In this document: one piece after another, positions 1 through 64,000 of the stretch
Position numbering within the stretch: position 1 is the stretch's first letter
Layout: every line of letters starts with the position of its first letter
NCBI RefSeq assembly: GCF_030518155.1
Contig: NZ_JAULRU010000797.1
Span: 124,001 to 188,000 of the forward strand
DNA from: Gilvimarinus gilvus
GTDB lineage: Bacteria > Pseudomonadota > Gammaproteobacteria > Pseudomonadales > Cellvibrionaceae
Reading direction: 5' to 3'
DNA: 64,000 bases
Notes under the pieces: generated by a model
Database searches by the model: none
Told to the model about the DNA's origin: nothing
Seen by the model: only the letters and a program-made list of their open reading frames with translations
Position numbers and translations under genes: made by a program

Positions 1-170
1 TGTATGACGTCGCGAGTTTGTATATGCGATTCTATGAAGCTTGCCCAATTCTTAAGTCGGACGTGGAGCCCGGCACCCGAGATAGCCGCCTGCGTATATG
101 TCACGCCGTTGCACGTACGCTGGAAACGGGATTGGACATGCTGGGTATCGAAGTCTCCGAGCGAATGTAA
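1..170 (+). CDS. argS: Arginyl-tRNA synthetase, C-terminal end (partial)
   Basis: An open frame enters from the left edge (first complete codon at 3) and stops with TAA at 168-170. The visible 55 residues contain [14 protein letters not shown] and end in [13 protein letters not shown], which is the characteristic end of the class Ia arginyl-tRNA synthetase anticodon-binding helical domain. The enzyme charges tRNA-Arg in the cytoplasm. Only the tail is present, so the catalytic HIGH and KMSK motifs lie outside the window. A longer overlapping frame (4-240) reads through the same DNA but has no family character. The identification rests on the C-terminal signature only. Confidence 0.85.
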
Positions 171-265
171 GCTAAACTGGGTGGGCGCATGTGTGTTCGC
201 CCGGCACTCTCAACTTGGTAAGCTGAACCAGTACCTTTAAACATCGAATCACTGGCTGGACGTTC

Positions 266-1483
266 ATGCCCTACCGCCAACTGCCCCACTACTTTTTACT
301 CTACCTCGGTGCCCTGGTGGCATTGGGGCCTGTGGCTATGGACGCCTATTTGCCGGCGCTACCGACGATGTCAGAAAAACTCGGGGTGTCTATTGCAACG
401 CTGAGTACATCGGTCAGTACCTTTTTGGTCGGGTTTGCCCTGGGTCAGCTCTTGGGTGGTCCTATTTCTGATCAGGTAGGCCGCAAGCCAGTATGCCTAT
501 TCGGTACCGTTTTATTTATCGCCACCAGTGCGGCCATATCGGCTTCAGAATCGGCCTCCGCGATAAACTTGCTGCGCTTTACGCAAGCCTTTGGTGGAGG
601 CTTCGCCTCAATAACCGCGATGGCGCAAGTGCGTGACGCCTACCCTGCCGAAGAGATTGGCAGCCGTTTCGCGACGGTTATGATGGTCATGATGATCGCT
701 CCGGTCATTGCCCCGATCATAGGTACCGGTTTGCTCTACTTAGGCTGGCAAGCCATTTTTATTTTCCAAGTAGTTTACGCCGTTAGCTTGCTGGCCGTTA
801 TGCATCAGGCAATACCTGAAACATTACAGCATCAAAAAACGCCATTATCGCTGCCCAGAATTTTCTACCAATACACAGCTATTGTCATGCACCGCACCCA
901 CGGACATTACCTGGCTGCGCTGTTTGCGCTCAGCATGGGTAGCACCGCAGGTATTTTGCTGATTTTTGTCACCCATGCATCTTTTACCTACATGACGTAC
1001 TTCGGGGTGGGTGAGGGTGTTTTCTCAATTTTATTTGGTTTAAATGCGATAGGTTTAATCATTGCCAACGGCTTGAGTTCACGCCTACTTAAGTTTTGTA
1101 ACCCGCTGCGAGTATTTCAAAACGTGGTTATTCTTCAGACATTGGCGACTGTTTTAATGGCCGTATTGATTTACACAAATACACTGTCGCTCGCAATGGC
1201 TGTGCCACTAATTGTATTTATTGTCAGTTGCGTGGGCGTATCTAACCCCGCTGGCGCCGCTCGTTTTATGGCCATGTTTGCACCTCAGCAAGGCGGTAGC
1301 GCTGCCGCAATACAACTTGTGGCCATGTTCGTTTTGGGTTCTGTGATGGGCGCTTTGGCCAGCGTATGGCACGATGGCAGCCTCAAGCCCATGGTTAACA
1401 CCATGCTCATTTGCGCTTTCATCAGTACTGCGCTGTTATTGCCGCTGCGTAAACTGCGCGACACCTATAGTGGCAACTCATAA
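266..1483 (+). CDS. Bcr/CflA family MFS multidrug exporter
   Basis: A 405-residue polytopic inner-membrane protein of the major facilitator superfamily. The N-terminus reads VALGPVAMDAYLPALPTM, typical of the Bcr/CflA drug:proton antiporters (bicyclomycin, chloramphenicol and similar substrates). The loop 2-3 signature GGPISDQVGRKP (about residues 66-77) is the MFS motif A. About 12 hydrophobic segments fit the usual 400-residue length. The start ATG has only a weak ribosome-binding site. The gene stands alone, about 95 bases after argS on the same strand, and is convergent with the lipoprotein gene downstream. The substrate cannot be read from the sequence. Confidence 0.88.
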   Translation: MPYRQLPHYFLLYLGALVALGPVAMDAYLPALPTMSEKLGVSIATLSTSVSTFLVGFALGQLLGGPISDQVGRKPVCLFGTVLFIATSAAISASESASAINLLRFTQAFGGGFASITAMAQVRDAYPAEEIGSRFATVMMVMMIAPVIAPIIGTGLLYLGWQAIFIFQVVYAVSLLAVMHQAIPETLQHQKTPLSLPRIFYQYTAIVMHRTHGHYLAALFALSMGSTAGILLIFVTHASFTYMTYFGVGEGVFSILFGLNAIGLIIANGLSSRLLKFCNPLRVFQNVVILQTLATVLMAVLIYTNTLSLAMAVPLIVFIVSCVGVSNPAGAARFMAMFAPQQGGSAAAIQLVAMFVLGSVMGALASVWHDGSLKPMVNTMLICAFISTALLLPLRKLRDTYSGNS

Positions 1484-1500
1484 AAATAGTAGCAACGCAT

Positions 1501-1527
1501 AAAAAAGGCCGCGACAAATGCGGCCTT
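1501..1527 (-). terminator. Rho-independent terminator of the DUF3313-type lipoprotein gene
   Basis: An 8-bp stem AAGGCCGC/GCGGCCTT (1505-1512 with 1520-1527, 7-nt loop) is followed on the minus strand by a run of six T (complement of 1501-1506). It lies just past the stop of the minus-strand gene and could also stop the convergent exporter transcript. Confidence 0.75.
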
Positions 1528-1550
1528 ATACTTGCGCAGCGAAGTTCTGT

Positions 1551-2216
1551 TTAATTTCGCGTTTTATCTAAACCCTTACGTAAAGCTTTAGTCCAACTTC
1601 TGATAAAGCGTTTAGCATCCGCCATATTGCTGGCGCGATTGGTCCACTCCAGATACATGTCATCGCGATCTTCCTTGTGGTCGACAACGCGGGCAATGAT
1701 TTCTCCACTGGCTGCATCGTAAGCTTCCAGGAATAATGTCATTTCACCCGAGCTTGTGGTGTAGGTTCGCACCATACCGGTCTCGTTTAAATCCGGTGCC
1801 GTTATATCAAGGTCAATGATTGACGGACGCAGTTCCAACACCGGAGCATCGCCTTGTGCCCCATCTACAAGCGTATAGGGTGGCTCTTCCAGCAGGGACT
1901 GCTGGAAATACTCATCGCAAACTGCAGCGAGACGGTCTTGCAACATTTGCATGTCTTCCTCTGTTACACGCGAACGTCCAAAGTCACGCCCCGTGTTCTG
2001 GTCGCGCATCCAATTCGCCCGAAAGGCCACACTGCACGGCTGCAAAGCAAAAACTTGGTAATCGGATATATTCACGCCGGGCTTAACGTAAACCTGATCC
2101 AAATCCCGGTCTTCCACCAGCTGTAAGCCATCATGAGACACCGGTGGTGGTGGCGTTGCACAGCCGGCAATACAAAGCGAAAGTGTTATAGCGGTAGTAA
2201 TCGAAAGCAATTTCAT
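1551..2216 (-). CDS. DUF3313-type outer-membrane lipoprotein
   Basis: A 221-residue protein with a lipoprotein signal (hydrophobic SITTAITLSLCIAGC; lipobox IAGC with Cys19), followed by a proline-rich linker TPPPPV. The mature part has the layout of DUF3313 proteins: an N-terminal stretch on position and extension (VYVKPGVNISDYQVFAL), a central conserved acidic region, and a strand pattern repeating 'EMTLFLEAYDAASGEIIARV'. The family function is unknown. The start is supported by AGGAG six bases upstream. The gene is monocistronic, with its own terminator. DUF3313 assignment is by overall resemblance and is moderately certain; the lipoprotein call is firm. Confidence 0.65.
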   Translation of the reverse strand: MKLLSITTAITLSLCIAGCATPPPPVSHDGLQLVEDRDLDQVYVKPGVNISDYQVFALQPCSVAFRANWMRDQNTGRDFGRSRVTEEDMQMLQDRLAAVCDEYFQQSLLEEPPYTLVDGAQGDAPVLELRPSIIDLDITAPDLNETGMVRTYTTSSGEMTLFLEAYDAASGEIIARVVDHKEDRDDMYLEWTNRASNMADAKRFIRSWTKALRKGLDKTRN

Positions 2217-2295
2217 AGCTAGCTCCTAGCAGCTGAAGATATCCCCCGACAACATTAGTGCGAACTGGACAAAAGCTCAACCCGCAAAGTGTAAA

Positions 2296-2625
2296 TTACC
2301 GTGACAGAAGTTGATCCATGCGCCGCAATTGCATAATCAATGAGTCCGCCGGGATACTCAGAGCACGAAAATACTCTTCCGCCATGGGGGCAATGGCGCT
2401 ATTTACAGGTAAATTGTCACCCTGCCCGAGCAACTGATGCAATTTAGGTATAAATATAAATTGCAACCACTGGGTAAAGGTCAGTGTATCTATAGCGAAG
2501 GGTTGTACACTGGCCAAAGCCCTCGCCGGAGGTGGCTGACTTTGCCAAAGCTGTAAGTCCCTCATGCTCGCTTCTATATCCATTAAAACTTCAGCGACCG
2601 CGATATGTGTGTCGGAACTATTCAT
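2296..2625 (-). CDS. yqcC: YqcC family protein
   Basis: A 109-residue cytoplasmic protein with the YqcC (DUF446) signature: LWQSQPPPARALASVQPFAIDTL, then LTFTQWLQFIFIPKLHQLL and AIAPMAEEYF. The family is small, all-helical and of unknown function; in many gammaproteobacteria it sits beside a pseudouridine synthase gene (truC), but here it follows dinG. The start lies 6 bases after the dinG stop, so it is probably translated from the same mRNA. Confidence 0.85.
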   Translation of the reverse strand: MNSSDTHIAVAEVLMDIEASMRDLQLWQSQPPPARALASVQPFAIDTLTFTQWLQFIFIPKLHQLLGQGDNLPVNSAIAPMAEEYFRALSIPADSLIMQLRRMDQLLSR

Positions 2626-2631
2626 TTTACC

Positions 2632-4767
2632 CTAAGTTGCAATGGTTCTTTTAAACGGTGGCAGTGAGTCCAATATGGCTTTGCCATAACGCTTGGTCAC
2701 GACCCGCCGATCCAGCAAGGTAATACGTCCGGTATCTCCCTCGGTACGCAGCAAACGTCCGCATGCCTGAATGAGCTTTAGGGACGCATCGGGTATGGTA
2801 ATTTGCATAAATGCGTTGCCACCGCGCGATTCAATCCACTCAGATACCGCCGCCTCAATAGGATCGTCTGGTACGGCGAAAGGTAACTTCGCTATGACAA
2901 CGTGGGCGCAGTAATCACCGGGCAGGTCTACACCTTCGGCGAAGCTGGCCAACCCAAACAATACACTGCCCTCGCCGCGATCTATGCGCTTTTTGTGCTC
3001 GACCAACATCTCCTGCTTCGACGCCTCTCCCTGCACTTGTATTTTGTGGCGCCAAGGCTCAGGCATTTCATCAAATACATCGAGCATCTGTCGACGCGAA
3101 GAGAACAGGACAAGAGAGCCTTCTTCCGCCTGTAATATTTGAGGTAACTGGTCAATCACCGCCGCGGTGTGGGCCTTGCTGTCGCCAGCATCTACCGCAG
3201 CGGCAGGCACTATCAGCTCCCCCTGAGCAAAGTCAAAAGGACTTGGCACCACAGCATAGCGGCTATTATCCGGCGTCCCGGCGCGCATTTTAAAGCGCTC
3301 AAAATTACCCAGGGCGGTTAAGGTTGCGGAGGTCACTACGGCGCCGTAAGCCTGATTCCACAAGCTAAACTCGAGCGTGCGCGCCGCCAAAATTGGACTG
3401 GAACACACCTCAATATCGTAATTCCCGCTAAAGTCGACAAGCGTTAACCAGCGCGCGCGCGGCACGCTGCTCTCGGCATCGGTGCGCGAGTAACTGAGCC
3501 ACAGCTCGGCACTGGCCTCCGCCCGCGACTGCCATGCTCCGACCACGGGGTAATTATTCTCAAGGTCCACTTTGGGTACAGGGCAATGGGCGTCCTCCAT
3601 GGCCTCGTTAATTTCACTGGTAATTTTACTCAGCAAATCGCTCAACCGATCGAAGCTGGCGTGCAGTTGTTCAGCCTGCGCGCGTATACCATCGGGAACT
3701 TTGCCGTTCTCAAAACGATAGTGGCTAGAGCGACGCTCGCGGCTGTCATCGGTCACGCTCTGAATCAGCTCATCGAGAGCCGGATATAGCATGTCGAGCT
3801 CGCGTTTGCACTCGATAAACTGACCGGGCAATTGCTCGCCAAAATGGTCCACACGGCCGGCACCGCCGATCTGTCCAAGCACGGTGGATAAACTCTTGTT
3901 GCACTGCTCTAACCAGCGGCTGGTGGACAACATGCGCGCATGGTGCGCAAAGTGATTCAAGGCTTTATCGGGTAGGTGATGGCCCTCATCAAACACATAA
4001 ATTGTGTCTTCGGGGTCCGGTAGGATAGCACCGCCGCCGAGAGCTAAGTCTGCCAGCACCAAATCGTGATTGGTAACGATGCAGTCGGCGGTATGCAGCG
4101 CATCCCGCGCCTTGAAAAAGCTGCAGGCTGACACATTAGAGCAACGCCTGCCAGTACATTGGCGATGATCGGTTGTCACGCGTTGCCAGTCGGCGCTGTC
4201 CAGTGAACCGGGCCAGGTGTCGCGTTCACCGTCCCATTTATTGGCCGCCAGAGCGTCCATCATGGATTCATACAAACGAATACCTTGCTCATCAACACTG
4301 GGCAATTCATCTTCATACAGTGCTCGCGTAGGATCGGCGGTGCTGGCAAATTCGCTCATCAAATTGTCGAGCTTGGACAAACACAAATAGCGCCCGCGCC
4401 CTTTCGCCAACGCGAAACTGAAAGACAAATCCGAATGATTGCGTAGTTCGGGTAGGTCCTTGTGAACGATCTGTTCCTGAAGTGCGACCGTAGCGGTCGA
4501 CACCACCAGCTTTTTCCCTAAAGCCTTAGCAATAATAATACTCGGCAATAGGTAGGCGATTGTTTTACCTGTTCCCGTACCGGCTTCAACCACACATATA
4601 TGGCCGTCGCCATTGCGTATACCTTCGGCATCTGAACTAATAGCGCCGAGTGTCCGCGCTATTTCCGCTATCATTAGTTTTTGCCCATGGCGAGGCCCCA
4701 GCTCACGGGAAGCTAAAAACGCCGAATAGCTTTGCTGAATATCGCGCTTGATATCATCGGTTAGCAT
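2632..4767 (-). CDS. dinG: ATP-dependent DNA helicase DinG
   Basis: A 711-residue XPD-like superfamily 2 helicase that unwinds DNA 5'-3' and helps resolve R-loops and stalled forks. Walker A is EAGTGTGKT near residue 62; the DEAH-type box reads FDEGH. Between them, HRQCTGRRCSNVSACSF gives three cysteines of the 4Fe-4S cluster, and the fourth is in HTADCIVTNHD. Late motifs include SPFDF, LFGLASFAEGVDLPG and QACGRLLRTEGDTGRI, the helicase motif VI. Length matches the E. coli enzyme (716). It begins 3 bases after the acyltransferase stop and is followed by yqcC. No LexA box was seen. Confidence 0.95.
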   Translation of the reverse strand: MLTDDIKRDIQQSYSAFLASRELGPRHGQKLMIAEIARTLGAISSDAEGIRNGDGHICVVEAGTGTGKTIAYLLPSIIIAKALGKKLVVSTATVALQEQIVHKDLPELRNHSDLSFSFALAKGRGRYLCLSKLDNLMSEFASTADPTRALYEDELPSVDEQGIRLYESMMDALAANKWDGERDTWPGSLDSADWQRVTTDHRQCTGRRCSNVSACSFFKARDALHTADCIVTNHDLVLADLALGGGAILPDPEDTIYVFDEGHHLPDKALNHFAHHARMLSTSRWLEQCNKSLSTVLGQIGGAGRVDHFGEQLPGQFIECKRELDMLYPALDELIQSVTDDSRERRSSHYRFENGKVPDGIRAQAEQLHASFDRLSDLLSKITSEINEAMEDAHCPVPKVDLENNYPVVGAWQSRAEASAELWLSYSRTDAESSVPRARWLTLVDFSGNYDIEVCSSPILAARTLEFSLWNQAYGAVVTSATLTALGNFERFKMRAGTPDNSRYAVVPSPFDFAQGELIVPAAAVDAGDSKAHTAAVIDQLPQILQAEEGSLVLFSSRRQMLDVFDEMPEPWRHKIQVQGEASKQEMLVEHKKRIDRGEGSVLFGLASFAEGVDLPGDYCAHVVIAKLPFAVPDDPIEAAVSEWIESRGGNAFMQITIPDASLKLIQACGRLLRTEGDTGRITLLDRRVVTKRYGKAILDSLPPFKRTIAT

Positions 4768-4770
4768 TGA

Positions 4771-5925
4771 TTAAGGCCGAGCCTTGAGTTTGTTGCGCAC
4801 CGGATTTGCATACATTTCCAGCACAATATCCCGGTACTCAGAAGGCACGGAACCCACGCGCAAATCAAACGCTGCGCGCTCTTCACGCACATTGCCAGGC
4901 TCAAAAGGTACATTTTTGTCGGAATACGGCAGCGAGCGCGCCTCCTCACCTTCTGCATCGAAGGCAAAACAGTTGCTTGCGTGCAATACATATTGAGCCC
5001 ATATTTGACGATCTATTTCCGCAGCCACGGCATCGGTATCCGCATATTCACCGCTAAGCGCAGAGCCGAACGCTACGTGAACATGGCCCTTTTGCCCGGC
5101 AATTCCTTTGGCAATGCTTTGCACATCTTCCTGATCCCCTTTTTCGTAGCGGCCGGTGGTGCGCTGCGCAAACAATTCATGTGCCTTAGCCGCGTCGCAG
5201 GGATCTTGCTCATAGGATATGGATACCGGAACGATTTTTAAGGAGCGCACATACTCGGAGAAATCTTGAGCCTTGGGACGATTTAACATCAACATACCAA
5301 TCACCGCTGTATTGGTCAGGTCATTGCCATCTTTAGCACGCCCCTCGCGTTGCGCAATCCATATATTGGCTTTGTCCTCGGTCAGAGAATGGTGGATATA
5401 AGCCGATAATTTTTTCGCTGCTTTGAGCTTTTCTCGGGGCGCTTTGGCAGAGCGGTTAACGATAAAACTTTTATTGAGTCGCATCAGGTCAGAGACATAA
5501 GGCTTGGTCAGCAAATTGTCGCCAATGGCAATTCTCAACGTCTGAAAGCCCGCATGATAAATGCTCCAGTTTACAAAAGCCGGGTCCATCGCAATATCGC
5601 GGTGGTTGCTGATAAACAGGTAGCCCCCGTTGGGGTCGAGCTGATCGAGACCGGAGCTGGTAAGTCGAGTGGTCGTGGTTTCGATCATGTGGCGCATGTA
5701 TTTCTCAACAACCTGCTGAAACTTATCTACACTGTCTACCGCAGCCAACTGCCTTTTCATGACATTTTTCACGATAGGCCGCAAAATGAACCCTAAAGGT
5801 CCAGCCAAATGTGGAAATTTTAATTTGGCCACCGCATCGGCAAGCTCCGGGTCATTAAGAATACGGTCCAGGGCGGGACGAACTTCGTCGTCGTGGTAAG
5901 GTCGAATATCGTCAAAATCAGTCAT
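4771..5925 (-). CDS. PlsC-like acyltransferase (1-acyl-glycerol-3-phosphate type)
   Basis: A 384-residue protein of the PlsC/LPLAT acyltransferase superfamily, expected at the inner membrane in phospholipid remodelling. The catalytic motif is FISNHRDIAMDPAF, with the conserved His and Asp, and the acceptor-site motif appears as AQREGRAKDGND in place of FPEGTRS. The frame is open to 5973, but the start at 5925 (MTDFDDIRPYHDDEV) is preferred because the conserved sequence begins there; the extra 16 residues (MDRRCDVHAFD...) look non-coding. No good ribosome-binding site marks either start. It leads the operon with dinG and yqcC. The exact acyl donor and acceptor are not known. Confidence 0.8.
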   Translation of the reverse strand: MTDFDDIRPYHDDEVRPALDRILNDPELADAVAKLKFPHLAGPLGFILRPIVKNVMKRQLAAVDSVDKFQQVVEKYMRHMIETTTTRLTSSGLDQLDPNGGYLFISNHRDIAMDPAFVNWSIYHAGFQTLRIAIGDNLLTKPYVSDLMRLNKSFIVNRSAKAPREKLKAAKKLSAYIHHSLTEDKANIWIAQREGRAKDGNDLTNTAVIGMLMLNRPKAQDFSEYVRSLKIVPVSISYEQDPCDAAKAHELFAQRTTGRYEKGDQEDVQSIAKGIAGQKGHVHVAFGSALSGEYADTDAVAAEIDRQIWAQYVLHASNCFAFDAEGEEARSLPYSDKNVPFEPGNVREERAAFDLRVGSVPSEYRDIVLEMYANPVRNKLKARP

Positions 5926-6051
5926 GAGTAGGTTCACAGAATCAAATGCATGGACGTCGCAGCGCCGGTCCATGTCAGTATTCAGGACATGCTTGAGCCA
6001 GTATGGCTGTCAGCGTAAACAGGCGCACAACATACCCAAAAGAGGTGGAAA

Positions 6052-6456
6052 ATGCCACTCGCAGCCCCCAATTACTGTCCATGCGGTTCAACGGTAGCAG
6101 CCTCTCAATGCTGTTCCCGCTTTATTTACCAAGGTCAGGCCGCCTCTACCGCACTCGAGCTTATGCGATCGCGCTACAGTGGCCACGTCTGTGGAGCCAT
6201 AGAATACCTGTGGGAAACGTGGAGCGAGTCCACGCGCCATCGCACATCAATCGCCGCTATTCGCGAATGGGCCACCAGTTGTGAATGGCTGGGGCTGGAA
6301 ATTTTAGATTGGCAGGGTGGCGGGCATAGTGACAGTCAGGGCACAGTAACCTTTAGCGCTACCTACCGTATCGGCCAGCAAACCCACCGCCACCTGGAAA
6401 AGTCAGCGTTCTGCCGCGAAAACGGTTTTTGGCGTTATTTCGATCATTGCGCTTAA
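6052..6456 (+). CDS. YchJ family SEC-C motif protein
   Basis: A 134-residue protein of the YchJ (UPF0225) family. The N-terminal zinc-binding SEC-C motif reads YCPCGSTVAASQCCSRF (about residues 8-24). The rest is the NTF2-like domain: ALELMRSRYSGHVCGAIEYLWETW, a central WLGLEILDWQGG, and the ending KSAFCRENGFWRYFDH, where YchJ proteins usually have EKSRFVRENGRWYY. The SEC-C motif coordinates zinc; the cellular role of the family is unknown. GAGGTGG lies just before the ATG. It diverges from the acyltransferase operon. Confidence 0.85.
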   Translation: MPLAAPNYCPCGSTVAASQCCSRFIYQGQAASTALELMRSRYSGHVCGAIEYLWETWSESTRHRTSIAAIREWATSCEWLGLEILDWQGGGHSDSQGTVTFSATYRIGQQTHRHLEKSAFCRENGFWRYFDHCA

Positions 6457-6543
6457 AACATCTCCATTGTGTGAAGCATATGATGTTTTTCACGCCAAAT
6501 AGCAGTACACTTTAACCTGCTACCGTGGGACTCAAGCTCAAGT

Positions 6544-7806
6544 ATGAAAATTCTGCTAGTTGAAGACAGCGCGACTTTGCGCCATGCCATGAGCCAGTAT
6601 ATTGTCGATGCTGGTCATACCCCGCTGGTCGCAGAAAGTGGCGAGCAGGCGCTGCAGTTACTTGAAGATAATCCCGTGGACATGATTATCATGGATGTGG
6701 AGATGCCCGGACTCAACGGCTTTGAAACAACCGCACTCATTCGCGAGTGGCTGGGCGACCACTGGATTCCCATTGTCTTTGTCACGGGCATGAGCGAGGA
6801 CGAAGACTACCGTCAGGGCATTGAGGCCGGCGGTGACGATTATCTTATCAAGCCAGTCAGTAAAATGATCATCACGGCTAAAATTCGCGCCATGGAGCGG
6901 ATTGCCGATATGCGCGATCAGCTCAACCGGCTCAATAGCGAGCTAGAAGCCATCAGCCAGCTCGACAGTCTCACGCAAATTTACAACCGCCGCACATTCA
7001 ATGAGCAAGCCCTTAAGCAGTGGTTGCTGGCGAGTCGTCAGAATACCTGTATTAGCGCACTCATGATCGATGTAGATCATTTCAAACTCTACAATGACCA
7101 TTACGGTCATCCGGCTGGTGACGCGTGCCTGAAAGAGGTTACCGCCGCCATTGAACAGTGCCTAAATCGACCCTACGACCTACTTGGACGGTATGGCGGT
7201 GAAGAATTTGTTGTACTCTTGCCGGAAACCAACAAAGAGGGAATCGCCAACATTAGTCAACGTATTCGTCGCTCTCTGGCCGATCGCCAGGTAGCCCACG
7301 ATGTCTCCCCCACCTCCGACACGGTGACGGTTTCCATTGGCGGAGCCTGTTGCCTGCAGACGACCGGGCACACCCTGGAGGGGCTAATCAAAGCGGCCGA
7401 TCGTGCTCTTTACCGCGCCAAACATTCAGGCCGCGATCAATTCAGTATTGACGAAATGGCTTCACACCGCACGGTGGTGGTGGCCCATTCAGATTTGAAA
7501 ATTCAGCAACAGGCTTGCACTCAACTGCAACAACACTACAACCTGATAACAGCGGACTCCGCCGATGAGGCATTGGAACTGTCACTGACAATAAGGCCCG
7601 ACTTAATAGTGTTAGGGCCTGAGCTGGCCGACCACCAGGGACGCTATCTAAGCGATCGACTCGCCACGGCCAAGCGCACCCGTTCAACACCGCAACTATT
7701 TTTGGGACAACCGCAGGGCGAAGGGCTCGACGCCAAACCCTGCGTCGCACTGCCGCTACAACAGGATGACCTGATAAAAGTCGCGGGGCAGCTTCTCAGC
7801 GCCTAA
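6544..7806 (+). CDS. Response regulator diguanylate cyclase (REC-GGDEF plus degenerate REC)
   Basis: A 420-residue cytoplasmic protein. Residues 1-120 are a receiver domain with phosphoacceptor D51 (IIMDVEMPG), acidic ED at 7-8, and K103. A short coiled linker leads to a GGDEF domain (about 135-295) with active site GGEEF at 218-222, so it should make cyclic di-GMP. The inhibitory I-site RxxD is present as RPYD (209-212), exactly five residues before GGEEF, predicting product feedback. Residues about 312-420 look like a second receiver fold in which the phosphoacceptor position is Gly (IVLGPEL), so it should not be phosphorylated. No partner kinase is adjacent. It is transcribed towards pyrB. 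Confidence 0.88.
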   Translation: MKILLVEDSATLRHAMSQYIVDAGHTPLVAESGEQALQLLEDNPVDMIIMDVEMPGLNGFETTALIREWLGDHWIPIVFVTGMSEDEDYRQGIEAGGDDYLIKPVSKMIITAKIRAMERIADMRDQLNRLNSELEAISQLDSLTQIYNRRTFNEQALKQWLLASRQNTCISALMIDVDHFKLYNDHYGHPAGDACLKEVTAAIEQCLNRPYDLLGRYGGEEFVVLLPETNKEGIANISQRIRRSLADRQVAHDVSPTSDTVTVSIGGACCLQTTGHTLEGLIKAADRALYRAKHSGRDQFSIDEMASHRTVVVAHSDLKIQQQACTQLQQHYNLITADSADEALELSLTIRPDLIVLGPELADHQGRYLSDRLATAKRTRSTPQLFLGQPQGEGLDAKPCVALPLQQDDLIKVAGQLLSA

Positions 7807-7843
7807 GCCGGTGGTTGAACCCACCCACCCACCCTGATTCAGC

Positions 7844-8860
7844 TTAAAGTGTGCGCAACGAGTTGTACCAATTGACATCGCGCGCGTATTTATCCACCTG
7901 ATCCACCACATCCAGCACCAGTGCAAACAGTGCCATACGCACCAATACACCGTTATCGGCCTGACGAAAAATCGCTAAATTCGGATTGTGATTGAGGTCG
8001 TTATCTAACTCGTTGGCCTCTGCCCTCGAGTCCCTGGGCAGGGGGTGCATGATGACTGTATTGGGCTCGCAATACTGAGTGTAAATTGATTGGTTCAAGC
8101 GAAACCGTCCGCGGTACACATCCGCCTCTGCTTTGGAGGCAAATCGCTCCTCCTGAATGCGGGTTGAGTAGGCAATATCGACGTTCGTGATACTCTGAGT
8201 CAGATCTTCGGTGACCACCACAGTGTGCCCTGCGGTACGCATCTCTTCAACGATATGCTCTGGCATTGCCAGCTCTGTCGGTGATACCAAAGTGATGTGA
8301 ACATCACTGAACAGTCGCAGCAACTTGCATAGCGAGTGCACCGTTCGGCCAAATTTCAGATCCCCAATCAGAGCGATACGCAAACCGTCAATGCCACGGT
8401 TTTTCGATCCAAGCTCCTTGCGAATGGTGTAAAGATCCAACAGAGCCTGACTGGGATGCTCATTGGCACCATCACCGCCGTTCAGTACCGGTACGCGGCT
8501 GGCCTCGGCAAACTCAGCTACTGAACCCTCCGCCGGGTGGCGCATGCAGATAACATCCGAGAAACCCGATAACACACGAGCGGTGTCGTAAAGGGACTCA
8601 CCCTTGGCGATGGCAGAGCTTTCAAAGCCGGTCGTCTCGCGCACCTCACCGCCAAGTAGATTAAACGCACAGCCAAAACTGATCCGTGTGCGGGTACTCG
8701 GCTCAAAAAACATATTGCCCAGAATTGCCCCCTCTAAAACCCGGGTGACTTTGCGACGCAACGCATAGGGAGCCATGGCGTCGGCCACTTGAAAAATACG
8801 TTCAATATCGGCGCGCTCGAACTGTTCGACGGAGAGAATATGTGAACCTGTCAATATCAC
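7844..8860 (-). CDS. pyrB: Aspartate carbamoyltransferase
   Basis: A 338-residue catalytic subunit that condenses carbamoyl phosphate and aspartate, the first committed step of pyrimidine synthesis. The carbamoyl-phosphate loop FFEPSTRTR is intact, as are GDGANEHPSQALLDLYTI and MHPLPRDSRA. Start is GTG at 8860, supported by AAGGAATTATC upstream. The protein is slightly longer than E. coli PyrB (311), with a C-terminal extension rich in aliphatic residues and ending YARDVNWYNSLRTL. No pyrI gene or dihydroorotase follows it. It is convergent with the cyclase gene. Confidence 0.93.
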   Translation of the reverse strand: MILTGSHILSVEQFERADIERIFQVADAMAPYALRRKVTRVLEGAILGNMFFEPSTRTRISFGCAFNLLGGEVRETTGFESSAIAKGESLYDTARVLSGFSDVICMRHPAEGSVAEFAEASRVPVLNGGDGANEHPSQALLDLYTIRKELGSKNRGIDGLRIALIGDLKFGRTVHSLCKLLRLFSDVHITLVSPTELAMPEHIVEEMRTAGHTVVVTEDLTQSITNVDIAYSTRIQEERFASKAEADVYRGRFRLNQSIYTQYCEPNTVIMHPLPRDSRAEANELDNDLNHNPNLAIFRQADNGVLVRMALFALVLDVVDQVDKYARDVNWYNSLRTL

Positions 8861-9184
8861 GATAATTCCTTGCTGTCTGCGGTGGGGAAAGTGGCGCTAT
8901 TTTAGGCTCTGAAGCGCTATTTGAATAGATGTGACAATCCCGATTTACCCTCAAATCAGGTAATCTTTCCAGTCACAACACGATCGATTAGATTGCGGGC
9001 CGGCCTGGGCTTTGGCGCAAAAAAAGTCATAGGATTGTTGCATCTGGACGCCAGACCCGCTATTAGTACTTATAAAGGAGAGAGGTTCAGGGTGTAAGTC
9101 AACTTGCCGAATCGAAAAAAAAGCTATATAAACCCGAACCTTAGCCGATAACACTGAGGCGTTACCGTCACTCAAGGAAAACCA
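8861..9184 (+). other. Intergenic region between pyrB and the DUF2971 gene
   Basis: A 324-base divergent spacer. It holds a likely promoter for the rightward gene (9104-9132) and must hold the pyrB promoter on the minus strand. No pyrimidine leader peptide with terminator could be identified. An open frame on the minus strand (8951-9310) overlaps the neighbouring gene and has no family character. Confidence 0.5.
9104..9132 (+). promoter_or_regulatory. Sigma-70-like promoter of the DUF2971 gene
   Basis: A -35 box TTGCCG (9104-9109) and a -10 box TATAAA (9127-9132) are separated by 17 bases. The GTG start lies about 50 bases downstream. Confidence 0.5.
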
Positions 9185-10093
9185 GTGCCCGATCATCCAG
9201 ACACATTGGCCAAATTTGCCGAGGCTGACACGGCCTTTAAAATTCTCGAAAGTCAGTGCTTGCGCTGGAGCGCGCCGGTGCTGTTCAGTGACCCGTTCGA
9301 GCTCAACCACCGCACGGCTCTCGCCTTTGACCCACAGACGCTCCTACAGAGCGTCATCCGTGCCGCCTGTGGCATGATATTCGCGCGCGAGGAACCTCGC
9401 GGTGCATCACCCCTTGCCACCGTTATTAGGCGCTGGCGCGATGAAGAGCGTTTTGGCTCGCCGGAAGAAGCCGAGGAAGTGTTAAGCGAGTTAATGGCGC
9501 GGATGGTTGATCAGCGCCAGGATGAAATCGATGAGCTGATGGGTGATTGGCGCCTCTATACCCGCAGCTTACGGATATGCAGTTTCAGCGCCAAGGTGGA
9601 CAATCTCACAGCCTGGCAATATTTTGCCAATGAGCACCGAGGCGCCGCATTTAAATTTCAGTGCGGCGACGACACACCGCTGCGTCACCCTCAGGCTGTG
9701 CGTTACAATCTGGCGCGGCCAGAGATAACCTCTCTGAAAGAGCAGCTTAATGTCGTTCTGTACAATGAAAAGCTGCGCTCGCAGGAGTTTTTCGAAGATA
9801 AATTTTTAGTCAAGCAGCCCAGCGCCAAAAATGAATCCGAATGGCGTTGCCTTATGAATGTGAACGCTGAGGAGTCGGCTAAAAGTACCGATGAATCACT
9901 CTGGTACTCAGACGTAAAATTTGCGCCCGAGCACTTGCGCTCTGTTTATCTGGGAGCGTTTATGCCGGTGGCAACAAAGAAAAAGCTGGTCGAGTTGGTT
10001 ACAGAAAAATACCCAGAAACCAAAATCTTTCAGGCCGAAGCAACCCCCGGCAAGTATGAGATTGGCTTTTCTAGGGTGACGTTAAAAAATTAA
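9185..10093 (+). CDS. DUF2971 domain protein
   Basis: A 302-residue soluble protein of unknown function. It has the layout of DUF2971: an N-terminal segment with LFSDPFELNHR (the usual F-x-DPF motif, about 38-48), a central ICSFSAKVDNLTAWQYFANEHRGAAF (the S-FS-x-DNL-x-W-YA-x-H-G pattern, about 129-155), and a later EWRCLMN. These conserved motifs suggest an enzyme, but none has been assigned; DUF2971 proteins are often found in defence or variable gene neighbourhoods. Start is GTG with AAGGAA eight bases before. It is convergent with lnt, 6 bases apart. It interrupts otherwise conserved core genes. Confidence 0.7.
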   Translation: MPDHPDTLAKFAEADTAFKILESQCLRWSAPVLFSDPFELNHRTALAFDPQTLLQSVIRAACGMIFAREEPRGASPLATVIRRWRDEERFGSPEEAEEVLSELMARMVDQRQDEIDELMGDWRLYTRSLRICSFSAKVDNLTAWQYFANEHRGAAFKFQCGDDTPLRHPQAVRYNLARPEITSLKEQLNVVLYNEKLRSQEFFEDKFLVKQPSAKNESEWRCLMNVNAEESAKSTDESLWYSDVKFAPEHLRSVYLGAFMPVATKKKLVELVTEKYPETKIFQAEATPGKYEIGFSRVTLKN

Positions 10094-10099
10094 CCTCGC

Positions 10100-11644
10100 T
10101 CAGTAATGAAACCGACGCCGCGCCGCCAACAACCCCAACAATAGACCTAAGCTTAGCGCTATCACCGGCCAGCTTCCCCAACGCATAAAAGGTGTCGCGC
10201 CGTACGCTGGATATACCGTGCCCGTCAAGGTAGTTTGGACAAACTGCTCACTTCGCTCTATCACAACGCCTTTTTCATCTACCACAGCGCTAACACCATT
10301 ATTGGTGCTACGCAGTAAGTAACGGCCCGTTTCTAACGCGCGCATCTGCGCCATTTGGAGGTGCTGCAAAGGACCGATGGAATCGGCAAACCAAGCATCA
10401 TTACTTACTGTCAGTAGTACGTTGCGGTGTCTGGCGCCGTCGGCAACCAGCGATGGGTAAACGACTTCGTAACAAATGCTCGGGGCAATGCTGACCTCCC
10501 CCACCTGCAAGCCACTTTGCATATCGGTGCCGCGATGAATATAGGACGTAGGCAAATCAAAAAATTGTATCGCGCCCCGCAACCACTCGGCTAAGGGCAC
10601 ATATTCCCCAAAAGGCACGAGACGACGCTTGTGATAAATCCCCAGCGCGTTGCCCAACCCAACCAAGGAGTTGTAATAACGTCGCTCCCGGCGTTCATCA
10701 AAGATAATGCCAGTAATAACGCCCGTGTCGGTTGCAACGGCTTGGCGGGTTACCTCGTTGAGAAAATCCAGAGCCGTATGATAGGTGAGAGGTACGGCGG
10801 CTTCTGGCCATATCAACCAGTCACTGTCCCAGTGGGGCTCACTCATATTCATGAGTAAATCCAAGGTGGGCTGAGCTTGGGCCGGCTGCCACTTCACCTC
10901 CTGCGCGATATTCGGTTGCACCATGGCAACTTTTACAGGCTGGTCATTATTGACCTTGGTCCAGGCGACAGGCTGTAAAAACCAGCCGGCGCCCCATAAG
11001 GCAAGGGCCAGGGCCGTTGCCATCCACAGATTAGCGGAAGGGCGCATAAAAAATGCCCAGCTCGCCAGGCAGGCGGCACTAAAAGAGGTAATCAGCCCCA
11101 CCCCCAACACACCCAAAACAGGTGCCCATCCGGCCAGAGGCGTAGACAGGTGTCCATAGCCTATATACAGCCAGGGGAACCCTGTCAGTAACCAGGAGCG
11201 CAGCCATTCACCCAGTAAGTAGCAGGCGGGAAACCCCAATAGAATACCCAACCGACCGTGGCCAATCAGGCGAATACACAACACGAAAGGAGCGGCAAAA
11301 ATTAACGCCAGAAACAGCACAAACAAGGCCGTGAGCACTGCCGCCAGATACCAGGAGGCATTGCCAAACTGATTGATCGCTACAAACACCCACGACACAC
11401 CAATACCGTAAAGGCCTACGCCGAACGCCGTAGCTAAAGCCCATGCTCGCTTCGGTCTGGCCTTGAACAACAACAGAGCAAATCCAGCCAGCCCGACAAT
11501 GGCCAAAGGCCAAAGATTAAAAGGTGCCAGCGCAAGCGGTTGCACGCCGCCACAACACAAGGCTAACGCAATCGCGGCGAGCCAGTGCAGTCTACCCAGG
11601 CCAGACTTCACCTGACCGGTAATAATGGTTTCAGTCGTTATCAA
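10100..11644 (-). CDS. lnt: Apolipoprotein N-acyltransferase
   Basis: A 514-residue inner-membrane enzyme that adds the third acyl chain to the N-terminal cysteine of lipoproteins, needed for Lol-dependent sorting. About six N-terminal membrane segments (residues 20-225) precede a periplasmic nitrilase-like domain with the catalytic triad E281 (WPEAAVP), K339 (HKRRLVPFGEY) and C391 (SICYEV). A last membrane helix ends in RRRFHY. The start overlaps the corC end by 14 bases, the usual arrangement in this operon. The enzyme would mature the many lipoproteins of this window. Confidence 0.95.
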   Translation of the reverse strand: MITTETIITGQVKSGLGRLHWLAAIALALCCGGVQPLALAPFNLWPLAIVGLAGFALLLFKARPKRAWALATAFGVGLYGIGVSWVFVAINQFGNASWYLAAVLTALFVLFLALIFAAPFVLCIRLIGHGRLGILLGFPACYLLGEWLRSWLLTGFPWLYIGYGHLSTPLAGWAPVLGVLGVGLITSFSAACLASWAFFMRPSANLWMATALALALWGAGWFLQPVAWTKVNNDQPVKVAMVQPNIAQEVKWQPAQAQPTLDLLMNMSEPHWDSDWLIWPEAAVPLTYHTALDFLNEVTRQAVATDTGVITGIIFDERRERRYYNSLVGLGNALGIYHKRRLVPFGEYVPLAEWLRGAIQFFDLPTSYIHRGTDMQSGLQVGEVSIAPSICYEVVYPSLVADGARHRNVLLTVSNDAWFADSIGPLQHLQMAQMRALETGRYLLRSTNNGVSAVVDEKGVVIERSEQFVQTTLTGTVYPAYGATPFMRWGSWPVIALSLGLLLGLLAARRRFHY

Positions 11645-12497
11645 GCGTCAGCCGCACCAAATGAATTTGTCGATTGTCGGCGTAGAGCACCCGGAACTTG
11701 AAACCGTCGATTTCGGCCGTTTCATTGCGCTTGGGCAAATGCCCGAACGCCTGCATCAGAATGCCTCCGATTGTGTCGAAGTCATCATCGGATAATCCAG
11801 CCTCGAAATAATCGTTGAAGTCTTCAATCGGCGTCAGTGCTTTAATCACATAATCGGTATCGCTGACGCGCTTTATATGCTCGTCACTCACCTCTTCGTC
11901 GGTTTCGTCTTCAATATTGCCGACAATCTCTTCGAGGATATCCTCAATGGTAATCAGCCCGGATATACCGCCATATTCATCAATAACCAACGCCATGTGA
12001 TAACGCTGCTCGCGGAATTCGCGCAGCAATACGTTGACCCGCTTGCTTTCCGGTACAATGTTGGCGGTGCGCAATATTTCTTCCAGACTAAAGTCGGTAG
12101 TGCCTTCAAGCATCATCCGCAGTAGATCTTTGGCCAGCAATATCCCCTTAACATCATCGATCGAGTCGCCAATAACCGGGAACCGGGAGTGACCAGACTC
12201 AATAATTTTGGGTAAAAAATCTTGCGGCTTGTCATCAATTTTTACGGCTACAATTTGCGTGCGGGGTATCATGATCTCACGCGCTTGCAGGCTGGAAACG
12301 TCCAGCGCCCCTTCAATGATGTTTAACGCTTCTTGATCGAGAAGCTTGTTCTCTGCGGCATCCTTGATGATGTCCATCAAGTCGTCGCGGGATTTAGGTT
12401 CCGCGGAGAATGCGTGCAACAGCTTGTCGAGCCAGGATTTCTCTTGGTTCCTTGGTAAGCTGCTACTCGAGGGGTCGTCCGTCATGGCGTTGATCAT
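11631..12497 (-). CDS. corC: CorC/YbeX CBS-domain protein
   Basis: A 288-residue cytoplasmic protein with two CBS domains (about 65-190; [11 protein letters not shown] and [22 protein letters not shown]) and a C-terminal CorC_HlyC domain (about 205-285; [18 protein letters not shown]). CorC-type proteins are linked to magnesium and cobalt efflux and, in this operon, to ribosome and envelope homeostasis. It overlaps ybeY by 4 bases and lnt by 14. Confidence 0.93.
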
Positions 12498-12991
12498 TCC
12501 TGGTTGGGTGGTAACTCGGCCGAGACGGCGTCATTAGCCACCTCGTCGTAGGGGGGCGCAAAGCCTAACCCAGTGATTATTTTTGTCTCCAGCGCTTCCA
12601 TATGCTCGGCCTCATCGTCATCGATGTGGTCGTAACCTAGCAAATGCAAAGTGCCATGCACAAGCATGTGCGCCCAATGCGCGCTGCTGGGTTTGCCCTG
12701 TTCCAGCGCCTCGCGCTCGACCACATGGGCACAGATGACCAGGTCGCCAAGCAGTGGTAAGCCCAGTTCTGCGGGTAAATCGGCAGGGAAAGACAATACA
12801 TTGGTAGGGTAATCACGACCGCGATACTGGCCGTTGAGGCGCTGGCTGGTTGCGGCGTCGACAATACTAACACTGACCTCGCTTTGCTCAAGCGAATCGG
12901 GAATTGCCGCCGCCACCCATCGGTGTACTTCGTCGTCGCTGGGCAGTGCCTCATCCGGCACCTGAACGTCGATATCTACCTGACAGGTCAT
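12494..12991 (-). CDS. ybeY: Endoribonuclease YbeY, rRNA maturation factor
   Basis: A 165-residue zinc endoribonuclease involved in 16S rRNA 3'-end maturation and 70S quality control. The metal motif H-x3-H-x5-H is present as [11 protein letters not shown] (H112, H116, H122). Upstream NVLSFPAD and [10 protein letters not shown] are family signatures. It starts 3 bases after phoH and overlaps corC by 4. Confidence 0.95.
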
Positions 12992-12994
12992 GTC

Positions 12995-14059
12995 CTAACG
13001 CTCGTTGGAGGGCTGTTGAGCTTCGAACGCGTCGTAGGCTTCAACAATCCGTTGCACCAATGGGTGGCGCACCACATCTTTTGAGCCAAAATGCGTGAAA
13101 CTAATACCCTCGACCCCGTCAAGCACTTCAATGACGTGTTTAAGGCCAGACTTCTGACCACGCGGTAAATCAATTTGCGATGGGTCGCCTGTGATAACCG
13201 CCGTAGAGCCGAAGCCGATTCGGGTCAAAAACATCTTCATCTGTTCGCAGGTCGTATTTTGGCTCTCGTCCAGAATAACAAATGAATTGTTCAGGGTTCG
13301 ACCACGCATGTAAGCCAGCGGCGCGACTTCGATCACTGTACGCTCTAGAAGCTTGCCCACGGTTTCAAAACCTAGCATTTCAAATAAGGCGTCGTACAAC
13401 GGCCGCAAATAGGGGTCGACCTTCTGCGCCAAGTCGCCGGGCAGGAAGCCCAGTTTCTCACCTGCTTCAACGGCGGGGCGAACCAACAATATGCGCTCTA
13501 CATCATCGCGCAGCAAGGCCTCGACGGCACAGGCGACAGCCAGATAGGTTTTCCCTGTACCGGCCGGACCCACACCGAAATTAATGTCGTGAGTTTGCAC
13601 TGCGCGCACATAGCGCTGCTGATTCAAACCGCGCGGTTTAATCGTGCACTTTTTGGTTCGAATGAGAACTGTGCCCGCAGGTACAGGGGCATCGTCCGGT
13701 GTCTGCACTGACTCTTGTTGCTGCTGCATAAGTTGTTCAACCCCCGCACTTTGCAAGGCCAGGTGAATTTCATCGGGGGTCAACTCAATGTGCTGAGTTT
13801 CGCGATAGAGTTCCCGCAGAATTTGGGCCACGGCATCAACCACGGAGGATTTACCAATCAGTGAGAACTGATTGCCCCGGTTGCGAATTTCAATGTTAAG
13901 GCGCTCTTCAATCTGGCGCAGGTGCTGGTCGAATTGACCGCAAAGGCTGGCGAGACGGCGGTTATCACTGGGCTCCAAAACCACCTCACAGGTGTTCTCA
14001 GACAGATCGGGCACGACGTGTTTATTCAAGGACGATTCGGTACTCTTTGTTGCGTTCAC
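12995..14059 (-). CDS. ybeZ: PhoH-like ATPase (YbeZ)
   Basis: A 354-residue P-loop protein of the PhoH family. The N-terminal KH-like region (about 25-110; LNIEIRNRGNQFSLIG) is followed by the ATPase with Walker A GPAGTGKT (164-171) and Walker B VILDESQN. It partners YbeY in rRNA handling and is encoded directly upstream of it here. A Gln-rich stretch (QQQQE, about 112-117) joins the two domains. Confidence 0.93.
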   Translation of the reverse strand: MNATKSTESSLNKHVVPDLSENTCEVVLEPSDNRRLASLCGQFDQHLRQIEERLNIEIRNRGNQFSLIGKSSVVDAVAQILRELYRETQHIELTPDEIHLALQSAGVEQLMQQQQESVQTPDDAPVPAGTVLIRTKKCTIKPRGLNQQRYVRAVQTHDINFGVGPAGTGKTYLAVACAVEALLRDDVERILLVRPAVEAGEKLGFLPGDLAQKVDPYLRPLYDALFEMLGFETVGKLLERTVIEVAPLAYMRGRTLNNSFVILDESQNTTCEQMKMFLTRIGFGSTAVITGDPSQIDLPRGQKSGLKHVIEVLDGVEGISFTHFGSKDVVRHPLVQRIVEAYDAFEAQQPSNER

Positions 14060-14163
14060 TGATTTAAGACTAAACCATTCAAACGGGCGTGAAAAGGGGC
14101 TTTACCGGCCAATTCATTATTAGCAAGGCGCCCCATTTAACCTCTGGTTATAGGCTGCGATTA

Positions 14164-15525
14164 TTACAACTCATCTATTTCAGAGCTGATCAAAGTCCCC
14201 AGCAGGGAATTAGGCAATGCCTGATCAATACGAACGTCAGCAAACTTACCAATTAACGCCGGCTCATCGGCGCGAAAATTCACCACACGGTTATTTTCGG
14301 TACGGCCAGACAACTGGCCCGGGTCTTTTTTACTGTAACCACTTACCAGTACGCGCTCGACATTACCTACCATTTGGCGACTGATTTGCTGAGCCTGCTG
14401 GGTAATACGGTCCTGCAGGATCTTCAGACGCTGTTTTTTAACTTCCATCGGCGTGTCATCTGGCAAATCTGAAGCCGGAGTGCCTGGACGCGGACTGTAT
14501 ATAAAGCTAAACGACACGTCAAAACCAATGTCACTGATCAAATCCATGGTTTTTTCAAAGTCAGCTTCGGTTTCACCGGGAAAACCGACGATAAAATCAG
14601 ATGAAAAACTGATATTCGGGCGCAACTTGCGAATTCGGCGCATTTTGGACTTGTATTCTAGCGCCGTGTGACCACGTTTCATTGCCATCAGGATTCGGTC
14701 CGAGCCACTTTGTACAGGCAAATGCAAATGGCTTACCAGCTCTGGTACTTCAGCGTACACATCAATCAACGAATCAGAGAATTCAACCGGGTGTGACGTG
14801 GTAAACCGAATTCTATCAATTCCGTCTACCGCAGCGACTAAAGTAATTAACTCCGCTAAGTCGACAATGCCGTTCGCCGACTCGCCCCGATAAGCGTTAA
14901 CGTTCTGGCCCAGTAGATTAATCTCACGCACATCCTGCGCCGCCAGGTGCACCACTTCGGCAAGCACGTCCTCCAGAGGTCGACTTACCTCTTCTCCTCG
15001 GGTGTACGGCACCACGCAGAACGTGCAGTATTTAGAACAACCCTCCATAATGGAGACAAAGGCACTGACACCGTCGGCATCAGGCTGCGGCAAATTGTCG
15101 AACTTTTCTATCTCCGGAAAGCTGATGTCAACCACTACCGCACCATTGTCGCGAGGTTGCTCGATCATCTCGGGTAAGCGATGTAAGGTTTGCGGGCCGA
15201 AAATCAAATCGACATAGGGCGCGCGCTCCGCTATCGCCGCGCCCTCCTGGCTGGCAACACAGCCACCAACGCCGATAATCATATCGGGGTTCTTTTCTTT
15301 CAACTGCTTCCATCGACCCAGCTGATGAAACAGCTTATCTTGTGCCTTTTCGCGAATTGAACAGGTGTTAATCAGCACCACGTCGGCGTCTTCGGGGTTT
15401 TCGGTCGCCACCATTTGGTGGGAGTCACCCAAGAGATCACGCATGCGAGAGGAATCATATTCATTCATCTGACAACCGTGGGTCTTGATGTAGAGCTTTT
15501 TCACCGGTGTTTCAGTCGCTGACAT
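14164..15525 (-). CDS. miaB: tRNA-2-methylthio-N6-dimethylallyladenosine synthase MiaB
   Basis: A 453-residue radical-SAM methylthiotransferase that converts i6A37 to ms2i6A37 in tRNAs reading UNN codons. The N-terminal UPF0004 domain holds C18, C55 and C89 for the auxiliary cluster. The radical-SAM motif is CSKYCTFC (C163, C167, C170). [14 protein letters not shown] and a C-terminal TRAM domain (about 385-445) complete the usual layout. It heads the operon with phoH, separated by about 100 bases that may hold an internal promoter. Confidence 0.96.
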
Positions 15526-15725
15526 AGAGATTTAGCCTGCTGTGGTACTTATTTACGGGCGCGCATTATAGCGGTCTCACCGGTCAAATCCCATAGCCAC
15601 AACCATCATTTTGACTAATTTTTATCCAAAAGCGCTTTCTTCAGAACGCGAATATGCTATTCTTCGCGCCCTTTTTCAACAACCGAACACTTGCCCAATC
15701 ACTAAAGGCCACAAAACGGAACGCT

Positions 15726-16061
15726 ATGAGTCTCAAACCCACGTACAAAGTTATTTTTCTTAATCAAGGTCAGGTCTTTGAGGTATTTGCCCGGGCAATT
15801 TACCAAAGCGAAATGTACGGTTTTATTGAGGTTGAAGAGTTTGTATTTGGCGAACGTAGTCAGGTTTTGGTCGATCCGGGGGAAGAAAAGCTCAAAAACG
15901 AATTCGCCGGCGTTAAACGCTCCTACATTCCGATACACTCCATTGTCCGTATTGACGAAGTGGAGAAGGAAGGGGCAGCCCGGGTGTTAGAGGCCAAGGG
16001 CAACAATAGTACCGTTACACCATTCCCTTACGGCGGCATGGGACCTGGCGACGACAGCTAA
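15726..16061 (+). CDS. DUF1820 family protein
   Basis: A 111-residue cytoplasmic protein of the DUF1820 family, found in gammaproteobacteria and of unknown role. Conserved features are YKVIFLNQGQVFEVFAR near the start, GFIEVEEFVFGE, and KRSYIPIHSIVRIDEVEKEG. The frame is open from 15654, but the ATG at 15726 (MSLKPTYKV) is preferred because the family begins there and GGAA precedes it. It diverges from miaB. Confidence 0.85.
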   Translation: MSLKPTYKVIFLNQGQVFEVFARAIYQSEMYGFIEVEEFVFGERSQVLVDPGEEKLKNEFAGVKRSYIPIHSIVRIDEVEKEGAARVLEAKGNNSTVTPFPYGGMGPGDDS

Positions 16062-16240
16062 CCTTCCCTAATTGATGGGCCCCATAAATCTAACGGCGGC
16101 TATCGTGCACGTCTGCTCAGCCCCTCCAAAATAAGCAATTCAGTTCTGTTGCTGTGTAGGCGCATAAAGTGGCGCATTCACGCAGCACAAGCGATACCAT
16201 ATACCAACGTCGATCTATCGGCAGGTTTCAGCGTCTACAC

Positions 16241-16268
16241 TTGACACATGTTATTGCTACCACATAAC
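16241..16268 (+). promoter_or_regulatory. Candidate promoter of the GlpD-like gene
   Basis: A consensus -35 box TTGACA (16241-16246) is followed after 16 bases by CATAAC (16263-16268). The GTG start is about 40 bases further on, with AAGGAG before it. The rest of the 16062-16309 spacer shows nothing recognisable. Confidence 0.5.
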
Positions 16269-16309
16269 GCGCAGCCGTCTTGGCTTGCCAGCAGATTAAG
16301 GAGCACCCC

Positions 16310-17479
16310 GTGAGCTACGATCTAGCCATCATCGGCGCGGGCATCACCGGCGCAGGCGTAGCCCAAGCGGCCGCAGCCGCCGGCTACAAGGTAGTCTTGC
16401 TGGAGTCCTCGAGCGTTGGTGGGGCAACGTCCAGCGCATCCAGCAAGCTTATTCACGGCGGCCTTCGCTACCTTGAATCGGGCCAATTGGGGCTGGTTCG
16501 CGAGTCGCTGCTTGAGCGCGAGCTTTTGCTAAAGCTCGCGCCTGACCTGGTCACATTAGCCCCCTTGCACATACCGGTTTACCGCAACAGTTCGCGCTCC
16601 CCTATTACCATAAGGGCCGGATTATCACTCTACCACCTGCTGTCGGGTTTTAGCGAACACACTCGCTTTAGCAGTCTGGCCAGACACCAATGGTCAGAGC
16701 TGGATGGAATTACCACGCAGGGGCTAAGGTCTGTATTCCGCTATTTTGAAGCGCAGACAAATGACCAGGCGCTGACTCACGCTGTGGTGCAATCGGCGCA
16801 AAAATTGGGGGCGGAGCTGCTACTGCCTGCGACCTTTCAAGACGCGGAGATTCATAAAAACGGCTGTGAAATACGCTATACCGACAACAACGATCAACAT
16901 ACCTTGCAGGCCCGCGTACTGGTTAATTGTGCCGGCCCCTGGGCCTGGAAGCTTAACCAGCGCATATCGCCTATCCCTAAGCTCCCCAACGTCGATTTGA
17001 TTGGCGGTAGCCACCTACTGCTGCCACCACTGTTAGAGCGGCATTATTATCTGGAATCACCGACCGACGGCCGCGCCATATTCGCTTTGCCGTGGCAAGG
17101 AAAATTACTTGTAGGCACCACCGAAATAGAACACCAGGGTTCGCCGGAAACTGTACAATGCCACCCCCATGAGATGCACTATTTACTGAATGTGCTCAAA
17201 CACTATTTCCCGCATCTACATCCACTGCCATCGAGTGCCGACAGCTTTGCTGGGCTGCGTGTGCTGCCGCGCAGCACCTCAGGAGCCTTTGGCTGCAGCC
17301 GCGAGGTTATGATGGTTGCGGACAATCCCGGCAAACCCAAAACATTGACGTTAATGGGCGGAAAACTGACCACTTACCGTGCAACCGCTGAACAGGCTTT
17401 AAAGCGCTTATACCCCAGCCTGCCCGCGGCACGGCCTATTGCGAACACCCGCTCCTTGCACCTAACACCGGCTGAATAG
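16310..17479 (+). CDS. Short GlpD-like FAD-dependent oxidoreductase
   Basis: A 389-residue flavoprotein resembling the FAD half of aerobic glycerol-3-phosphate dehydrogenase. The N-terminal dinucleotide fold reads AIIGAGITGAGVA (about 5-17) and is followed by SSASSKLIHGGLRYLESGQLG, the GlpD signature. GTTEIEHQGSP and LRVLPRSTSGA lie later. The C-terminal domain of standard GlpD (about 500 residues) is missing: the protein ends soon after MGGKLTTYRATAEQALKRL. Start is GTG with AAGGAG spaced correctly; an upstream ATG at 16280 is less likely. It lies 39 bases before the di-heme cytochrome gene, so co-transcription is plausible. Substrate is uncertain. Confidence 0.8.
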   Translation: MSYDLAIIGAGITGAGVAQAAAAAGYKVVLLESSSVGGATSSASSKLIHGGLRYLESGQLGLVRESLLERELLLKLAPDLVTLAPLHIPVYRNSSRSPITIRAGLSLYHLLSGFSEHTRFSSLARHQWSELDGITTQGLRSVFRYFEAQTNDQALTHAVVQSAQKLGAELLLPATFQDAEIHKNGCEIRYTDNNDQHTLQARVLVNCAGPWAWKLNQRISPIPKLPNVDLIGGSHLLLPPLLERHYYLESPTDGRAIFALPWQGKLLVGTTEIEHQGSPETVQCHPHEMHYLLNVLKHYFPHLHPLPSSADSFAGLRVLPRSTSGAFGCSREVMMVADNPGKPKTLTLMGGKLTTYRATAEQALKRLYPSLPAARPIANTRSLHLTPAE

Positions 17480-17518
17480 TGCCTCCACATTGATTGCTGC
17501 AGCGCAAAGGAATCTCTT

Positions 17519-19369
17519 ATGGTTGTTAGAAAATACCTGACTGCTGTTTGTATGTTGACACTCGTTGCCTGCCAATCCAGTGATGATCACCTTAATAACC
17601 CGAGCAGTGAAACGACCGTAAATGGCAACGACAGAGATTATATTCAAACACTCTTTTATGCCGAGCAAAACTGGAGTGAAGCCGATCGATTGTGGTTTTA
17701 CAATACCTCTCAAGGGTCTAATTTAATCCCCCTAGAGTTTTTTCTGCATTTGGAAACTGCACACAACACTGAGCTGTTTCGCGCCGCCCGAAACATGGGA
17801 CGCTACCGCTACCTGCCGCAGAATGTCAGCCAGCAAAACCCCTATGGTTTACCGCTGGGATGGGTTGCCAACACCCATGAGGGGGAAACGTATGTAGGCC
17901 TGACTTGTGCCGCGTGCCACACCGCTCAAGTTAATTGGCAAGGGCGCTCCATCAGAATTGACGGCGGCCCCGCAATGGCTGACATGGATAAAATGCTTGG
18001 TGAGTTAGAGCAAGCCATTGCAGCTACTCTAACTCAAACCGATAAATGGCAGCGATTCAGTACGGCCCTAGCTGCCATACCGCAAGCAAAATTGCGTGCA
18101 CAGGTCGAGTTGGTTTATCGAGAACTCGCGGCCTACAACGCACGTAACCGTTCGATAAACAAGGGAACGGAGGTCGCGTACGGTTATGCCAGGCTCGATG
18201 CGTTCGGACGCATTTATAACCGTATACTTTCTCACCTAACGCCCAACGCGAATAACGCTAACTCGCCCAACGCCCCCGTTAGCTACCCTTTTTTATGGGA
18301 TACCCCACAGCATGATTTTGTCCAGTGGAATGGCGTGGGGGATAATTCTGGCCATGGAGCCCTTGGCCGCAATACGGGTGAAGTTCTTGGTGTGTTCGCC
18401 AGCTTCAACCTGCGAACACACAACCAGGCAGCGGGCTACCCCTCCTCAATCGACGTAGCAAATCTAATAGCACTTGAAAAACACCTGGAGAAGCTGTGGT
18501 CTCCCAGCTGGGAATCTCTGGCTCAACGCGAATTGTTACCGCCTATTAATAGGGAACTGGCCGCAGCGGGACAGACGCTATTTCACCAGTATCAGTGCCA
18601 CACGTGCCATCAGCCGATTCAACGGCAGAATCCGCAGCGGCGTATCCTGGCGCAAATGAGCTCAATGCAACGTATTGGGACAGACCCGCAAATGGCAGAA
18701 AATGCTTTTAACTATTCGGGGTTAAGTGGCTATTTTGAAGGTCAGTACATTGATGACGCCGCGCCAGAAAATGGGCAATTTAAAGCAGTAGCGCAAGGTC
18801 TGCTAGCATTACGTAAAGCCAGCTCAGGAGCCATTCGCTATGCTCTGGCCGGACAAAGCTCACGCGAAAACAGTGCGGCCGACGCAGGCAAAGTACAAAA
18901 CAGCACTAAGTATTTAGACCTGACGACCACCAACAAAGCCTCACCCAGAGCGCTTTTAGCCTATAAAGCACGCCCTTTGAACGGTATATGGGCAACAGCC
19001 CCCTATCTACACAATGGCTCTGTACCAACGCTTTACGACTTGTTGCTGCCGGCCTGCGATAGACCATCCCCGCACCTGCAGTGCCGCCCCAACCGCTTTT
19101 CAGTTGGATCTTTCGAGCTCGACACAACGTTAGTGGGCTTCATTAAACATGAAGCCACAACCAGTCAGGAACTTTTTATATTTAATACCCAACTACCCGG
19201 CAACAGCAACCGCGGCCACGAATATGCCGCCGGGGTTACTCCAGTGATAGTGACGACTAACAGTGGCGAAATCAAATATACTGACGAAGGAGAAATGTTA
19301 ACCAGAACGCTACCCGCACTCGATCATGAACAACGTCTGGCGCTGGTAGAGTATTTAAAAACCCTGTAA
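17519..19369 (+). CDS. RoxA-like di-heme cytochrome c lipoprotein
   Basis: A 616-residue exported protein. The signal MVVRKYLTAVCMLTLVAC ends in a lipobox (Cys18), so it should be anchored at the outer membrane. Two heme c sites are present: CAACH at 130 and CHTCH at 360. Text around the first site (GLTCAACHTAQ, RIDGGPAMADMD) places it in the large di-heme-cytochrome-c-peroxidase group that includes rubber oxygenase RoxA and RoxB, rather than the short CcpA/MauG proteins. The distal part holds GIWATAPYLHNGSVPTLYDLL, the heme-pocket signature of these proteins. The gene is not next to any maturation genes. Substrate is unknown; a peroxidase, an oxygenase or an electron carrier are all possible. 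Confidence 0.82.
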   Translation: MVVRKYLTAVCMLTLVACQSSDDHLNNPSSETTVNGNDRDYIQTLFYAEQNWSEADRLWFYNTSQGSNLIPLEFFLHLETAHNTELFRAARNMGRYRYLPQNVSQQNPYGLPLGWVANTHEGETYVGLTCAACHTAQVNWQGRSIRIDGGPAMADMDKMLGELEQAIAATLTQTDKWQRFSTALAAIPQAKLRAQVELVYRELAAYNARNRSINKGTEVAYGYARLDAFGRIYNRILSHLTPNANNANSPNAPVSYPFLWDTPQHDFVQWNGVGDNSGHGALGRNTGEVLGVFASFNLRTHNQAAGYPSSIDVANLIALEKHLEKLWSPSWESLAQRELLPPINRELAAAGQTLFHQYQCHTCHQPIQRQNPQRRILAQMSSMQRIGTDPQMAENAFNYSGLSGYFEGQYIDDAAPENGQFKAVAQGLLALRKASSGAIRYALAGQSSRENSAADAGKVQNSTKYLDLTTTNKASPRALLAYKARPLNGIWATAPYLHNGSVPTLYDLLLPACDRPSPHLQCRPNRFSVGSFELDTTLVGFIKHEATTSQELFIFNTQLPGNSNRGHEYAAGVTPVIVTTNSGEIKYTDEGEMLTRTLPALDHEQRLALVEYLKTL

Positions 19370-19434
19370 TTTACACAGTGCCTGTATTATTTTACGCAAA
19401 CACTCAAGCGATCATTAACAAAACCAATCAAATT

Positions 19435-20940
19435 ATGCCTGAAATACTAATAAGACATTTGCACAAGATATATATTGGCGTATTGCTCTTGTGCTCGCTC
19501 AGCGTTTACACCATTGGAATCGGCCATCCCAATGCGCTTTTTTGGGATGAAAACTACCATATAGCATCGGCGCAAAAGTATATTGACGGCGTGATGTATA
19601 TGGAACCCCACCCACCTTTGGGAAAACTCTTGATAGCCGGCAGCGAAGCAGCGCTGAAGCTAAATAGCGACAAAGATAAATCTCAATTTAACCGAACCGA
19701 TTACATCACCGATACACATATGCCCGAGGGCGGCATTCAATACACAGGTTTTCGGCTTCCCTCCGCTTTGTTGATGGGGCTTTCTGTATTATTTTTTTAC
19801 GGCACCGTAAGGCGCATTACGGCTAACAAGCATTTAGCTTTTGCGTTTAGCTTTTTCCTAATATTTGACAATGCATTGGTTATTCATGCGCGCGCGGCCA
19901 TGCTTGAAGGCATTCAGCTGTTTTTTGTATTGGCTGCCATCTATCAAATGACAAGGGCGATTACCGACAAGTATCAATATCAAGCCGAAATTCGTTTAAA
20001 ACACTACGTCTATTTAGGCCTCTGGATAGGCTTAGCCGTGTCTGTCAAAATTAATGGTGCCGTGCTGCTGCTTCTGTTTGTTATGTTGTATGGCGCTGAC
20101 CAGTGGGAAAGCTTACGAAACAGGCAGTGGTGGCCACTGCTTCGTCGCCTGACCACCTCCGCACCATGCGGCGTTATGCCATTGGTAGCAATAGTGTTAT
20201 CGATTTTTTACTTACACGTTGGGCTCGGCGGCGAAATTGCCGCTCATAAGACCTATAAAGCTGGCTCTCAATACCAACAGTCGCTAGCAGAGAATGGCAG
20301 CTGGAGTCTTTCTACGTTTCTCGCTGCCATGCCCGATAACGGACGCTATATGTCTGAATACGCCGATGGCGTTCCGCGACTTGATATATGTAAAGAGGGG
20401 GAAAATGGCAGTTATGCGCTAGGCTGGCCTCTGGGGACTAAAACCATTAACTATCGTTGGTCTAAACAAACCACCGACGGCACAACTTATGTACGCTACC
20501 ACAACATCTTAGCCAACCCTGTCATTTGGTTTTCTGTCGTCGCCGGATTAATTCTTTCAGCGGGCTTGATCATTAGCCGCTATATCTACCAGAATCCGGT
20601 CAAAGATACCGCTTTATTTTACTGGATCGTCGCTTTCAATACGCTTTACTTGGGCTACATGGTCGCAATTTTACAGATCGACAGGGTAATGTATCTGTAT
20701 CACTATCTAGTGCCACTCACCTTTGGCATTATTAATTTGGCGCTTGTATTCCAGTATGTATTTCTCGAGCAGCTGGCCCGAGGCAGTCGTCATACTTACA
20801 CTAATTTAGCCTGTTATGTTCTCTTGGCTTTCGGGGTGTTTGCTCTCTTCTCCCCCTTTACGTATAGCTGGGAGCTCACTGAAACACAGTTTGCTGCTCG
20901 CAACTGGTTTGGTTTTTGGAAGCTGGAGTTGGTGCGCTAA
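19435..20940 (+). CDS. PMT-family (GT39) membrane glycosyltransferase
   Basis: A 501-residue polytopic membrane protein of the GT-C fold. The first loop carries FWDENYHIASAQKYIDG then MEPHPPLGKLL, the DE...HPPLxK signature of protein O-mannosyltransferases (D38-E39 are the expected catalytic pair). Further PMT-like text is YTGFRLPSALLMG, LIFDNALVIHARAAMLEG and LYHYLVPL near the end. About ten membrane helices are visible; there is no MIR domain. The polyprenyl-phosphate mannose donor and protein Ser/Thr acceptor are inferred from the family. The frame is open from a GTG at 19378; the ATG at 19435 is chosen because the extra residues are not family-like. Neither has a strong ribosome-binding site. 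The stop overlaps the next gene as TAATG. Confidence 0.82.
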   Translation: MPEILIRHLHKIYIGVLLLCSLSVYTIGIGHPNALFWDENYHIASAQKYIDGVMYMEPHPPLGKLLIAGSEAALKLNSDKDKSQFNRTDYITDTHMPEGGIQYTGFRLPSALLMGLSVLFFYGTVRRITANKHLAFAFSFFLIFDNALVIHARAAMLEGIQLFFVLAAIYQMTRAITDKYQYQAEIRLKHYVYLGLWIGLAVSVKINGAVLLLLFVMLYGADQWESLRNRQWWPLLRRLTTSAPCGVMPLVAIVLSIFYLHVGLGGEIAAHKTYKAGSQYQQSLAENGSWSLSTFLAAMPDNGRYMSEYADGVPRLDICKEGENGSYALGWPLGTKTINYRWSKQTTDGTTYVRYHNILANPVIWFSVVAGLILSAGLIISRYIYQNPVKDTALFYWIVAFNTLYLGYMVAILQIDRVMYLYHYLVPLTFGIINLALVFQYVFLEQLARGSRHTYTNLACYVLLAFGVFALFSPFTYSWELTETQFAARNWFGFWKLELVR

Positions 20941-21494
20941 TGAATTGCAATACCTTATTTTCCGTTCTTCTGGTCGGCGTAGTTGCACTGATAGGGTATC
21001 GCCTGATGCCGCCTATGGTTGAGGCCAATTTTACCCTCACCCTCAGTAAAAGCCGTGGCAACATAGAAAAAATCAATCAACCCAGAGAGATCTCAGCGAC
21101 AGAAACGGTTGCCATCGACCGCGTGAAATTGAATGAGAAAAGTCGTTTTCAACATAAAAAATTAGGGCCTTTGGGATGGAGTGAGCACTTCTTTGCCGAT
21201 ATCGTGTCACGCTTTGTAGTGGAAGAAGAGGGGCGCTATCGGTTTCTCGTCGGCAGCGATGACGGTTTTCGGTTGGCCATTGATGGTCGCGTACTTTGTC
21301 AATACGCCACCGACCGCCCTTTTCGCAAACAATCATGCTATCAAAGCCTTGGGGCTGGCGAGCACACTCTCGAACTTAACTACTTTCAGGGCTATGGCAA
21401 CGCTGGTTTGACGCTAGAAGCAGCCAAAGATGGAGAACAAGCGCCTGCGTACTGGGGCGACGATATTGCGGGGATTCAGTATATAACCCCTTAA
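20940..21494 (+). CDS. Membrane-anchored PA14-like domain protein
   Basis: A 184-residue protein with one N-terminal hydrophobic segment (LFSVLLVGVVALIGYRL, about 6-22) and a periplasmic or surface domain. The sequence VVEEEGRYRFLVGSDDGFRLAIDGR, then LGAGEHTLELNYFQGYGNAGLTLEA, has the PA14 pattern (SDDG, a buried strand, and the G-x-H-x-x-x-Y turn), a carbohydrate-binding beta-barrel seen in glycosidases and adhesins. The ATG shares its A with the stop of the PMT gene, indicating translational coupling, with GGAG upstream. It may bind the glycan or the acceptor of that enzyme; this is inference. Confidence 0.7.
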   Translation: MNCNTLFSVLLVGVVALIGYRLMPPMVEANFTLTLSKSRGNIEKINQPREISATETVAIDRVKLNEKSRFQHKKLGPLGWSEHFFADIVSRFVVEEEGRYRFLVGSDDGFRLAIDGRVLCQYATDRPFRKQSCYQSLGAGEHTLELNYFQGYGNAGLTLEAAKDGEQAPAYWGDDIAGIQYITP

Positions 21495-21626
21495 AACACT
21501 CAGATTAATAGGTTTTTCAATTCAAACATTTTTCAGGTAAATATTTTTAACAATTTACCGCGTTCACTGTCGGGCCAAGTCTGTTAGATTTTAAACCTAA
21601 GATATTTCTAAAGCGGAGCAGATCTA

Positions 21627-23528
21627 ATGGCCACTCATACAAAATTCAGCGTAGCGATCAAAAGTTGGGCATTCGCTTGCTCAGCGGCCGTAGTCTTAAC
21701 GGCTTGTGGCGGCAGCAGTGGCGACTCATCAGGTGACGAAGCTACCCCGGCGCAACCTCCCGAGGCTGTCTCCCCGAGCGCGGCCGTTTCCCCTCAATCT
21801 ATGGATATTTCCTGGAACAGCGTCAGCGATGCGACCTCTTATCAAGTATCTCAAGATTTGGATGGCAGCTCTGGCTTCACTATCATCGCGGAGAACCTGA
21901 CCGACACGTCTATACAGGTTCCATTGCCCACGCATCTTACTGACTGGGAAAACGCCCGTTATATGGTCGAAGCTTGCAATAGCGCCGGGTGTACACCCAG
22001 TACGGATTTGTACATTGCAGGCCAAACGCTCGACGCAATCGGGTATTTGAAGCCGGACGTGATTCGTGAGGAGTCGCGCTTCGGCTTTAGCATGGCCATA
22101 ACTCCAGACGGTCAAACCCTTGCCGTTGGCGCGCCACAGTATGATCTGATTACCTCTGAACGCAATGAAAAACACTCGGGTGCAGTATTTATTTATAGCA
22201 ATACAGCAACGGGTTGGAATCTTGTGCAGAAAATCGAAAACCCGGTTCAGCAAGACACTGATTGGGACTTTTTTGGCTACTCACTGGCCATCTCAGACGA
22301 TGGATCTTCACTGCTTATTGGCGCGCCCTCCGAAGACGGCGGCGGCAACGCCGTTAATGCCGACATGAATCAGCAAAGCGGCTTTAACTCTGGCGCTGGA
22401 TTTTTATACCAGCGAAGCGGCGAACAGTGGCAATTGTCCGCCTACCTTAAAGCCGCTAACGCCGATCGCGATGATTACTTCGGATTGCGCGTTGCGATGT
22501 CAGGTGACGGATCAACTCTCGCCGTTAGCGCCCCCTACGAAGCCAGTGATGCTGCGGGGGTAAATCCTGACGACAGCGACAACAGTATTGAGCTTGCCGG
22601 AGCCGTTTACACTTTCGAGCAAGTCGAAGGGCAATGGCAACAAACCAATTACATAAAACCTTCGACGGGATCATACTTTGAAAACTTTTGCTTCGATCCT
22701 CGCCCGCCAAACAGCCCAACATGTTACGCCAAATCACCCTCTAAGTTTGGCTACGGATTAGCACTTTCAGATGCAGGTGATGTATTAGTCGTTGGTGCAC
22801 CCGGTGACAGCTCGGCATCTGCCGGTATCAATGGGGCGGAAAATGATTACCGAGCCAAAAGCTCCGGAGCCGTGCATGTGTTACGTAAAGGCGATACTGG
22901 TTGGACGCACACCGACTATATCAAATCGATTAACCCTGACATCGATGATGAGTTCGGCCTCAACCTTGCGCTGTCCGGCGATGGCAACACACTGGCCATT
23001 GCCGCACCTTACGAGGACAGCTACTACTCTGGTATCACCCACTCTGACTCGTTAGCATTCGAATCTGCTGATGAAACAGAACAAGATTCAGGTGCCATCT
23101 ACATTGTGAGTTACAGCGCCGATGAATGGGCGCATAGAGCCTTTATCAAAGCGCCCCGCCCCGATGAAAATGATTTGTTTGGCTGGGGCTTGGGACTAAG
23201 CGAAAATGGTGACCTATTAGCCGTAGGTGCACCTCGCGACGACTCCGAAGCTACCGGCATCAACGGTAATTGGGACAACAGCAGCGCACCTGCAGCCGGT
23301 GCCGTTAGTGTGTACGGAGCAGACGACAGCGACACTTGGTCAATGATTAATTACGTCAAAGCAAGTAATACCGACGCCAATGATACATTTGGCCGTACTC
23401 TCGCGCTCTCCGCTGACGGGCAGGTTCTGGCTGTGGCGGCCACAGGAGAAGATAGTCAGGCCACTGAAAATCAAGGTGATCAAAGCGATGACACGGGTAA
23501 TAATTCCGGCGCCATCTACATTTACTGA
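21627..23528 (+). CDS. Lipoprotein with FN3-like domain and seven FG-GAP-like blades
   Basis: A 633-residue exported lipoprotein: signal peptide with lipobox LTAC (Cys27), a linker rich in Ser, Pro and Glu, an FN3-like domain (about 50-135; SWNSVSDATSYQVSQD), then seven repeats of about 65 residues. Each blade opens with F-G-x-x-(L/V/M)-A-x-S-x-(D/N)-G-x-x-L-A-(V/I), followed by an acidic loop and (S/A)-G-A-(I/V)-Y, as in integrin-alpha propellers. Counted openings: SRFGFSMAI, FFGYSLAIS, YFGLRVAMS, KFGYGLALS, EFGLNLALS, LFGWGLGLS and TFGRTLALS, giving a closed 7-bladed propeller. CGGAG precedes the ATG. Function unknown; surface binding is likely. Confidence 0.82.
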   Translation: MATHTKFSVAIKSWAFACSAAVVLTACGGSSGDSSGDEATPAQPPEAVSPSAAVSPQSMDISWNSVSDATSYQVSQDLDGSSGFTIIAENLTDTSIQVPLPTHLTDWENARYMVEACNSAGCTPSTDLYIAGQTLDAIGYLKPDVIREESRFGFSMAITPDGQTLAVGAPQYDLITSERNEKHSGAVFIYSNTATGWNLVQKIENPVQQDTDWDFFGYSLAISDDGSSLLIGAPSEDGGGNAVNADMNQQSGFNSGAGFLYQRSGEQWQLSAYLKAANADRDDYFGLRVAMSGDGSTLAVSAPYEASDAAGVNPDDSDNSIELAGAVYTFEQVEGQWQQTNYIKPSTGSYFENFCFDPRPPNSPTCYAKSPSKFGYGLALSDAGDVLVVGAPGDSSASAGINGAENDYRAKSSGAVHVLRKGDTGWTHTDYIKSINPDIDDEFGLNLALSGDGNTLAIAAPYEDSYYSGITHSDSLAFESADETEQDSGAIYIVSYSADEWAHRAFIKAPRPDENDLFGWGLGLSENGDLLAVGAPRDDSEATGINGNWDNSSAPAAGAVSVYGADDSDTWSMINYVKASNTDANDTFGRTLALSADGQVLAVAATGEDSQATENQGDQSDDTGNNSGAIYIY

Positions 23529-23536
23529 TGCTCGTA

Positions 23537-23565
23537 TTCCCCCGCAGAGCTAATCTGCGGGGGAA
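23537..23565 (+). terminator. Terminator-like hairpin between the two propeller genes
   Basis: A perfect 12-bp stem (TTCCCCCGCAGA with TCTGCGGGGGAA, loop GCTAA) is followed by TTCTC and a C-rich stretch. It lies 9 bases after the stop of the first propeller gene and separates it from the paralogue. The tail is poor in T, so termination may be partial. Confidence 0.6.
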
Positions 23566-23666
23566 TTCTCCCCCCTTCTCGCTGTCTTAGCCGAGGTTCG
23601 GCGTTGACACACAGGTCCAACGCAGACAGAATCCCCCGCTTAACCACAAAATCAGGATAACGCTGC

Positions 23667-25757
23667 ATGAGAGACGAGTTTTTCACCCCGAGGAAGCATC
23701 TGAGAGCTGTTGCAGGCGCTTTACTATGCCTGACGCTTACCGCTTGTGGTAGTGATAGTGATTCGGACTCATCAGACAGCTCCAGCAGCGCAACCAGCTC
23801 CAGCAGCTCCTCATCCTCAGAGTCTTCCAGTGCTTCTAGCGTTGCAGGAAGCTGGCCAGATATAAATATCGAAGCGGCTGCAGCGAAAAGCTTGCGTATC
23901 TACTGGGACGCGGTGGATGGCGCGACATTCTATCGTGTATATAAAGACCCAGACGGCAACAGTGGCTTTAGCCAAATTGGCGGCGATGTTACCGCACCAG
24001 AGATTTATGACACTGTCAGTGTCCACCTGAAAAACTGGGCCGAAGCTCGGTATATGGTGGAAGCCTGTGTCAGTGATAATGATTGCGAAAACTCTGAACA
24101 AGCCATTGCCATCCACGCTATGGCCGACAGTATTGGCTACGCCAAAGCCTCTAATACTGATGCGGAAGACTGGTTTGGGTGGGATATTGCTCTTTCTGGC
24201 GATGGTAAAACACTCGCCGTTGGCGCAATACAAGAAGACTCTACCTCTCGCGGTATCGATGGCGACCAGGACAACAATGACAATCTGTCCACCGGTGCAG
24301 TGTACGTTTTTAGTCTGAGCAGCACGGGCTGGTCTCAACAAGCCTACATCAAAGCATCCAACACTGAACAGCTGCGCAGTATCGAAGACAGCGAAGGTAA
24401 TGAGCTTGAGTTTTACATATCCCAAGACCGGTTTGGCTATTCAGTCGATCTCTCCGATGATGGCAGTACGTTGGCGGTTGGCGCTATCCGTGAGGACAGT
24501 AACGCGCGGGGTATTAATGGAGACGAAGATAACAATCAGGCCTCAGAAGCGGGCGCCGTTTACATGTTCGAACGCAATGCAGGAACTTGGGCACAGACGG
24601 CCTACGTGAAGGCTTCCAATACGCCGGAAGAAGAAAGCAGTTCTTCGTCCAGTGATAGCTCTTCAAGCTCCTCGACCTCAAGTGATAGCAGCTCCAGTGA
24701 CAGTAGCAGTAGCAGTGAAGAAAGTGACACCACGGGTGATCGATTTGGCCACTCAGTAGCTCTATCCGGAGATGGCACAACGCTCGCCGTTGGCGCGATA
24801 TACGAAGCCAGCGCCGACGGTGGAATTAATGGTGATGAAAGCGACAATACCGCCCCCAACGCCGGAGCGGTATACATCTTCACCCAAATTGATTCAGGCT
24901 GGACCCAACAAGCCTACCTCAAAACAGCCGCTCCTCGGGGCGGTGACCGCTTTGGCTCTAGTTTGGCTCTTTCTCATAATGGGGATGTTTTAGCTGTCGG
25001 TGCCATAGGCGAGGACGGCGCGGGTACCGGTGTCAACGAAGACATTCCTGATGACTCACTTGTTACCTCATCAGGCGCGGCCTATATATTCCGCCGTAGC
25101 GATGCCGCCTGGGAGCAGGAGGCCTATTTAAAAACAACCTTCACCTTCCTGGATCAAAGACTTGGTACGGCTATTGCCCTGTCCGCCGACGGTCATACAC
25201 TGGCCGTATCTGCGACAGGCGAAGGCAGTCGAGCTACCGGCATTAACGGAGACCCGGAAGATTACGCTGAGTTGCTTGAATTGGCCGATGGTGAAGACAG
25301 GCCCGAAACCGCTTACAAATCTGGCGCCGTGTACATCTATCAATATGATGAGAATACCTGGTCAATGACCACTTATATCAAGGCAAGCAATGCCGACGCC
25401 TACGATGAGTTTGGACGCGACTTAGCTATCTCAGCTGACGGTAATTATCTCGCCGTAGGCGCTTTTCTAGAAGACAGCCAAGCGAGCGCTATTGACGGTG
25501 ATCAGGAAGATAATAGCCTCGAAGATTCCGGCGCCGTATATTTATTCGAACGCACAGGAACAAACTGGCACCAGCTGCGCTATATCAAGGCCAAACGGAC
25601 CGAAGCCAATGATCGCTTAGGCAATGCCGTTGCTCTCGACGGGACCTCCGCCACATTGGCAATTGCGAGCTACCACGAAGACAGTACAGCGAAGGGACTT
25701 TCGGCGGATGATAGCGACAACAGCGCGAATAATTCAGGCGCGGTGTTGCTTTACTAA
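23667..25757 (+). CDS. Serine-rich lipoprotein with FN3-like domain and seven FG-GAP-like blades
   Basis: A 696-residue paralogue of the preceding protein. The signal ends in LTAC (Cys27). A Ser/Asp tract (about 28-60) precedes an FN3-like domain (about 68-150; IYWDAVDGATFYRVYKD). Seven blades follow, opening WFGWDIALS, RFGYSVDLS, RFGHSVALS, RFGSSLALS, RLGTAIALS, EFGRDLAIS and RLGNAVALD. The loops carry acidic GINGDEDNN-type motifs that could bind calcium. A second serine tract of about 32 residues (about 324-355) is inserted between blades 2 and 3. Closer within itself than to its neighbour in the blade loops. CAGGA precedes the ATG. Surface-exposed and possibly O-glycosylated; function unknown. 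Confidence 0.82.
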   Translation: MRDEFFTPRKHLRAVAGALLCLTLTACGSDSDSDSSDSSSSATSSSSSSSSESSSASSVAGSWPDINIEAAAAKSLRIYWDAVDGATFYRVYKDPDGNSGFSQIGGDVTAPEIYDTVSVHLKNWAEARYMVEACVSDNDCENSEQAIAIHAMADSIGYAKASNTDAEDWFGWDIALSGDGKTLAVGAIQEDSTSRGIDGDQDNNDNLSTGAVYVFSLSSTGWSQQAYIKASNTEQLRSIEDSEGNELEFYISQDRFGYSVDLSDDGSTLAVGAIREDSNARGINGDEDNNQASEAGAVYMFERNAGTWAQTAYVKASNTPEEESSSSSSDSSSSSSTSSDSSSSDSSSSSEESDTTGDRFGHSVALSGDGTTLAVGAIYEASADGGINGDESDNTAPNAGAVYIFTQIDSGWTQQAYLKTAAPRGGDRFGSSLALSHNGDVLAVGAIGEDGAGTGVNEDIPDDSLVTSSGAAYIFRRSDAAWEQEAYLKTTFTFLDQRLGTAIALSADGHTLAVSATGEGSRATGINGDPEDYAELLELADGEDRPETAYKSGAVYIYQYDENTWSMTTYIKASNADAYDEFGRDLAISADGNYLAVGAFLEDSQASAIDGDQEDNSLEDSGAVYLFERTGTNWHQLRYIKAKRTEANDRLGNAVALDGTSATLAIASYHEDSTAKGLSADDSDNSANNSGAVLLY

Positions 25758-25808
25758 ACCTGAACACAGCAGACGGCAGCGCTGGTTTTTCGGCCCTGCC
25801 TGTCTGCC

Positions 25809-26870
25809 CTAGACAGCCAGATTTACCTGTTGCACAACCCCTGAGGTACCGTCTTCACGCAAATAGATACTCGTGCTGGCGATCTCACCCAGTGTTTCAT
25901 TGTCAGCGTTTTTTAAACTAAACGGCGAGGTTACATGCCCCAAGTAAATGGCACCAACGCCTGCCTCACCTAAAGCCATTAACTGTTGACTACCATCCGC
26001 GAATCGCCGCCAGATACGCAATTTATCGTAAACCGCGTCTGCCTCATCTATAAAACCGTTACCATCGCTATCGAACTCAGCCAGCTCTGCAAAGCCACGC
26101 CCAGTACTAGGACCAAATAACTCCCGCCCATTGTTAACAATACCGTCGCCATTGCGATCCAAAGCCAAATACCCACTACCCGCTGCCAAGCTTGCCAGAT
26201 GATCAACTGTGCCATCGCTGTCGAGGTCAAACTCAAATTCTCGATCGCTTAGGCGTGCCCCAAAGCCGTCAAAATTAATCACAAGTGGATCGATCAAAGC
26301 GGCATCGCCGATCCGTACCGATAGCGTTTCACGTCGCTCAAAATCACGGCTCATATTTAACGCCGTACGAATATCGAACACCTGTCCATCACCGGTGGTG
26401 ACCTGACCGGCAGCGCGAACTTGTAAGCGTGCAGACTCGCGGTGGATTTGGGTTCTTTCGTAGATCATTCCTACACCCGATGCAATATCACCCGCTGACG
26501 TACTACTGCTGCCAAAGATCGGAATATCGAGTGTAAAGGCCACCCCTGGCTCAGTAAAACGCGGGGCTCCAATCTGCATGCGCCGGCCGGTGATTTGACG
26601 ATAAAGCTCTTGGATAATACTGATCTGGAGGCGATCATTAGCGCTCAGTGGCTGCGCATCAAACGACACGGTCTGTCGCTCCAAGCGCAGTAACGAGCCG
26701 GCCTGAGACAAGTCTGGCCGGCCCTGCCGCTCCGGCATTGGTGCAAGCGAGCGTCGCTCGGGTATTGCACCGGGAGTGCTAAAGCGCAAATCAAAGCGCT
26801 CATGAGTCTCTATGCTCGTGCGAGCACTGTAACTCGCCTCCAGGTGCAAGCTTGCAGCGTGTATATACAT
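25809..26870 (-). CDS. Calcium-loop (EF-hand/dockerin-like) protein
   Basis: A 353-residue protein with no signal peptide. The N-terminal half is not assigned. The C-terminal half holds three acidic loops, DLDSDGTVDH (about 215), DRNGDGIVNNGRE (about 238) and DSDGNGFIDEAD (about 267), then RIWRRFADGSQQL and LGEAGVGAIYLG. This succession is typical of calcium-binding segments in RTX adhesins and related proteins of Cellvibrionaceae, where a separate short protein starts with MYI-x-(A/S)AS. The frame opens at 26918, but the ATG at 26870 is favoured by AGAGG upstream and by this N-terminus. It is convergent with the propeller genes. Confidence 0.68.
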   Translation of the reverse strand: MYIHAASLHLEASYSARTSIETHERFDLRFSTPGAIPERRSLAPMPERQGRPDLSQAGSLLRLERQTVSFDAQPLSANDRLQISIIQELYRQITGRRMQIGAPRFTEPGVAFTLDIPIFGSSSTSAGDIASGVGMIYERTQIHRESARLQVRAAGQVTTGDGQVFDIRTALNMSRDFERRETLSVRIGDAALIDPLVINFDGFGARLSDREFEFDLDSDGTVDHLASLAAGSGYLALDRNGDGIVNNGRELFGPSTGRGFAELAEFDSDGNGFIDEADAVYDKLRIWRRFADGSQQLMALGEAGVGAIYLGHVTSPFSLKNADNETLGEIASTSIYLREDGTSGVVQQVNLAV

Positions 26871-26978
26871 AGTAGGCCTCTGATACGAGTGATTCCTCAG
26901 GTACTCGACCAAAGTCACTGATATATTAAGACCAATATCTTCTAAGAAATGGAGGGATCAATGTCGCCTAAACACACA

Positions 26979-27380
26979 TCAGCTTTCCAGCCAGACATCG
27001 CGTACCCAGTGCCAAACACTTTGCCATCGCTCATCACTTAAATCACCGTCACGCCAAAACACCACTTCGCCGTCCGGTTCTACACAATAGTAGTGGCCAT
27101 GAGACTCGCACAGGGGAACAAGGTGCCGGGGTACGCCGCGGGCCCACGCACTCGCAGCCACTTCTGGCAAATAGGTATGAGAGTAGGGGTCTGCCGCGGT
27201 CACAGGCTCCAAAGCGCCATAGATTACATCACTCGCGGTTAGTAAATACTCTCGCATATCACGTGGAATGGGGAGCAGTATCTCCTCCTCAACCAGCACT
27301 AATGTATCGTCATCCGGCAGCTCCAAGGGCACAGGCACAGACTCGGCGCTGCTTTTTAGATCATCAATGACGTCTTCCAT
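26979..27380 (-). CDS. SUKH (SMI1/KNR4) family protein
   Basis: A 133-residue acidic cytoplasmic protein of the SMI1/KNR4 type. The core reads LVLVEEEILLPIPRDMREYLL (about 27-47) with the loop DPYSHTYLPEVAASAWARG, then PLCESHGHYYCVEPDGEVVFW, ending SVWHWVRDVWLES. A similar standalone SUKH protein is widespread in Pseudomonas and relatives. Family members include immunity proteins of toxin systems, but no toxin gene is adjacent. The ATG at 27380 is preferred to the GTG at 27389. Confidence 0.78.
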   Translation of the reverse strand: MEDVIDDLKSSAESVPVPLELPDDDTLVLVEEEILLPIPRDMREYLLTASDVIYGALEPVTAADPYSHTYLPEVAASAWARGVPRHLVPLCESHGHYYCVEPDGEVVFWRDGDLSDERWQSVWHWVRDVWLES

Positions 27381-27571
27381 CGGGCACACTTCTCAAAAAA
27401 TTAGGGGCGACTAGACTAACCCCGTGGCAAGGAGGTGACAAGACCCGAAAGTTACTTATAGCTAAGAGTAATTAAGCGCCAAACCTTCCAATAACTCAGC
27501 GCACAACTCACAATATCGGCACATTTTCCGCTTCAGTTTTACAGGGCTTCCATCTAGGCCTTAAGTATTAA

Positions 27572-28551
27572 AAGCGTGAGAAAGCAACCAGGAAAGCCTT
27601 AGTGGTGATGAGCATATTGCCACTTGCCGCCTGCGGAGGAGGCTCCCGCGGAGAAGATTCAGGCAACACACAACCCCTTCCCACTTCGACTGGATCCTCC
27701 AGCAGCACCGAGACATCGAGTCAAAGCTCCTCGCCAAGTAGCGAAACATCTTCTTGCTCGAGCGAGCCCCCCCCTCGAACTCAAGCAGCTCGTCTTCAGT
27801 CATAATCCGCAGCTCATCAAGCAGTTAAGCGTCCGTAAGCTCTGACAGCTCGAGCAGTGCAAACACCAGTTCGAGCGAGTCGTCCACCTCCAGCGAACCA
27901 GTTTCAAGTGGCAGTGATTCATCTAGCTCGAGCAGTTCATCCAGTAGCAGCGAATCGTCCTCTAGCTCTAGTAGCTCGGCAGTAAACCTTGCGATTGTGC
28001 AGGGGCTAGCAACGGATGCCAATTCTGGCTCGATCACCGTTGCCTGGGACTCGGTATCAGATGCAACGGGGTACAACGTCTATTGGGCTCGCGAACCATA
28101 CATCAGCAGTGCCAATATTGGCTCCCACACTGGAGGAGATTGGAACGAAGGGGTCACCTCACCGCACACGATCTCAGGTTAGCGCGTTGGTACATTTTAT
28201 TTTTCAAGCTATGATTGCTGGTTCTTATCATCAATGGTGACACAGAAGTTTGCGCGTTCGGGCAGCAACTATTTTGTGACTGGGGTTATCTATAATGACA
28301 GCAACGGCAATAATTTCTATGACGTCGGCGAGGGATTAAATGGCGTGACCGTAGACGTAGACGGCACCAATACCAGCACCCTCAACACCGGCGCCTACAG
28401 CATCGCCAGGGGCAACGGTACCTATACGGTTACCGTCAGCGGTGCCAGCATCCCCGGCGGTAGCGTCTCGGATACGGTCACCATCAATAGCGCCAACCGA
28501 AAATTTGATGTCATTGTTAATGGTGCTGCAGCGACTGTTAACACGTGGTGA
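27572..28551 (+). pseudogene. Decayed serine-rich FN3/CAP-type lipoprotein gene
   Basis: Remains of one exported lipoprotein gene in several frames. The first frame (27572-27804) gives a signal-like ALVVMSILPLAACGGG followed by Ser-rich text; its natural start codon is not evident (GTG at 27602 is too late). At a run of eight C (27767-27774) the serine frame shifts: the +1 frame then gives NSSSSSSV, but has a stop TAA at 27826 before continuing as a long Ser tract and an FN3-like domain (ITVAWDSVSDATGYNVYWA). That frame ends with TAG at 28180. A further piece (28234-28551) reads MVTQKFARSGSNYFVTG then YDVGEGLNGVTVDVDG, which matches the part following the CAP/SCP domain in related proteins; the CAP domain itself is missing. 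Frameshift, stops and deletion mark it as dead. Confidence 0.7.
27767..27774 (+). repeat. Homopolymeric C8 tract inside the serine-linker pseudogene
   Basis: Eight consecutive C residues where the serine-rich reading frame breaks. One C more, or two less, would restore the frame downstream. Confidence 0.85.
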
Positions 28552-28570
28552 CACCTAACACAGACACACT

Positions 28571-30928
28571 TTAGCCAAACAGCGACATCTGCTGATCGGT
28601 AATGGCGCTCATTGAATCGTCGAAGAAATAAAGTATGGCATCCGCAACGGGTGCCAGTTGACGCTCCCGGTAATGATCGTAGTCGATAGGGCTTCGCCGG
28701 GCTTTAACAGGCTCAGCGCCCTGCGTGGTAATCACATAGTGAATCCAATCCCCACGCCTAATGGTTTCCCCGGTCCAGTCCCTCAGTTTACGTGCGGCCT
28801 GTACGTGGGGTGGAACATTTTTTTCATAATCATCGAGTCTACGGCGCAAACGCTTGCGATAGGTCAACAGCTTATCTACCTCACCGGTCATCAGCTTTTG
28901 GCACGTAGTCAGCACAAGCTCTCTATAAGGCCGATTAAGAAAAACATTTTCATACAGTTGAGTTTGAAACTCACGCGCCAGTGCCGTCCAGTCGCTGCGT
29001 ACTGACTCCAGGCCTTTAAAGACTATTGTATTACCAGATGGCTGAGAGATCATTCCGGCGTAACGTTTTTTGCTTCCCTCATCCGATCCCCGAATAGTCG
29101 GCATAAGAAACTTTCGGTAGTGAGTTTCAAATTCAATTTCCAGTGCACTATCGAGATTTAATTCCCTTTGCAGAGTTTCTTGCCACCACTGGTTTAGGCC
29201 AGCAGCCAATGTCTGACCGATCGCTTTGGCCTGTTTGTCCGTTAACGGAACGTCATCAACGGCCAGCCAGACAAACACTGAGTCGGTATCACCATATATG
29301 ACTTTATAATTCTGAGCTTCGATCCACTGTTTACTGCGCTGGATAATCTCGTGCCCACGCAACGTGATCGAACTGGCGACACGGGGATCGAAAAAGCGAC
29401 AGCCGTTCGAGCCCAGAACACCGTAGAACGAGTTCATAATAATTTTTATCGCGTAAGATAACGGCTGGTCATCCTCTTGCTTTGCCTTATCACGCGCCTG
29501 CCACAAGGTTTCGATCATACCTGGCAATATGGCGCGATTGCGATCGAACTCGGCACCGTTAAAACCGGGCACCGAAGCTTTGCGTTTGAACTCTTTGTGC
29601 TGAGTACTCCAGTATGCGCAAGGGTCAATAAAAAAAGTGCGGATAATACTGGGATACAGACTTTTAAAATCGAGAACTAAAACATGGTCATAAAGGCCGG
29701 GAGCCGAGTCCATTACATAGCCACCAGGGCTAATCACATCCGTACGCAACTCTCCTAGATTGGGCGCGACATAACCTTCTCTGTGTAGCCTTGGCAGATA
29801 GCTGTACTCAAACGCGGCCACCGACCCACCAACGCGATCGAGAAGCAAGCCTGTCAACTGGCTGCGCGCAATTGCAAACGCCAACAAATCTTTCTGCTTA
29901 AATATATCCCAAACCAATTCACAGTCTTTAATGTTGTATCGCGCGAGCTCGAGCTTATCTTGCTGAAATAAGCGGGTAATATCCTCACCGCGCCCGGCCC
30001 CATGCAGCAACTTACCCTCACCTAGCAGCTGCCCGGCAACAAAGTCCAAGCCAAAGGTCTCGAACTGATAATTTGCCGCCTTTAGCAAATCAATACCATC
30101 GAGCATTACCCGTCCCGGCACCGAAACAAACTTGCGTCCGCCCTCCCCCTTTTCCTCGCGCCAATGCATGCGTGCAGAGCCTCGAGCCAAATTTAAATTA
30201 AAGTTAAGGCGTTGAGCTATAGTGTGCAGCACCCACAAATCAAATTGAATGAGATTCCAACCTATTAAGCCGTCTGGATCTTCAGCTTGTAGCCAGCCAA
30301 GAAAAGCCCGAAGGCATTCTGTCTCACTGGCACAGAGAATAACTCGAACACCAGCTCGCAAAACATGTTCCGTATTGTAAGACGCCACAATAAATACACA
30401 TTGGGTGTGCTCGGACCAGACGCCGATCGAGTACAGTTGCGCTGCGTCCATTGAGGTTTCAATATCAACCGAAGCCAAGCGCAGTGAGGGGCGGTATTGT
30501 GCAGGGGCCAACGGCGGGTTGATCAATACCGACGCATGTGGCGTATCGGTATAAACCTGGGCTGCGGCGGTAATGAAGCGCTCCATTAAAAACCGCTCGG
30601 GGGGGCGTATATCGGCTTCCCAACAGGGGATCGCATGGGATGTCAGGCGTTTCTCAGCCTCTCGGGCCAGCGCCATTTTACGAAAATATAACGCAACGAC
30701 CTTTTTACATTCGCGGGTTTGCAAGGCCACTGTATTGAGCCGCCAGCCGTTTATACCGGCTAAATGCTGGCGCGCTTGGGCTGCCCTACTCTCAGGTATA
30801 AAAAAAACGGCCTCTTGCGCGGTATGGCGTGTTTGCAGCGGGCCATGATCTGTGGACCACCACAGCTCCAACTCCAAACCCTGGTGCGTATCTCGCCAAC
30901 CGCGAGTCAACAAAAACGCGTTACGCAC
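28571..30928 (-). CDS. polB: DNA polymerase II
   Basis: A 785-residue family B polymerase with 3'-5' exonuclease, used in replication restart and lesion bypass. The exonuclease domain shows SVDIETSMDAAQLYS (Exo I, D-x-E), GWNLIQFDLWVL (Exo II) and YNIKDCELVW (Exo III). Polymerase motifs are LDFKSLYPSIIRTF (motif A), IIMNSFYGVLGS (motif B) and YGDTDSVFVW (motif C). Length fits E. coli Pol II (783). It starts 12 bases after the DUF2333 gene on the same strand. No LexA site was found in that short gap. Confidence 0.95.
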   Translation of the reverse strand: MRNAFLLTRGWRDTHQGLELELWWSTDHGPLQTRHTAQEAVFFIPESRAAQARQHLAGINGWRLNTVALQTRECKKVVALYFRKMALAREAEKRLTSHAIPCWEADIRPPERFLMERFITAAAQVYTDTPHASVLINPPLAPAQYRPSLRLASVDIETSMDAAQLYSIGVWSEHTQCVFIVASYNTEHVLRAGVRVILCASETECLRAFLGWLQAEDPDGLIGWNLIQFDLWVLHTIAQRLNFNLNLARGSARMHWREEKGEGGRKFVSVPGRVMLDGIDLLKAANYQFETFGLDFVAGQLLGEGKLLHGAGRGEDITRLFQQDKLELARYNIKDCELVWDIFKQKDLLAFAIARSQLTGLLLDRVGGSVAAFEYSYLPRLHREGYVAPNLGELRTDVISPGGYVMDSAPGLYDHVLVLDFKSLYPSIIRTFFIDPCAYWSTQHKEFKRKASVPGFNGAEFDRNRAILPGMIETLWQARDKAKQEDDQPLSYAIKIIMNSFYGVLGSNGCRFFDPRVASSITLRGHEIIQRSKQWIEAQNYKVIYGDTDSVFVWLAVDDVPLTDKQAKAIGQTLAAGLNQWWQETLQRELNLDSALEIEFETHYRKFLMPTIRGSDEGSKKRYAGMISQPSGNTIVFKGLESVRSDWTALAREFQTQLYENVFLNRPYRELVLTTCQKLMTGEVDKLLTYRKRLRRRLDDYEKNVPPHVQAARKLRDWTGETIRRGDWIHYVITTQGAEPVKARRSPIDYDHYRERQLAPVADAILYFFDDSMSAITDQQMSLFG

Positions 30929-30940
30929 TCATACCTCAAA

Positions 30941-32008
30941 CTAGCCCTGCGCGAGCAATTCGCGCAAATCAATAATGGCCGCGTTGGCACGCGAGATATA
31001 AGAAGCCATAACCAGCGAATGATTTGCCAACACTCCAAAACCACTGCCATTTAAAATCATTGGGCTATAAATCCGATGCTGAGTAGCTTCCAGTTCACGA
31101 ATAATTTGGCGCAAGCTAATCAGGGCATTTTTCTTTTGCAACACATCAGCAAAATCATGCTCAACCGCCCGCAAAAAGTGAATCAATGCCCAGGCCGAGC
31201 CTCTGGCCTCAAAGTATATATCGTCTATTTCCAGCCATGGAGTTTTTACAAACCCTTCTCCGGGGGTTGGCGTCGCTTGGCTGGCACCGGCCTCTCCGGC
31301 TAAATCCGTATTGATGCGTTGTTGGCCAACACTGGCACTCAAACGCTGGGATAAATTACCCAGACGCGTTTCTACGGTCGCCAACCAGTAGCGCAAATTA
31401 TCCGCTCGGGCGTAGAATTGCGCGTCTTTTTCGGCGGGGTCTGCCAACCGTTGCAAGTAGTTATTGAGGTGTTTTACGCCTTCACTGTACTGGCGCTCGG
31501 TGGGGGGGAATAACCAGCTGTCATTATTAAAATTAAAGCGCGACTCGGCCGTAGCTAAGTCTTTATCTTCCAGCGACTGCGATTGCGATCGACTAAACGC
31601 TTCACGCATAGCCTTGCTCATATCCCGGACTTGAATAATCACTCCATATTCCCAGTTGGGCATATTATCCAGCCACAAACTCGGCGGCGTAACATCATTA
31701 CTTAAATAGCCACCGGGTTTTTGCAACAGGGTATCGGCAACGGTTATCAGGCTAACGGTGGTCGCAGCACCGACCACCGTTGTGCGATCCTGGCTCGCCA
31801 GTATCGCCTCTGTGCGCGCTGCAACATTAAACAAAGATGGCGTAAAGCTCCAGTAACAGCCAAGAACAATCAACAACACGAGCAGCAGTACAATCGGCAA
31901 TGGCAACCAGCGCCAGAGCGACGCCTCACCGCTCGCTTCGCCCGACTCAGCGGCCGACTTACGAACAGTGAGTTTCTGCCATTGCCGCCTAATACTTTCC
32001 ATCGCCAT
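30941..32008 (-). CDS. DUF2333 family membrane protein
   Basis: A 355-residue protein with one N-terminal membrane helix (LPIVLLLVLLIVLGCYWSF, about 36-55) and a large periplasmic domain. The sequence has the DUF2333 pattern: a conserved GGYLSNDVTPPSLWLDNMPNWEYG (about 98-121) then RDMSKAMREAFSRSQSQS and FNFNNDSWLFPPTERQY. The family function is unknown and is common in marine gammaproteobacteria. It precedes polB by 12 bases. Confidence 0.85.
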   Translation of the reverse strand: MAMESIRRQWQKLTVRKSAAESGEASGEASLWRWLPLPIVLLLVLLIVLGCYWSFTPSLFNVAARTEAILASQDRTTVVGAATTVSLITVADTLLQKPGGYLSNDVTPPSLWLDNMPNWEYGVIIQVRDMSKAMREAFSRSQSQSLEDKDLATAESRFNFNNDSWLFPPTERQYSEGVKHLNNYLQRLADPAEKDAQFYARADNLRYWLATVETRLGNLSQRLSASVGQQRINTDLAGEAGASQATPTPGEGFVKTPWLEIDDIYFEARGSAWALIHFLRAVEHDFADVLQKKNALISLRQIIRELEATQHRIYSPMILNGSGFGVLANHSLVMASYISRANAAIIDLRELLAQG

Positions 32009-32036
32009 AAGACCCCCTTAGGTCTGTAAACTCTGA

Positions 32037-32489
32037 TTAATGATGATGCTGATGATCGTCACCATCAAAAATACTTTGCACTGGTAGTTTAATGATTTGC
32101 ACAGAGTCATCACTGTAGGTAAGTTGCAACTCGACGTGCTGGCCGCTGCGCACGGCCGGATTAAGATCAAACAGCATCATATGCCACCCCCCTGGCGCCA
32201 ACGTCACCGTCTGTCGGCTCGGCAAGGGTAATGCATCTTCACGACGCATTTTCATCACCCCATCACTATGGGTGTGCGAATGAATCTCTACTTTAGACGC
32301 GCAGGAGCACGATACCGATGCAAGTGTCAGCGACTCCCCTTCATTCTGCAGTACCATAAAGGCCGCAGCCCTAGTTTGCCCCGGCACCGGTAATTGCACG
32401 TATCCGTCGCTCACGGAAACCGATTCGCTCCCAACTGCCGTCATCGACCAGCAGCAAACCACCCATAAAAGTAAACGAACATATTTCAA
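32037..32489 (-). CDS. PCu(A)C periplasmic copper chaperone
   Basis: A 150-residue periplasmic protein with a signal peptide (KYVRLLLWVVCCWSMTAVGS). The copper motif H-x10-M-x21-H-x-M is exact: H70, M81, H103 and M105. The protein ends in a His-rich tail (DDHQHHH) that may add metal-binding capacity. PCu(A)C proteins deliver Cu(I) to cytochrome oxidase. TTG at 32489 is chosen because GAAGGAG lies at the right spacing and gives a clean signal peptide; a GTG at 32513 overlaps the preceding gene by 4 bases. It follows the TPR lipoprotein gene. Confidence 0.85.
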   Translation of the reverse strand: MKYVRLLLWVVCCWSMTAVGSESVSVSDGYVQLPVPGQTRAAAFMVLQNEGESLTLASVSCSCASKVEIHSHTHSDGVMKMRREDALPLPSRQTVTLAPGGWHMMLFDLNPAVRSGQHVELQLTYSDDSVQIIKLPVQSIFDGDDHQHHH

Positions 32490-32509
32490 AAAGTACTCTC
32501 CTTCGGCAA

Positions 32510-33211
32510 TCACAACGGCGGCAACAGCTCAATTCGGGCAGGTGAGCCCACTTGTATGTCCCCACGCAATAAATAACCCGGTACCGCCTTGCGCATAGTT
32601 TGGTACAGCCAGCGCCCTTGTGCATCCGTAGCAGCTACAATCAAAACCATATGATTGTTCGCGCGCGCAGACTGCGCTAACTCTGCGAGCTGCTGTTTCA
32701 CCTCATCACTGCGGCTGTTGAGCAATGCCCGATCTAATATATATGCATTCTCCGCCTCCGGGCGAGGCTCAGGTTTCGCCAGTGACTCTCTTTGCTGCGC
32801 CACCAATGTCTGTACTGCAGTGTCATCGGGCATAATTTGCGACGCTCGATTGAGGTACATTTGAGCGTCATCAAAGTAGCTGCGTTGAGCGGCGTTTCGC
32901 GCCATGTCCAAATATCGCAACACGATTGCCTGAAGCCCCAAAACCGCCTCGGCGTTGTCAGGGTCCATTATAAGAACCGACGCATAACGATCATAGGCAT
33001 TGTCATAACCGGGTTTTAATAACCTATCCCGAGCAAGCGCACGCTCTGCGGCGAACAGCAATTGTTGAATATGTCGGTTGCGTTTTTCCTGTGCGCTTAG
33101 TTCGGGCTCGACCACAACCGCTTCGGCCGTGGTCGGTTTGGGCTCTGTCGTTGTGCACCCAACCAAACACCCAGCCAACAACACCCCAAGAAGCCAGTAC
33201 TTACTCACCAC
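32510..33211 (-). CDS. TPR-type lipoprotein
   Basis: A 233-residue lipoprotein: signal MVSKYWLLGVLLAGCLVGC (lipobox LVGC), then a disordered stretch TTTEPKPTTAEAVVVEPE. Helical repeats follow (about 40-130; ERALARDRLLKPGYDNAYDRYASVLIMDPDNAEAVLGL, ARNAAQRSYFDDAQMYLNRASQIMPDD), typical of tetratricopeptide-like units. The C-terminal part is alpha/beta with VLIVAATDAQGRWLY. Specific role unknown. It shares a stop/start overlap region with the copper chaperone gene, so the two are likely co-expressed. Confidence 0.75.
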   Translation of the reverse strand: MVSKYWLLGVLLAGCLVGCTTTEPKPTTAEAVVVEPELSAQEKRNRHIQQLLFAAERALARDRLLKPGYDNAYDRYASVLIMDPDNAEAVLGLQAIVLRYLDMARNAAQRSYFDDAQMYLNRASQIMPDDTAVQTLVAQQRESLAKPEPRPEAENAYILDRALLNSRSDEVKQQLAELAQSARANNHMVLIVAATDAQGRWLYQTMRKAVPGYLLRGDIQVGSPARIELLPPL

Positions 33212-33393
33212 AATGTCCCACCACCTATAATCAAAATCAACGACAAGTTTATCGTGTTCGCGAAAGCTAGGGCAATCGAACCCACAGCGGGAACCATAGT
33301 ACCGTTAATAGTGTCCCAACGGTGGCTAAAGCATTTGTAAAGCCAGGCATATGCCGCCAAAATACGTTATCCACTCATCAATGTTGAAACCCC

Positions 33394-35166
33394 ATGCGCA
33401 AAATACCCGGCCTTGGCCTGATACTGCTACTTGCCCTCTGCTTTCAGCCGTTATCAGCTGCGGCCACTGAAACACTCCTTATGGCGCCGAGTAGCAACGG
33501 TGAATCATCTCCTGCACTGGGTGTAGGGCTCGACAAGACAGATGAGAATGAAGAGTTTTTACCTGTCGCCGAAGCGTACCTGTTATCTGCTTGGGTCAGA
33601 GACAATGAGCTTGTCATTCACTGGGACATCGAGCCTGGCTATTACCTATACCAGGAGCAATTTAAACTATCTCTGGGCGATGGCAGCGCACTGGAGCCAA
33701 CCTTCTCCAGCAGTGTCGATAAATTCGATGAATATTTCGAAAAAAATATGGCGGTCCACTACACCACTGCCACCCTAACTCTGCCGCTGAAAGCAACAGC
33801 GCAACCGTTCGCACTGAAGGTGCGGTCACAGGGGTGCGCCGAAGCAGGTCTTTGCTATCCGCCACACGACGAGTACTTGGCAATCAACCCCGCCCAGGGT
33901 GTGGCCGAGATAATAGAAAAGCAAGACTTTACATCGGCATCATTGTCCACAACGGCAAACGCAGATGAGCGTTTGTTCGTTACCGTCTTGTTGTTCGCCT
34001 TGCTGGGCGGTGCGATATTGAACCTAATGCCCTGTGTGTTTCCAGTTCTATCGATAAAGGTGCTGAGCTTAGCCGGTGCCGACCGCTCTCGCCTGGCGTT
34101 GCACGGCTGGGCTTATACGCTTGGCATCGTGTTAAGCTTCACCGGTTTTGCGGTAGCCTTGTTAGCGGCTAAAGCGGGCGGAGAAGCCATTGGCTGGGGC
34201 TTTCAATTGCAGTCACCCCTGCTGGTAGCCAGCCTGGCATACCTCTTTCTAGTTATGGGACTGCTGTTGTCGGGCGTACTCAATATTGGCGGCAACTGGA
34301 TGGGTCTCGGGCAACGCTTTACTGAATCGGGAGGGCTGACCAGTTCATTTTTCACGGGAGTACTGGCCGCCGTTGTTGCCAGCCCCTGCACCGCTCCTTT
34401 TATGGGTGTGGCCCTGGGGTATGCGCTGACTCAGCCAGCCGCCGTGGCGTTAACTGTGTTTGTGGCTCTGGGGTTTGGCATGGCATTGCCGCTGTTACTG
34501 CTGTGTTATTTCCCCTACCTGATTCGCCATCTACCCCGCCCAGGGCATTGGATGGACGTACTAAAGCAAGCTCTCGCATTCCCACTATACCTCACTGCGA
34601 TTTGGCTGGTATGGGTACTGGGCCGCCAGCTAGGCAGCGACGCGGTCGCCATATTGTTACTGGGTCTAATCTCTTTTGCATTCGGCCTGTGGTTGCGCCA
34701 GCACCGCCCCGCCCACAGAGTCGCACGCGGCGCCCTGCAATTATCGTCTCTCGCAGCGCTAATTGCGGCAATAGCTATTCCGTTTGTAGGCCTGACAAGC
34801 TCCTCAGAGCCTTCGCGCTGGCAACCCTACAGCGATGAACTGCTGCAACAATTGCGCGACGACAACCAGCCCGTGTTTGTCAATTTTACCGCCGACTGGT
34901 GTATAACCTGCCTTGCCAACGAGCGCGTCACCCTTAGCACCCGAGAAGTAGAAGAGGCATTTGACCGACTCGACATTGCCACGCTAAAGGGCGACTGGAC
35001 CAACCGTGATTCGAAAATCACCCAAGTACTCGAATCCTATGGCCGCAGCGGTGTTCCATTATACTTGTGGTTTGCACCGAACCAATCTGGCCCGGGCAAA
35101 ATTCTTCCGCAAATACTGCGCAAGGAGCATCTAAAAGAAATATTCTCTCAACTTGAAGACAATTAG
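33394..35166 (+). CDS. dsbD: Thiol:disulfide interchange protein DsbD
   Basis: A 590-residue inner-membrane reductant transporter passing electrons from thioredoxin to periplasmic DsbC/DsbG and cytochrome c maturation. After a signal peptide (GLILLLALCFQPLSAAA), the N-terminal domain has C148 and C154 (GCAEAGLCYPP). The membrane domain carries C214 (NLMPCVFP) and C332 (SPCTAPF). The C-terminal thioredoxin-like domain has C503-I-T-C506 (ADWCITCLAN). All three redox pairs are intact. It is divergent from the TPR lipoprotein and precedes aroQ. Confidence 0.95.
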   Translation: MRKIPGLGLILLLALCFQPLSAAATETLLMAPSSNGESSPALGVGLDKTDENEEFLPVAEAYLLSAWVRDNELVIHWDIEPGYYLYQEQFKLSLGDGSALEPTFSSSVDKFDEYFEKNMAVHYTTATLTLPLKATAQPFALKVRSQGCAEAGLCYPPHDEYLAINPAQGVAEIIEKQDFTSASLSTTANADERLFVTVLLFALLGGAILNLMPCVFPVLSIKVLSLAGADRSRLALHGWAYTLGIVLSFTGFAVALLAAKAGGEAIGWGFQLQSPLLVASLAYLFLVMGLLLSGVLNIGGNWMGLGQRFTESGGLTSSFFTGVLAAVVASPCTAPFMGVALGYALTQPAAVALTVFVALGFGMALPLLLLCYFPYLIRHLPRPGHWMDVLKQALAFPLYLTAIWLVWVLGRQLGSDAVAILLLGLISFAFGLWLRQHRPAHRVARGALQLSSLAALIAAIAIPFVGLTSSSEPSRWQPYSDELLQQLRDDNQPVFVNFTADWCITCLANERVTLSTREVEEAFDRLDIATLKGDWTNRDSKITQVLESYGRSGVPLYLWFAPNQSGPGKILPQILRKEHLKEIFSQLEDN

Positions 35167-35486
35167 TCACACTTTCTTCGAATTTATCACCTTAATTAAC
35201 CAATTTCTCCAACTTTGATACTAAGATGTAGAGAATAAGACGGATTCTGGCTCGAACGTGCAGGAATGAAGCGCCTCAAATCTCAATCTTGCGGCACACT
35301 TAAGACAAAAAGTATTCAAACGGTCGCTAACGTGTTGACATTGTCGGCGAATTAGAGAAAAAGGCCGCTTTTGCATGGACAGAGCCTTTATTTTACGGCA
35401 CACTCGCGGCCTGAGCCTCAAATAAAGTGGGCGGCGAGCCTCCAAAGGCATCAAATTCACTCGGTGAACACTCAAGGGAGTCAAGC
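35167..35486 (+). other. Intergenic region between dsbD and aroQ
   Basis: A 320-base spacer with no convincing gene. A consensus -35 hexamer TTGACA occurs at 35335-35340 but no good -10 box follows at the right distance. The aroQ-accB-accC promoter is expected here. An open frame on the minus strand (35221-35517) has no recognisable character and is treated as spurious. Confidence 0.5.
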
Positions 35487-35927
35487 ATGGCGAGCATTCT
35501 GGTGCTGCACGGCCCAAACCTAAACTTGCTGGGTACCCGTGAACCCGGCCATTATGGTGCCAATACTCTTGAAGATATAAATGCCACCCTGACCGAGCAA
35601 TGTCACCGCTTTGGGCACCACTGTATGAGCCTGCAAAGCAACGCAGAGTACGAGCTTATAGAGCGTATTCACGAAGCTCGCTCCGAAGGCGTTGACTTTA
35701 TAATTTTCAATCCCGCAGCTTTCACCCACACCAGTGTCGCGCTGCGCGATGCACTGCTAGCCGTTGCCATACCGTTTATTGAGGTGCATCTATCCAATGT
35801 CTATAAACGCGAAGCGTTTCGGCATACGTCTTACTTTTCTGATATTGCCGAGGGCGTCATTTGCGGCCTCGGCGCTGAGGGCTATCAACTGGCATTAACC
35901 GCTGCCATGTCGCGCCTAGAAAACTAA
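35487..35927 (+). CDS. aroQ: Type II 3-dehydroquinate dehydratase
   Basis: A 146-residue dodecameric enzyme converting 3-dehydroquinate to 3-dehydroshikimate. The N-terminus [17 protein letters not shown] holds the catalytic Arg and Tyr loop; [20 protein letters not shown] and [18 protein letters not shown] carry the active-site Asn, His and Arg. The ATG at 35487 is supported by AAGGGAG. The frame extends to 35427 without family sequence. AroQ-accB-accC is a widespread gene order. Confidence 0.95.
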
Positions 35928-35969
35928 ACCAACTACATTAAAGTGACACCCGAAAAAAGAGAGGGTCCA

Positions 35970-36428
35970 ATGGACATTCGTAAAATTAAAAAACTGATCG
36001 AACTTCTTGAAGAATCCGATATCGGCGAACTGGAAATTAAAGAAGGCGAAGAGAGTGTGCGCATCAGTCGCAACTCTGGCAACGTCGCAATAAGCGCGCC
36101 GCCTGTCTACGCACCAGCTCCGGCTCCCGCACCAGCTCCGGCTCCTGCTGCCGAGCCTGCCGCCGAGCCCAGCAGCGAAGCCGCCGCACCGTCGGGCCAC
36201 TTGGTGAAATCACCCATGGTCGGCACCTTTTACCGCTCACCAAGCCCGGGCTCACCAACCTTTGTTGAAGTTGGCAAGCACGTCAAAGCGGGTGATGTTA
36301 TCTGCATCGTTGAAGCCATGAAAATGATGAACCAAATCGAGGCGGACAAATCCGGCGTTATCGAAGCCATTTTGGTAGAAGACGGCGAGCCTGTGGAATT
36401 CGACCAACCTCTGGTAACCATCGTCTAA
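35970..36428 (+). CDS. accB: Biotin carboxyl carrier protein of acetyl-CoA carboxylase
   Basis: A 152-residue carrier. The N-terminal dimerisation part ([26 protein letters not shown]) leads to an Ala/Pro hinge ([15 protein letters not shown], about 50-70) and a biotinyl domain with the biotinylated lysine K118 in EAMKMMNQ. Start at 35970 is supported by AGAGAGGG. The alanine-proline hinge produces spurious open frames on the other strand. Partner accC follows 57 bases later. Confidence 0.95.
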
Positions 36429-36485
36429 GCACTTAACCGCTCCTAACAACTATATAAGTGCCGAGAGATTTCGAGGAATTGGTTT

Positions 36486-37829
36486 ATGTTTGAAAAAATT
36501 CTGATCGCAAACCGGGGCGAAATAGCGCTTCGTATTTTGCGCGCCTGTAAAGAGATGGGCATCAAAACAGTGGCGGTGCACTCTCAGGTCGACCGCGACC
36601 TGAAACACGTGCGTCTGGCAGACGAATCTGTGTGCATAGGGCCAAACCCTTCACCGCAGAGCTACCTTAACATCCCCGCCATTATCAGCGCGATGGAAGT
36701 AACCGACTCGGTTGCCGTCCACCCAGGTTACGGCTTCTTAGCCGAAAATGCCGACTTTGCCGAGCAAGTGCAAAAAAGTGGATTTGTTTTTATCGGCCCA
36801 GACCCACACGTAATTCGCACCATGGGCGACAAGGTCGCCGCGATTGCCGCTATGAAACTAGCTGGCGTGCCTACGGTACCGGGCTCGGACGGGCCGCTGC
36901 CTACCGACGACCGCGAAAAATGTCAGGACATTGCGCGGCGCGTCGGATACCCGATTATTATTAAAGCGGCCGCCGGCGGTGGTGGTCGGGGTATGCGAGT
37001 TGTCCACACCGAAGCGTCACTCATGAGCTCAATCCATATCACGCAAAGCGAAGCCAAGGGCGCGTTCGGTGACGATACAGTGTACATGGAGAAATTCCTG
37101 CAAAATCCACGTCACGTGGAAATTCAGGTACTGTCCGACGGTCAGGGCAACGCCATCCATTTAGGTGACCGAGACTGCTCATTGCAGCGTCGCCACCAAA
37201 AAGTTTTGGAAGAGGCTCCGGCGCCGGGCATTCCCGAAGATGTACGCCAATCTACAGCACAGGCCTGCGTACAGGCTTGCATTGATATCGGCTATAAAGG
37301 GGCGGGCACATTTGAATTTTTGTACGAAAACGGCGGCTTTTACTTTATTGAGATGAACACCCGGGTTCAGGTTGAGCATCCGGTTTCCGAAATGGTGACT
37401 GGCGTTGATATCATTAAAGAGCAAATTCGCGTTTGCGCCGGCGAGAAACTGTCTCTCACCCAAGACGACATTGTGATTCGCGGCCACTCTTTTGAGTGTC
37501 GTATCAACGCTGAAGACCCAAAGACGTTTATGCCCTGCCCTGGCACCATCAAAAACTTCCACCCTCCCGGCGGGTTCGGTGTTCGCGTCGACTCACACCT
37601 GTACAGCGGCTACACCGTACCGCCAAACTATGATTCTATGATCGCCAAGATCATCACCCATGGTGAAGACAGGGAAATTGCCTTAAACCGAATGCGTAAC
37701 GCCCTGGATGAAACCATCATCGACGGCATTCGTACCAATATACCTTTACAGCAGCGGCTGGTCCGAGACACCGCCTTCCGTGAAGGTGGTGTAAACATTC
37801 ACTACCTTGAAAAGAAGCTGGAAAGCTAA
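36486..37829 (+). CDS. accC: Biotin carboxylase subunit of acetyl-CoA carboxylase
   Basis: A 447-residue ATP-grasp enzyme that carboxylates the biotin of AccB. Family signatures: [14 protein letters not shown] at the N-terminus, [22 protein letters not shown] (glycine-rich ATP loop), [14 protein letters not shown] (active site) and SYDSMIAKI-like NYDSMIAKI. The ribosome-binding site is GAGGAATT. Length equals the family norm. Confidence 0.97.
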
Positions 37830-37834
37830 CCCTG

Positions 37835-37855
37835 AGCCCGGCTTATCGCCGGGCT
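37835..37855 (+). other. Hairpin between accC and prmA
   Basis: A perfect 8-bp stem AGCCCGGC/GCCGGGCT with loop TTATC. It has no T-run, so it is more likely an mRNA-stabilising or attenuating structure than a full terminator. Confidence 0.45.
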
Positions 37856-37873
37856 ATCAGTAAGCAATATTCT

Positions 37874-38755
37874 ATGCCTTGGCTGCAACTTAAATTAACA
37901 GCGAACCGCAGTGGCACCGCCTCCATCGAATACGCTTTGATGAAAATCGGTGCCGTTTCGGTGACACTCGAAGACAATGCCGATCAGCCCATTTTAGAGC
38001 CCGCGCTGGGGGAGACCCCCCTGTGGGATCAAGTCAAAATAACGGGGCTTTTCGACGCTAATATAGACACGGCAGCTATCGCCACGTCTCTACAGCAACG
38101 CCTAAGCCAGCCACTTACGCACCTGCAGTGGGAACAATTAGAGGATAAGGACTGGGAGCGGGAGTGGATGAGCAACTTCCACCCCATCTGTTGCGGCGAA
38201 AGGTTGTGGATTTGCCCGAGCTGGTGTGCACCGCCACAACCCACCAAAGTCAATATTTTGCTGGACCCCGGTCTCGCCTTTGGCACCGGCACTCACCCAA
38301 CAACATTCCTATGTATGCAATGGCTAGACAAGCAGCTTCTAGATGATCTGGAATTGATTGACTACGGTTGTGGCTCAGGCATATTAGGGATAGCGGCACT
38401 TAAGCTTGGGGCACGCCGCGTCATAGGTGTCGATATCGACCCACAAGCACTGATCGCCACCGCCGATAACGCCCAGCGCAACCAGCTTGCCGATAATGCC
38501 ATGCCTGTTTTCTTACCGGACAATGCACCGGAAGCTAGTGCCGATATTGTGCTAGCAAATATTTTGGCCGGACCACTGGCCGAATTGGCACCCATCCTGA
38601 CCAATCTAACGCGGCCCGGTGGCAAGCTGTGCCTTTCCGGTATACTGGACGTCCAAGCACAAGCTGTTATGGACGCCTATGCCAAGGACTTTGATTTTGA
38701 ACCTATTGCACAAAAGGAAGAATGGGTTCGCTTGGTTGGCCGTAAAATTCGCTAG
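37874..38755 (+). CDS. prmA: Ribosomal protein L11 methyltransferase
   Basis: A 293-residue SAM-dependent enzyme that trimethylates L11. The N-terminal domain (MPWLQLKLTANRSG) recognises the substrate; the methyltransferase part has DPGLAFGTGTHPTT, the SAM motif DYGCGSGILGIAALKLGA and ANILAGPLAELAP. It keeps its usual position between accC and dusB-fis. Confidence 0.95.
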   Translation: MPWLQLKLTANRSGTASIEYALMKIGAVSVTLEDNADQPILEPALGETPLWDQVKITGLFDANIDTAAIATSLQQRLSQPLTHLQWEQLEDKDWEREWMSNFHPICCGERLWICPSWCAPPQPTKVNILLDPGLAFGTGTHPTTFLCMQWLDKQLLDDLELIDYGCGSGILGIAALKLGARRVIGVDIDPQALIATADNAQRNQLADNAMPVFLPDNAPEASADIVLANILAGPLAELAPILTNLTRPGGKLCLSGILDVQAQAVMDAYAKDFDFEPIAQKEEWVRLVGRKIR

Positions 38756-38818
38756 TATAACGACATTGACGACCTTTTAAGGTCCCACTTCGACTCAAAC
38801 AAGGACAGAACCAGCCCC

Positions 38819-40255
38819 ATGGCCGAGATGGTGACCCGCTGCCCCGAGTGCAGCACATCTTTTCGCATCACCCATGCGCAGATTCAAAAAGCGCGTGGAG
38901 CGGTTCGCTGCGGCTCTTGCCTGCACATATTCAACGCTCAAAAACACCTAATCGAAGGCAAACCCGTCACCAAAAAAGCGCGCGCGCCTCAAGCCGCAGC
39001 GGCTCAATCTAAAACGGCAACGAGCGCTCCTCAACAAGAGAATCTGGATATCGGCTCTCCTACACCCAGCGAGCATCAAACAGCAAAGCTGGACACGCAA
39101 ACTTCCGATCAGGCCAGCCCGGGCGGCGGACTTAAGTTCGATCAAAGCCAAATTGATCGCGAAAGTGAAATATCTGACGATCAACTGATCAGCGACAATA
39201 TGCACAAAGGCGCTGAAGAAGACAGTGAACTATTTTTTATCGAAGAGCAGCGTGCCGGCCACTCCCTGTTCGAGCGCAAGCTTGACAAACACAACGAAGA
39301 ATTTATCGATGAAACCGATGAATCCTGGGCGGAGAATCTGCTGGATGATGACCCACAAGCCGATGCCAGCCCGAATGATGAGCCGCTAAAATCAACCTTT
39401 GAAAACCCCTTAAGCATCGTCGGCAATGACGAAATAGACGCACCTACTAATGAAGAACACAACTCGCCTTATTCCCAAGAAGTAATAACGACGCCCGTCA
39501 AACATGAACAGAGAAAGCATAGCCTAAAGCGGAAATCAGCAGCTGCAGATTCAAATGATGCTGACACAGATTACGCCACGAAGCGTTCAGCACCGGCAAA
39601 CTCCGAGCAACCTCAGGCAACGCGCGCCGCAAAGAATCCGCCACAGCCAAAATTTCACCTCACCAATGAAGATGAAAACGAAGAATACAGCGAAAAGCTG
39701 ACCGCATTTGACCCAAATCGCAGTGCCATGCTGTTTAATATCGACCCCGAACCTGTCGAGATGGCTGGCGTAAGCACCCGACAATGGAAAAAGCGTCTCG
39801 CTTGGGGAGGAGCGAGTGTTTTGGCGGTGCTTGTACTAATAATCCAGATAGCCTGGCTGCAGTTTGACCGGTTTAGTCGAGCTGAACCATACCGTCAATA
39901 TTACAGCCAGGCTTGCAACCTACTGGGCTGCACAGTGCCAGCACTGAGCGATAATAAACGCATTCGCACATTCAACCTGGTGGTTCGCAACCACCCGGAA
40001 CAGGCCGAGGCTTTAGCCGTGGACGCCATTGTGCTTAACGGAGCCCCTTTTGAGCAAACCTACCCCGATTTAGAGCTCACTTTTACCGACATCAACAACA
40101 AGCCCGTGGCGTCAAGAGTCTTCACGCCGCAAGAATATTTGAAGGGTGAGCTCGCAGGCAGCAAGATTATGCCCACGAACCAGCCTATACACCTGTCGCT
40201 GGAGCTGGCCGACCCAGGCGAAAGCGCCGTGAATTACCGGCTAGACATACGTTAG
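38819..40255 (+). CDS. MJ0042 zinc-ribbon, DUF3426 membrane protein
   Basis: A 478-residue protein. The N-terminal MJ0042-type zinc ribbon has two pairs of cysteines (RCPECSTSF and RCGSCLHIFNA). A long acidic, low-complexity middle (about 50-300; many Asp, Glu, Ser) leads to a membrane helix (GGASVLAVLVLIIQIAWLQF, about 337-356) and the DUF3426 domain (about 360-478; YYSQACNLLGCTVPAL, PFEQTYPDLELTFTDINNKPV). The family is of unknown function and lies near prmA and dusB-fis in many gammaproteobacteria. The middle is longer than in most relatives. Confidence 0.85.
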   Translation: MAEMVTRCPECSTSFRITHAQIQKARGAVRCGSCLHIFNAQKHLIEGKPVTKKARAPQAAAAQSKTATSAPQQENLDIGSPTPSEHQTAKLDTQTSDQASPGGGLKFDQSQIDRESEISDDQLISDNMHKGAEEDSELFFIEEQRAGHSLFERKLDKHNEEFIDETDESWAENLLDDDPQADASPNDEPLKSTFENPLSIVGNDEIDAPTNEEHNSPYSQEVITTPVKHEQRKHSLKRKSAAADSNDADTDYATKRSAPANSEQPQATRAAKNPPQPKFHLTNEDENEEYSEKLTAFDPNRSAMLFNIDPEPVEMAGVSTRQWKKRLAWGGASVLAVLVLIIQIAWLQFDRFSRAEPYRQYYSQACNLLGCTVPALSDNKRIRTFNLVVRNHPEQAEALAVDAIVLNGAPFEQTYPDLELTFTDINNKPVASRVFTPQEYLKGELAGSKIMPTNQPIHLSLELADPGESAVNYRLDIR

Positions 40256-40315
40256 TCTGCTCATAAGTCAAGGGTTATTTCGGCTAAAAAAAAGCCAATC
40301 TGTGCGATTTCTGCG

Positions 40316-40344
40316 TTCCCAACCGGGTTACAAAAAGGTATCAT
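40316..40344 (+). promoter_or_regulatory. Candidate dusB-fis promoter with GC-rich discriminator
   Basis: A -35 box TTCCCA (40316-40321) and a -10 box TATCAT (40339-40344) are spaced 17 bases. The following AGCTCCCCC is a GC-rich discriminator, the feature that makes fis promoters stringently controlled in enteric bacteria. The transcript would carry a leader of about 75 bases before dusB. Confidence 0.4.
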
Positions 40345-40427
40345 AGCTCCCCCTTTTTGACCGGCCATGCCGGAATTAAAACCACCAAACCAGAGTTAAA
40401 CCCAAGCGGTCGGCAAGGTAATTGACA

Positions 40428-41417
40428 GTGTTTCATATTGGCCCTTATCAATTCGACTCTAAGGTGATTCTGGCGCCAATGGCCGGAGTTACCGATCGAC
40501 CGTTTCGTCAGCTTTGCCGTCGTATGGGAGCAGGTTTAGTGGTATCGGAAATGGTCACCTCAGACACCACTTTATGGCACAGCCGTAAAAGTAAAATGAG
40601 GCTCGACCACCGGGGGGAAGCTGGTCCAATCTGTGTGCAGATAGCCGGAGGTGACCCGCAAATGATGGCTGAGGCTGCTCGCTTGAACGTCCTTAATGGC
40701 GCGCAGATAATCGACATCAACATGGGCTGCCCGGCTAAGAAAGTCTGTAAAAAAGCTGCGGGCTCAGCACTATTGAAAGACGAAAAGTTAGTGGCGGATA
40801 TTCTCGACGCTGTGGTTAGTGCGGTAGAGGTGCCCGTTACGCTAAAAATACGCACAGGATGGAGCCCTGAGCAACGCAACGCTTTACGCATTGCCCAAAT
40901 TGCTCAGGATGCGGGCATTGCCGCTCTTGCTGTTCACGGTCGTACCCGCGCTTGCCGCTTCGAAGGCAACGCCGAGTACGACACTATAGCCGAGGTCGTT
41001 GCTCACAGTACCATTCCCGTGTTTTGCAATGGCGATATCGACAATGTCGATAAAGCAGCGCAGGTATTGCGCCTTACCGGTGCCCACGCGGTCATGATAG
41101 GACGTGCGGCTCAGGGTCGACCATGGATTTTTCGGCAAATAGACCATTACCTGCGTACTGGTGAACGTTTGCCGGCCCCCGCCCTGCTGGAAGTCAGGGA
41201 TATTTTATTAAGCCATCTCACCGAGCTGGCAGAGTTTTATGGCCCTGTTATGGGGCCAAGAATCGCACGTAAGCACCTGGGCTGGTACCTCAAAACACTG
41301 CCGGATACAGGTGATTTTCGCGCCAGATTTAATCGATTGGCAACGACACTAGATCAACATGCCAGCGTTCGTAGTTTTTTCGAACCGCTGATAGAACGAG
41401 AGGAAAAAGCGGCATGA
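40428..41417 (+). CDS. dusB: tRNA-dihydrouridine synthase B
   Basis: A 329-residue FMN enzyme reducing uridine in the tRNA D-loop. Signatures are [16 protein letters not shown] (FMN site), [21 protein letters not shown] (catalytic Cys in GCP), HGRTR and [11 protein letters not shown]. The GTG at 40428 has AAGGTA at good distance and is preferred to the TTG at 40422. It overlaps fis by 4 bases, the conserved dusB-fis arrangement. Confidence 0.94.
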
Positions 41418-41713
41418 ATTCAGCTGAAACTTTTATTACAGATGCACCTATCACCCCCCAGGAGCAAGTGGCACAACCTGCACAGGGTCAGTCCCTTCGA
41501 GGTAGCGTTGAGCAGGCCATGGAAAATTATTTCCAGCACCTGGACGGTCAATCGGTTAGCAATGTCTATGACATGGTGCTGGCCGAAGTTGAAGCGCCGC
41601 TTTTAGAAGTTGTACTCAAATACACTCGCCACAATCAAACTCGCGCAGCACAAGTGCTGGGACTGAACCGTGGCACATTGCGTAAGAAACTCAAACAGTA
41701 CGGCTTGCTGTAA
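41414..41713 (+). CDS. fis: DNA-binding protein Fis
   Basis: A 99-residue nucleoid protein that bends DNA and regulates rRNA promoters. The C-terminal helix-turn-helix [23 protein letters not shown] is the strongly conserved Fis signature. The N-terminal region is a little different from enteric Fis. Its ATG overlaps the dusB stop (ATGA). Confidence 0.96.
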
Positions 41714-41739
41714 GCTACTGCCTGCCGAGTATGGGAATG

Positions 41740-41768
41740 GGGTGGTCTTGACCACCCTTTTTATTTTA
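41740..41768 (+). terminator. Rho-independent terminator of dusB-fis
   Basis: An 8-bp stem GGGTGGTC/GACCACCC (41740-41747 with 41750-41757) is followed by TTTTTATTTT. It lies 27 bases after the fis stop. Confidence 0.85.
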
Positions 41769-41891
41769 ACCGGACTGATTACACAGCGTTGACCGGACAC
41801 TCAGCTCGCTCAAGTACAACAGAGCAACCTACCTTTGTGGCCCCGGCCAGTGATACGTAAGCAGACCACAGTAACGGGAATGCGTACCCCC

Positions 41892-43469
41892 ATGACCAAC
41901 CCTACCGACCTCGCGCCGGTTAAGCGCGCGCTTATCAGCGTTTCAGACAAAACCGGAATTGTTGATTTTGCCACAGCCTTGCATCAGCAAGGTGTCGAAA
42001 TTCTATCCACAGGCGGCACCTTTCGCCTACTCAAAGACAGTGGTATTCCTGCCGTGGAAGTTTCCGACTACACCGGTTTCCCGGAAATGATGGACGGTCG
42101 TGTTAAGACCTTACACCCCAAAGTTCACGGCGGCATTTTAGCGCGCCGCGGCCAGGATGATGCGGTAATGCAAGAGCACGGTATCGGCGGTATCGATATG
42201 GTTGTGGTTAACCTATACCCGTTTGAAAATACCGTTGCCAATCCCGAATGCTCGCTGACCGACGCCATTGAAAACATCGATATTGGCGGCCCGACTATGG
42301 TTCGTGCCGCAGCGAAAAATCATGCGTTTGTGAACATTGTTGTCAATGCCTCTGACTACGCAACCATTCTTGCGGAGCTGGCAACCAATAACGGCTCAAC
42401 AACTTATAAAACTCGTTTTGATTTGGCCATTAAAGCTTACGAACATACTGCAGCTTACGACGGCGCTATTGCCAACTACTTTGGCCGAATGGTTGAAGGT
42501 GGTAACGAAGATTTTCCTCGTACTTTCAACAGCCAATTCCAACAGGTACAAACGTTGCGCTATGGTGAGAATTCTCATCAGAAAAGTGCGTTCTATATCG
42601 AAAAGAGTCCGGCCGCAGGTACTATCGCCACCTCAAGACAACTACAGGGCAAGGAGCTATCGTACAACAATATTGCCGATACCGATGCCGCACTCGAAAC
42701 CGTAAAGCTGTTTGACACGCCGGCCTGCGTTATTGTTAAACACGCAAACCCCTGCGGTGTCGCAACTGCGGATAACTTACTGACCGCTTACCAGCGAGCT
42801 TTTGCGACCGATCCAGAGTCCGCCTTTGGTGGCATCATCGCGTTTAATCGACCATTAGACGCCGCTACTGCAAAGGCTATTGTCGATCAGCAGTTTGTCG
42901 AGGTTATCATCGCACCAAGCATTGCAGCTGATGCGGTGGGGGTAGTTAGCGCCAAGAAAAATGTGCGACTGCTCGAATGTGGTGAATGGGGCACTGCACT
43001 CAGTGACTTTGACTACAAACGCGTTGCCGGTGGCCTCTTGGTGCAGGATCGCGACAATGGCACCGTTACCGAGTCGGACCTGAAAGTGGTAACCAAACAA
43101 GTACCGAGTGAAGCGCAAATGCGCGACCTACTGTTTACCTGGAAGGTCGCCAAAATGGTGAAATCCAACGCTATTGTGTACGGCAAAGATGGCGCGACCA
43201 TTGGCGTAGGAGCCGGCCAAATGAGCCGGGTAAACTCCGCGCGAATTGCCGGCATTAAAGCCGAACACGCAGGCCTCGAAGTGCCGGGGTCGGTAATGGC
43301 ATCCGACGCTTTCTTTCCGTTTCGCGACGGAATTGATAATGCCGCGGCCGCAGGCATAGCCGCGGTTATACAGCCGGGCGGCTCGATGCGTGACGACGAG
43401 GTAATCGCCGCCGCGGATGAGCACGGCATCGCCATGGTCTTTACCGGCATGCGTCATTTCCGACACTAG
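41892..43469 (+). CDS. purH: Bifunctional AICAR transformylase/IMP cyclohydrolase
   Basis: A 525-residue enzyme for the last two steps of IMP synthesis. The N-terminal MGS-like cyclohydrolase domain starts [14 protein letters not shown] with [13 protein letters not shown] and [15 protein letters not shown]. The C-terminal transformylase domain has the catalytic KHANPCG motif, then AFGGIIAFN and [24 protein letters not shown] 41892 is chosen because the family begins there (E. coli PurH is 529); the open frame extends upstream from a TTG at 41835 without family sequence. Confidence 0.96.
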
Positions 43470-43591
43470 AACGGGTAACGGGCGACGGTACACGCGCAAC
43501 GCAATCGTCCCCGATTAACGTAAACCAAAATTCTGGAGGATCGGCAGAACGCCGGAACGCACCCCGTTCCCCGTTCCCCGTGTACCAAAAA
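43470..43591 (+). repeat. Structured purH-purD spacer with inverted GGGG/CCCC repeats
   Basis: A 122-base spacer. The segment AACGGGTAACGGG (43470-43482) is inverted at 43563-43575 (12 of 13 match). A second 8-bp pair, GGTACACG (43487-43494) and CGTGTACC (43579-43586), is nested out of register. The right side holds tandem GTTCCCC units up to the purD start. Confidence 0.6.
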
Positions 43592-44881
43592 ATGAATATT
43601 CTGATTATTGGCGGCGGTGGCCGCGAACATGCATTGGCCTGGAAAGCGGCGCAAAGTAAGCAAGTGGATACTGTCTATTTAGCGCCCGGCAATGCTGGCA
43701 CGGCCTTAGACGACAAGTTAAAAAATGTCGAAATTAACGTCGGTGAATTTGAAAAACTCGCTGCGTTTGCTAAAGCTGAACAGTGTGAGCTGACCATTGT
43801 TGGCCCAGAGGTGCCTCTGGTTGACGGTATCGTCGACTATTTCGCGGAGCAAGGGTTATCTTGCTTTGGGCCCAGTAAAGGTGCAGCGCAACTAGAAGGC
43901 TCTAAGGCATTCACCAAAGATTTCTTGGATCGTCAAAAAATCCCCACTGCGGATTACGAAAAATTCACCGAAGTGGAGCCCGCTCTCGCCTACCTACGAG
44001 AAAAAGGTGCGCCAATTGTGGTTAAAGCCGATGGTCTTGCTGCGGGTAAAGGCGTTATTGTGGCCGAAACGCTGCAGCAAGCAGAAGACGCGGTCCGTGA
44101 TATGCTTTCAGGCAACGCCTTTGGCGACGCTGGCTGCCGGGTTGTCATAGAGGAGTTCCTCACCGGGGAAGAAGCCAGTTTTATCGTGATGGTCGACGGT
44201 ACCAACATTCTGCCGATGGCCACCAGTCAAGACCACAAACGCGCGGGCGAAGGCGACACTGGCCCCAACACCGGAGGTATGGGTGCATACTCCCCGGCAC
44301 CGGTTGTTACCGAAACCGTCAACCAGCGTATTATGGACGAAGTGATTCGCCCAACCGTTGAAGGTATGGCCGCCGAAGGCAACCGTTACACGGGTTTTCT
44401 CTACGCGGGCTTGATGATTTCAGAGGACGGTGCGCCGAAAGTTATCGAGTACAACTGTCGCTTTGGTGACCCCGAAACTCAGCCCATCATGCTGCGGCTT
44501 AAATCCGACTTGGTCGAGCTTTGTCTGGCCGCGACGCGCGGGGAACTGGACAAGGTAACCGCTGAGTGGGATGAGCGAGCCAGTGTTGGTGTAGTTCTTG
44601 CCGCTGGCGGCTATCCCGGCGCCTACAACAAGGGCGATGAAATCAGTGGGTTGCCCGAGCTGGAAATTGATGGGGAGAAGGTATTCCACGCTGGTACTGC
44701 CGACCAAGACGGCAAAGTCGTCACCAATGGAGGCCGAGTACTTTGTGCTACCGCGCTGGGCAACAGTGTAAGCGAGGCGCAGGCACGCGCTTACCAATTA
44801 GCTGATAAAATTCAGTGGCGAGATGTTTATCTGCGTCGCGATATAGCCTACCGTGCTATTGCTCGCGAACAGGCTCAATAA
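43592..44881 (+). CDS. purD: Phosphoribosylamine-glycine ligase
   Basis: A 429-residue ATP-grasp enzyme, the second step of purine synthesis. N-terminus MNILIIGGGGREHALAWK; GPEVPLVDGIVDYF; ATP-binding KADGLAAGKGVIV and SQDHKRAGEGDTGPNTGGMGAYSPA; IEYNCRFGDPETQPIM. The length equals E. coli PurD (429), supporting ATG 43592 rather than the GTG at 43580. It ends convergent with the MscS gene. Confidence 0.96.
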   Translation: MNILIIGGGGREHALAWKAAQSKQVDTVYLAPGNAGTALDDKLKNVEINVGEFEKLAAFAKAEQCELTIVGPEVPLVDGIVDYFAEQGLSCFGPSKGAAQLEGSKAFTKDFLDRQKIPTADYEKFTEVEPALAYLREKGAPIVVKADGLAAGKGVIVAETLQQAEDAVRDMLSGNAFGDAGCRVVIEEFLTGEEASFIVMVDGTNILPMATSQDHKRAGEGDTGPNTGGMGAYSPAPVVTETVNQRIMDEVIRPTVEGMAAEGNRYTGFLYAGLMISEDGAPKVIEYNCRFGDPETQPIMLRLKSDLVELCLAATRGELDKVTAEWDERASVGVVLAAGGYPGAYNKGDEISGLPELEIDGEKVFHAGTADQDGKVVTNGGRVLCATALGNSVSEAQARAYQLADKIQWRDVYLRRDIAYRAIAREQAQ

Positions 44882-44892
44882 GTTCTTGTCTT

Positions 44893-44920
44893 AAACTTGC
44901 AGCTACGCTAGTGGCTGCAG
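44893..44920 (+). terminator. Possible hairpin terminator between purD and the MscS gene
   Basis: An 8-bp stem CTTGCAGC/GCTGCAGG with a 10-base loop lies 11 bases after purD. Only a weak T-rich tail follows. A second smaller hairpin (AAGGGG/CCCCTT, 44947-44965) is nearer the channel gene. Confidence 0.3.
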
Positions 44921-44970
44921 GTTGGACTTGTTTGGGTCACCCGTGCAAGGGGAAAAATCCCCCTTCAAGC

Positions 44971-46569
44971 TTACTTAGCTTCAGGCATAAACCACTGTAC
45001 CAATTCAGCACCTGCGTTCTCTATTGCTTCCAATAACTGCAAATTAATTTTCTCGGACAACTGTAAAAACTCTGCAAAATCTGCTGTGTCAAAATATGCG
45101 TTTACCTGCACCTCAAAGCCGCGCTGGGAAATCTCCTCGAAGTGTACTCTGCGTGACAGCTCTAGAATATTTTCATTGGCTTGTAAAATTTCGCGAAAGC
45201 TCTCCAACAAACCATTAACCGTTTGCGTACTCGTCGTGTGACTTAAACAGAATCGTTGACGATATAGCCGTTTATCTATTTCAGATAAATTTTCCAATTC
45301 TTTGGAAGAAAAAACCGAGTTAGGTACATTAACAACGGCGCGATTGAGTTGGCGCAATCGGGTTGAACGCAAACCGATCTCCTCTACCACTCCCACGACG
45401 TCACCAAACCGACAAAAATCACCGGGCTTAATGGGGCGGGCAATGTAAAGCGTAAATGCGCCAAAGACATTCTCCAGCGTTTTTTGCGCAGCTAATGCTA
45501 CCGCCAACGAGCCAATTCCCAAGCCAGTTAGTACGGTCGCCATATTGTAGCCAGCGTTATCAAGCCAAAAGAGAACGGCCAGTATAACAATGAATATTTT
45601 GACTACACTGACCATAGGACGCAGAAAGCCCGGTGTGTATTGACTATCGCGAGACAGGGAACGAGATATGTACCAAGCAGCGGCAAACTCTACGATCCCG
45701 AGGATCAAAAACATTCCTGCCAAATAAAGAAAAATGCCGGTGTCAAAAAAAACTCTGACACGCAATGGCAAACCTAACTGATAGACACCCCAGTGCATTG
45801 CACTGAACATTAAAAACAGTCGTAGTGGCCTGCGAATAAGTCGCTGCATGGTATCGCGGTATATATCCGTGAAACTAATCAACCACAATAGGATTTTTTT
45901 AACAATACCACTTACTAACCAAGCCAGTACAAATACCAAAATCAGCAGTAAAAACTGCCAATTTTGCATATGATAGAACTGGAACTTAGGCAGCCACTGG
46001 CCAAGGCGCTCTAACCTAGGGTCATAACCAAAGATTTGCCACATTTGTGGTATCTGAGCGATAGTAGCATTGGATATCTTCCAGATTTGACCACCATTCC
46101 CATCTGGTACTCTTTGCAGATAAACAACAAACTGCTCATTGCCATAGGTTAAACTGCCTAATGCTTCACGGTATTCGGGTAAGCCGTCATCGAGTCTACC
46201 TGCGGGGTCATCACTCACGCTGGTTAGGTCGATGATCTGATGCTGCTCCCACATTAAAGCGAGCTTGCGTATGAGCTCAGGCTTACCCTGCTCTAAGACG
46301 TTATCCGATAAAAAGCGAAAATCTGCATACTTTGCGGCCAATTCCCAGTCTCGGCGTTCACCTGCAGCTCGCAAAGCCATAGCAGTCGCCAGGGGCGAGG
46401 CAACTTGCTTGCGTTGCGCTTTTGCAACCGCCTGACCATCCACCTGAACCACATCCTTAAAAGTGACCTCTTCGGCCGATGCAACAGATGTAAACGCCAA
46501 GGCCAGAGCAATTAAACTGATACCGAATAATCGATCAATCTCCGAGATCCATCGAATCAGTCTTTCCAT
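44971..46569 (-). CDS. MscS family mechanosensitive channel
   Basis: A 532-residue protein. A signal-like helix (FGISLIALALAFTSVASA) precedes a periplasmic domain (about 35-190; ending PQMWQIFGYDPRLERLG). Membrane helices occupy about 195-330, and the pore helix reads GLGIGSLAVALAAQKTLENVFGAFTLYI (about 347-374), the MscS pattern of small residues. The cytoplasmic domain contains KPGDFCRFGDVVGVVEEIGLRSTRLRQLN. The periplasmic domain makes it about twice the size of E. coli MscS. It overlaps the upstream redox gene by 13 bases. Physiological trigger not known. Confidence 0.9.
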   Translation of the reverse strand: MERLIRWISEIDRLFGISLIALALAFTSVASAEEVTFKDVVQVDGQAVAKAQRKQVASPLATAMALRAAGERRDWELAAKYADFRFLSDNVLEQGKPELIRKLALMWEQHQIIDLTSVSDDPAGRLDDGLPEYREALGSLTYGNEQFVVYLQRVPDGNGGQIWKISNATIAQIPQMWQIFGYDPRLERLGQWLPKFQFYHMQNWQFLLLILVFVLAWLVSGIVKKILLWLISFTDIYRDTMQRLIRRPLRLFLMFSAMHWGVYQLGLPLRVRVFFDTGIFLYLAGMFLILGIVEFAAAWYISRSLSRDSQYTPGFLRPMVSVVKIFIVILAVLFWLDNAGYNMATVLTGLGIGSLAVALAAQKTLENVFGAFTLYIARPIKPGDFCRFGDVVGVVEEIGLRSTRLRQLNRAVVNVPNSVFSSKELENLSEIDKRLYRQRFCLSHTTSTQTVNGLLESFREILQANENILELSRRVHFEEISQRGFEVQVNAYFDTADFAEFLQLSEKINLQLLEAIENAGAELVQWFMPEAK

Positions 46570-47111
46570 TTAATATTACACCCCAAACTCGGCTTTTGGT
46601 TACTGCTCACCATCTCACCTGCGGCTAGAGCTCTGGCCGCCGTTAACAAGTCCCGACCATTGACCGGAGCATCAGCACCGGGGCGGGCATCGTCCATCTG
46701 GCCTCGATACGCCAATTCCAGGCCGTTATCAAATAAATAGAAATCTGGCGTGCAGGCCGCATCAAACGCCTTAGCCACTTGCTGTGACTCATCGTAAAGA
46801 TAGGGAAAATTGAAGTTGTGGTGGGCAGCAAATGCCACCATTTTGTTGGGAGCATCGTCCGGGTAATGCACGGCGTCATTGGAACTAATAGCCACCGTTC
46901 CTATACCCAATCCAGATAATTCCCGTGCCAGAGGGCCTAAAAAATCGGCAATATGCAGCACAAACGGGCAGTGATTGCAGATAAACATGACCAACAGGCC
47001 ATTACTTTTGACGCTATCGTGAATATTGTACAGATCACCTGCCCCATCTGGCAGGCTTACCTCCGGCAGCACTGTCCCCAGCGGTAGCATGTTTGACGGT
47101 GTACGAGCCAT
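46557..47111 (-). CDS. Thioredoxin-like redoxin (CNHCPF type)
   Basis: A 184-residue cytoplasmic protein with a thioredoxin fold. The redox motif is MFICNHCPFV (CxxC, about 44-47), unlike the usual CGPC; a second region ACTPDFYLFDNGLELAYRGQ holds the cis-Pro loop. This is the small alkyl-hydroperoxide-reductase/TSA-related family common in marine bacteria. GGAGGG lies before the ATG. It shares an operon with the MscS gene. Confidence 0.83.
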   Translation of the reverse strand: MARTPSNMLPLGTVLPEVSLPDGAGDLYNIHDSVKSNGLLVMFICNHCPFVLHIADFLGPLARELSGLGIGTVAISSNDAVHYPDDAPNKMVAFAAHHNFNFPYLYDESQQVAKAFDAACTPDFYLFDNGLELAYRGQMDDARPGADAPVNGRDLLTAARALAAGEMVSSNQKPSLGCNIKWKD

Positions 47112-47186
47112 ATTCCCTCCATCGGTTACTGTTCAAGGTTCATTTAACCGTGTAGGCGGCACAATGTAAATGCGCAAGGCTTCGCA

Positions 47187-47434
47187 GGTGGTTGTAAAAC
47201 CCCTTGCAAGCTCAGCGTGGCCTGAGGCGTGCATATACTGGGCTTTGTTTCGACGCACAGGGTGCGTTCCCTTTGCCAGAGACAGGGCGCGGCAGATGTG
47301 CGCTTCAGGCTACGCCCGTCGGGGCTTCCAGACTCGCCCCTACTCGTCGTTGCCGCTTTTCGATGGGGCACACACCTGCAAAATGGCGCCTAGCAGGCTG
47401 AAAGCCTGAATACGTAAGGGATTTTTCAACAACC
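47187..47434. mobile_element. MITE-like element (248 bp) with imperfect terminal inverted repeats
   Basis: The 401-base spacer between the redoxin gene and phoU contains a 248-base unit. Its ends are inverted repeats of 19 bases: 47187-47205 and 47416-47434, with 16 of 19 positions matching (left GGTGGTTGTAAAACCCCTT). The interior is highly structured, with GGGGC/GCCCC and CAGGCT/AGCCTG stems. It has no transposase gene. Open frames on both strands (47170-47409 and 47144-47371) have no family character. No target duplication is obvious. The element may be a non-autonomous transposon or another interspersed repeat. Confidence 0.5.
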
Positions 47435-47444
47435 GGCTAGATAC

Positions 47445-47468
47445 AAAAAAGGCCAGCTAAGCTGGCCA
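47445..47468 (-). terminator. Rho-independent terminator of phoU
   Basis: On the minus strand a GGCCAGC/GCTGGCC stem (7 bp, loop TTA) is followed by TTTTTT. It lies 45 bases past the phoU stop. Confidence 0.8.
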
Positions 47469-47512
47469 AAGTAAAAGTTCAAGATATCGTGAGGGATAAC
47501 ACTAGGCAGAAC

Positions 47513-48241
47513 TTAGTCTTTGTCAGTTTCCTGATGCACTTGCTCTTCGATCTCTTCGTAGCTACCGTGACGAACGTCTTCGCCCATCACCAAATAGACC
47601 ACATATTGCGCGATATTGCGCGCATGATCGCCGATACGCTCAAGTGAACGCAATGACCACATAATATTGAGAACACGGGTGATACTGCGCGGATCTTCAA
47701 TCATATAGGTGATCATCTCACGCATCGCGGTACTGTACTCAAGGTCAACCGTCTTGTCCGTTTGCACCACTTTGAGTGCCACCTCAAGGTCCAACCTGGC
47801 AAAGGCGTCGAGTGAGTCGTGCAACATGCGCGAAACATGTTGACCAATATGGCGCATTTCTACGTATCCGCGTGGCGCGGCGCCATCGCGTCCCAGCGCC
47901 ATAGCTTGCCGGGCAATTTTAGCGGCCTCATCACCAATTCTCTCTAAATCTGTAATGGCTTTGGTTACCGCTATCACTAAGCGCAAATCACCGGCAGCAG
48001 GCTGACGCTTGGCAAGTATGCGCACACATTCCTCGTCAATAGAGACCTCCATGGCATTAACTTTATTGTCGCCACGCACAACCTGTTGAGCCTTGTCCAT
48101 ATCCACTTCCATCATGGCGGCAATGGCATCGTTGACCTGACGCTCGGCCATGCCGCCCATCTCAGACAAGTGGGTTTTTATATCGTCCAATTCAATATTG
48201 TATTGCTGGGAGATATGATGCGTGTGACTGGTAATATCCAT
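47513..48241 (-). CDS. phoU: Phosphate signalling protein PhoU
   Basis: A 242-residue cytoplasmic helical protein formed by two repeated three-helix bundles, each with a metal site (E/DxxxD: ISIDEECVRIL-type and LERIGDEAAKIA, LERIGDHARNIA). PhoU couples the Pst transporter to PhoR and represses the Pho regulon when phosphate is plentiful. It lies about 100 bases after pstB. Confidence 0.95.
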   Translation of the reverse strand: MDITSHTHHISQQYNIELDDIKTHLSEMGGMAERQVNDAIAAMMEVDMDKAQQVVRGDNKVNAMEVSIDEECVRILAKRQPAAGDLRLVIAVTKAITDLERIGDEAAKIARQAMALGRDGAAPRGYVEMRHIGQHVSRMLHDSLDAFARLDLEVALKVVQTDKTVDLEYSTAMREMITYMIEDPRSITRVLNIMWSLRSLERIGDHARNIAQYVVYLVMGEDVRHGSYEEIEEQVHQETDKD

Positions 48242-48341
48242 AGCGACCTTCGCTCTTTACGTGTAACTGTGCATGCACAGTCAATTAATTTGCCGACTCA
48301 TATGGGAGCAAAGATAGCAGCTGCTTTTGCCCCTTCGATCA

Positions 48342-49235
48342 TTAACCGTAACGACCGGTAATGTAGTCTTCAGTTTTCTTTTTCGCCGGGTTGGTGAACA
48401 GAGTATCGGTATCACCAAATTCGATTAAATCACCCATATACATAAACGCTGTGTAATCGGACACCCGCGCCGCTTGCTGCATATTGTGCGTCACAATCAC
48501 AATGGTGTACTTATCCTTGAGTTCGTAAATCAACTCTTCAATTTTCAATGTTGAAATAGGATCCAGGGCCGATGCAGGCTCATCCAACAGTATAACCTCT
48601 GGCTCGATAGCGATGGCACGGGCAATAACCAAACGTTGCTGCTGGCCACCTGAGAGTCCGAACGCATTGTCGTGTAGGCGATCTTTGACTTCATCCCACA
48701 GCGCCGCGCCGCGCAGTGAATTCTCAACTACCGTGTCCAATACTCGTTTAGATTTTACACCCTGCAAGCGCAAACCGTACGCCACGTTCTCGTAAATCGA
48801 CTTAGGGAAAGGGTTGGGTTTTTGGAACACCATACCAACCTGTCGGCGCAGCTCGGCGGCATCAACACCTGGCGCATAAATATCGTCACCATCTAGCAAG
48901 ATTTCACCGTCGATACGACAACTATCGACCAGGTCGTTCATTCGGTTAAAGCAACGTAACAACGTCGATTTACCACAGCCAGACGGCCCAATAAAAGCCG
49001 TTACTTTTTTCTCTGGAATCTGCAAACTGATATTTTTCAGTGCGCGATCCTGACCGTAGTACAAGTTGAGGTCTTTGACCTCCAGTTTTACTGTTTCATT
49101 TTCCATAGCTAAGGATTCTGAAGTATCAAATGGCTGCTGTTGATCTGGCTCATAACCGGCATGGGCCTGCTCAGGCGCTTGAACGGCATCGGTTTCAGTG
49201 TCGCGGTTTGCGACGGCGTCTGTCGTTTCTAACAT
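48342..49235 (-). CDS. pstB: Phosphate ABC transporter ATP-binding protein PstB
   Basis: A 297-residue ATPase. Walker A is GPSGCGKST, the signature is LSGGQQQR, and the Walker B region is [26 protein letters not shown] is typical of PstB. The frame begins with about 43 extra residues (acidic, Gln-rich, [10 protein letters not shown]) before the usual [18 protein letters not shown]; this may be a true extension, or the start may be at residue 44. It follows pstA by 16 bases. Confidence 0.93.
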
Positions 49236-49251
49236 GGTTTAGCCCCCGTTA

Positions 49252-50919
49252 TCAATCAGATGCGCTGCGATACTTTTCACGCAAACTATTACGAATGCGA
49301 ATCGCGGTTAGGTTTAACACAATAATCAACAGCACAAGTGTCAGTGCCGTGGCGTACACTAGCGGACGCGCCGCCTCGACATTCGGGCTCTGGAAGCCCA
49401 CGTCGTAGATATGAAAGCCCAGATGCATAATCTTTTGGTCGAGGTGCAAATAGGGGTAGTTGCCATCAATCGGCAGTGAGGGCGCTAACTTAACGACACC
49501 CACTAACATAAGCGGGGCAACTTCGCCGGCGGCGCGGGCGATGGCGAGAATCAAGCCCGTCATCATGGCTGGGGTTGCCAATGGTACAACAACCTTCCAC
49601 AGGGTTTCTGCTTTCGTTGCTCCCAACGCCAGAGAACCCTGGCGAATAGTAGTGGGAATACGCGATAAGCCTTCTTCTGTGGATACAATCACCACCGGTA
49701 AAGTGAGTAGTGCCAAGGTCAATGAGGCCCAAAACAAACCAGGCGTACCGAAGGTAGGTGCCGGCAGTGACTCGGGGTAAAACAGCTCATCAAGGCTGCC
49801 ACCGAGGATGTAAACAAAAAATCCCAGGCCGAACACACCGTAAACAATGGAGGGTACACCTGCCAGGTTATACACAGAGATTCTAATCAGGCGAAGAACG
49901 GGCCCCTGCTTAGCGTATTCACGCAGGTAAATGGCGGCGAGAACGCCAAACGGCGTGACGATAATTGACATGACCAACACCATTGTCACCGTACCGAAAA
50001 TTGCCGGGAATATCCCCCCTTCGGTATTGGCTTCACGCGGCTCATCGCTCAAAAACTCCCAAAAGCGTTCTACATATTGTCCCATTTTGCCAAATACGCC
50101 CATGGCATTGGGGCGTGTAACGCGCACTATATTCTGCAAAGGAATTTTAACTTCGCGGCCGCTGGCGACGGTTGCAATTAACGTATCGCGTTCCAGCAAT
50201 TTGTACAGCGCATCACGCTCAGCTTTGACCTCAACGTACTGCGCATCTAACTCTGCTCGGCGCGCGGCAAATTCGGCCTCGGCTGCAGCCATAGTGGCGG
50301 CATCAGCTCCTTGTAGCTCAAGACGGCGCTTATCCAACCGAATACGCTCCAGCTTGTGATTGATGCGGCCAATTGCGCCTTTTTCGATGTGACTAATGTC
50401 CGAGTGTATATCTAAACTGCGCTCTACCCGCTCAGAGAGTTCTTGCCAGAACGTTTCTTCACCCAGTGAGGCGATAACGGCGCCATTTTCCAACAGCTGT
50501 TGTGGAAACCCGTAGAAATTCCCCCACTCACGTCGCTCAATCGACACTGCGTTTTCCGGGTATTCCCATTCCCCCATACCAATACCCAGGTACCAGTTAA
50601 AATCACGAGCACTGACATCGCGATTACCCTCTTTAACCAGGTAGCGGGTCACCAGCTCGACATCATCACCAATTTCGTAGCCGCCGTCGCGCGCGACTGC
50701 TGCCGGAATGGTTTCTGATCGCACCTTTTCACCCAGTATGGCTTTTCCCACCCCGGCCTTATCAACAATGGTGGTTTGCATAATGTCGGCCGGCCAGAAG
50801 TGGCCAAACCCACGAATAGCAATGAGCCCCAGAAGGCCGACTACCATCACAATACACAGAGCCACGGCACCGCCATTTAACCAAATCCAGGGGGCGCCAC
50901 TTTTAAACCAATTTTTCAT
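49252..50919 (-). CDS. pstA: Phosphate ABC transporter permease PstA (long form)
   Basis: A 555-residue inner-membrane permease. The first membrane helix (about 15-35) is followed by a long periplasmic insert (about 40-290) with a coiled-coil stretch (LERIRLDKRRLELQGADAAT, then AEFAARRAELDAQYVEVK). The permease part has five further helices and the PstA signature GVPSIVYGVFGLGFF, with the EAA loop ALGATKAETLWKVVVPLATP. E. coli PstA is 296 residues, so the insert nearly doubles it. It overlaps no gene and lies between pstC and pstB. Confidence 0.92.
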   Translation of the reverse strand: MKNWFKSGAPWIWLNGGAVALCIVMVVGLLGLIAIRGFGHFWPADIMQTTIVDKAGVGKAILGEKVRSETIPAAVARDGGYEIGDDVELVTRYLVKEGNRDVSARDFNWYLGIGMGEWEYPENAVSIERREWGNFYGFPQQLLENGAVIASLGEETFWQELSERVERSLDIHSDISHIEKGAIGRINHKLERIRLDKRRLELQGADAATMAAAEAEFAARRAELDAQYVEVKAERDALYKLLERDTLIATVASGREVKIPLQNIVRVTRPNAMGVFGKMGQYVERFWEFLSDEPREANTEGGIFPAIFGTVTMVLVMSIIVTPFGVLAAIYLREYAKQGPVLRLIRISVYNLAGVPSIVYGVFGLGFFVYILGGSLDELFYPESLPAPTFGTPGLFWASLTLALLTLPVVIVSTEEGLSRIPTTIRQGSLALGATKAETLWKVVVPLATPAMMTGLILAIARAAGEVAPLMLVGVVKLAPSLPIDGNYPYLHLDQKIMHLGFHIYDVGFQSPNVEAARPLVYATALTLVLLIIVLNLTAIRIRNSLREKYRSASD

Positions 50920-50936
50920 CGTTTGATCGCCTCTAT

Positions 50937-53219
50937 TTACAGGTTGCTGTAGCGCTTACGCAAACGCTGGCGAATAATTTCAGCGCAAGTGTTGACGATA
51001 AACGTCAGCGCTAGCAGGACCAGAGAGGCCAGGAACAGGACTCTAAAGTGAGTGCTGTCAACGGCAGTTTCTGGTAGTTCTACCGCCACATTGGCCGATA
51101 GTGTGCGCATCCCTTCGAAAATATTAAAATTCACTACTGGGCTGTTACCAGTCGCCATCAAGACAATCATGGTTTCCCCTACGGCTCGACCGAAGCCCAT
51201 CATCACTGCCGAAAAAATGCCCGGGCTAGCTGTGGGGAGAACGACTCCAATCACGGTTTGCCAGCGAGTAGCCCCCAATGCCAGCGAGCCCTGTGTTAAA
51301 TGGCGCGGCACATTAAACACGGCGTCTTCAGCGATAGAGAAAATGGTTGGAATCACAGCGAAGCCCATGGCAATGCCCACGACCAACGCGTTGCGCTGAT
51401 CGTAGTTAATACCATTGTTGGTGAACCATTGACGCATGCTGCCATCGAAAAACCAGATTTCCAGATGCGGGGACACAGCCACACACAGCCACCCCGTAAG
51501 CAGCACGGGGATGATAAGAATTGCGGCTTCCCAACCATCGGAAACACGATGGCGAATGGCACCCGGTAGGTGCGACCATCCAAAGCCCACCAAAACCATC
51601 ATCACTGGCATCAACAGCAAAATACTGAATATTGCAGGTAAGTGATTTTCTAAAAAAGGTGCTAACCACAGGCCTGCCAAAAAGCCAAGAATTACGGTTG
51701 GCAGGGCTTCCATAATTTCAATCGTAGGTTTAACCAGACCGCGCATTTTTGGGGTCATGAAGTAGGCGGTATACACCGCGCCCATAATGCCCAGTGGAAT
51801 GGCGAACAACATGGCAAAAAATGCCGCCTTGAGGGTTCCCAGAGACAAGGGCACCAAACTCATTTTCGATTCAGACTCATCGCCACCGGATGACGCTTGC
51901 CAGACGTACTCGGGTTCAGAGCGCCCTTCGTACCAAACTTTTTGCCAGAGCGAACTAAAGGAAATCTCCGGGTGCTCGTTCCAAACTTCCGTGACCTGCA
52001 CGGTGCCGGCTTGATCGAGAATCAACAACTTACCGTTGATGGGTGAAATTGCCAATTGTGCAATACCGGCCTCGGCCACTTGCTCTACCAGCAAAGTGCG
52101 CGCAGCGGTGCCGTGATAAATACCCAGATACCCTTCGCTGTCCCCCACCAAAAATCCCCGGCGGGTATATTCAGGCGAAACTGTGGTAATGGCATTCGGT
52201 AAACCTTCAAAATCTCGTACCGGTTTAACATGGTAGACATTCTTGGGGTCACGTACCAAGAGCCATTGGCTCACGCTACCGCTGTCGGTACCGATCACCA
52301 AAGAACCGGTGCCGACTAAAAATTCCATAGCCGTTACCTGGCCGCGCCCGGTAGGAACCGATTCGGTTAAACTGGCATTGGAGGGCGTATCTACTGCAAA
52401 GGTGTGTAGTTGCGCCTGATCATCGGCGACAACCAAGTGGCGTGCGGTTTGATCGACTTGAACAAATTGCGCCTTGGCGTCGCCAGGCAGGCCAGGCATG
52501 GTAAAGACTCGACCATTTGAGGTGATCTTACCCGTTATCATATTCTTTCTACTGGTATAGACCCCCAACTGAATACGATTGTCTTCAGTAATAGCGGCCA
52601 GAACATGGCCACGGCCCGTTGCCTGAACAGCCACGGCACGCAGAGCCTTGCCTTCCGGGTCCATAACTATCGGGGTTTCGCCTAATGGATAATCGAGCTC
52701 TGGCGTAATTTTACGCTTATCATCAGGATAGGTAAGACCATAGCTAATTTGGGAAAGCAGTAATTCTCCGTTGCTAAGACCCAGCGCTATTAGCCCGTTA
52801 TTTGGTGTACTTTTGCCCAGTGCCGTCATTTCCACACCGGCAGGCAAGTCGACCGCATAGTTAACGAGAGGCTTTCCGTAGTCGGCCTCAAAAAATTCAA
52901 CCGTTCCCGCACTGGTTAGCGACGCACCAATCTGCTCGTAGCGCTCGAGCAACATATACTGGTTTTCCGCGCTGCTCACTTGAGCGACCGGGTATGAATC
53001 AACTACTTCGACCTCAGCATCTTTGAGCAGTGGAAATACTTCAGAAAATAGGTAGAAAAAGATAAGCCCCAGCGCAGCAACAACCGCTAATCCAGCTGTG
53101 GTAATACCCCATTTGGAAATACTGTCCTTGAGGCGCCTTGTATTGCGCAGCTTGGCCCTTTCTTGGGCGCTAGGCATCAGACTCTTTGTCCCGGAAGCGG
53201 CGGGAGATGTCTCACTCAT
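50937..53219 (-). CDS. pstC: Phosphate ABC transporter permease PstC (long form)
   Basis: A 760-residue permease. The N-terminal membrane helix (WGITTAGLAVVAALGLIFFYLF, about 38-59) precedes a periplasmic region of about 370 residues with repeated WD40-like strands (LGLSNGELLLSQISYG, LVIGTDSGSVSQWLLV, LVGDSEGYLGIYHG). The permease part starts near 460 with LKAAFFAMLFAIPLGIMGAVYTAYFM and includes EALPTVILGFLAGLW and LGATRWQTVIGVVLPTASPG. E. coli PstC is 319 residues. It follows pstS across a terminator-like hairpin. Confidence 0.92.
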   Translation of the reverse strand: MSETSPAASGTKSLMPSAQERAKLRNTRRLKDSISKWGITTAGLAVVAALGLIFFYLFSEVFPLLKDAEVEVVDSYPVAQVSSAENQYMLLERYEQIGASLTSAGTVEFFEADYGKPLVNYAVDLPAGVEMTALGKSTPNNGLIALGLSNGELLLSQISYGLTYPDDKRKITPELDYPLGETPIVMDPEGKALRAVAVQATGRGHVLAAITEDNRIQLGVYTSRKNMITGKITSNGRVFTMPGLPGDAKAQFVQVDQTARHLVVADDQAQLHTFAVDTPSNASLTESVPTGRGQVTAMEFLVGTGSLVIGTDSGSVSQWLLVRDPKNVYHVKPVRDFEGLPNAITTVSPEYTRRGFLVGDSEGYLGIYHGTAARTLLVEQVAEAGIAQLAISPINGKLLILDQAGTVQVTEVWNEHPEISFSSLWQKVWYEGRSEPEYVWQASSGGDESESKMSLVPLSLGTLKAAFFAMLFAIPLGIMGAVYTAYFMTPKMRGLVKPTIEIMEALPTVILGFLAGLWLAPFLENHLPAIFSILLLMPVMMVLVGFGWSHLPGAIRHRVSDGWEAAILIIPVLLTGWLCVAVSPHLEIWFFDGSMRQWFTNNGINYDQRNALVVGIAMGFAVIPTIFSIAEDAVFNVPRHLTQGSLALGATRWQTVIGVVLPTASPGIFSAVMMGFGRAVGETMIVLMATGNSPVVNFNIFEGMRTLSANVAVELPETAVDSTHFRVLFLASLVLLALTFIVNTCAEIIRQRLRKRYSNL

Positions 53220-53326
53220 GGTCTGGTTCCTGAATTATTGGCCGGATTTGGATGCAAAAGCTCCCGCCCAGTGCCGGGAGATTCAATGGCGGCGATGCTA
53301 ACAATGATTTATGACATTTTTGTTAC

Positions 53327-53362
53327 AAAAAGGCTCAGGCGCCGACACAGCACCTGAGCCTA
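53327..53362 (-). terminator. Attenuator-type terminator between pstS and pstC
   Basis: On the minus strand a long GC stem (AGGCTCAGG with CCTGAGCCT) is followed by TTTTT. It lies 16 bases after pstS, where partial termination would make the binding protein more abundant than the permeases. Confidence 0.75.
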
Positions 53363-53377
53363 TAATCTGGCCTTAAC

Positions 53378-54346
53378 TTATAAGCCCAATTCTTTGTGAA
53401 CACGCTCGGCAACACTTGCCGGCAAAGGAATATAACCATCGCGCACCACAACTTCCTGACCCTGCTTAGAAGTCACCATTTTCAGGAACTCGGCCTGCAT
53501 TGGGTCAAGATCACGGTTTGGATGCTTGTTAATGTAAACGTATAAGAAGCGCGCCATCGGGTAGCTGCCATCGGCGGCATGTTCCGCGTCGGCCGGAGCA
53601 TAAGGCATGCCCTGTTCAGCAGCCAACGGCAGAGCTCTCACGCTGGAAGTCACATAACCGATACCTGAGTAACCGATCCCATTGATAGACTCACTAACAC
53701 CCTGTACCACGGAAGCTGAACCTGGTTGCTCATTGATACTGGCTTTATAATCACCGCCACACAAGGCAACATCCTTAAAGAATCCGTAGGTACCGGATAC
53801 CGCGTTGCGGCTGTAAATGGTGAAATCACGGTTATCCCAATTGCCTTGCAAACCTACTTGCCCCCAGCGGGTGATATCTTCTCCATAGCCACAGCGGCGA
53901 GTTGCCGAAAAAATGGCGTCGACTTGCGCCATGGTCAAGCCTTCAATTGGGTTATCTTTGTTTACATATACGGCTACAACATCAATGGCTACAGGCACAG
54001 CGGTGGGCTTGTACCCGAAATGAGCCTCAAACGACTGAATTTCCGAGCCTTTCATTTCGCGGCTCATAGGACCAAAGTTGGCGGTGCCCTCAGTCAATGC
54101 CGGTGGCGCGGTAGATGAGCCAGCGCCCTGAATCTGGATGTTTACGTTGGGGTAGTACTTGGCAAACTCTTCAGCCCAAAGCGTCATCAAGTTGTTTAAG
54201 GTATCGGAGCCAATACTGTTAATGTTGCCCGAAACACCGGAAGTGGTTTCATAGTCCGCCAGTTTGGGATCTACGTCAGCAAAGGCTGGCGCACACAAAA
54301 TTGAAGCCGCGACGGCCAGGCTCTTTACAAGTTTCTTTGCGTTCAT
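53378..54346 (-). CDS. pstS: Periplasmic phosphate-binding protein PstS
   Basis: A 322-residue periplasmic protein with a signal peptide ([22 protein letters not shown]). Conserved phosphate-site text includes [16 protein letters not shown], and [24 protein letters not shown]. The ATG at 54346 has GAGGA at the right distance and gives a clean signal peptide; the upstream frame (54370) does not. The Pho box and the terminator frame it as the first gene of the pst operon. Confidence 0.93.
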
Positions 54347-54403
54347 GGATGATTCCTCGGTTGAGTCCACATATGGTCACTGGGCGCACTCTATCGAGGG
54401 TTT

Positions 54404-54421
54404 ATGACAGTTATGTGACAA
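54404..54421 (-). promoter_or_regulatory. Pho box (PhoB-binding site) of pstS
   Basis: On the minus strand the sequence is TTGTCAC-ATAA-CTGTCAT, two direct heptads with a 4-base A/T spacer, against the consensus CTGTCAT-AWAW-CTGTCAY. It ends 57 bases before the pstS ATG. A further CTGTCAT lies on the opposite strand at 54434-54440. Confidence 0.75.
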
Positions 54422-54488
54422 GCCGTAAGGAAACTGTCATATTACTTTTTGGTATACCGCATCAAAATTGAAGTGAATGCCATAACGA

Positions 54489-54513
54489 CAAAAAGCGGCC
54501 ATCGGCCGCTTTT
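54489..54513 (-). terminator. Bidirectional terminator of the Yip1 gene
   Basis: A 10-bp stem AAAAGCGGCC/GGCCGCTTTT with loop ATC is flanked by T-rich tails on both strands. It separates the Yip1 gene from the pstS promoter. Confidence 0.8.
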
Positions 54514-54547
54514 CGAATATCACTCATGTATTGTGTTGTAGCGCTAT

Positions 54548-55165
54548 CTAACTCACATAAACCGGGCCCATTCCCGAGCTCCACACAATAACCGTGGCTA
54601 CCATGACAACCACAGCCAATACGAGCCCTACCGTAATCACTGAACTGGCATAAATAAAGCCACGCTCTTTGGGGATATTCATCAAAATGGGAATACCCTC
54701 ATAGATTAAATAGGTTGAGTAGCATGCAGCGGCAATAAATACGCCAGCTACCAGCCAAAGTTCTGGCCACAGCAGAACCACGCCCGCCAACATCATCGGT
54801 GCGGCGGAATAAACGGCAAGCGCGGTGCCTTCGTAGTGACGCTTACTGGCATCGTCAGCCACTCCAAAGCTCTGGCTCATCCAGTTAATGTATTCACCCA
54901 AAATATAGACGGCCGCCAATTGGGCCACGTAGGCAAAAGCACAAAGCACCAATGCACTTTCCGCCGTTAATTTGACCACGCCACCACTGCCGATGCTCCA
55001 GCCCTGCTGGGTAACACCGAAGTAGGCACAAATCACCGGAATAAGTGCAAGCAGAGGCACATGCGTCCAATAGACACGGAAAAAGCTTTGGTCCTCACTG
55101 CGAATTCGCTGCCACTCGCGGTCGGGATTGGTAAAAATACCTAGGGTATGCTGGAACATTGCCAT
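54548..55165 (-). CDS. Yip1-domain membrane protein
   Basis: A 205-residue inner-membrane protein with about five helices (VPLLALIPVICAYFGV, SALVLCAFAYVAQLAAVYILG, MMLAGVVLLWPELWLVAGV, YLIYEGIPILMN, VITVGLVLAVVVMVATVIVWS). The N-terminus FTNPDREWQRIRSED and the helix pattern are those of bacterial Yip1-domain proteins. Function is not established. It is monocistronic. Confidence 0.82.
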   Translation of the reverse strand: MAMFQHTLGIFTNPDREWQRIRSEDQSFFRVYWTHVPLLALIPVICAYFGVTQQGWSIGSGGVVKLTAESALVLCAFAYVAQLAAVYILGEYINWMSQSFGVADDASKRHYEGTALAVYSAAPMMLAGVVLLWPELWLVAGVFIAAACYSTYLIYEGIPILMNIPKERGFIYASSVITVGLVLAVVVMVATVIVWSSGMGPVYVS

Positions 55166-55307
55166 TGTTACTACTCCTACTTCTTTCGTTCTTATTATTC
55201 GATAAACTGATCGTAGGTTTAAGATAACAAGCGCTGGGCAAGTGCAACAAATAAGAAATCGCTATACTTGGCGGATTTTTAAATAGAGATGAGTATATGG
55301 AAGCAAT

Positions 55308-55331
55308 AAAAAAGGCGCCTAAGCGCCTTTT
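55308..55331 (-). terminator. Rho-independent terminator of sspA-sspB
   Basis: On the minus strand an AAGGCGC/GCGCCTT stem (7 bp) is followed by TTTTTT directly after the sspB stop. Confidence 0.8.
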
Positions 55332-55332
55332 G

Positions 55333-55731
55333 TTACTTCACTACCCGCAAACTGGGTCGTTTCGCATCACTGCCACCATCTGGCGCGGGTGGCTCTGGCG
55401 GAGTTGGCGGTTCCGGTTCAGCATCAAATACCATACCCTGACCATTTTCACGTGCATAGATACCGAGCACTGCGTAAACGGGAATAAACAAATCGCGCGA
55501 AACGCCACCAAAGCGCGCGGAAAAAGACACACTTTCTTGCCCCAGCTCTAATCCGACCACAGACGTGGGCGAAACATTCAGGACAATTTGCCCCTCCTTG
55601 TTGACATGCTCTTGTGGCACTTCGACACCCGTCGCTTTGGCGTTAACCAGAATATAGGGGGTGCAACTGTTATCCACGATCCACTCGTAAAGTGCACGAA
55701 GCATATACGAACGGCTGGAACTCATGGACAT
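55333..55731 (-). CDS. sspB: ClpXP protease specificity-enhancing factor SspB
   Basis: A 132-residue adaptor that delivers ssrA-tagged and other substrates to ClpXP. The folded domain reads MLRALYEWIVDNSCTPYILVNA, then VPQEHVNKEGQIVLNVSP. A proline/glutamate tail ends in RPSLRVVK, the ClpX-docking XB motif. The ATG at 55731 (MSMSSSRSY) with AGAGG seven bases before is preferred to 55761. It follows sspA directly. Confidence 0.94.
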   Translation of the reverse strand: MSMSSSRSYMLRALYEWIVDNSCTPYILVNAKATGVEVPQEHVNKEGQIVLNVSPTSVVGLELGQESVSFSARFGGVSRDLFIPVYAVLGIYARENGQGMVFDAEPEPPTPPEPPAPDGGSDAKRPSLRVVK

Positions 55732-55775
55732 GATATAACCTCTAAGCATTCGGGCAGGCATAGCCTGCCAATAAA

Positions 55776-56414
55776 TTAAGCGCCGCGACGCATCTCTCGC
55801 TCGGACTCAGTCAAACTTTGCTGAAACGAATCCCGCTCAAACAACCGCTCCATGTACTGCTGCAGTGGCTGGCTCTGGCGAGTATTCGGTATATCAATAC
55901 CCAGCAGCTCAAGGCGCCATAAAATTGGGCCTAAACAGCAATCGACAATGGTAAACTCTTCACTCATAAAGAATGGCATTTCCGTGAAGATCGGCGCGAT
56001 ACTGAGCAAGCTATCGAGCAATTCTTTGCGAGCCTTATCAGCTTCCGGGCCGTTAGGATCCAATAAAACTGTATCGACCATAGGCGCCCAATCACGCTCT
56101 AATCGGTACATCCAAAGACGGCTTTGCGCGCGCGCAACCGGATAAACCGGCAGCAGTGGCGGGTGCGGGAAACGCTCGTCTAAGTACTCCATGATGACTT
56201 TCGACTCATACAGCGACAGATCACGATCAACCAGCGTCGGTACAGAGTTGTAGGGGTTCAGGTCCGCCAATTCACGTGGCTTACTGTCCGCTTCAACGTC
56301 TACTGTGTCTACTGAAACACCTTTTTCAGCTAATACAATCCGTACACGATGGCTATAGTGGTCACTCGGGCCAGAAAATAAAATCATGGATGAGCGCTTA
56401 GTGACAACACCCAT
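55776..56414 (-). CDS. sspA: Stringent starvation protein A
   Basis: A 212-residue glutathione-S-transferase-fold protein that binds RNA polymerase. Thioredoxin-like N-domain [24 protein letters not shown] and the loop [34 protein letters not shown] (split across the fold) are typical. As in other SspA, the catalytic GST residue is not conserved. It lies between the bc1 genes and sspB, the usual gammaproteobacterial order. Confidence 0.95.
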
Positions 56415-56445
56415 TAGTTCACCTCAACTATTTATGTAAATCGGA

Positions 56446-56465
56446 GGGCGAGCTTGCGCTCGCCC
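56446..56465 (-). other. Perfect hairpin between the cytochrome b/c1 gene and sspA
   Basis: An 8-bp stem GGGCGAGC/GCTCGCCC with a 4-base loop lies 7 bases after the b/c1 stop. There is no T-run, so it is a stability or attenuation element rather than a strong terminator. Confidence 0.5.
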
Positions 56466-56471
56466 ATGCAA

Positions 56472-58529
56472 TCAGTGAATACCTTTCCAGTACTCACGAT
56501 TCAACAGGTAGGTAAAGACAAACAGTACACAGATAAACAGCAGTACGAAAACGCCAATGCGCTTACGATCCAACTGAGAAGGTTCTGCTACATATTCGAG
56601 GAAATTCACCAGGTCGAAAATAGCGCGGTCAAACTCTTCGGTAGTCATGGTGCCTTTAATATCACCCTCTACCAAAGCGCCGCAGTGTTCATCCATTACA
56701 GGATTACCCAAATCATCACGTACCGCGTGACCGTGTGAATCGATTTTAGGGCCAGCACCACACTCGTGTAAGCCTTGCAACTCAAGCATTACGTGGGGCA
56801 TGCCCACGTTGGCAAAGACGCGGTTATTAACCCCCAACGGGCGCGATTCATCCTTATAAAAATTTCGTAGGTAAGTGTACAGCCACTGTGGGTTACGTGC
56901 ACGCGCTACCAGCGTAAGATCGGGCGGCGCAGCACCAAACCACTGCTTCCCCAAATCTTTGCTCATGGAAATTTCCATCAGATCACCGATGCGCTTTTCA
57001 TCGGTGCCAAAAACCATGTTCTCCATCATCAGGTCATGGGGAATGCCCAAGTCATCGGCAACGCGCTCGTAGCGCGAAAACTTTGCCGAGTGGCACCCCA
57101 TGCAATAGTTGACGAAATACTTGGCGCCGCGCTGCAGCGAGGCCTTATTTTCCAGATCCGGCTCCATGGCGTCGCAGGGAATGGCGCCACAGTCGAACGC
57201 TCCTTCGGCGCCCACTGCTTTAATCGGCACAACCACCAGCACAGCGAAGAGTGCAAAGCCACCCAATACCAATGGCAGCGGCAAGCCCTTCATGCGCACA
57301 CGATCGGGTTCTGGCTGGGTCTTTTCACGCTTGGTCCAAAATGGCATGCCGATAAAATACGCAAAGTACAAAATGGTACATATCTGGGCCAGAATCGTGC
57401 GGCCAGGCGTTGGTGACTTAACCCCCAAATAGCCCAAAATCACAAACGCCGCGGCAAATACAATCAATGCCACGCGACTGAAAGTACCTTTGTACCGCAT
57501 TGACTTAACCGGGCTCTTATCCAACCAAGGCAGCACAAACAAGATTGCGATAGCGGCACCCATTGCGACCAGGCCAAGGAACTTCGCATCCAAGGGGCCA
57601 ATCGGGAAGTTTATCGCTCGCAAAATGGCGTAAAAAGGCGTGAAGTACCAGACCGGAGCAATATGCGCTGGCGTCTTCAGATTGTTTGCTTCTTCGAAGT
57701 TGGCGTACTCAAGGAAGAAACCACCCATTTCCGGCATAAAAAACAGAACGAAACAAAACACGAACAGGAACACCGACACACCCACTAGATCGTGGACAGT
57801 GTAGAACGGGTGGAAAGCCACACCGTCTTTAGGAATGCCGTTTTCGTCTTTGTTTTTCTTAATTTCGATACCGTCGGGGTTGTTAGAACCCACCTCGTGC
57901 AGCGCCAGCAAATGCAGCACTACCAGACCAAGCAAAACAATTGGCAGGGCCACCACGTGCAGGGCAAAGAAACGGTTCAGGGTAATTCCAGAAATCAGGA
58001 AGTCACCACGAATCCACTCAACCAGTGAATCGCCAACAACCGGAATGGCGCCGACCAGAGACACGATTACCTGCGCACCCCAATAGGACATTTGTCCCCA
58101 GGGCAGCACATAACCCATAAAGGCTTCGGCCATCAGCACCAGGTAGATGGTCATACCGAAGATCCAGACCAGTTCGCGAGGCGCCTTGTATGAGCCATAC
58201 ATCAAACCGCGGAACATATGCAGGTAGACCACGACAAAAAACGCCGAAGCGCCAGTGGAGTGCATGTAGCGCAGAATCCAACCGTAATCGACATCACGCA
58301 TGATGTACTCAACAGAGGCAAACGCCTCTTCGGCACTCGGGGTGTAATTCATGGTCAACCAAATACCGGTCAATAGCTGATTGACCAGCACCAGAATCGA
58401 CAAGACCCCAAAAAAGTACCAAAAGTTAAAGTTTTTAGGCGCGTAGTACTTACCCATATGGGTATCCCAAGCGCGCTGTACAGGCAGACGAGCGTCAACC
58501 CAACTCCACAATCCTTTCATCCAATTCAT
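56472..58529 (-). CDS. Cytochrome b/cytochrome c1 fusion subunit of the bc1 complex
   Basis: One 685-residue frame carrying both heme subunits of ubiquinol:cytochrome c reductase. Residues 1-412 are cytochrome b: YMHSTGASAFFVVVYLHMFRGL with paired His, and LNRFFALHVVALPIVLLGLVVLHLLALHE with the other pair, and PVWYFTPFYAILRA. The junction is REKTQPEPDRVRMKGLPLP; residues 413-685 are cytochrome c1 with a heme c site CMGCH (C476-H480) and a C-terminal membrane anchor (GVFVLLFICVLFVFTYLL). The internal Met413 has no ribosome-binding site, so a separate c1 start is unlikely. The real ATG at 58529 is marked by AGGAGG. In most gammaproteobacteria the two genes are separate (petB, petC). Confidence 0.9.
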   Translation of the reverse strand: MNWMKGLWSWVDARLPVQRAWDTHMGKYYAPKNFNFWYFFGVLSILVLVNQLLTGIWLTMNYTPSAEEAFASVEYIMRDVDYGWILRYMHSTGASAFFVVVYLHMFRGLMYGSYKAPRELVWIFGMTIYLVLMAEAFMGYVLPWGQMSYWGAQVIVSLVGAIPVVGDSLVEWIRGDFLISGITLNRFFALHVVALPIVLLGLVVLHLLALHEVGSNNPDGIEIKKNKDENGIPKDGVAFHPFYTVHDLVGVSVFLFVFCFVLFFMPEMGGFFLEYANFEEANNLKTPAHIAPVWYFTPFYAILRAINFPIGPLDAKFLGLVAMGAAIAILFVLPWLDKSPVKSMRYKGTFSRVALIVFAAAFVILGYLGVKSPTPGRTILAQICTILYFAYFIGMPFWTKREKTQPEPDRVRMKGLPLPLVLGGFALFAVLVVVPIKAVGAEGAFDCGAIPCDAMEPDLENKASLQRGAKYFVNYCMGCHSAKFSRYERVADDLGIPHDLMMENMVFGTDEKRIGDLMEISMSKDLGKQWFGAAPPDLTLVARARNPQWLYTYLRNFYKDESRPLGVNNRVFANVGMPHVMLELQGLHECGAGPKIDSHGHAVRDDLGNPVMDEHCGALVEGDIKGTMTTEEFDRAIFDLVNFLEYVAEPSQLDRKRIGVFVLLFICVLFVFTYLLNREYWKGIH

Positions 58530-58531
58530 GT

Positions 58532-59125
58532 TTAGGCCTCCTGATCCACGCCAATCGTTACCCAATCATCACCATCGTAGGCGTGGGGGGGAACTTCCAA
58601 GTTAATGGGAGCAGGTACACCCTTGTACACACGGCCCGCCAAATCGAACTTAGAGCCGTGACAGGGGCAAAAGAATCCGCCTTGCCAGCTATCGCCACCC
58701 AAATCCTGTGCACCCACATCCGGGCGGAACATAGGTGCGCACCCCAAGTGCGTACACAAACCCAGCAAGATCGAAACTTCGGGTTTGATCGAGCGAGTCT
58801 CATTCTGAGCGTAAACAGGCTGTTGCGGCTCTTCAGAGTTGGGGTCACTAACCAGCTCTGTGGTTTTCTGTAAACCGGCCAAAGCTTCTTCGGTGCGGCG
58901 CAAAATGTAAACGGGCTTGCCGCGCCACTCAACGGTGATCATTGCACCGGGCTCAATTTTACTGATGTTTACTTTGACCGGTGCACCGGCCGCTTTGGCT
59001 TTTGCACTCGGGTTCCAGGACCCGACAAAAGGAACCGCGGCACCTACCGCACCAATGGCACCCACAACAGTGGTGGCCCCGGTGAGTACGCGACGACGGG
59101 TCTTGTTGACAACGTCATTGCTCAT
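58532..59125 (-). CDS. petA: Ubiquinol-cytochrome c reductase Rieske iron-sulfur subunit
   Basis: A 197-residue protein: a Tat-like signal (TRRRVLTGA at 9-17, then a hydrophobic helix) and a periplasmic Rieske domain with the two cluster loops CTHLGC (C124, H126, C129) and CPCHGS (C153, C155, H156). It is followed after 2 bases by the b/c1 gene. GGGGAGAAG precedes the ATG. Confidence 0.95.
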   Translation of the reverse strand: MSNDVVNKTRRRVLTGATTVVGAIGAVGAAVPFVGSWNPSAKAKAAGAPVKVNISKIEPGAMITVEWRGKPVYILRRTEEALAGLQKTTELVSDPNSEEPQQPVYAQNETRSIKPEVSILLGLCTHLGCAPMFRPDVGAQDLGGDSWQGGFFCPCHGSKFDLAGRVYKGVPAPINLEVPPHAYDGDDWVTIGVDQEA

Positions 59126-59213
59126 GACGACTTCTCCCCTAACAGCATCGACGGCTAAAAATCACGAATTTTCAAAGATTTAGACTAATTTTATTGTCTT
59201 TAAAAATCCGCCA

Positions 59214-59242
59214 ATATTAATGAAATTAGTCAACTGTTACAA
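59214..59242 (-). promoter_or_regulatory. Candidate promoter of the petA-petBC-sspAB operon
   Basis: On the minus strand TTGTAA (-35) and TAATAT (-10) are separated by 17 bases, about 90 bases before the petA ATG. Confidence 0.45.
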
Positions 59243-59360
59243 GGACAAGCCAACAAGACCGCGCCAGATAAGGGCTGCGGGGCATTGGCACGCGTGTCGA
59301 TCTCGCTTTATTTAGCGTAAACGGTGAGCCCCAGGCCATCCGCAACACCAAACCCAAAAC

Positions 59361-59394
59361 AAAAAAACGCCCAGGGTTGCCCCTGAGCGTTTTT
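59361..59394 (-). terminator. Rho-independent terminator of rplM-rpsI
   Basis: On the minus strand a stem of about 10 bp (ACGCTCAGGG with CCCTGGGCGT, one wobble, loop GCAA) is followed by seven T. Confidence 0.85.
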
Positions 59395-59431
59395 CGATCG
59401 AACACGCTGTAACAGCTGTCGTAAAGCCAAA

Positions 59432-59824
59432 TTAACGCTTGGAAAATTGTGGCTTTTTACGAGCTTTACGCAGACCGACTTTCTTACGTTCAACTTCACG
59501 AGAATCGCGAGTCACGTAACCGGCACCACGCAGCGATGGACGCAAAGTCTCATCGTACTCCATCAGCGCGCGTGTCAGGCCGTGGCGAATTGCACCCGCC
59601 TGACCAAAGCTACCGCCGCCTGCGACAGTGGCTTTAACGTCGAACTTTTCTGCCAGATCGGTGGTCTGCAGCGGCTGACGCACAACCATCTGCGCTACTT
59701 CGCGACCGAAATACTGATCCAGCGGACGACCATTAACTGTAATTGTACCTGTGCCGGGTGTAATAAACACTCGAGCGGTCGAGGTCTTACGACGGCCGGT
59801 ACCGTAATATTGAGTAACTGCCAT
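59432..59824 (-). CDS. rpsI: 30S ribosomal protein S9
   Basis: A 130-residue protein. It starts [20 protein letters not shown] and ends in the basic tail [15 protein letters not shown], which reaches the P-site t[22 protein letters not shown] is also conserved. It follows rplM by 14 bases. Confidence 0.98.
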
Positions 59825-59838
59825 AATCAGCTTTCCGT

Positions 59839-60267
59839 TTAGAGGTTAAGTTCTTGCGGCTGCTGAGCAGTGTGCGGATGCTCACTACCTGCGTACACTT
59901 TCAACTTGTTGAACATAGCTCGACCGAGCGGACCACGCGGCAGCATGCCTTTTACAGCACTCTGGATAACGCGCTCTGGGGCCTTTTCGATCAGCTTCTC
60001 AAAGCTCATTGACTTGATGCCACCGATGTAGCCGGTGTGACGATAGTACATCTTGTCAGTTGCTTTTTTCCCGGTCACAGCAACTTTCTCTGCGTTAATA
60101 ACTACAATGTAGTCACCGGTGTCAACATGCGGGGTGTACTCAGGTTTGTGCTTTCCGCGCAGACGAGTAGCGATCTCCGTAGCCATACGGCCCAGAGTCT
60201 TACCTTCTGCATCAATCACGAACCAATCGCGAACGACCGATTCTGCTTTAGCACTATATGTCTTCAT
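59839..60267 (-). CDS. rplM: 50S ribosomal protein L13
   Basis: A 142-residue protein with the L13 signatures [40 protein letters not shown] and the ending [16 protein letters not shown]. It leads the rplM-rpsI operon. Confidence 0.98.
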
Positions 60268-60311
60268 GTTATACCTGCCTACTAGGTGGTGCTTCCCACA
60301 AAAGAGCGCGA

Positions 60312-60340
60312 ATACTACATAAGGGCGAACTGCATTTCAA
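60312..60340 (-). promoter_or_regulatory. Sigma-70 promoter of rplM-rpsI
   Basis: On the minus strand TTGAAA (-35) and TAGTAT (-10) are separated by 17 bases, about 45 bases before the rplM start codon. Confidence 0.6.
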
Positions 60341-60425
60341 GCACTTTTTGCGGCTTTTTTAAGCATTTCATACAACGCAATACGCCAGACCAAACTATGG
60401 CGGCGGACCCGGCACCCACACGTAC

Positions 60426-61532
60426 CTACGGGCGGTGCGGCCGCGCGAGATATTCGTGGCTGCGCATCTCCAATAAGCGACTCTGGGTGCGCTCGATTTC
60501 AAAGCTGAGCCTACCGCCTGCGTACAAATTGGACAATTCCACTTCGGCGGAGACTACCAGCTTAACGTTGCGGTCGTAAAATTCGTCCACCAAATTGATG
60601 AATCTGCGCGTCTGATCATCGCGATCTCGGCCCAACTGCGGCACGCCCGACACGATGACCGCATGAAACTCCCGCGCCAACTCTATATAGTCGTTTTGCG
60701 AGCGCGGCCCGTCACACAACTGGGCAAAGCTAAACCAGGCGACATCGTCTGCCAGCCGCAGAGCCATCAGATAGCGCCCCTCCACCTCGAGGCGCTGCTC
60801 ATGCCTGACCTCGGCACCGGGCGGACACAAGCGTTTAAATGCCTGCTCCAGCCCATCCTGCGCTTCCGCCCCCAAAGGAGAGTAGTACAGCTCAGCCTGC
60901 TCCAGTGCACGCAACCGGTAGTCGACACCGCCATCGACATTGACTATCTGCGTATGCTTTTCGAGTAAGGCGATGGCGGGTAAGAATCGCGCTCGCTGTA
61001 AACCATCTTTATATAAGCCCGCAGGTTCAATATTCGAAGTAGTGACCAAAGTCACCCCGCGGCGAAATAACCCATCAAGTAACCCCGCTAAAATCATGGC
61101 ATCGGTAATATCACTGACGAAGAACTCGTCAAAACAAATAACCCTCGCCTCGGCCGCAATGTTTTCCGCCACCTGCTCAAGTGGGTTTTTTTGCCCAGCC
61201 AGCTGCCTTAATTCACCGTGAACCCGGCGCATAAAACGATGGAAGTGAACCCGCATTTTGCGCTCAAACGGCAGGCTTTCGTAGAAATTGTCCATTAGGT
61301 AGGTTTTACCGCGACCTACACCGCCCCAAAAATACAGGCCGCGAACCGGCTCCAGCCAGCGCTCTCCTGTCAATCTGGCCCACCAACCTGGCCTAACCAC
61401 AGGCTGTTTTAGCCGTTCGTAAAGGCCCTGCAATTCGCCAACTGCCTGTTCCTGCGCCGGATCATGCTGAAACCCATCCGTCTGCAGGTCGCGCTGGTAG
61501 CGCTCTATAGGCGAAAGAAGCCCACTTGTCAT
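60426..61532 (-). CDS. zapE: Cell division ATPase ZapE
   Basis: A 368-residue AFG1-like P-loop ATPase that acts at the Z-ring. Walker A is WGGVGRGKTYLMD, Walker B VICFDEFFVSDI (on the minus strand), then GVTLVTTSNIEPAGLYKDGLQRARFLPAI (the sensor part) and FINLVDEFYDRNVKLVV. It overlaps the hydrolase gene by 4 bases. It sits upstream of rplM in many gammaproteobacteria. Confidence 0.94.
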   Translation of the reverse strand: MTSGLLSPIERYQRDLQTDGFQHDPAQEQAVGELQGLYERLKQPVVRPGWWARLTGERWLEPVRGLYFWGGVGRGKTYLMDNFYESLPFERKMRVHFHRFMRRVHGELRQLAGQKNPLEQVAENIAAEARVICFDEFFVSDITDAMILAGLLDGLFRRGVTLVTTSNIEPAGLYKDGLQRARFLPAIALLEKHTQIVNVDGGVDYRLRALEQAELYYSPLGAEAQDGLEQAFKRLCPPGAEVRHEQRLEVEGRYLMALRLADDVAWFSFAQLCDGPRSQNDYIELAREFHAVIVSGVPQLGRDRDDQTRRFINLVDEFYDRNVKLVVSAEVELSNLYAGGRLSFEIERTQSRLLEMRSHEYLARPHRP

Positions 61533-62200
61533 TGTAATAGCTCCTCTGGGGGCAACTGATCAATAAGCGCTTTAGCGATCACCTGCTTCAGTTCCGTTAA
61601 TCTACCGTGAAAAAAATGGCCGGCTCCCACAAAACAGTGATATTGCACGTCGCCTGACAACTCGCCCGCCCAACTGCGCACCGCGGGCTCTTCCACTCGC
61701 TCGTCGTCATCGCCTTGCACAATGCAAACAGGGGCTAAAAATTTCCCCGCGCGCTCGAACACATACCGAGGCACCGGGGGTGCAATTAGACTCAGGTGAA
61801 GACACGGCAGTCGGTAGCTCGCTTGTGCCGCTATTGACGAGCCAAAAGAGAAGCCGGCCAACAATAGGGGGGTATTGGGATTCTCAGTGAGCAGGGCAGA
61901 GGCTACAGCGACAAGATCCTCCACCTCGCCGATGGCATTGTCATGCTTGCCCTCACTGTGGCCGACACCGCGAAAATTGAACCGCAGCGCGCCAATACCC
62001 AAATCGCGATAGGCCCGGGCCAGTGTTGTCACAACTTTGTTGTTCATCGTGCCCCCGTGCAACGGGTGCGGGTGACAGACAATGGCCGCTGCACCCGTAT
62101 CACTGTAGGGCGCGCCGGGGCTTGCAGGCGTACCGGCAACCTCAATGACACCCATCGGGCCCGAGATCAAAGCCGATGGCTGTGTAAGTAAATTAGACAT
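61529..62200 (-). CDS. Alpha/beta hydrolase (serine hydrolase family)
   Basis: A 223-residue protein. The oxyanion part AIVCHPHPLHGGTMNNKVV and ALRFNFRGVGHSEGKHD precede the nucleophile elbow GFSFGSS; the later IVQGDDDERVE and FVGAGHFFHGRL hold the acid and His. This is the small DLH-like hydrolase common upstream of zapE. Substrate unknown. Confidence 0.85.
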   Translation of the reverse strand: MSNLLTQPSALISGPMGVIEVAGTPASPGAPYSDTGAAAIVCHPHPLHGGTMNNKVVTTLARAYRDLGIGALRFNFRGVGHSEGKHDNAIGEVEDLVAVASALLTENPNTPLLLAGFSFGSSIAAQASYRLPCLHLSLIAPPVPRYVFERAGKFLAPVCIVQGDDDERVEEPAVRSWAGELSGDVQYHCFVGAGHFFHGRLTELKQVIAKALIDQLPPEELLQ

Positions 62201-62283
62201 GGTCTACCATTTTAATAAGGCCGTGCGGCAAAAAGAATTGACCAAGCTGCGACTCTGGCCTCTCTTTACAGCACAAAACGCCG

Positions 62284-62289
62284 TATAAT
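62284..62289 (+). promoter_or_regulatory. Perfect -10 box upstream of the YhcB/ZapG gene
   Basis: TATAAT at 62284-62289 on the plus strand, about 80 bases before the GTG start. No good -35 was found at the right spacing. Confidence 0.35.
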
Positions 62290-62371
62290 ACAGTTTCAGC
62301 AGGATGTTTTACATGTGTGGAATACAAGGCTGTGTTCACCAATACTTAAGTACTGAGCCAGGAGAGTTTTT

Positions 62372-62857
62372 GTGTACTCATTGACCACCATCATTGTTAC
62401 CGCTTTGGTTGCCGCCTTTATTGGCTGTGTCACCGGTTATGTGCTCTCTCGCAAGAGTAGCAACGGCAATCGCCCCAATGATTTGCAAAAGCGTCTGCAA
62501 GAAGCTGAAGAAGCTCTCGATCATTACCAGCACGACGTCACAGAACATTTCGCCCGCACCACTGAACTGGTCAACAGCCTGAATGAAAGCTATCGCGATA
62601 TGCACGAGCACTTAGCTTCCAGCGCTCTTAAGCTCAGCACTCCCGAAATTAGCCGTCAATTATTGGAAGAAGCACAACACCATTTGCCTGGCAACAAAGG
62701 GCACAACTTAGAGCATACGCACGTCGAAGCACCTCGTGATTGGGCCCCCAAACGCGCCGGCAGCAAAGGCACCCTGAGTGAAGAGTACGGCCTGGATGAA
62801 GCTGAAAAACTGGCCAGGGCGGCGGCGGAAGACGCTGCAGTCGACGATTCTAAGTAG
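62372..62857 (+). CDS. YhcB/ZapG family membrane protein
   Basis: A 161-residue protein with one N-terminal membrane helix (TTIIVTALVAAFIGCVTGYVL, about 5-25) and a cytoplasmic coiled coil (LQKRLQEAEEALDHYQHDVTEHFARTTELVNSLNESYRDMHEHL, split here: LQKRLQEAEEALDHY then DVTEHFARTTELVNSLN and YRDMHEHLA). This is the DUF1043 layout. The protein is linked to cell-division and envelope homeostasis. The start is GTG with AGGAGAG. It is followed by a DegS gene, the usual arrangement. Confidence 0.9.
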   Translation: MYSLTTIIVTALVAAFIGCVTGYVLSRKSSNGNRPNDLQKRLQEAEEALDHYQHDVTEHFARTTELVNSLNESYRDMHEHLASSALKLSTPEISRQLLEEAQHHLPGNKGHNLEHTHVEAPRDWAPKRAGSKGTLSEEYGLDEAEKLARAAAEDAAVDDSK

Positions 62858-62871
62858 CGCGACACACTCTT

Positions 62872-64000
62872 ATGCCTGTTCGCGCCCTGCAATTTATACT
62901 CTGGCCCGCATTGGCGGGCCTTTTTATCGCACTGACTATTTTTATCGCCTTTCCGCGTCTAATGCCCTGGCAATTACCGGTCGCAGCGAATAAGCACGCC
63001 AATCCATCTCAGGTTACCTCTTACGCCGACGCCGTTGATCAAGCTGCCAACTCAGTCGTCAATATTTACTCACGCAAAATTATTGGCACAAAGCAACATC
63101 CACTGGCAGAGCATCCTTTATTCGAACACCTGTATCGCAATCCAGAACAACAAAAGCGTGTGCAATCGGCTCTTGGCTCCGGTGTCATAGTGAGCGAGGA
63201 GGGTTACCTACTCACCAACAATCATGTCATTGACGGTGCGGATGAAATTCTGGTTTTGCTCCACGACGGGCGCCGCGCCGGTGCCACGTTTATCGGTAAC
63301 GACCCAGAGAGTGACCTCGCCGTACTCAAAATTGAGCTGGATAATCTCACCCCCATTCAAATCGGTAACCCAGCCCAGACCCGGGTCGGCGATGTCGTGC
63401 TGGCTATCGGCAATCCATTTGGTGTTGGTCAAACTGTCACTCAGGGAATCGTCAGTGCTTTGCGCCGCTACGGCCTGGGTATCAGTACTTACGAAAACTA
63501 CATACAAACCGATGCCGCCATTAATCCCGGCAACTCCGGCGGCGCACTGATTGATACGCAGGGAAATTTGCTGGGCATCAACGCCGCAATCATTTTCGAT
63601 ACCGTTGGCATTGGCTTTGCCGTGCCCGCGGATGACGCTATTGACTCACTCAGCGACATTGTTAAATATGGTCGCGTCGTTAGGGGATGGCTTGGCTTGA
63701 CCGTAGAGCGACTCACCCCCGCGATGGTGCTCGAGCTGAACTTAGGCAGTGTTGCCGGTGTATTGGTCACCGATACTCCGGTCAATGATCCCGCCTACGA
63801 TGCCGGCATTCGCCCAGGCGATGTACTCACCCATATTGATGGGCAACCCATAGGGACTGAGCGACAAGGCCTAAACGAAGTCGCCGGGCTGGACCCCGGC
63901 ACCAAAGTAACCGTTCAGGTTTTGCGCCCTCGCCCGGACCGAACTCCCGAAAAGCTGGTGTTTGAGGTTACCGTTGAAGAACGTCGATTAACCAGCGAAG
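62872..64000 (+). CDS. degS: DegS-type periplasmic serine protease (partial at right edge)
   Basis: An open frame of 376 codons runs to the window edge without a stop. An N-terminal helix (LQFILWPALAGLFIALTIF, about 6-24) anchors it to the inner membrane. The trypsin-like domain has H118 (TNNHVI), D148 (ESDLAVL) and S222 (NPGNSGGA). One PDZ domain follows (about 275-360; RGWLGLTVERLTP, AGIRPGDVLTHIDG). DegS cleaves the anti-sigma factor RseA to activate SigmaE. E. coli DegS has 355 residues, so the stop should be close beyond the edge; the tail here is already longer. DegQ-like proteins would have two PDZ domains. Confidence 0.9.
   Translation, partial: MPVRALQFILWPALAGLFIALTIFIAFPRLMPWQLPVAANKHANPSQVTSYADAVDQAANSVVNIYSRKIIGTKQHPLAEHPLFEHLYRNPEQQKRVQSALGSGVIVSEEGYLLTNNHVIDGADEILVLLHDGRRAGATFIGNDPESDLAVLKIELDNLTPIQIGNPAQTRVGDVVLAIGNPFGVGQTVTQGIVSALRRYGLGISTYENYIQTDAAINPGNSGGALIDTQGNLLGINAAIIFDTVGIGFAVPADDAIDSLSDIVKYGRVVRGWLGLTVERLTPAMVLELNLGSVAGVLVTDTPVNDPAYDAGIRPGDVLTHIDGQPIGTERQGLNEVAGLDPGTKVTVQVLRPRPDRTPEKLVFEVTVEERRLTSE

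Follow-up and report, generated by a model that had tools for sequence, protein, structure and literature searches.

In a 64,000-nucleotide stretch of the Gilvimarinus gilvus genome (contig NZ_JAULRU010000797.1, positions 124,001 to 188,000; hereafter the window), a gene for a putative GT39-type protein O-mannosyltransferase (PMT) is followed by a gene for a small PA14 domain protein and then by serine-rich lipoproteins. The original prediction read this order as a dedicated surface O-glycosylation module, in which the PMT is the enzyme, the PA14 protein is its glycan- or acceptor-binding partner and the neighbouring lipoproteins are the substrates. The locus raises the question of whether the PA14 protein is a genuine partner of the enzyme, and of which proteins such a pair would act on. 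In the parts of the literature available here, work on bacterial PMTs is mostly on Actinobacteria. PA14 is not mentioned in the PMT literature that was searched for that word, and no description of a PMT with a PA14 partner was recognised from titles and the starts of abstracts in open-licence full-text literature (further sources: PMC12757957, PMC8092209 and PMC11727336).

The enzyme and its PA14 neighbour

The PMT gene (19435..20940, forward strand) runs from an ATG at 19435 to a TAA stop at 20938-20940 and encodes a 501-residue protein with 11 predicted transmembrane helices. A Pfam scan run from an upstream GTG at 19378 matched the PMT domain with 92.5 bits (cut-off 22.7) and PMT_4TMC with 61.9 bits (cut-off 32.4), and gave no match to a MIR domain. 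This is the sole Pfam PMT match across the genome, and the closest relatives of the protein, at 65-76% identity, are found in Gilvimarinus. The PMT motif is present as WDEN (37-40) and HPPLGK (59-64). By motif and alignment, D38 in the first outer loop, E158, R417 and Y420 (the latter two forming an R-x2-Y motif) are the probable equivalents of D74, D176, R441 and Y444, which are reported in the available part of PMC12331936 as essential in MtPMT of Mycobacterium. Across 103 aligned PMT rows (100 distinct), D38, R417 and Y420 show zero substitutions, with one or two rows gapped, while position 158 is E or D in all 103, E being the commoner. The same portion of PMC12331936 describes little activity remaining when the second acidic residue of MtPMT is changed from D to E.

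Actinobacterial PMTs such as MtPMT are likewise bacterial GT39 proteins that lack a MIR domain and have the same catalytic residues, but most rows of the present clade carry E in place of D at the second acidic position, and the window PMT scores 34.4 bits against the cut-off of 800 for the NCBIfam equivalog NF058602, which we label the actinobacterial type, and is not a member of it. The substrates of the actinobacterial enzymes are given as linkers and lipoproteins in the source passages available. Judged from its sequence, the window PMT is a GT-C enzyme of Pmt1/2/4 type with intact catalytic residues. The strong PMT signature originally claimed is borne out by the two Pfam matches above cut-off and by the retained catalytic residues; that the sugar is mannose is supported by no result of this analysis.

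The predicted structure of the PMT (pLDDT 93.3) has 11 long membrane helices by count, and its outer loop 4 (265-361) is modelled as 97 residues with one beta hairpin and no MIR domain. The first fold match of this model is Chaetomium Pmt4 (TM-score 0.81), followed by Pmt2 and Pmt1 chains, and a profile of 46 PMTs compared with solved structures (E 0.01) retrieved only four distinct sequences, namely Pmt1, Pmt2 and two Pmt4. Other GT-C families, including ArnT and the arabinosyltransferases, act on glycolipids, and the window enzyme might similarly modify a non-protein acceptor, either a surface polysaccharide or a lipid, with the PA14 protein binding that glycan. We consider this very unlikely. 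Glycolipid-acting GT-C families do match the PMT model, and the GT2 glycosyltransferase discussed below resembles ArnC as well as PgfS, but the fold matches are weaker: ArnT (TM-score 0.33) ranks after seven chains of Pmt proteins and one of an oligosaccharyltransferase, and has an E value of 6e-5 compared with 1e-15 to 3e-12 for the protein-modifying Pmt4, Pmt2 and Pmt1. No ArnT model was matched in the Pfam and NCBIfam scans. The retention of PMT_4TMC and of the predicted hairpin in outer loop 4 also argues for a protein acceptor, as does the family survey described below, in which the search for conserved neighbours of the pair turned up no gene for polysaccharide or LPS.

The second gene (20940..21494, forward strand) has its ATG at 20940 and its stop at 21494. 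It encodes 184 residues with an N-terminal helix predicted at 3-22, which would anchor a probably periplasmic, lectin-like PA14 domain in the membrane. The Pfam PA14 match (34.0 bits, cut-off 24) and this helix agree with the earlier description of a membrane-anchored PA14-like protein. Its model (pLDDT 96) shows a PA14 sandwich preceded by a membrane helix, and the nearest solved folds are sugar-bound Marinomonas PA14 domains (5j6y and 6xa5, Z 16.4), with 2.5 Å over 150 residues for MpPA14. In alignments, D107-D108 of the partner fall on the Ca-binding Asp110-Asp111 of MpPA14, and R126 is aligned next to Ser130, a residue of loop L9 that contacts the sugar. For Q150, an alignment without gaps to the related 6m8m allows the inference that it is in or adjoining loop L11, where the other ligand residues lie. 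The Asp-Asp motif and the fold are common to the partner and to the PA14 adhesin lectins (MpPA14, MhPA14 and Flo1/Flo5). The latter are surface adhesins, whereas the partner consists of one domain with a membrane anchor, is coupled to a glycosyltransferase, shares only 8-19% identity with them and features an invariant R126 beside the site.

D107, D108, R126 and Q150 are invariant across 58 partner rows (55 of 55 distinct sequences), in a set in which identity to the window protein is as low as 20% and one divergent partner (from locus L018) gives no Pfam match at E 0.01. Since these four residues in or near the putative ligand site are invariant despite such divergence, selection seems to act on the ligand site of the partner as well as on its fold. 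A wide range of sugars can be bound by PA14 lectins, and an Asp-Asp motif alone is no proof of lectin activity. The proposal that the PA14 protein binds a glycan is supported as far as the fold and the invariant ligand site go, and the binding itself is a prediction. A different role for a genuine partner would be that of a subunit for assembly, stability or recruitment, for example one that docks the enzyme to the translocon or the acceptor, rather than that of a product-binding lectin. The tight linkage described below would suit any obligate subunit, and some conserved positions (e.g. G76, G79, F84 and F102) lie outside the named ligand residues, but the canonical Ca/sugar motif is among the strictly conserved residues and in two relatives the enzyme is fused to NPCBM, another domain that binds carbohydrate. 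We regard such a non-lectin subunit as fairly unlikely.

Linkage of the two genes within and beyond the family

The stop codon of the PMT gene and the start codon of the PA14 gene overlap as TAATG (20938..20942, forward strand), with one base shared, which confirms the reading made originally. Each protein was searched for in 144 genomes of the family: 41 contain a strong match to the PMT (E below 1e-100), and exactly these 41 also contain a strong match to the PA14 partner (E below 1e-30). In each of these 41 PMT-bearing genomes the two genes adjoin on the same contig and strand, so the pairing is not a chance one and, in a neighbourhood survey of the kind that the original prediction had proposed as a check, it proved far wider than the window alone could show. 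All 33 family loci that were read base by base have an in-frame PA14 start codon within -3 to +6 nt of the PMT stop; 12 of these loci share one base and six overlap by four, although the start caller picked the in-frame start nearest to the PMT stop and the true PA14 start could therefore differ in some loci. The PA14 gene is, on this genomic evidence, a constant and tightly linked partner of the PMT gene in this family. PMT genes are rare across the order (4/194 genomes).

Weak matches elsewhere in the family, four to the PMT and four to PA14, were not counted; those to PA14 are in reading frames of about 670-720 aa. For two PA14 matches an internal stop was flagged, which in each case is the natural end of the gene. 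No third gene was kept beside the pair in the family by a criterion of at least 3/10 groups together with 4/36 loci; two clusters that passed it were taken, from their position, to be antisense frames within the PMT gene or adjoining it. A cytochrome c peroxidase-like gene upstream (17519-19369) belongs to no conserved-neighbour cluster and was therefore excluded from the parts of the system. An apparent PMT-PA14 fusion in locus L080 (a 617-aa ORF) turned out to be a longer frame of a separate PA14 gene that overlaps the PMT gene, and there was no natural fusion of the two among the loci read.

A scan of named genomes provided 80 homologous PMT loci. PA14 adjoins the PMT in 32 of these, across three named phyla and in two gene orders: 15/15 gammaproteobacterial loci (classified by title), 13/13 in Campylobacterota, 3/4 in spirochaetes and one in an unclassified bacterium, with the order reversed (PA14 upstream of PMT) in seven of the Campylobacterota loci. 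The other 48 loci, mostly from Patescibacteria and Peregrinibacteria and a few of them ending at a contig edge, have no PA14 neighbour, which indicates that a PMT can do without this partner. The 80-locus scan and the 144-genome survey overlap (e.g. one piece of DNA appears as both L011 and L156) and are not independent. A tree of 77 PMTs places all 33 enzymes that have PA14 within a single supported branch of 43 members, and the PA14 label needs 4 changes on the tree compared with 25.2 in shuffles. PMT residues that split PA14-positive from PA14-negative enzymes (e.g. Q161) track the tree and do not count here as a sign of docking. The pair is also rare in the Campylobacterota sample (3/249 genomes). 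Its adjacency in distantly related bacteria suggests that the lectin-like protein helps the enzyme work.

The pair is also found on plasmids. Of three plasmid records, two from Nitratiruptor were read, and both encode PMT, PA14, a GtrA protein and a GT2 glycosyltransferase in a row, along with type II secretion genes. PA14 matches on a Phaeobacter plasmid covered only 49% of the partner, and phage records gave no PMT match.

Serine-rich proteins near the pair

Two lipobox proteins with FG-GAP repeats (Pfam FG-GAP_2; lipoboxes assigned by eye) are encoded downstream of the pair on the forward strand and are candidate substrates. The first (21627..23528) has a short Ser/Pro-rich tether and the second (23667..25757) has two polyserine tracts, both of which are kept in a 56% identical homologue at locus L007. 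The two are mutually similar, in that one L007 protein matches both. They are followed by a decayed polyserine lipoprotein gene with a serine-rich start (about 27603..28551, forward strand), which tblastn with proteins from L006, L007 and L010 detected as two fragments (27979-28173 and 28189-28548) with the middle missing; longer open copies are present in other Gilvimarinus, and polyserine lipoproteins of similar size occur at other Gilvimarinus loci. The decay of the third lipoprotein was thus correctly predicted, and the serine tracts claimed for the two intact lipoproteins are long in the second; in the first there is just a short stretch rich in Ser and Pro.

Around the PMT genes, a count was made of exported ORFs (minimum 120 aa) in which a 20-residue stretch has 14 or more Ser/Thr (9 or more Ser); ORFs were called by a simple script rather than a trained gene finder, and hydrophobicity and the lipobox served as a crude guide to export. 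Such a polyserine gene was found in 5/6 Gilvimarinus PMT windows; the sixth (L093) is the upstream half of the present window and cannot contain the downstream lipoproteins. Polyserine lipoproteins lie beside the pair in 5/5 other Gilvimarinus loci scanned downstream, as well as in L006, L009 and the window itself. Outside Gilvimarinus, 5/27 PMT windows of the family (15-19 kb) contain a polyserine gene, compared with 2/40 control windows from PMT-positive genomes and 2/40 from PMT-negative genomes (Fisher p = 0.11 against the PMT-positive controls and 0.043 against both control sets, with related rows among them). The threshold was loosened between the first and second scripts; the stricter one, applied to fewer windows, gave 4/17 PMT loci (one of them Gilvimarinus), 0/20 controls and 1/20 PMT-negative windows. 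A general link between polyserine genes and the PMT was considered and rejected, as the PMT-negative and PMT-positive control windows gave equal counts (2/40 each).

In Campylobacterota, polyserine genes are present at 4/13 PMT loci and in 1/20 control stretches, which were 1.5 to 20 kb long and came from six of the same genomes, while the spirochaete and unclassified loci gave 1/4 and the plasmids 2/2. When pooled, there are 10 polyserine genes in 715 kb near the pair and 3 in 1,012 kb of control DNA, a ratio of 4.7 (one-sided p = 0.010; separately, p = 0.086 for the family and 0.099 for Campylobacterota), which is indicative only, because the rows are related and the p values are inflated. 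This pooling excludes Gilvimarinus, the plasmids, the PMT-negative windows and L080, where a polyserine ORF adjoins the PMT gene. The polyserine proteins themselves are unrelated between loci and include a choice-of-anchor I protein and a pectate lyase.

These data bear on whether the pair is a local module dedicated to neighbouring serine-rich lipoproteins as its specific substrates, which we think is unlikely. The recurrence of polyserine lipoproteins beside the pair throughout the Gilvimarinus loci scanned, the enrichment outside this genus and the polyserine genes that accompany the pair on the two Nitratiruptor plasmids are all in keeping with such a module. However, the 5/27 family loci outside Gilvimarinus stand against 2/40 PMT-positive control windows, the enrichment is subject to the inflation noted above, the neighbouring polyserine proteins change from locus to locus, and no gene besides the pair itself was found to be conserved in three or more genera. 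The original proposal of dedicated neighbouring substrates is therefore weakly supported, by the recurrence within Gilvimarinus, and is undercut by the lack of a third conserved gene and by a polyserine rate in PMT-negative windows that equals that of the controls. The PMT is probably not confined to neighbouring proteins; in Gilvimarinus, the two downstream lipobox proteins would be natural candidates. In Saccharophagus, polyserine regions lie between the lipobox and the enzyme domains, and the portions of the two papers available contain no mention of their glycosylation (PMC3124978, PMC2386152).

Putative sugar donor and proposed role of a lectin-like partner

The G. gilvus genome encodes a relative of the plasmid GT2 protein (C762:106222-107142, 55% identical) beside a GtrA gene, on a different contig from the PMT-PA14 pair, and a second GtrA gene is present elsewhere. 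GT2 was matched in 40/41 PMT-positive genomes of the family and also in 54/103 PMT-negative ones, so it is not specific to a PMT pathway. The lone PMT-positive genome without a match is 72% complete. In NCBIfam, the GT2 protein is near PgfS and ArnC but below every equivalog cut-off listed, so its identity does not fix the sugar. The arrangement is like that of the ArnC, PgfS and Ppm1/DPM synthase pathways in having a GT2 gene beside GtrA, and on the Nitratiruptor plasmids these genes are next to PMT-PA14; it differs in that the G. gilvus GT2-GtrA genes are on another contig and that the GT2 protein falls short of those cut-offs. For the PMT system of Caldicellulosiruptor, the available part of a review notes conflicting evidence for galactose.

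A second type of carbohydrate-binding module was found among PMTs that have no PA14 neighbour. Seven of these 48 enzymes, picked mainly for their length or a C-terminal extension, were scanned with Pfam, and NPCBM (cut-off 23.9 bits) is present C-terminal to the PMT in L076 (110.8 bits) and L068 (108.7 bits); the match in L074 (19.8 bits) is below the cut-off. The C terminus of yeast Pmt proteins is luminal, so a fused NPCBM would face the outside, as PA14 should.

The available text of PMC7759382 describes the yeast MIR domain as binding mannosylated peptide and influencing the processivity of Pmt1-Pmt2 on S/T-rich substrates, and that of PMC12331936 states that MIR is absent from bacterial PMTs and that their mechanisms are probably distinct. 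The window PMT resembles the eukaryotic Pmt1-Pmt2 and Pmt4 in fold (TM-score 0.81), in its PMT and PMT_4TMC domains and in its catalytic residues, and a carbohydrate-binding module may serve the enzyme in both. In the eukaryotic enzymes this module is the luminal MIR domain, whereas the window PMT has no MIR and its module would be the PA14 protein, a distinct chain with its own membrane anchor and a fold unrelated to MIR. The bacterial pair brings together the elements on which the MIR mechanism depends, namely the same enzyme core, without MIR, and a constant partner whose lectin site is conserved, and PA14 would by analogy take the part of MIR.

On balance, we think it probable, although with considerable doubt, that the products of the two genes form a single membrane-bound O-glycosyltransferase with two subunits, of which PA14 retains the glycosylated product as MIR does in yeast. 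A polyprenyl-phosphate sugar would be made in the cytoplasm by the ArnC/PgfS-like GT2 protein with the GtrA protein, whose genes lie apart from the pair in this genome and next to it in some other phyla, and this lipid-linked sugar would reach the outer face of the inner membrane. The PMT would then transfer the sugar onto Ser/Thr residues of exported proteins. The PA14 domain would lie beside the active site, where its Ca-dependent sugar site could hold residues that are already glycosylated, letting the PMT proceed along Ser/Thr-rich tracts, a role played by the unrelated MIR domain in yeast Pmt1-Pmt2. Likely substrates would be lipoproteins and secreted enzymes, modified in their Ser/Thr-rich tethers and linkers, including the serine-rich lipoproteins downstream of the pair in Gilvimarinus.

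A broader proposal, plausible but held with less confidence than that for the pair itself, is that many bacterial PMTs are two-component systems, in which carbohydrate-binding modules that differ in fold, with PA14 a coupled subunit in the membrane and NPCBM fused at the C terminus, have been recruited independently of eukaryotic MIR for processivity on Ser/Thr tracts. The pair would then be a portable cassette that travels with a donor synthase and type II secretion genes, as on the Nitratiruptor plasmids.

If the two-subunit reading is correct, this Gram-negative clade, in which the lectin-like partner is constant, would provide a simple, dissectable system for lectin-aided O-glycosylation along Ser/Thr repeats. 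It would also open to experiment the question of whether marine polysaccharide degraders glycosylate their polyserine tethers and linkers.

Genes flanking the PMT-PA14 pair in the window

A di-haem cytochrome c peroxidase-like protein, matched by NF040606 at 593 bits and containing a RoxA-like stretch, is encoded at window positions 17519-19369, with 65 bp separating the end of its gene from the start codon of the PMT. This gene is absent from the clusters common to at least three genera beside the PMT-PA14 pair. On the minus strand, after the two lipoprotein genes and before the decayed third, lies a gene whose product has a SUKH_5 domain match (26979-27389); this family is frequently associated with toxin immunity.

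Variant PMTs at surveyed loci

Two PMTs carry the carbohydrate-binding domain NPCBM at the C-terminus (L076:7821-9989 and L068:1334-3295), while a third has a C-terminal NPCBM match that scores below the Pfam cut-off (L074:7926-9587; 19.8 against 23.9). A partial second PMT, truncated by the contig end, lies immediately 3' of the pair at L017:9071-9700 and is probably a tandem duplication. The PMTs at L043:1675-3240 and L065:7884-9449 are almost identical. Their contigs are titled Caldithrix and Turneriella, and one of these two metagenome bins may be mislabelled.

Polyserine proteins and plasmid-borne pairs

Immediately 5' of another pair, an ORF with two long polyserine linkers (L080:5911-7722) resembles, by eye, an exported cellulase that also has a cellulose-binding module. 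In a spirochaete, PMT, PA14, GT2 and an ORF judged by eye to be GtrA-like are grouped together (L028:7414-11041), adjoining a pectate-lyase protein with polyserine tracts. Two small Nitratiruptor plasmids (L086 and L087) both feature a PMT-PA14-GtrA-GT2 row and additionally encode type II secretion, prepilin-like, S8 peptidase and polyserine lipoprotein genes, a set that may represent a portable cassette for secretion and glycosylation.
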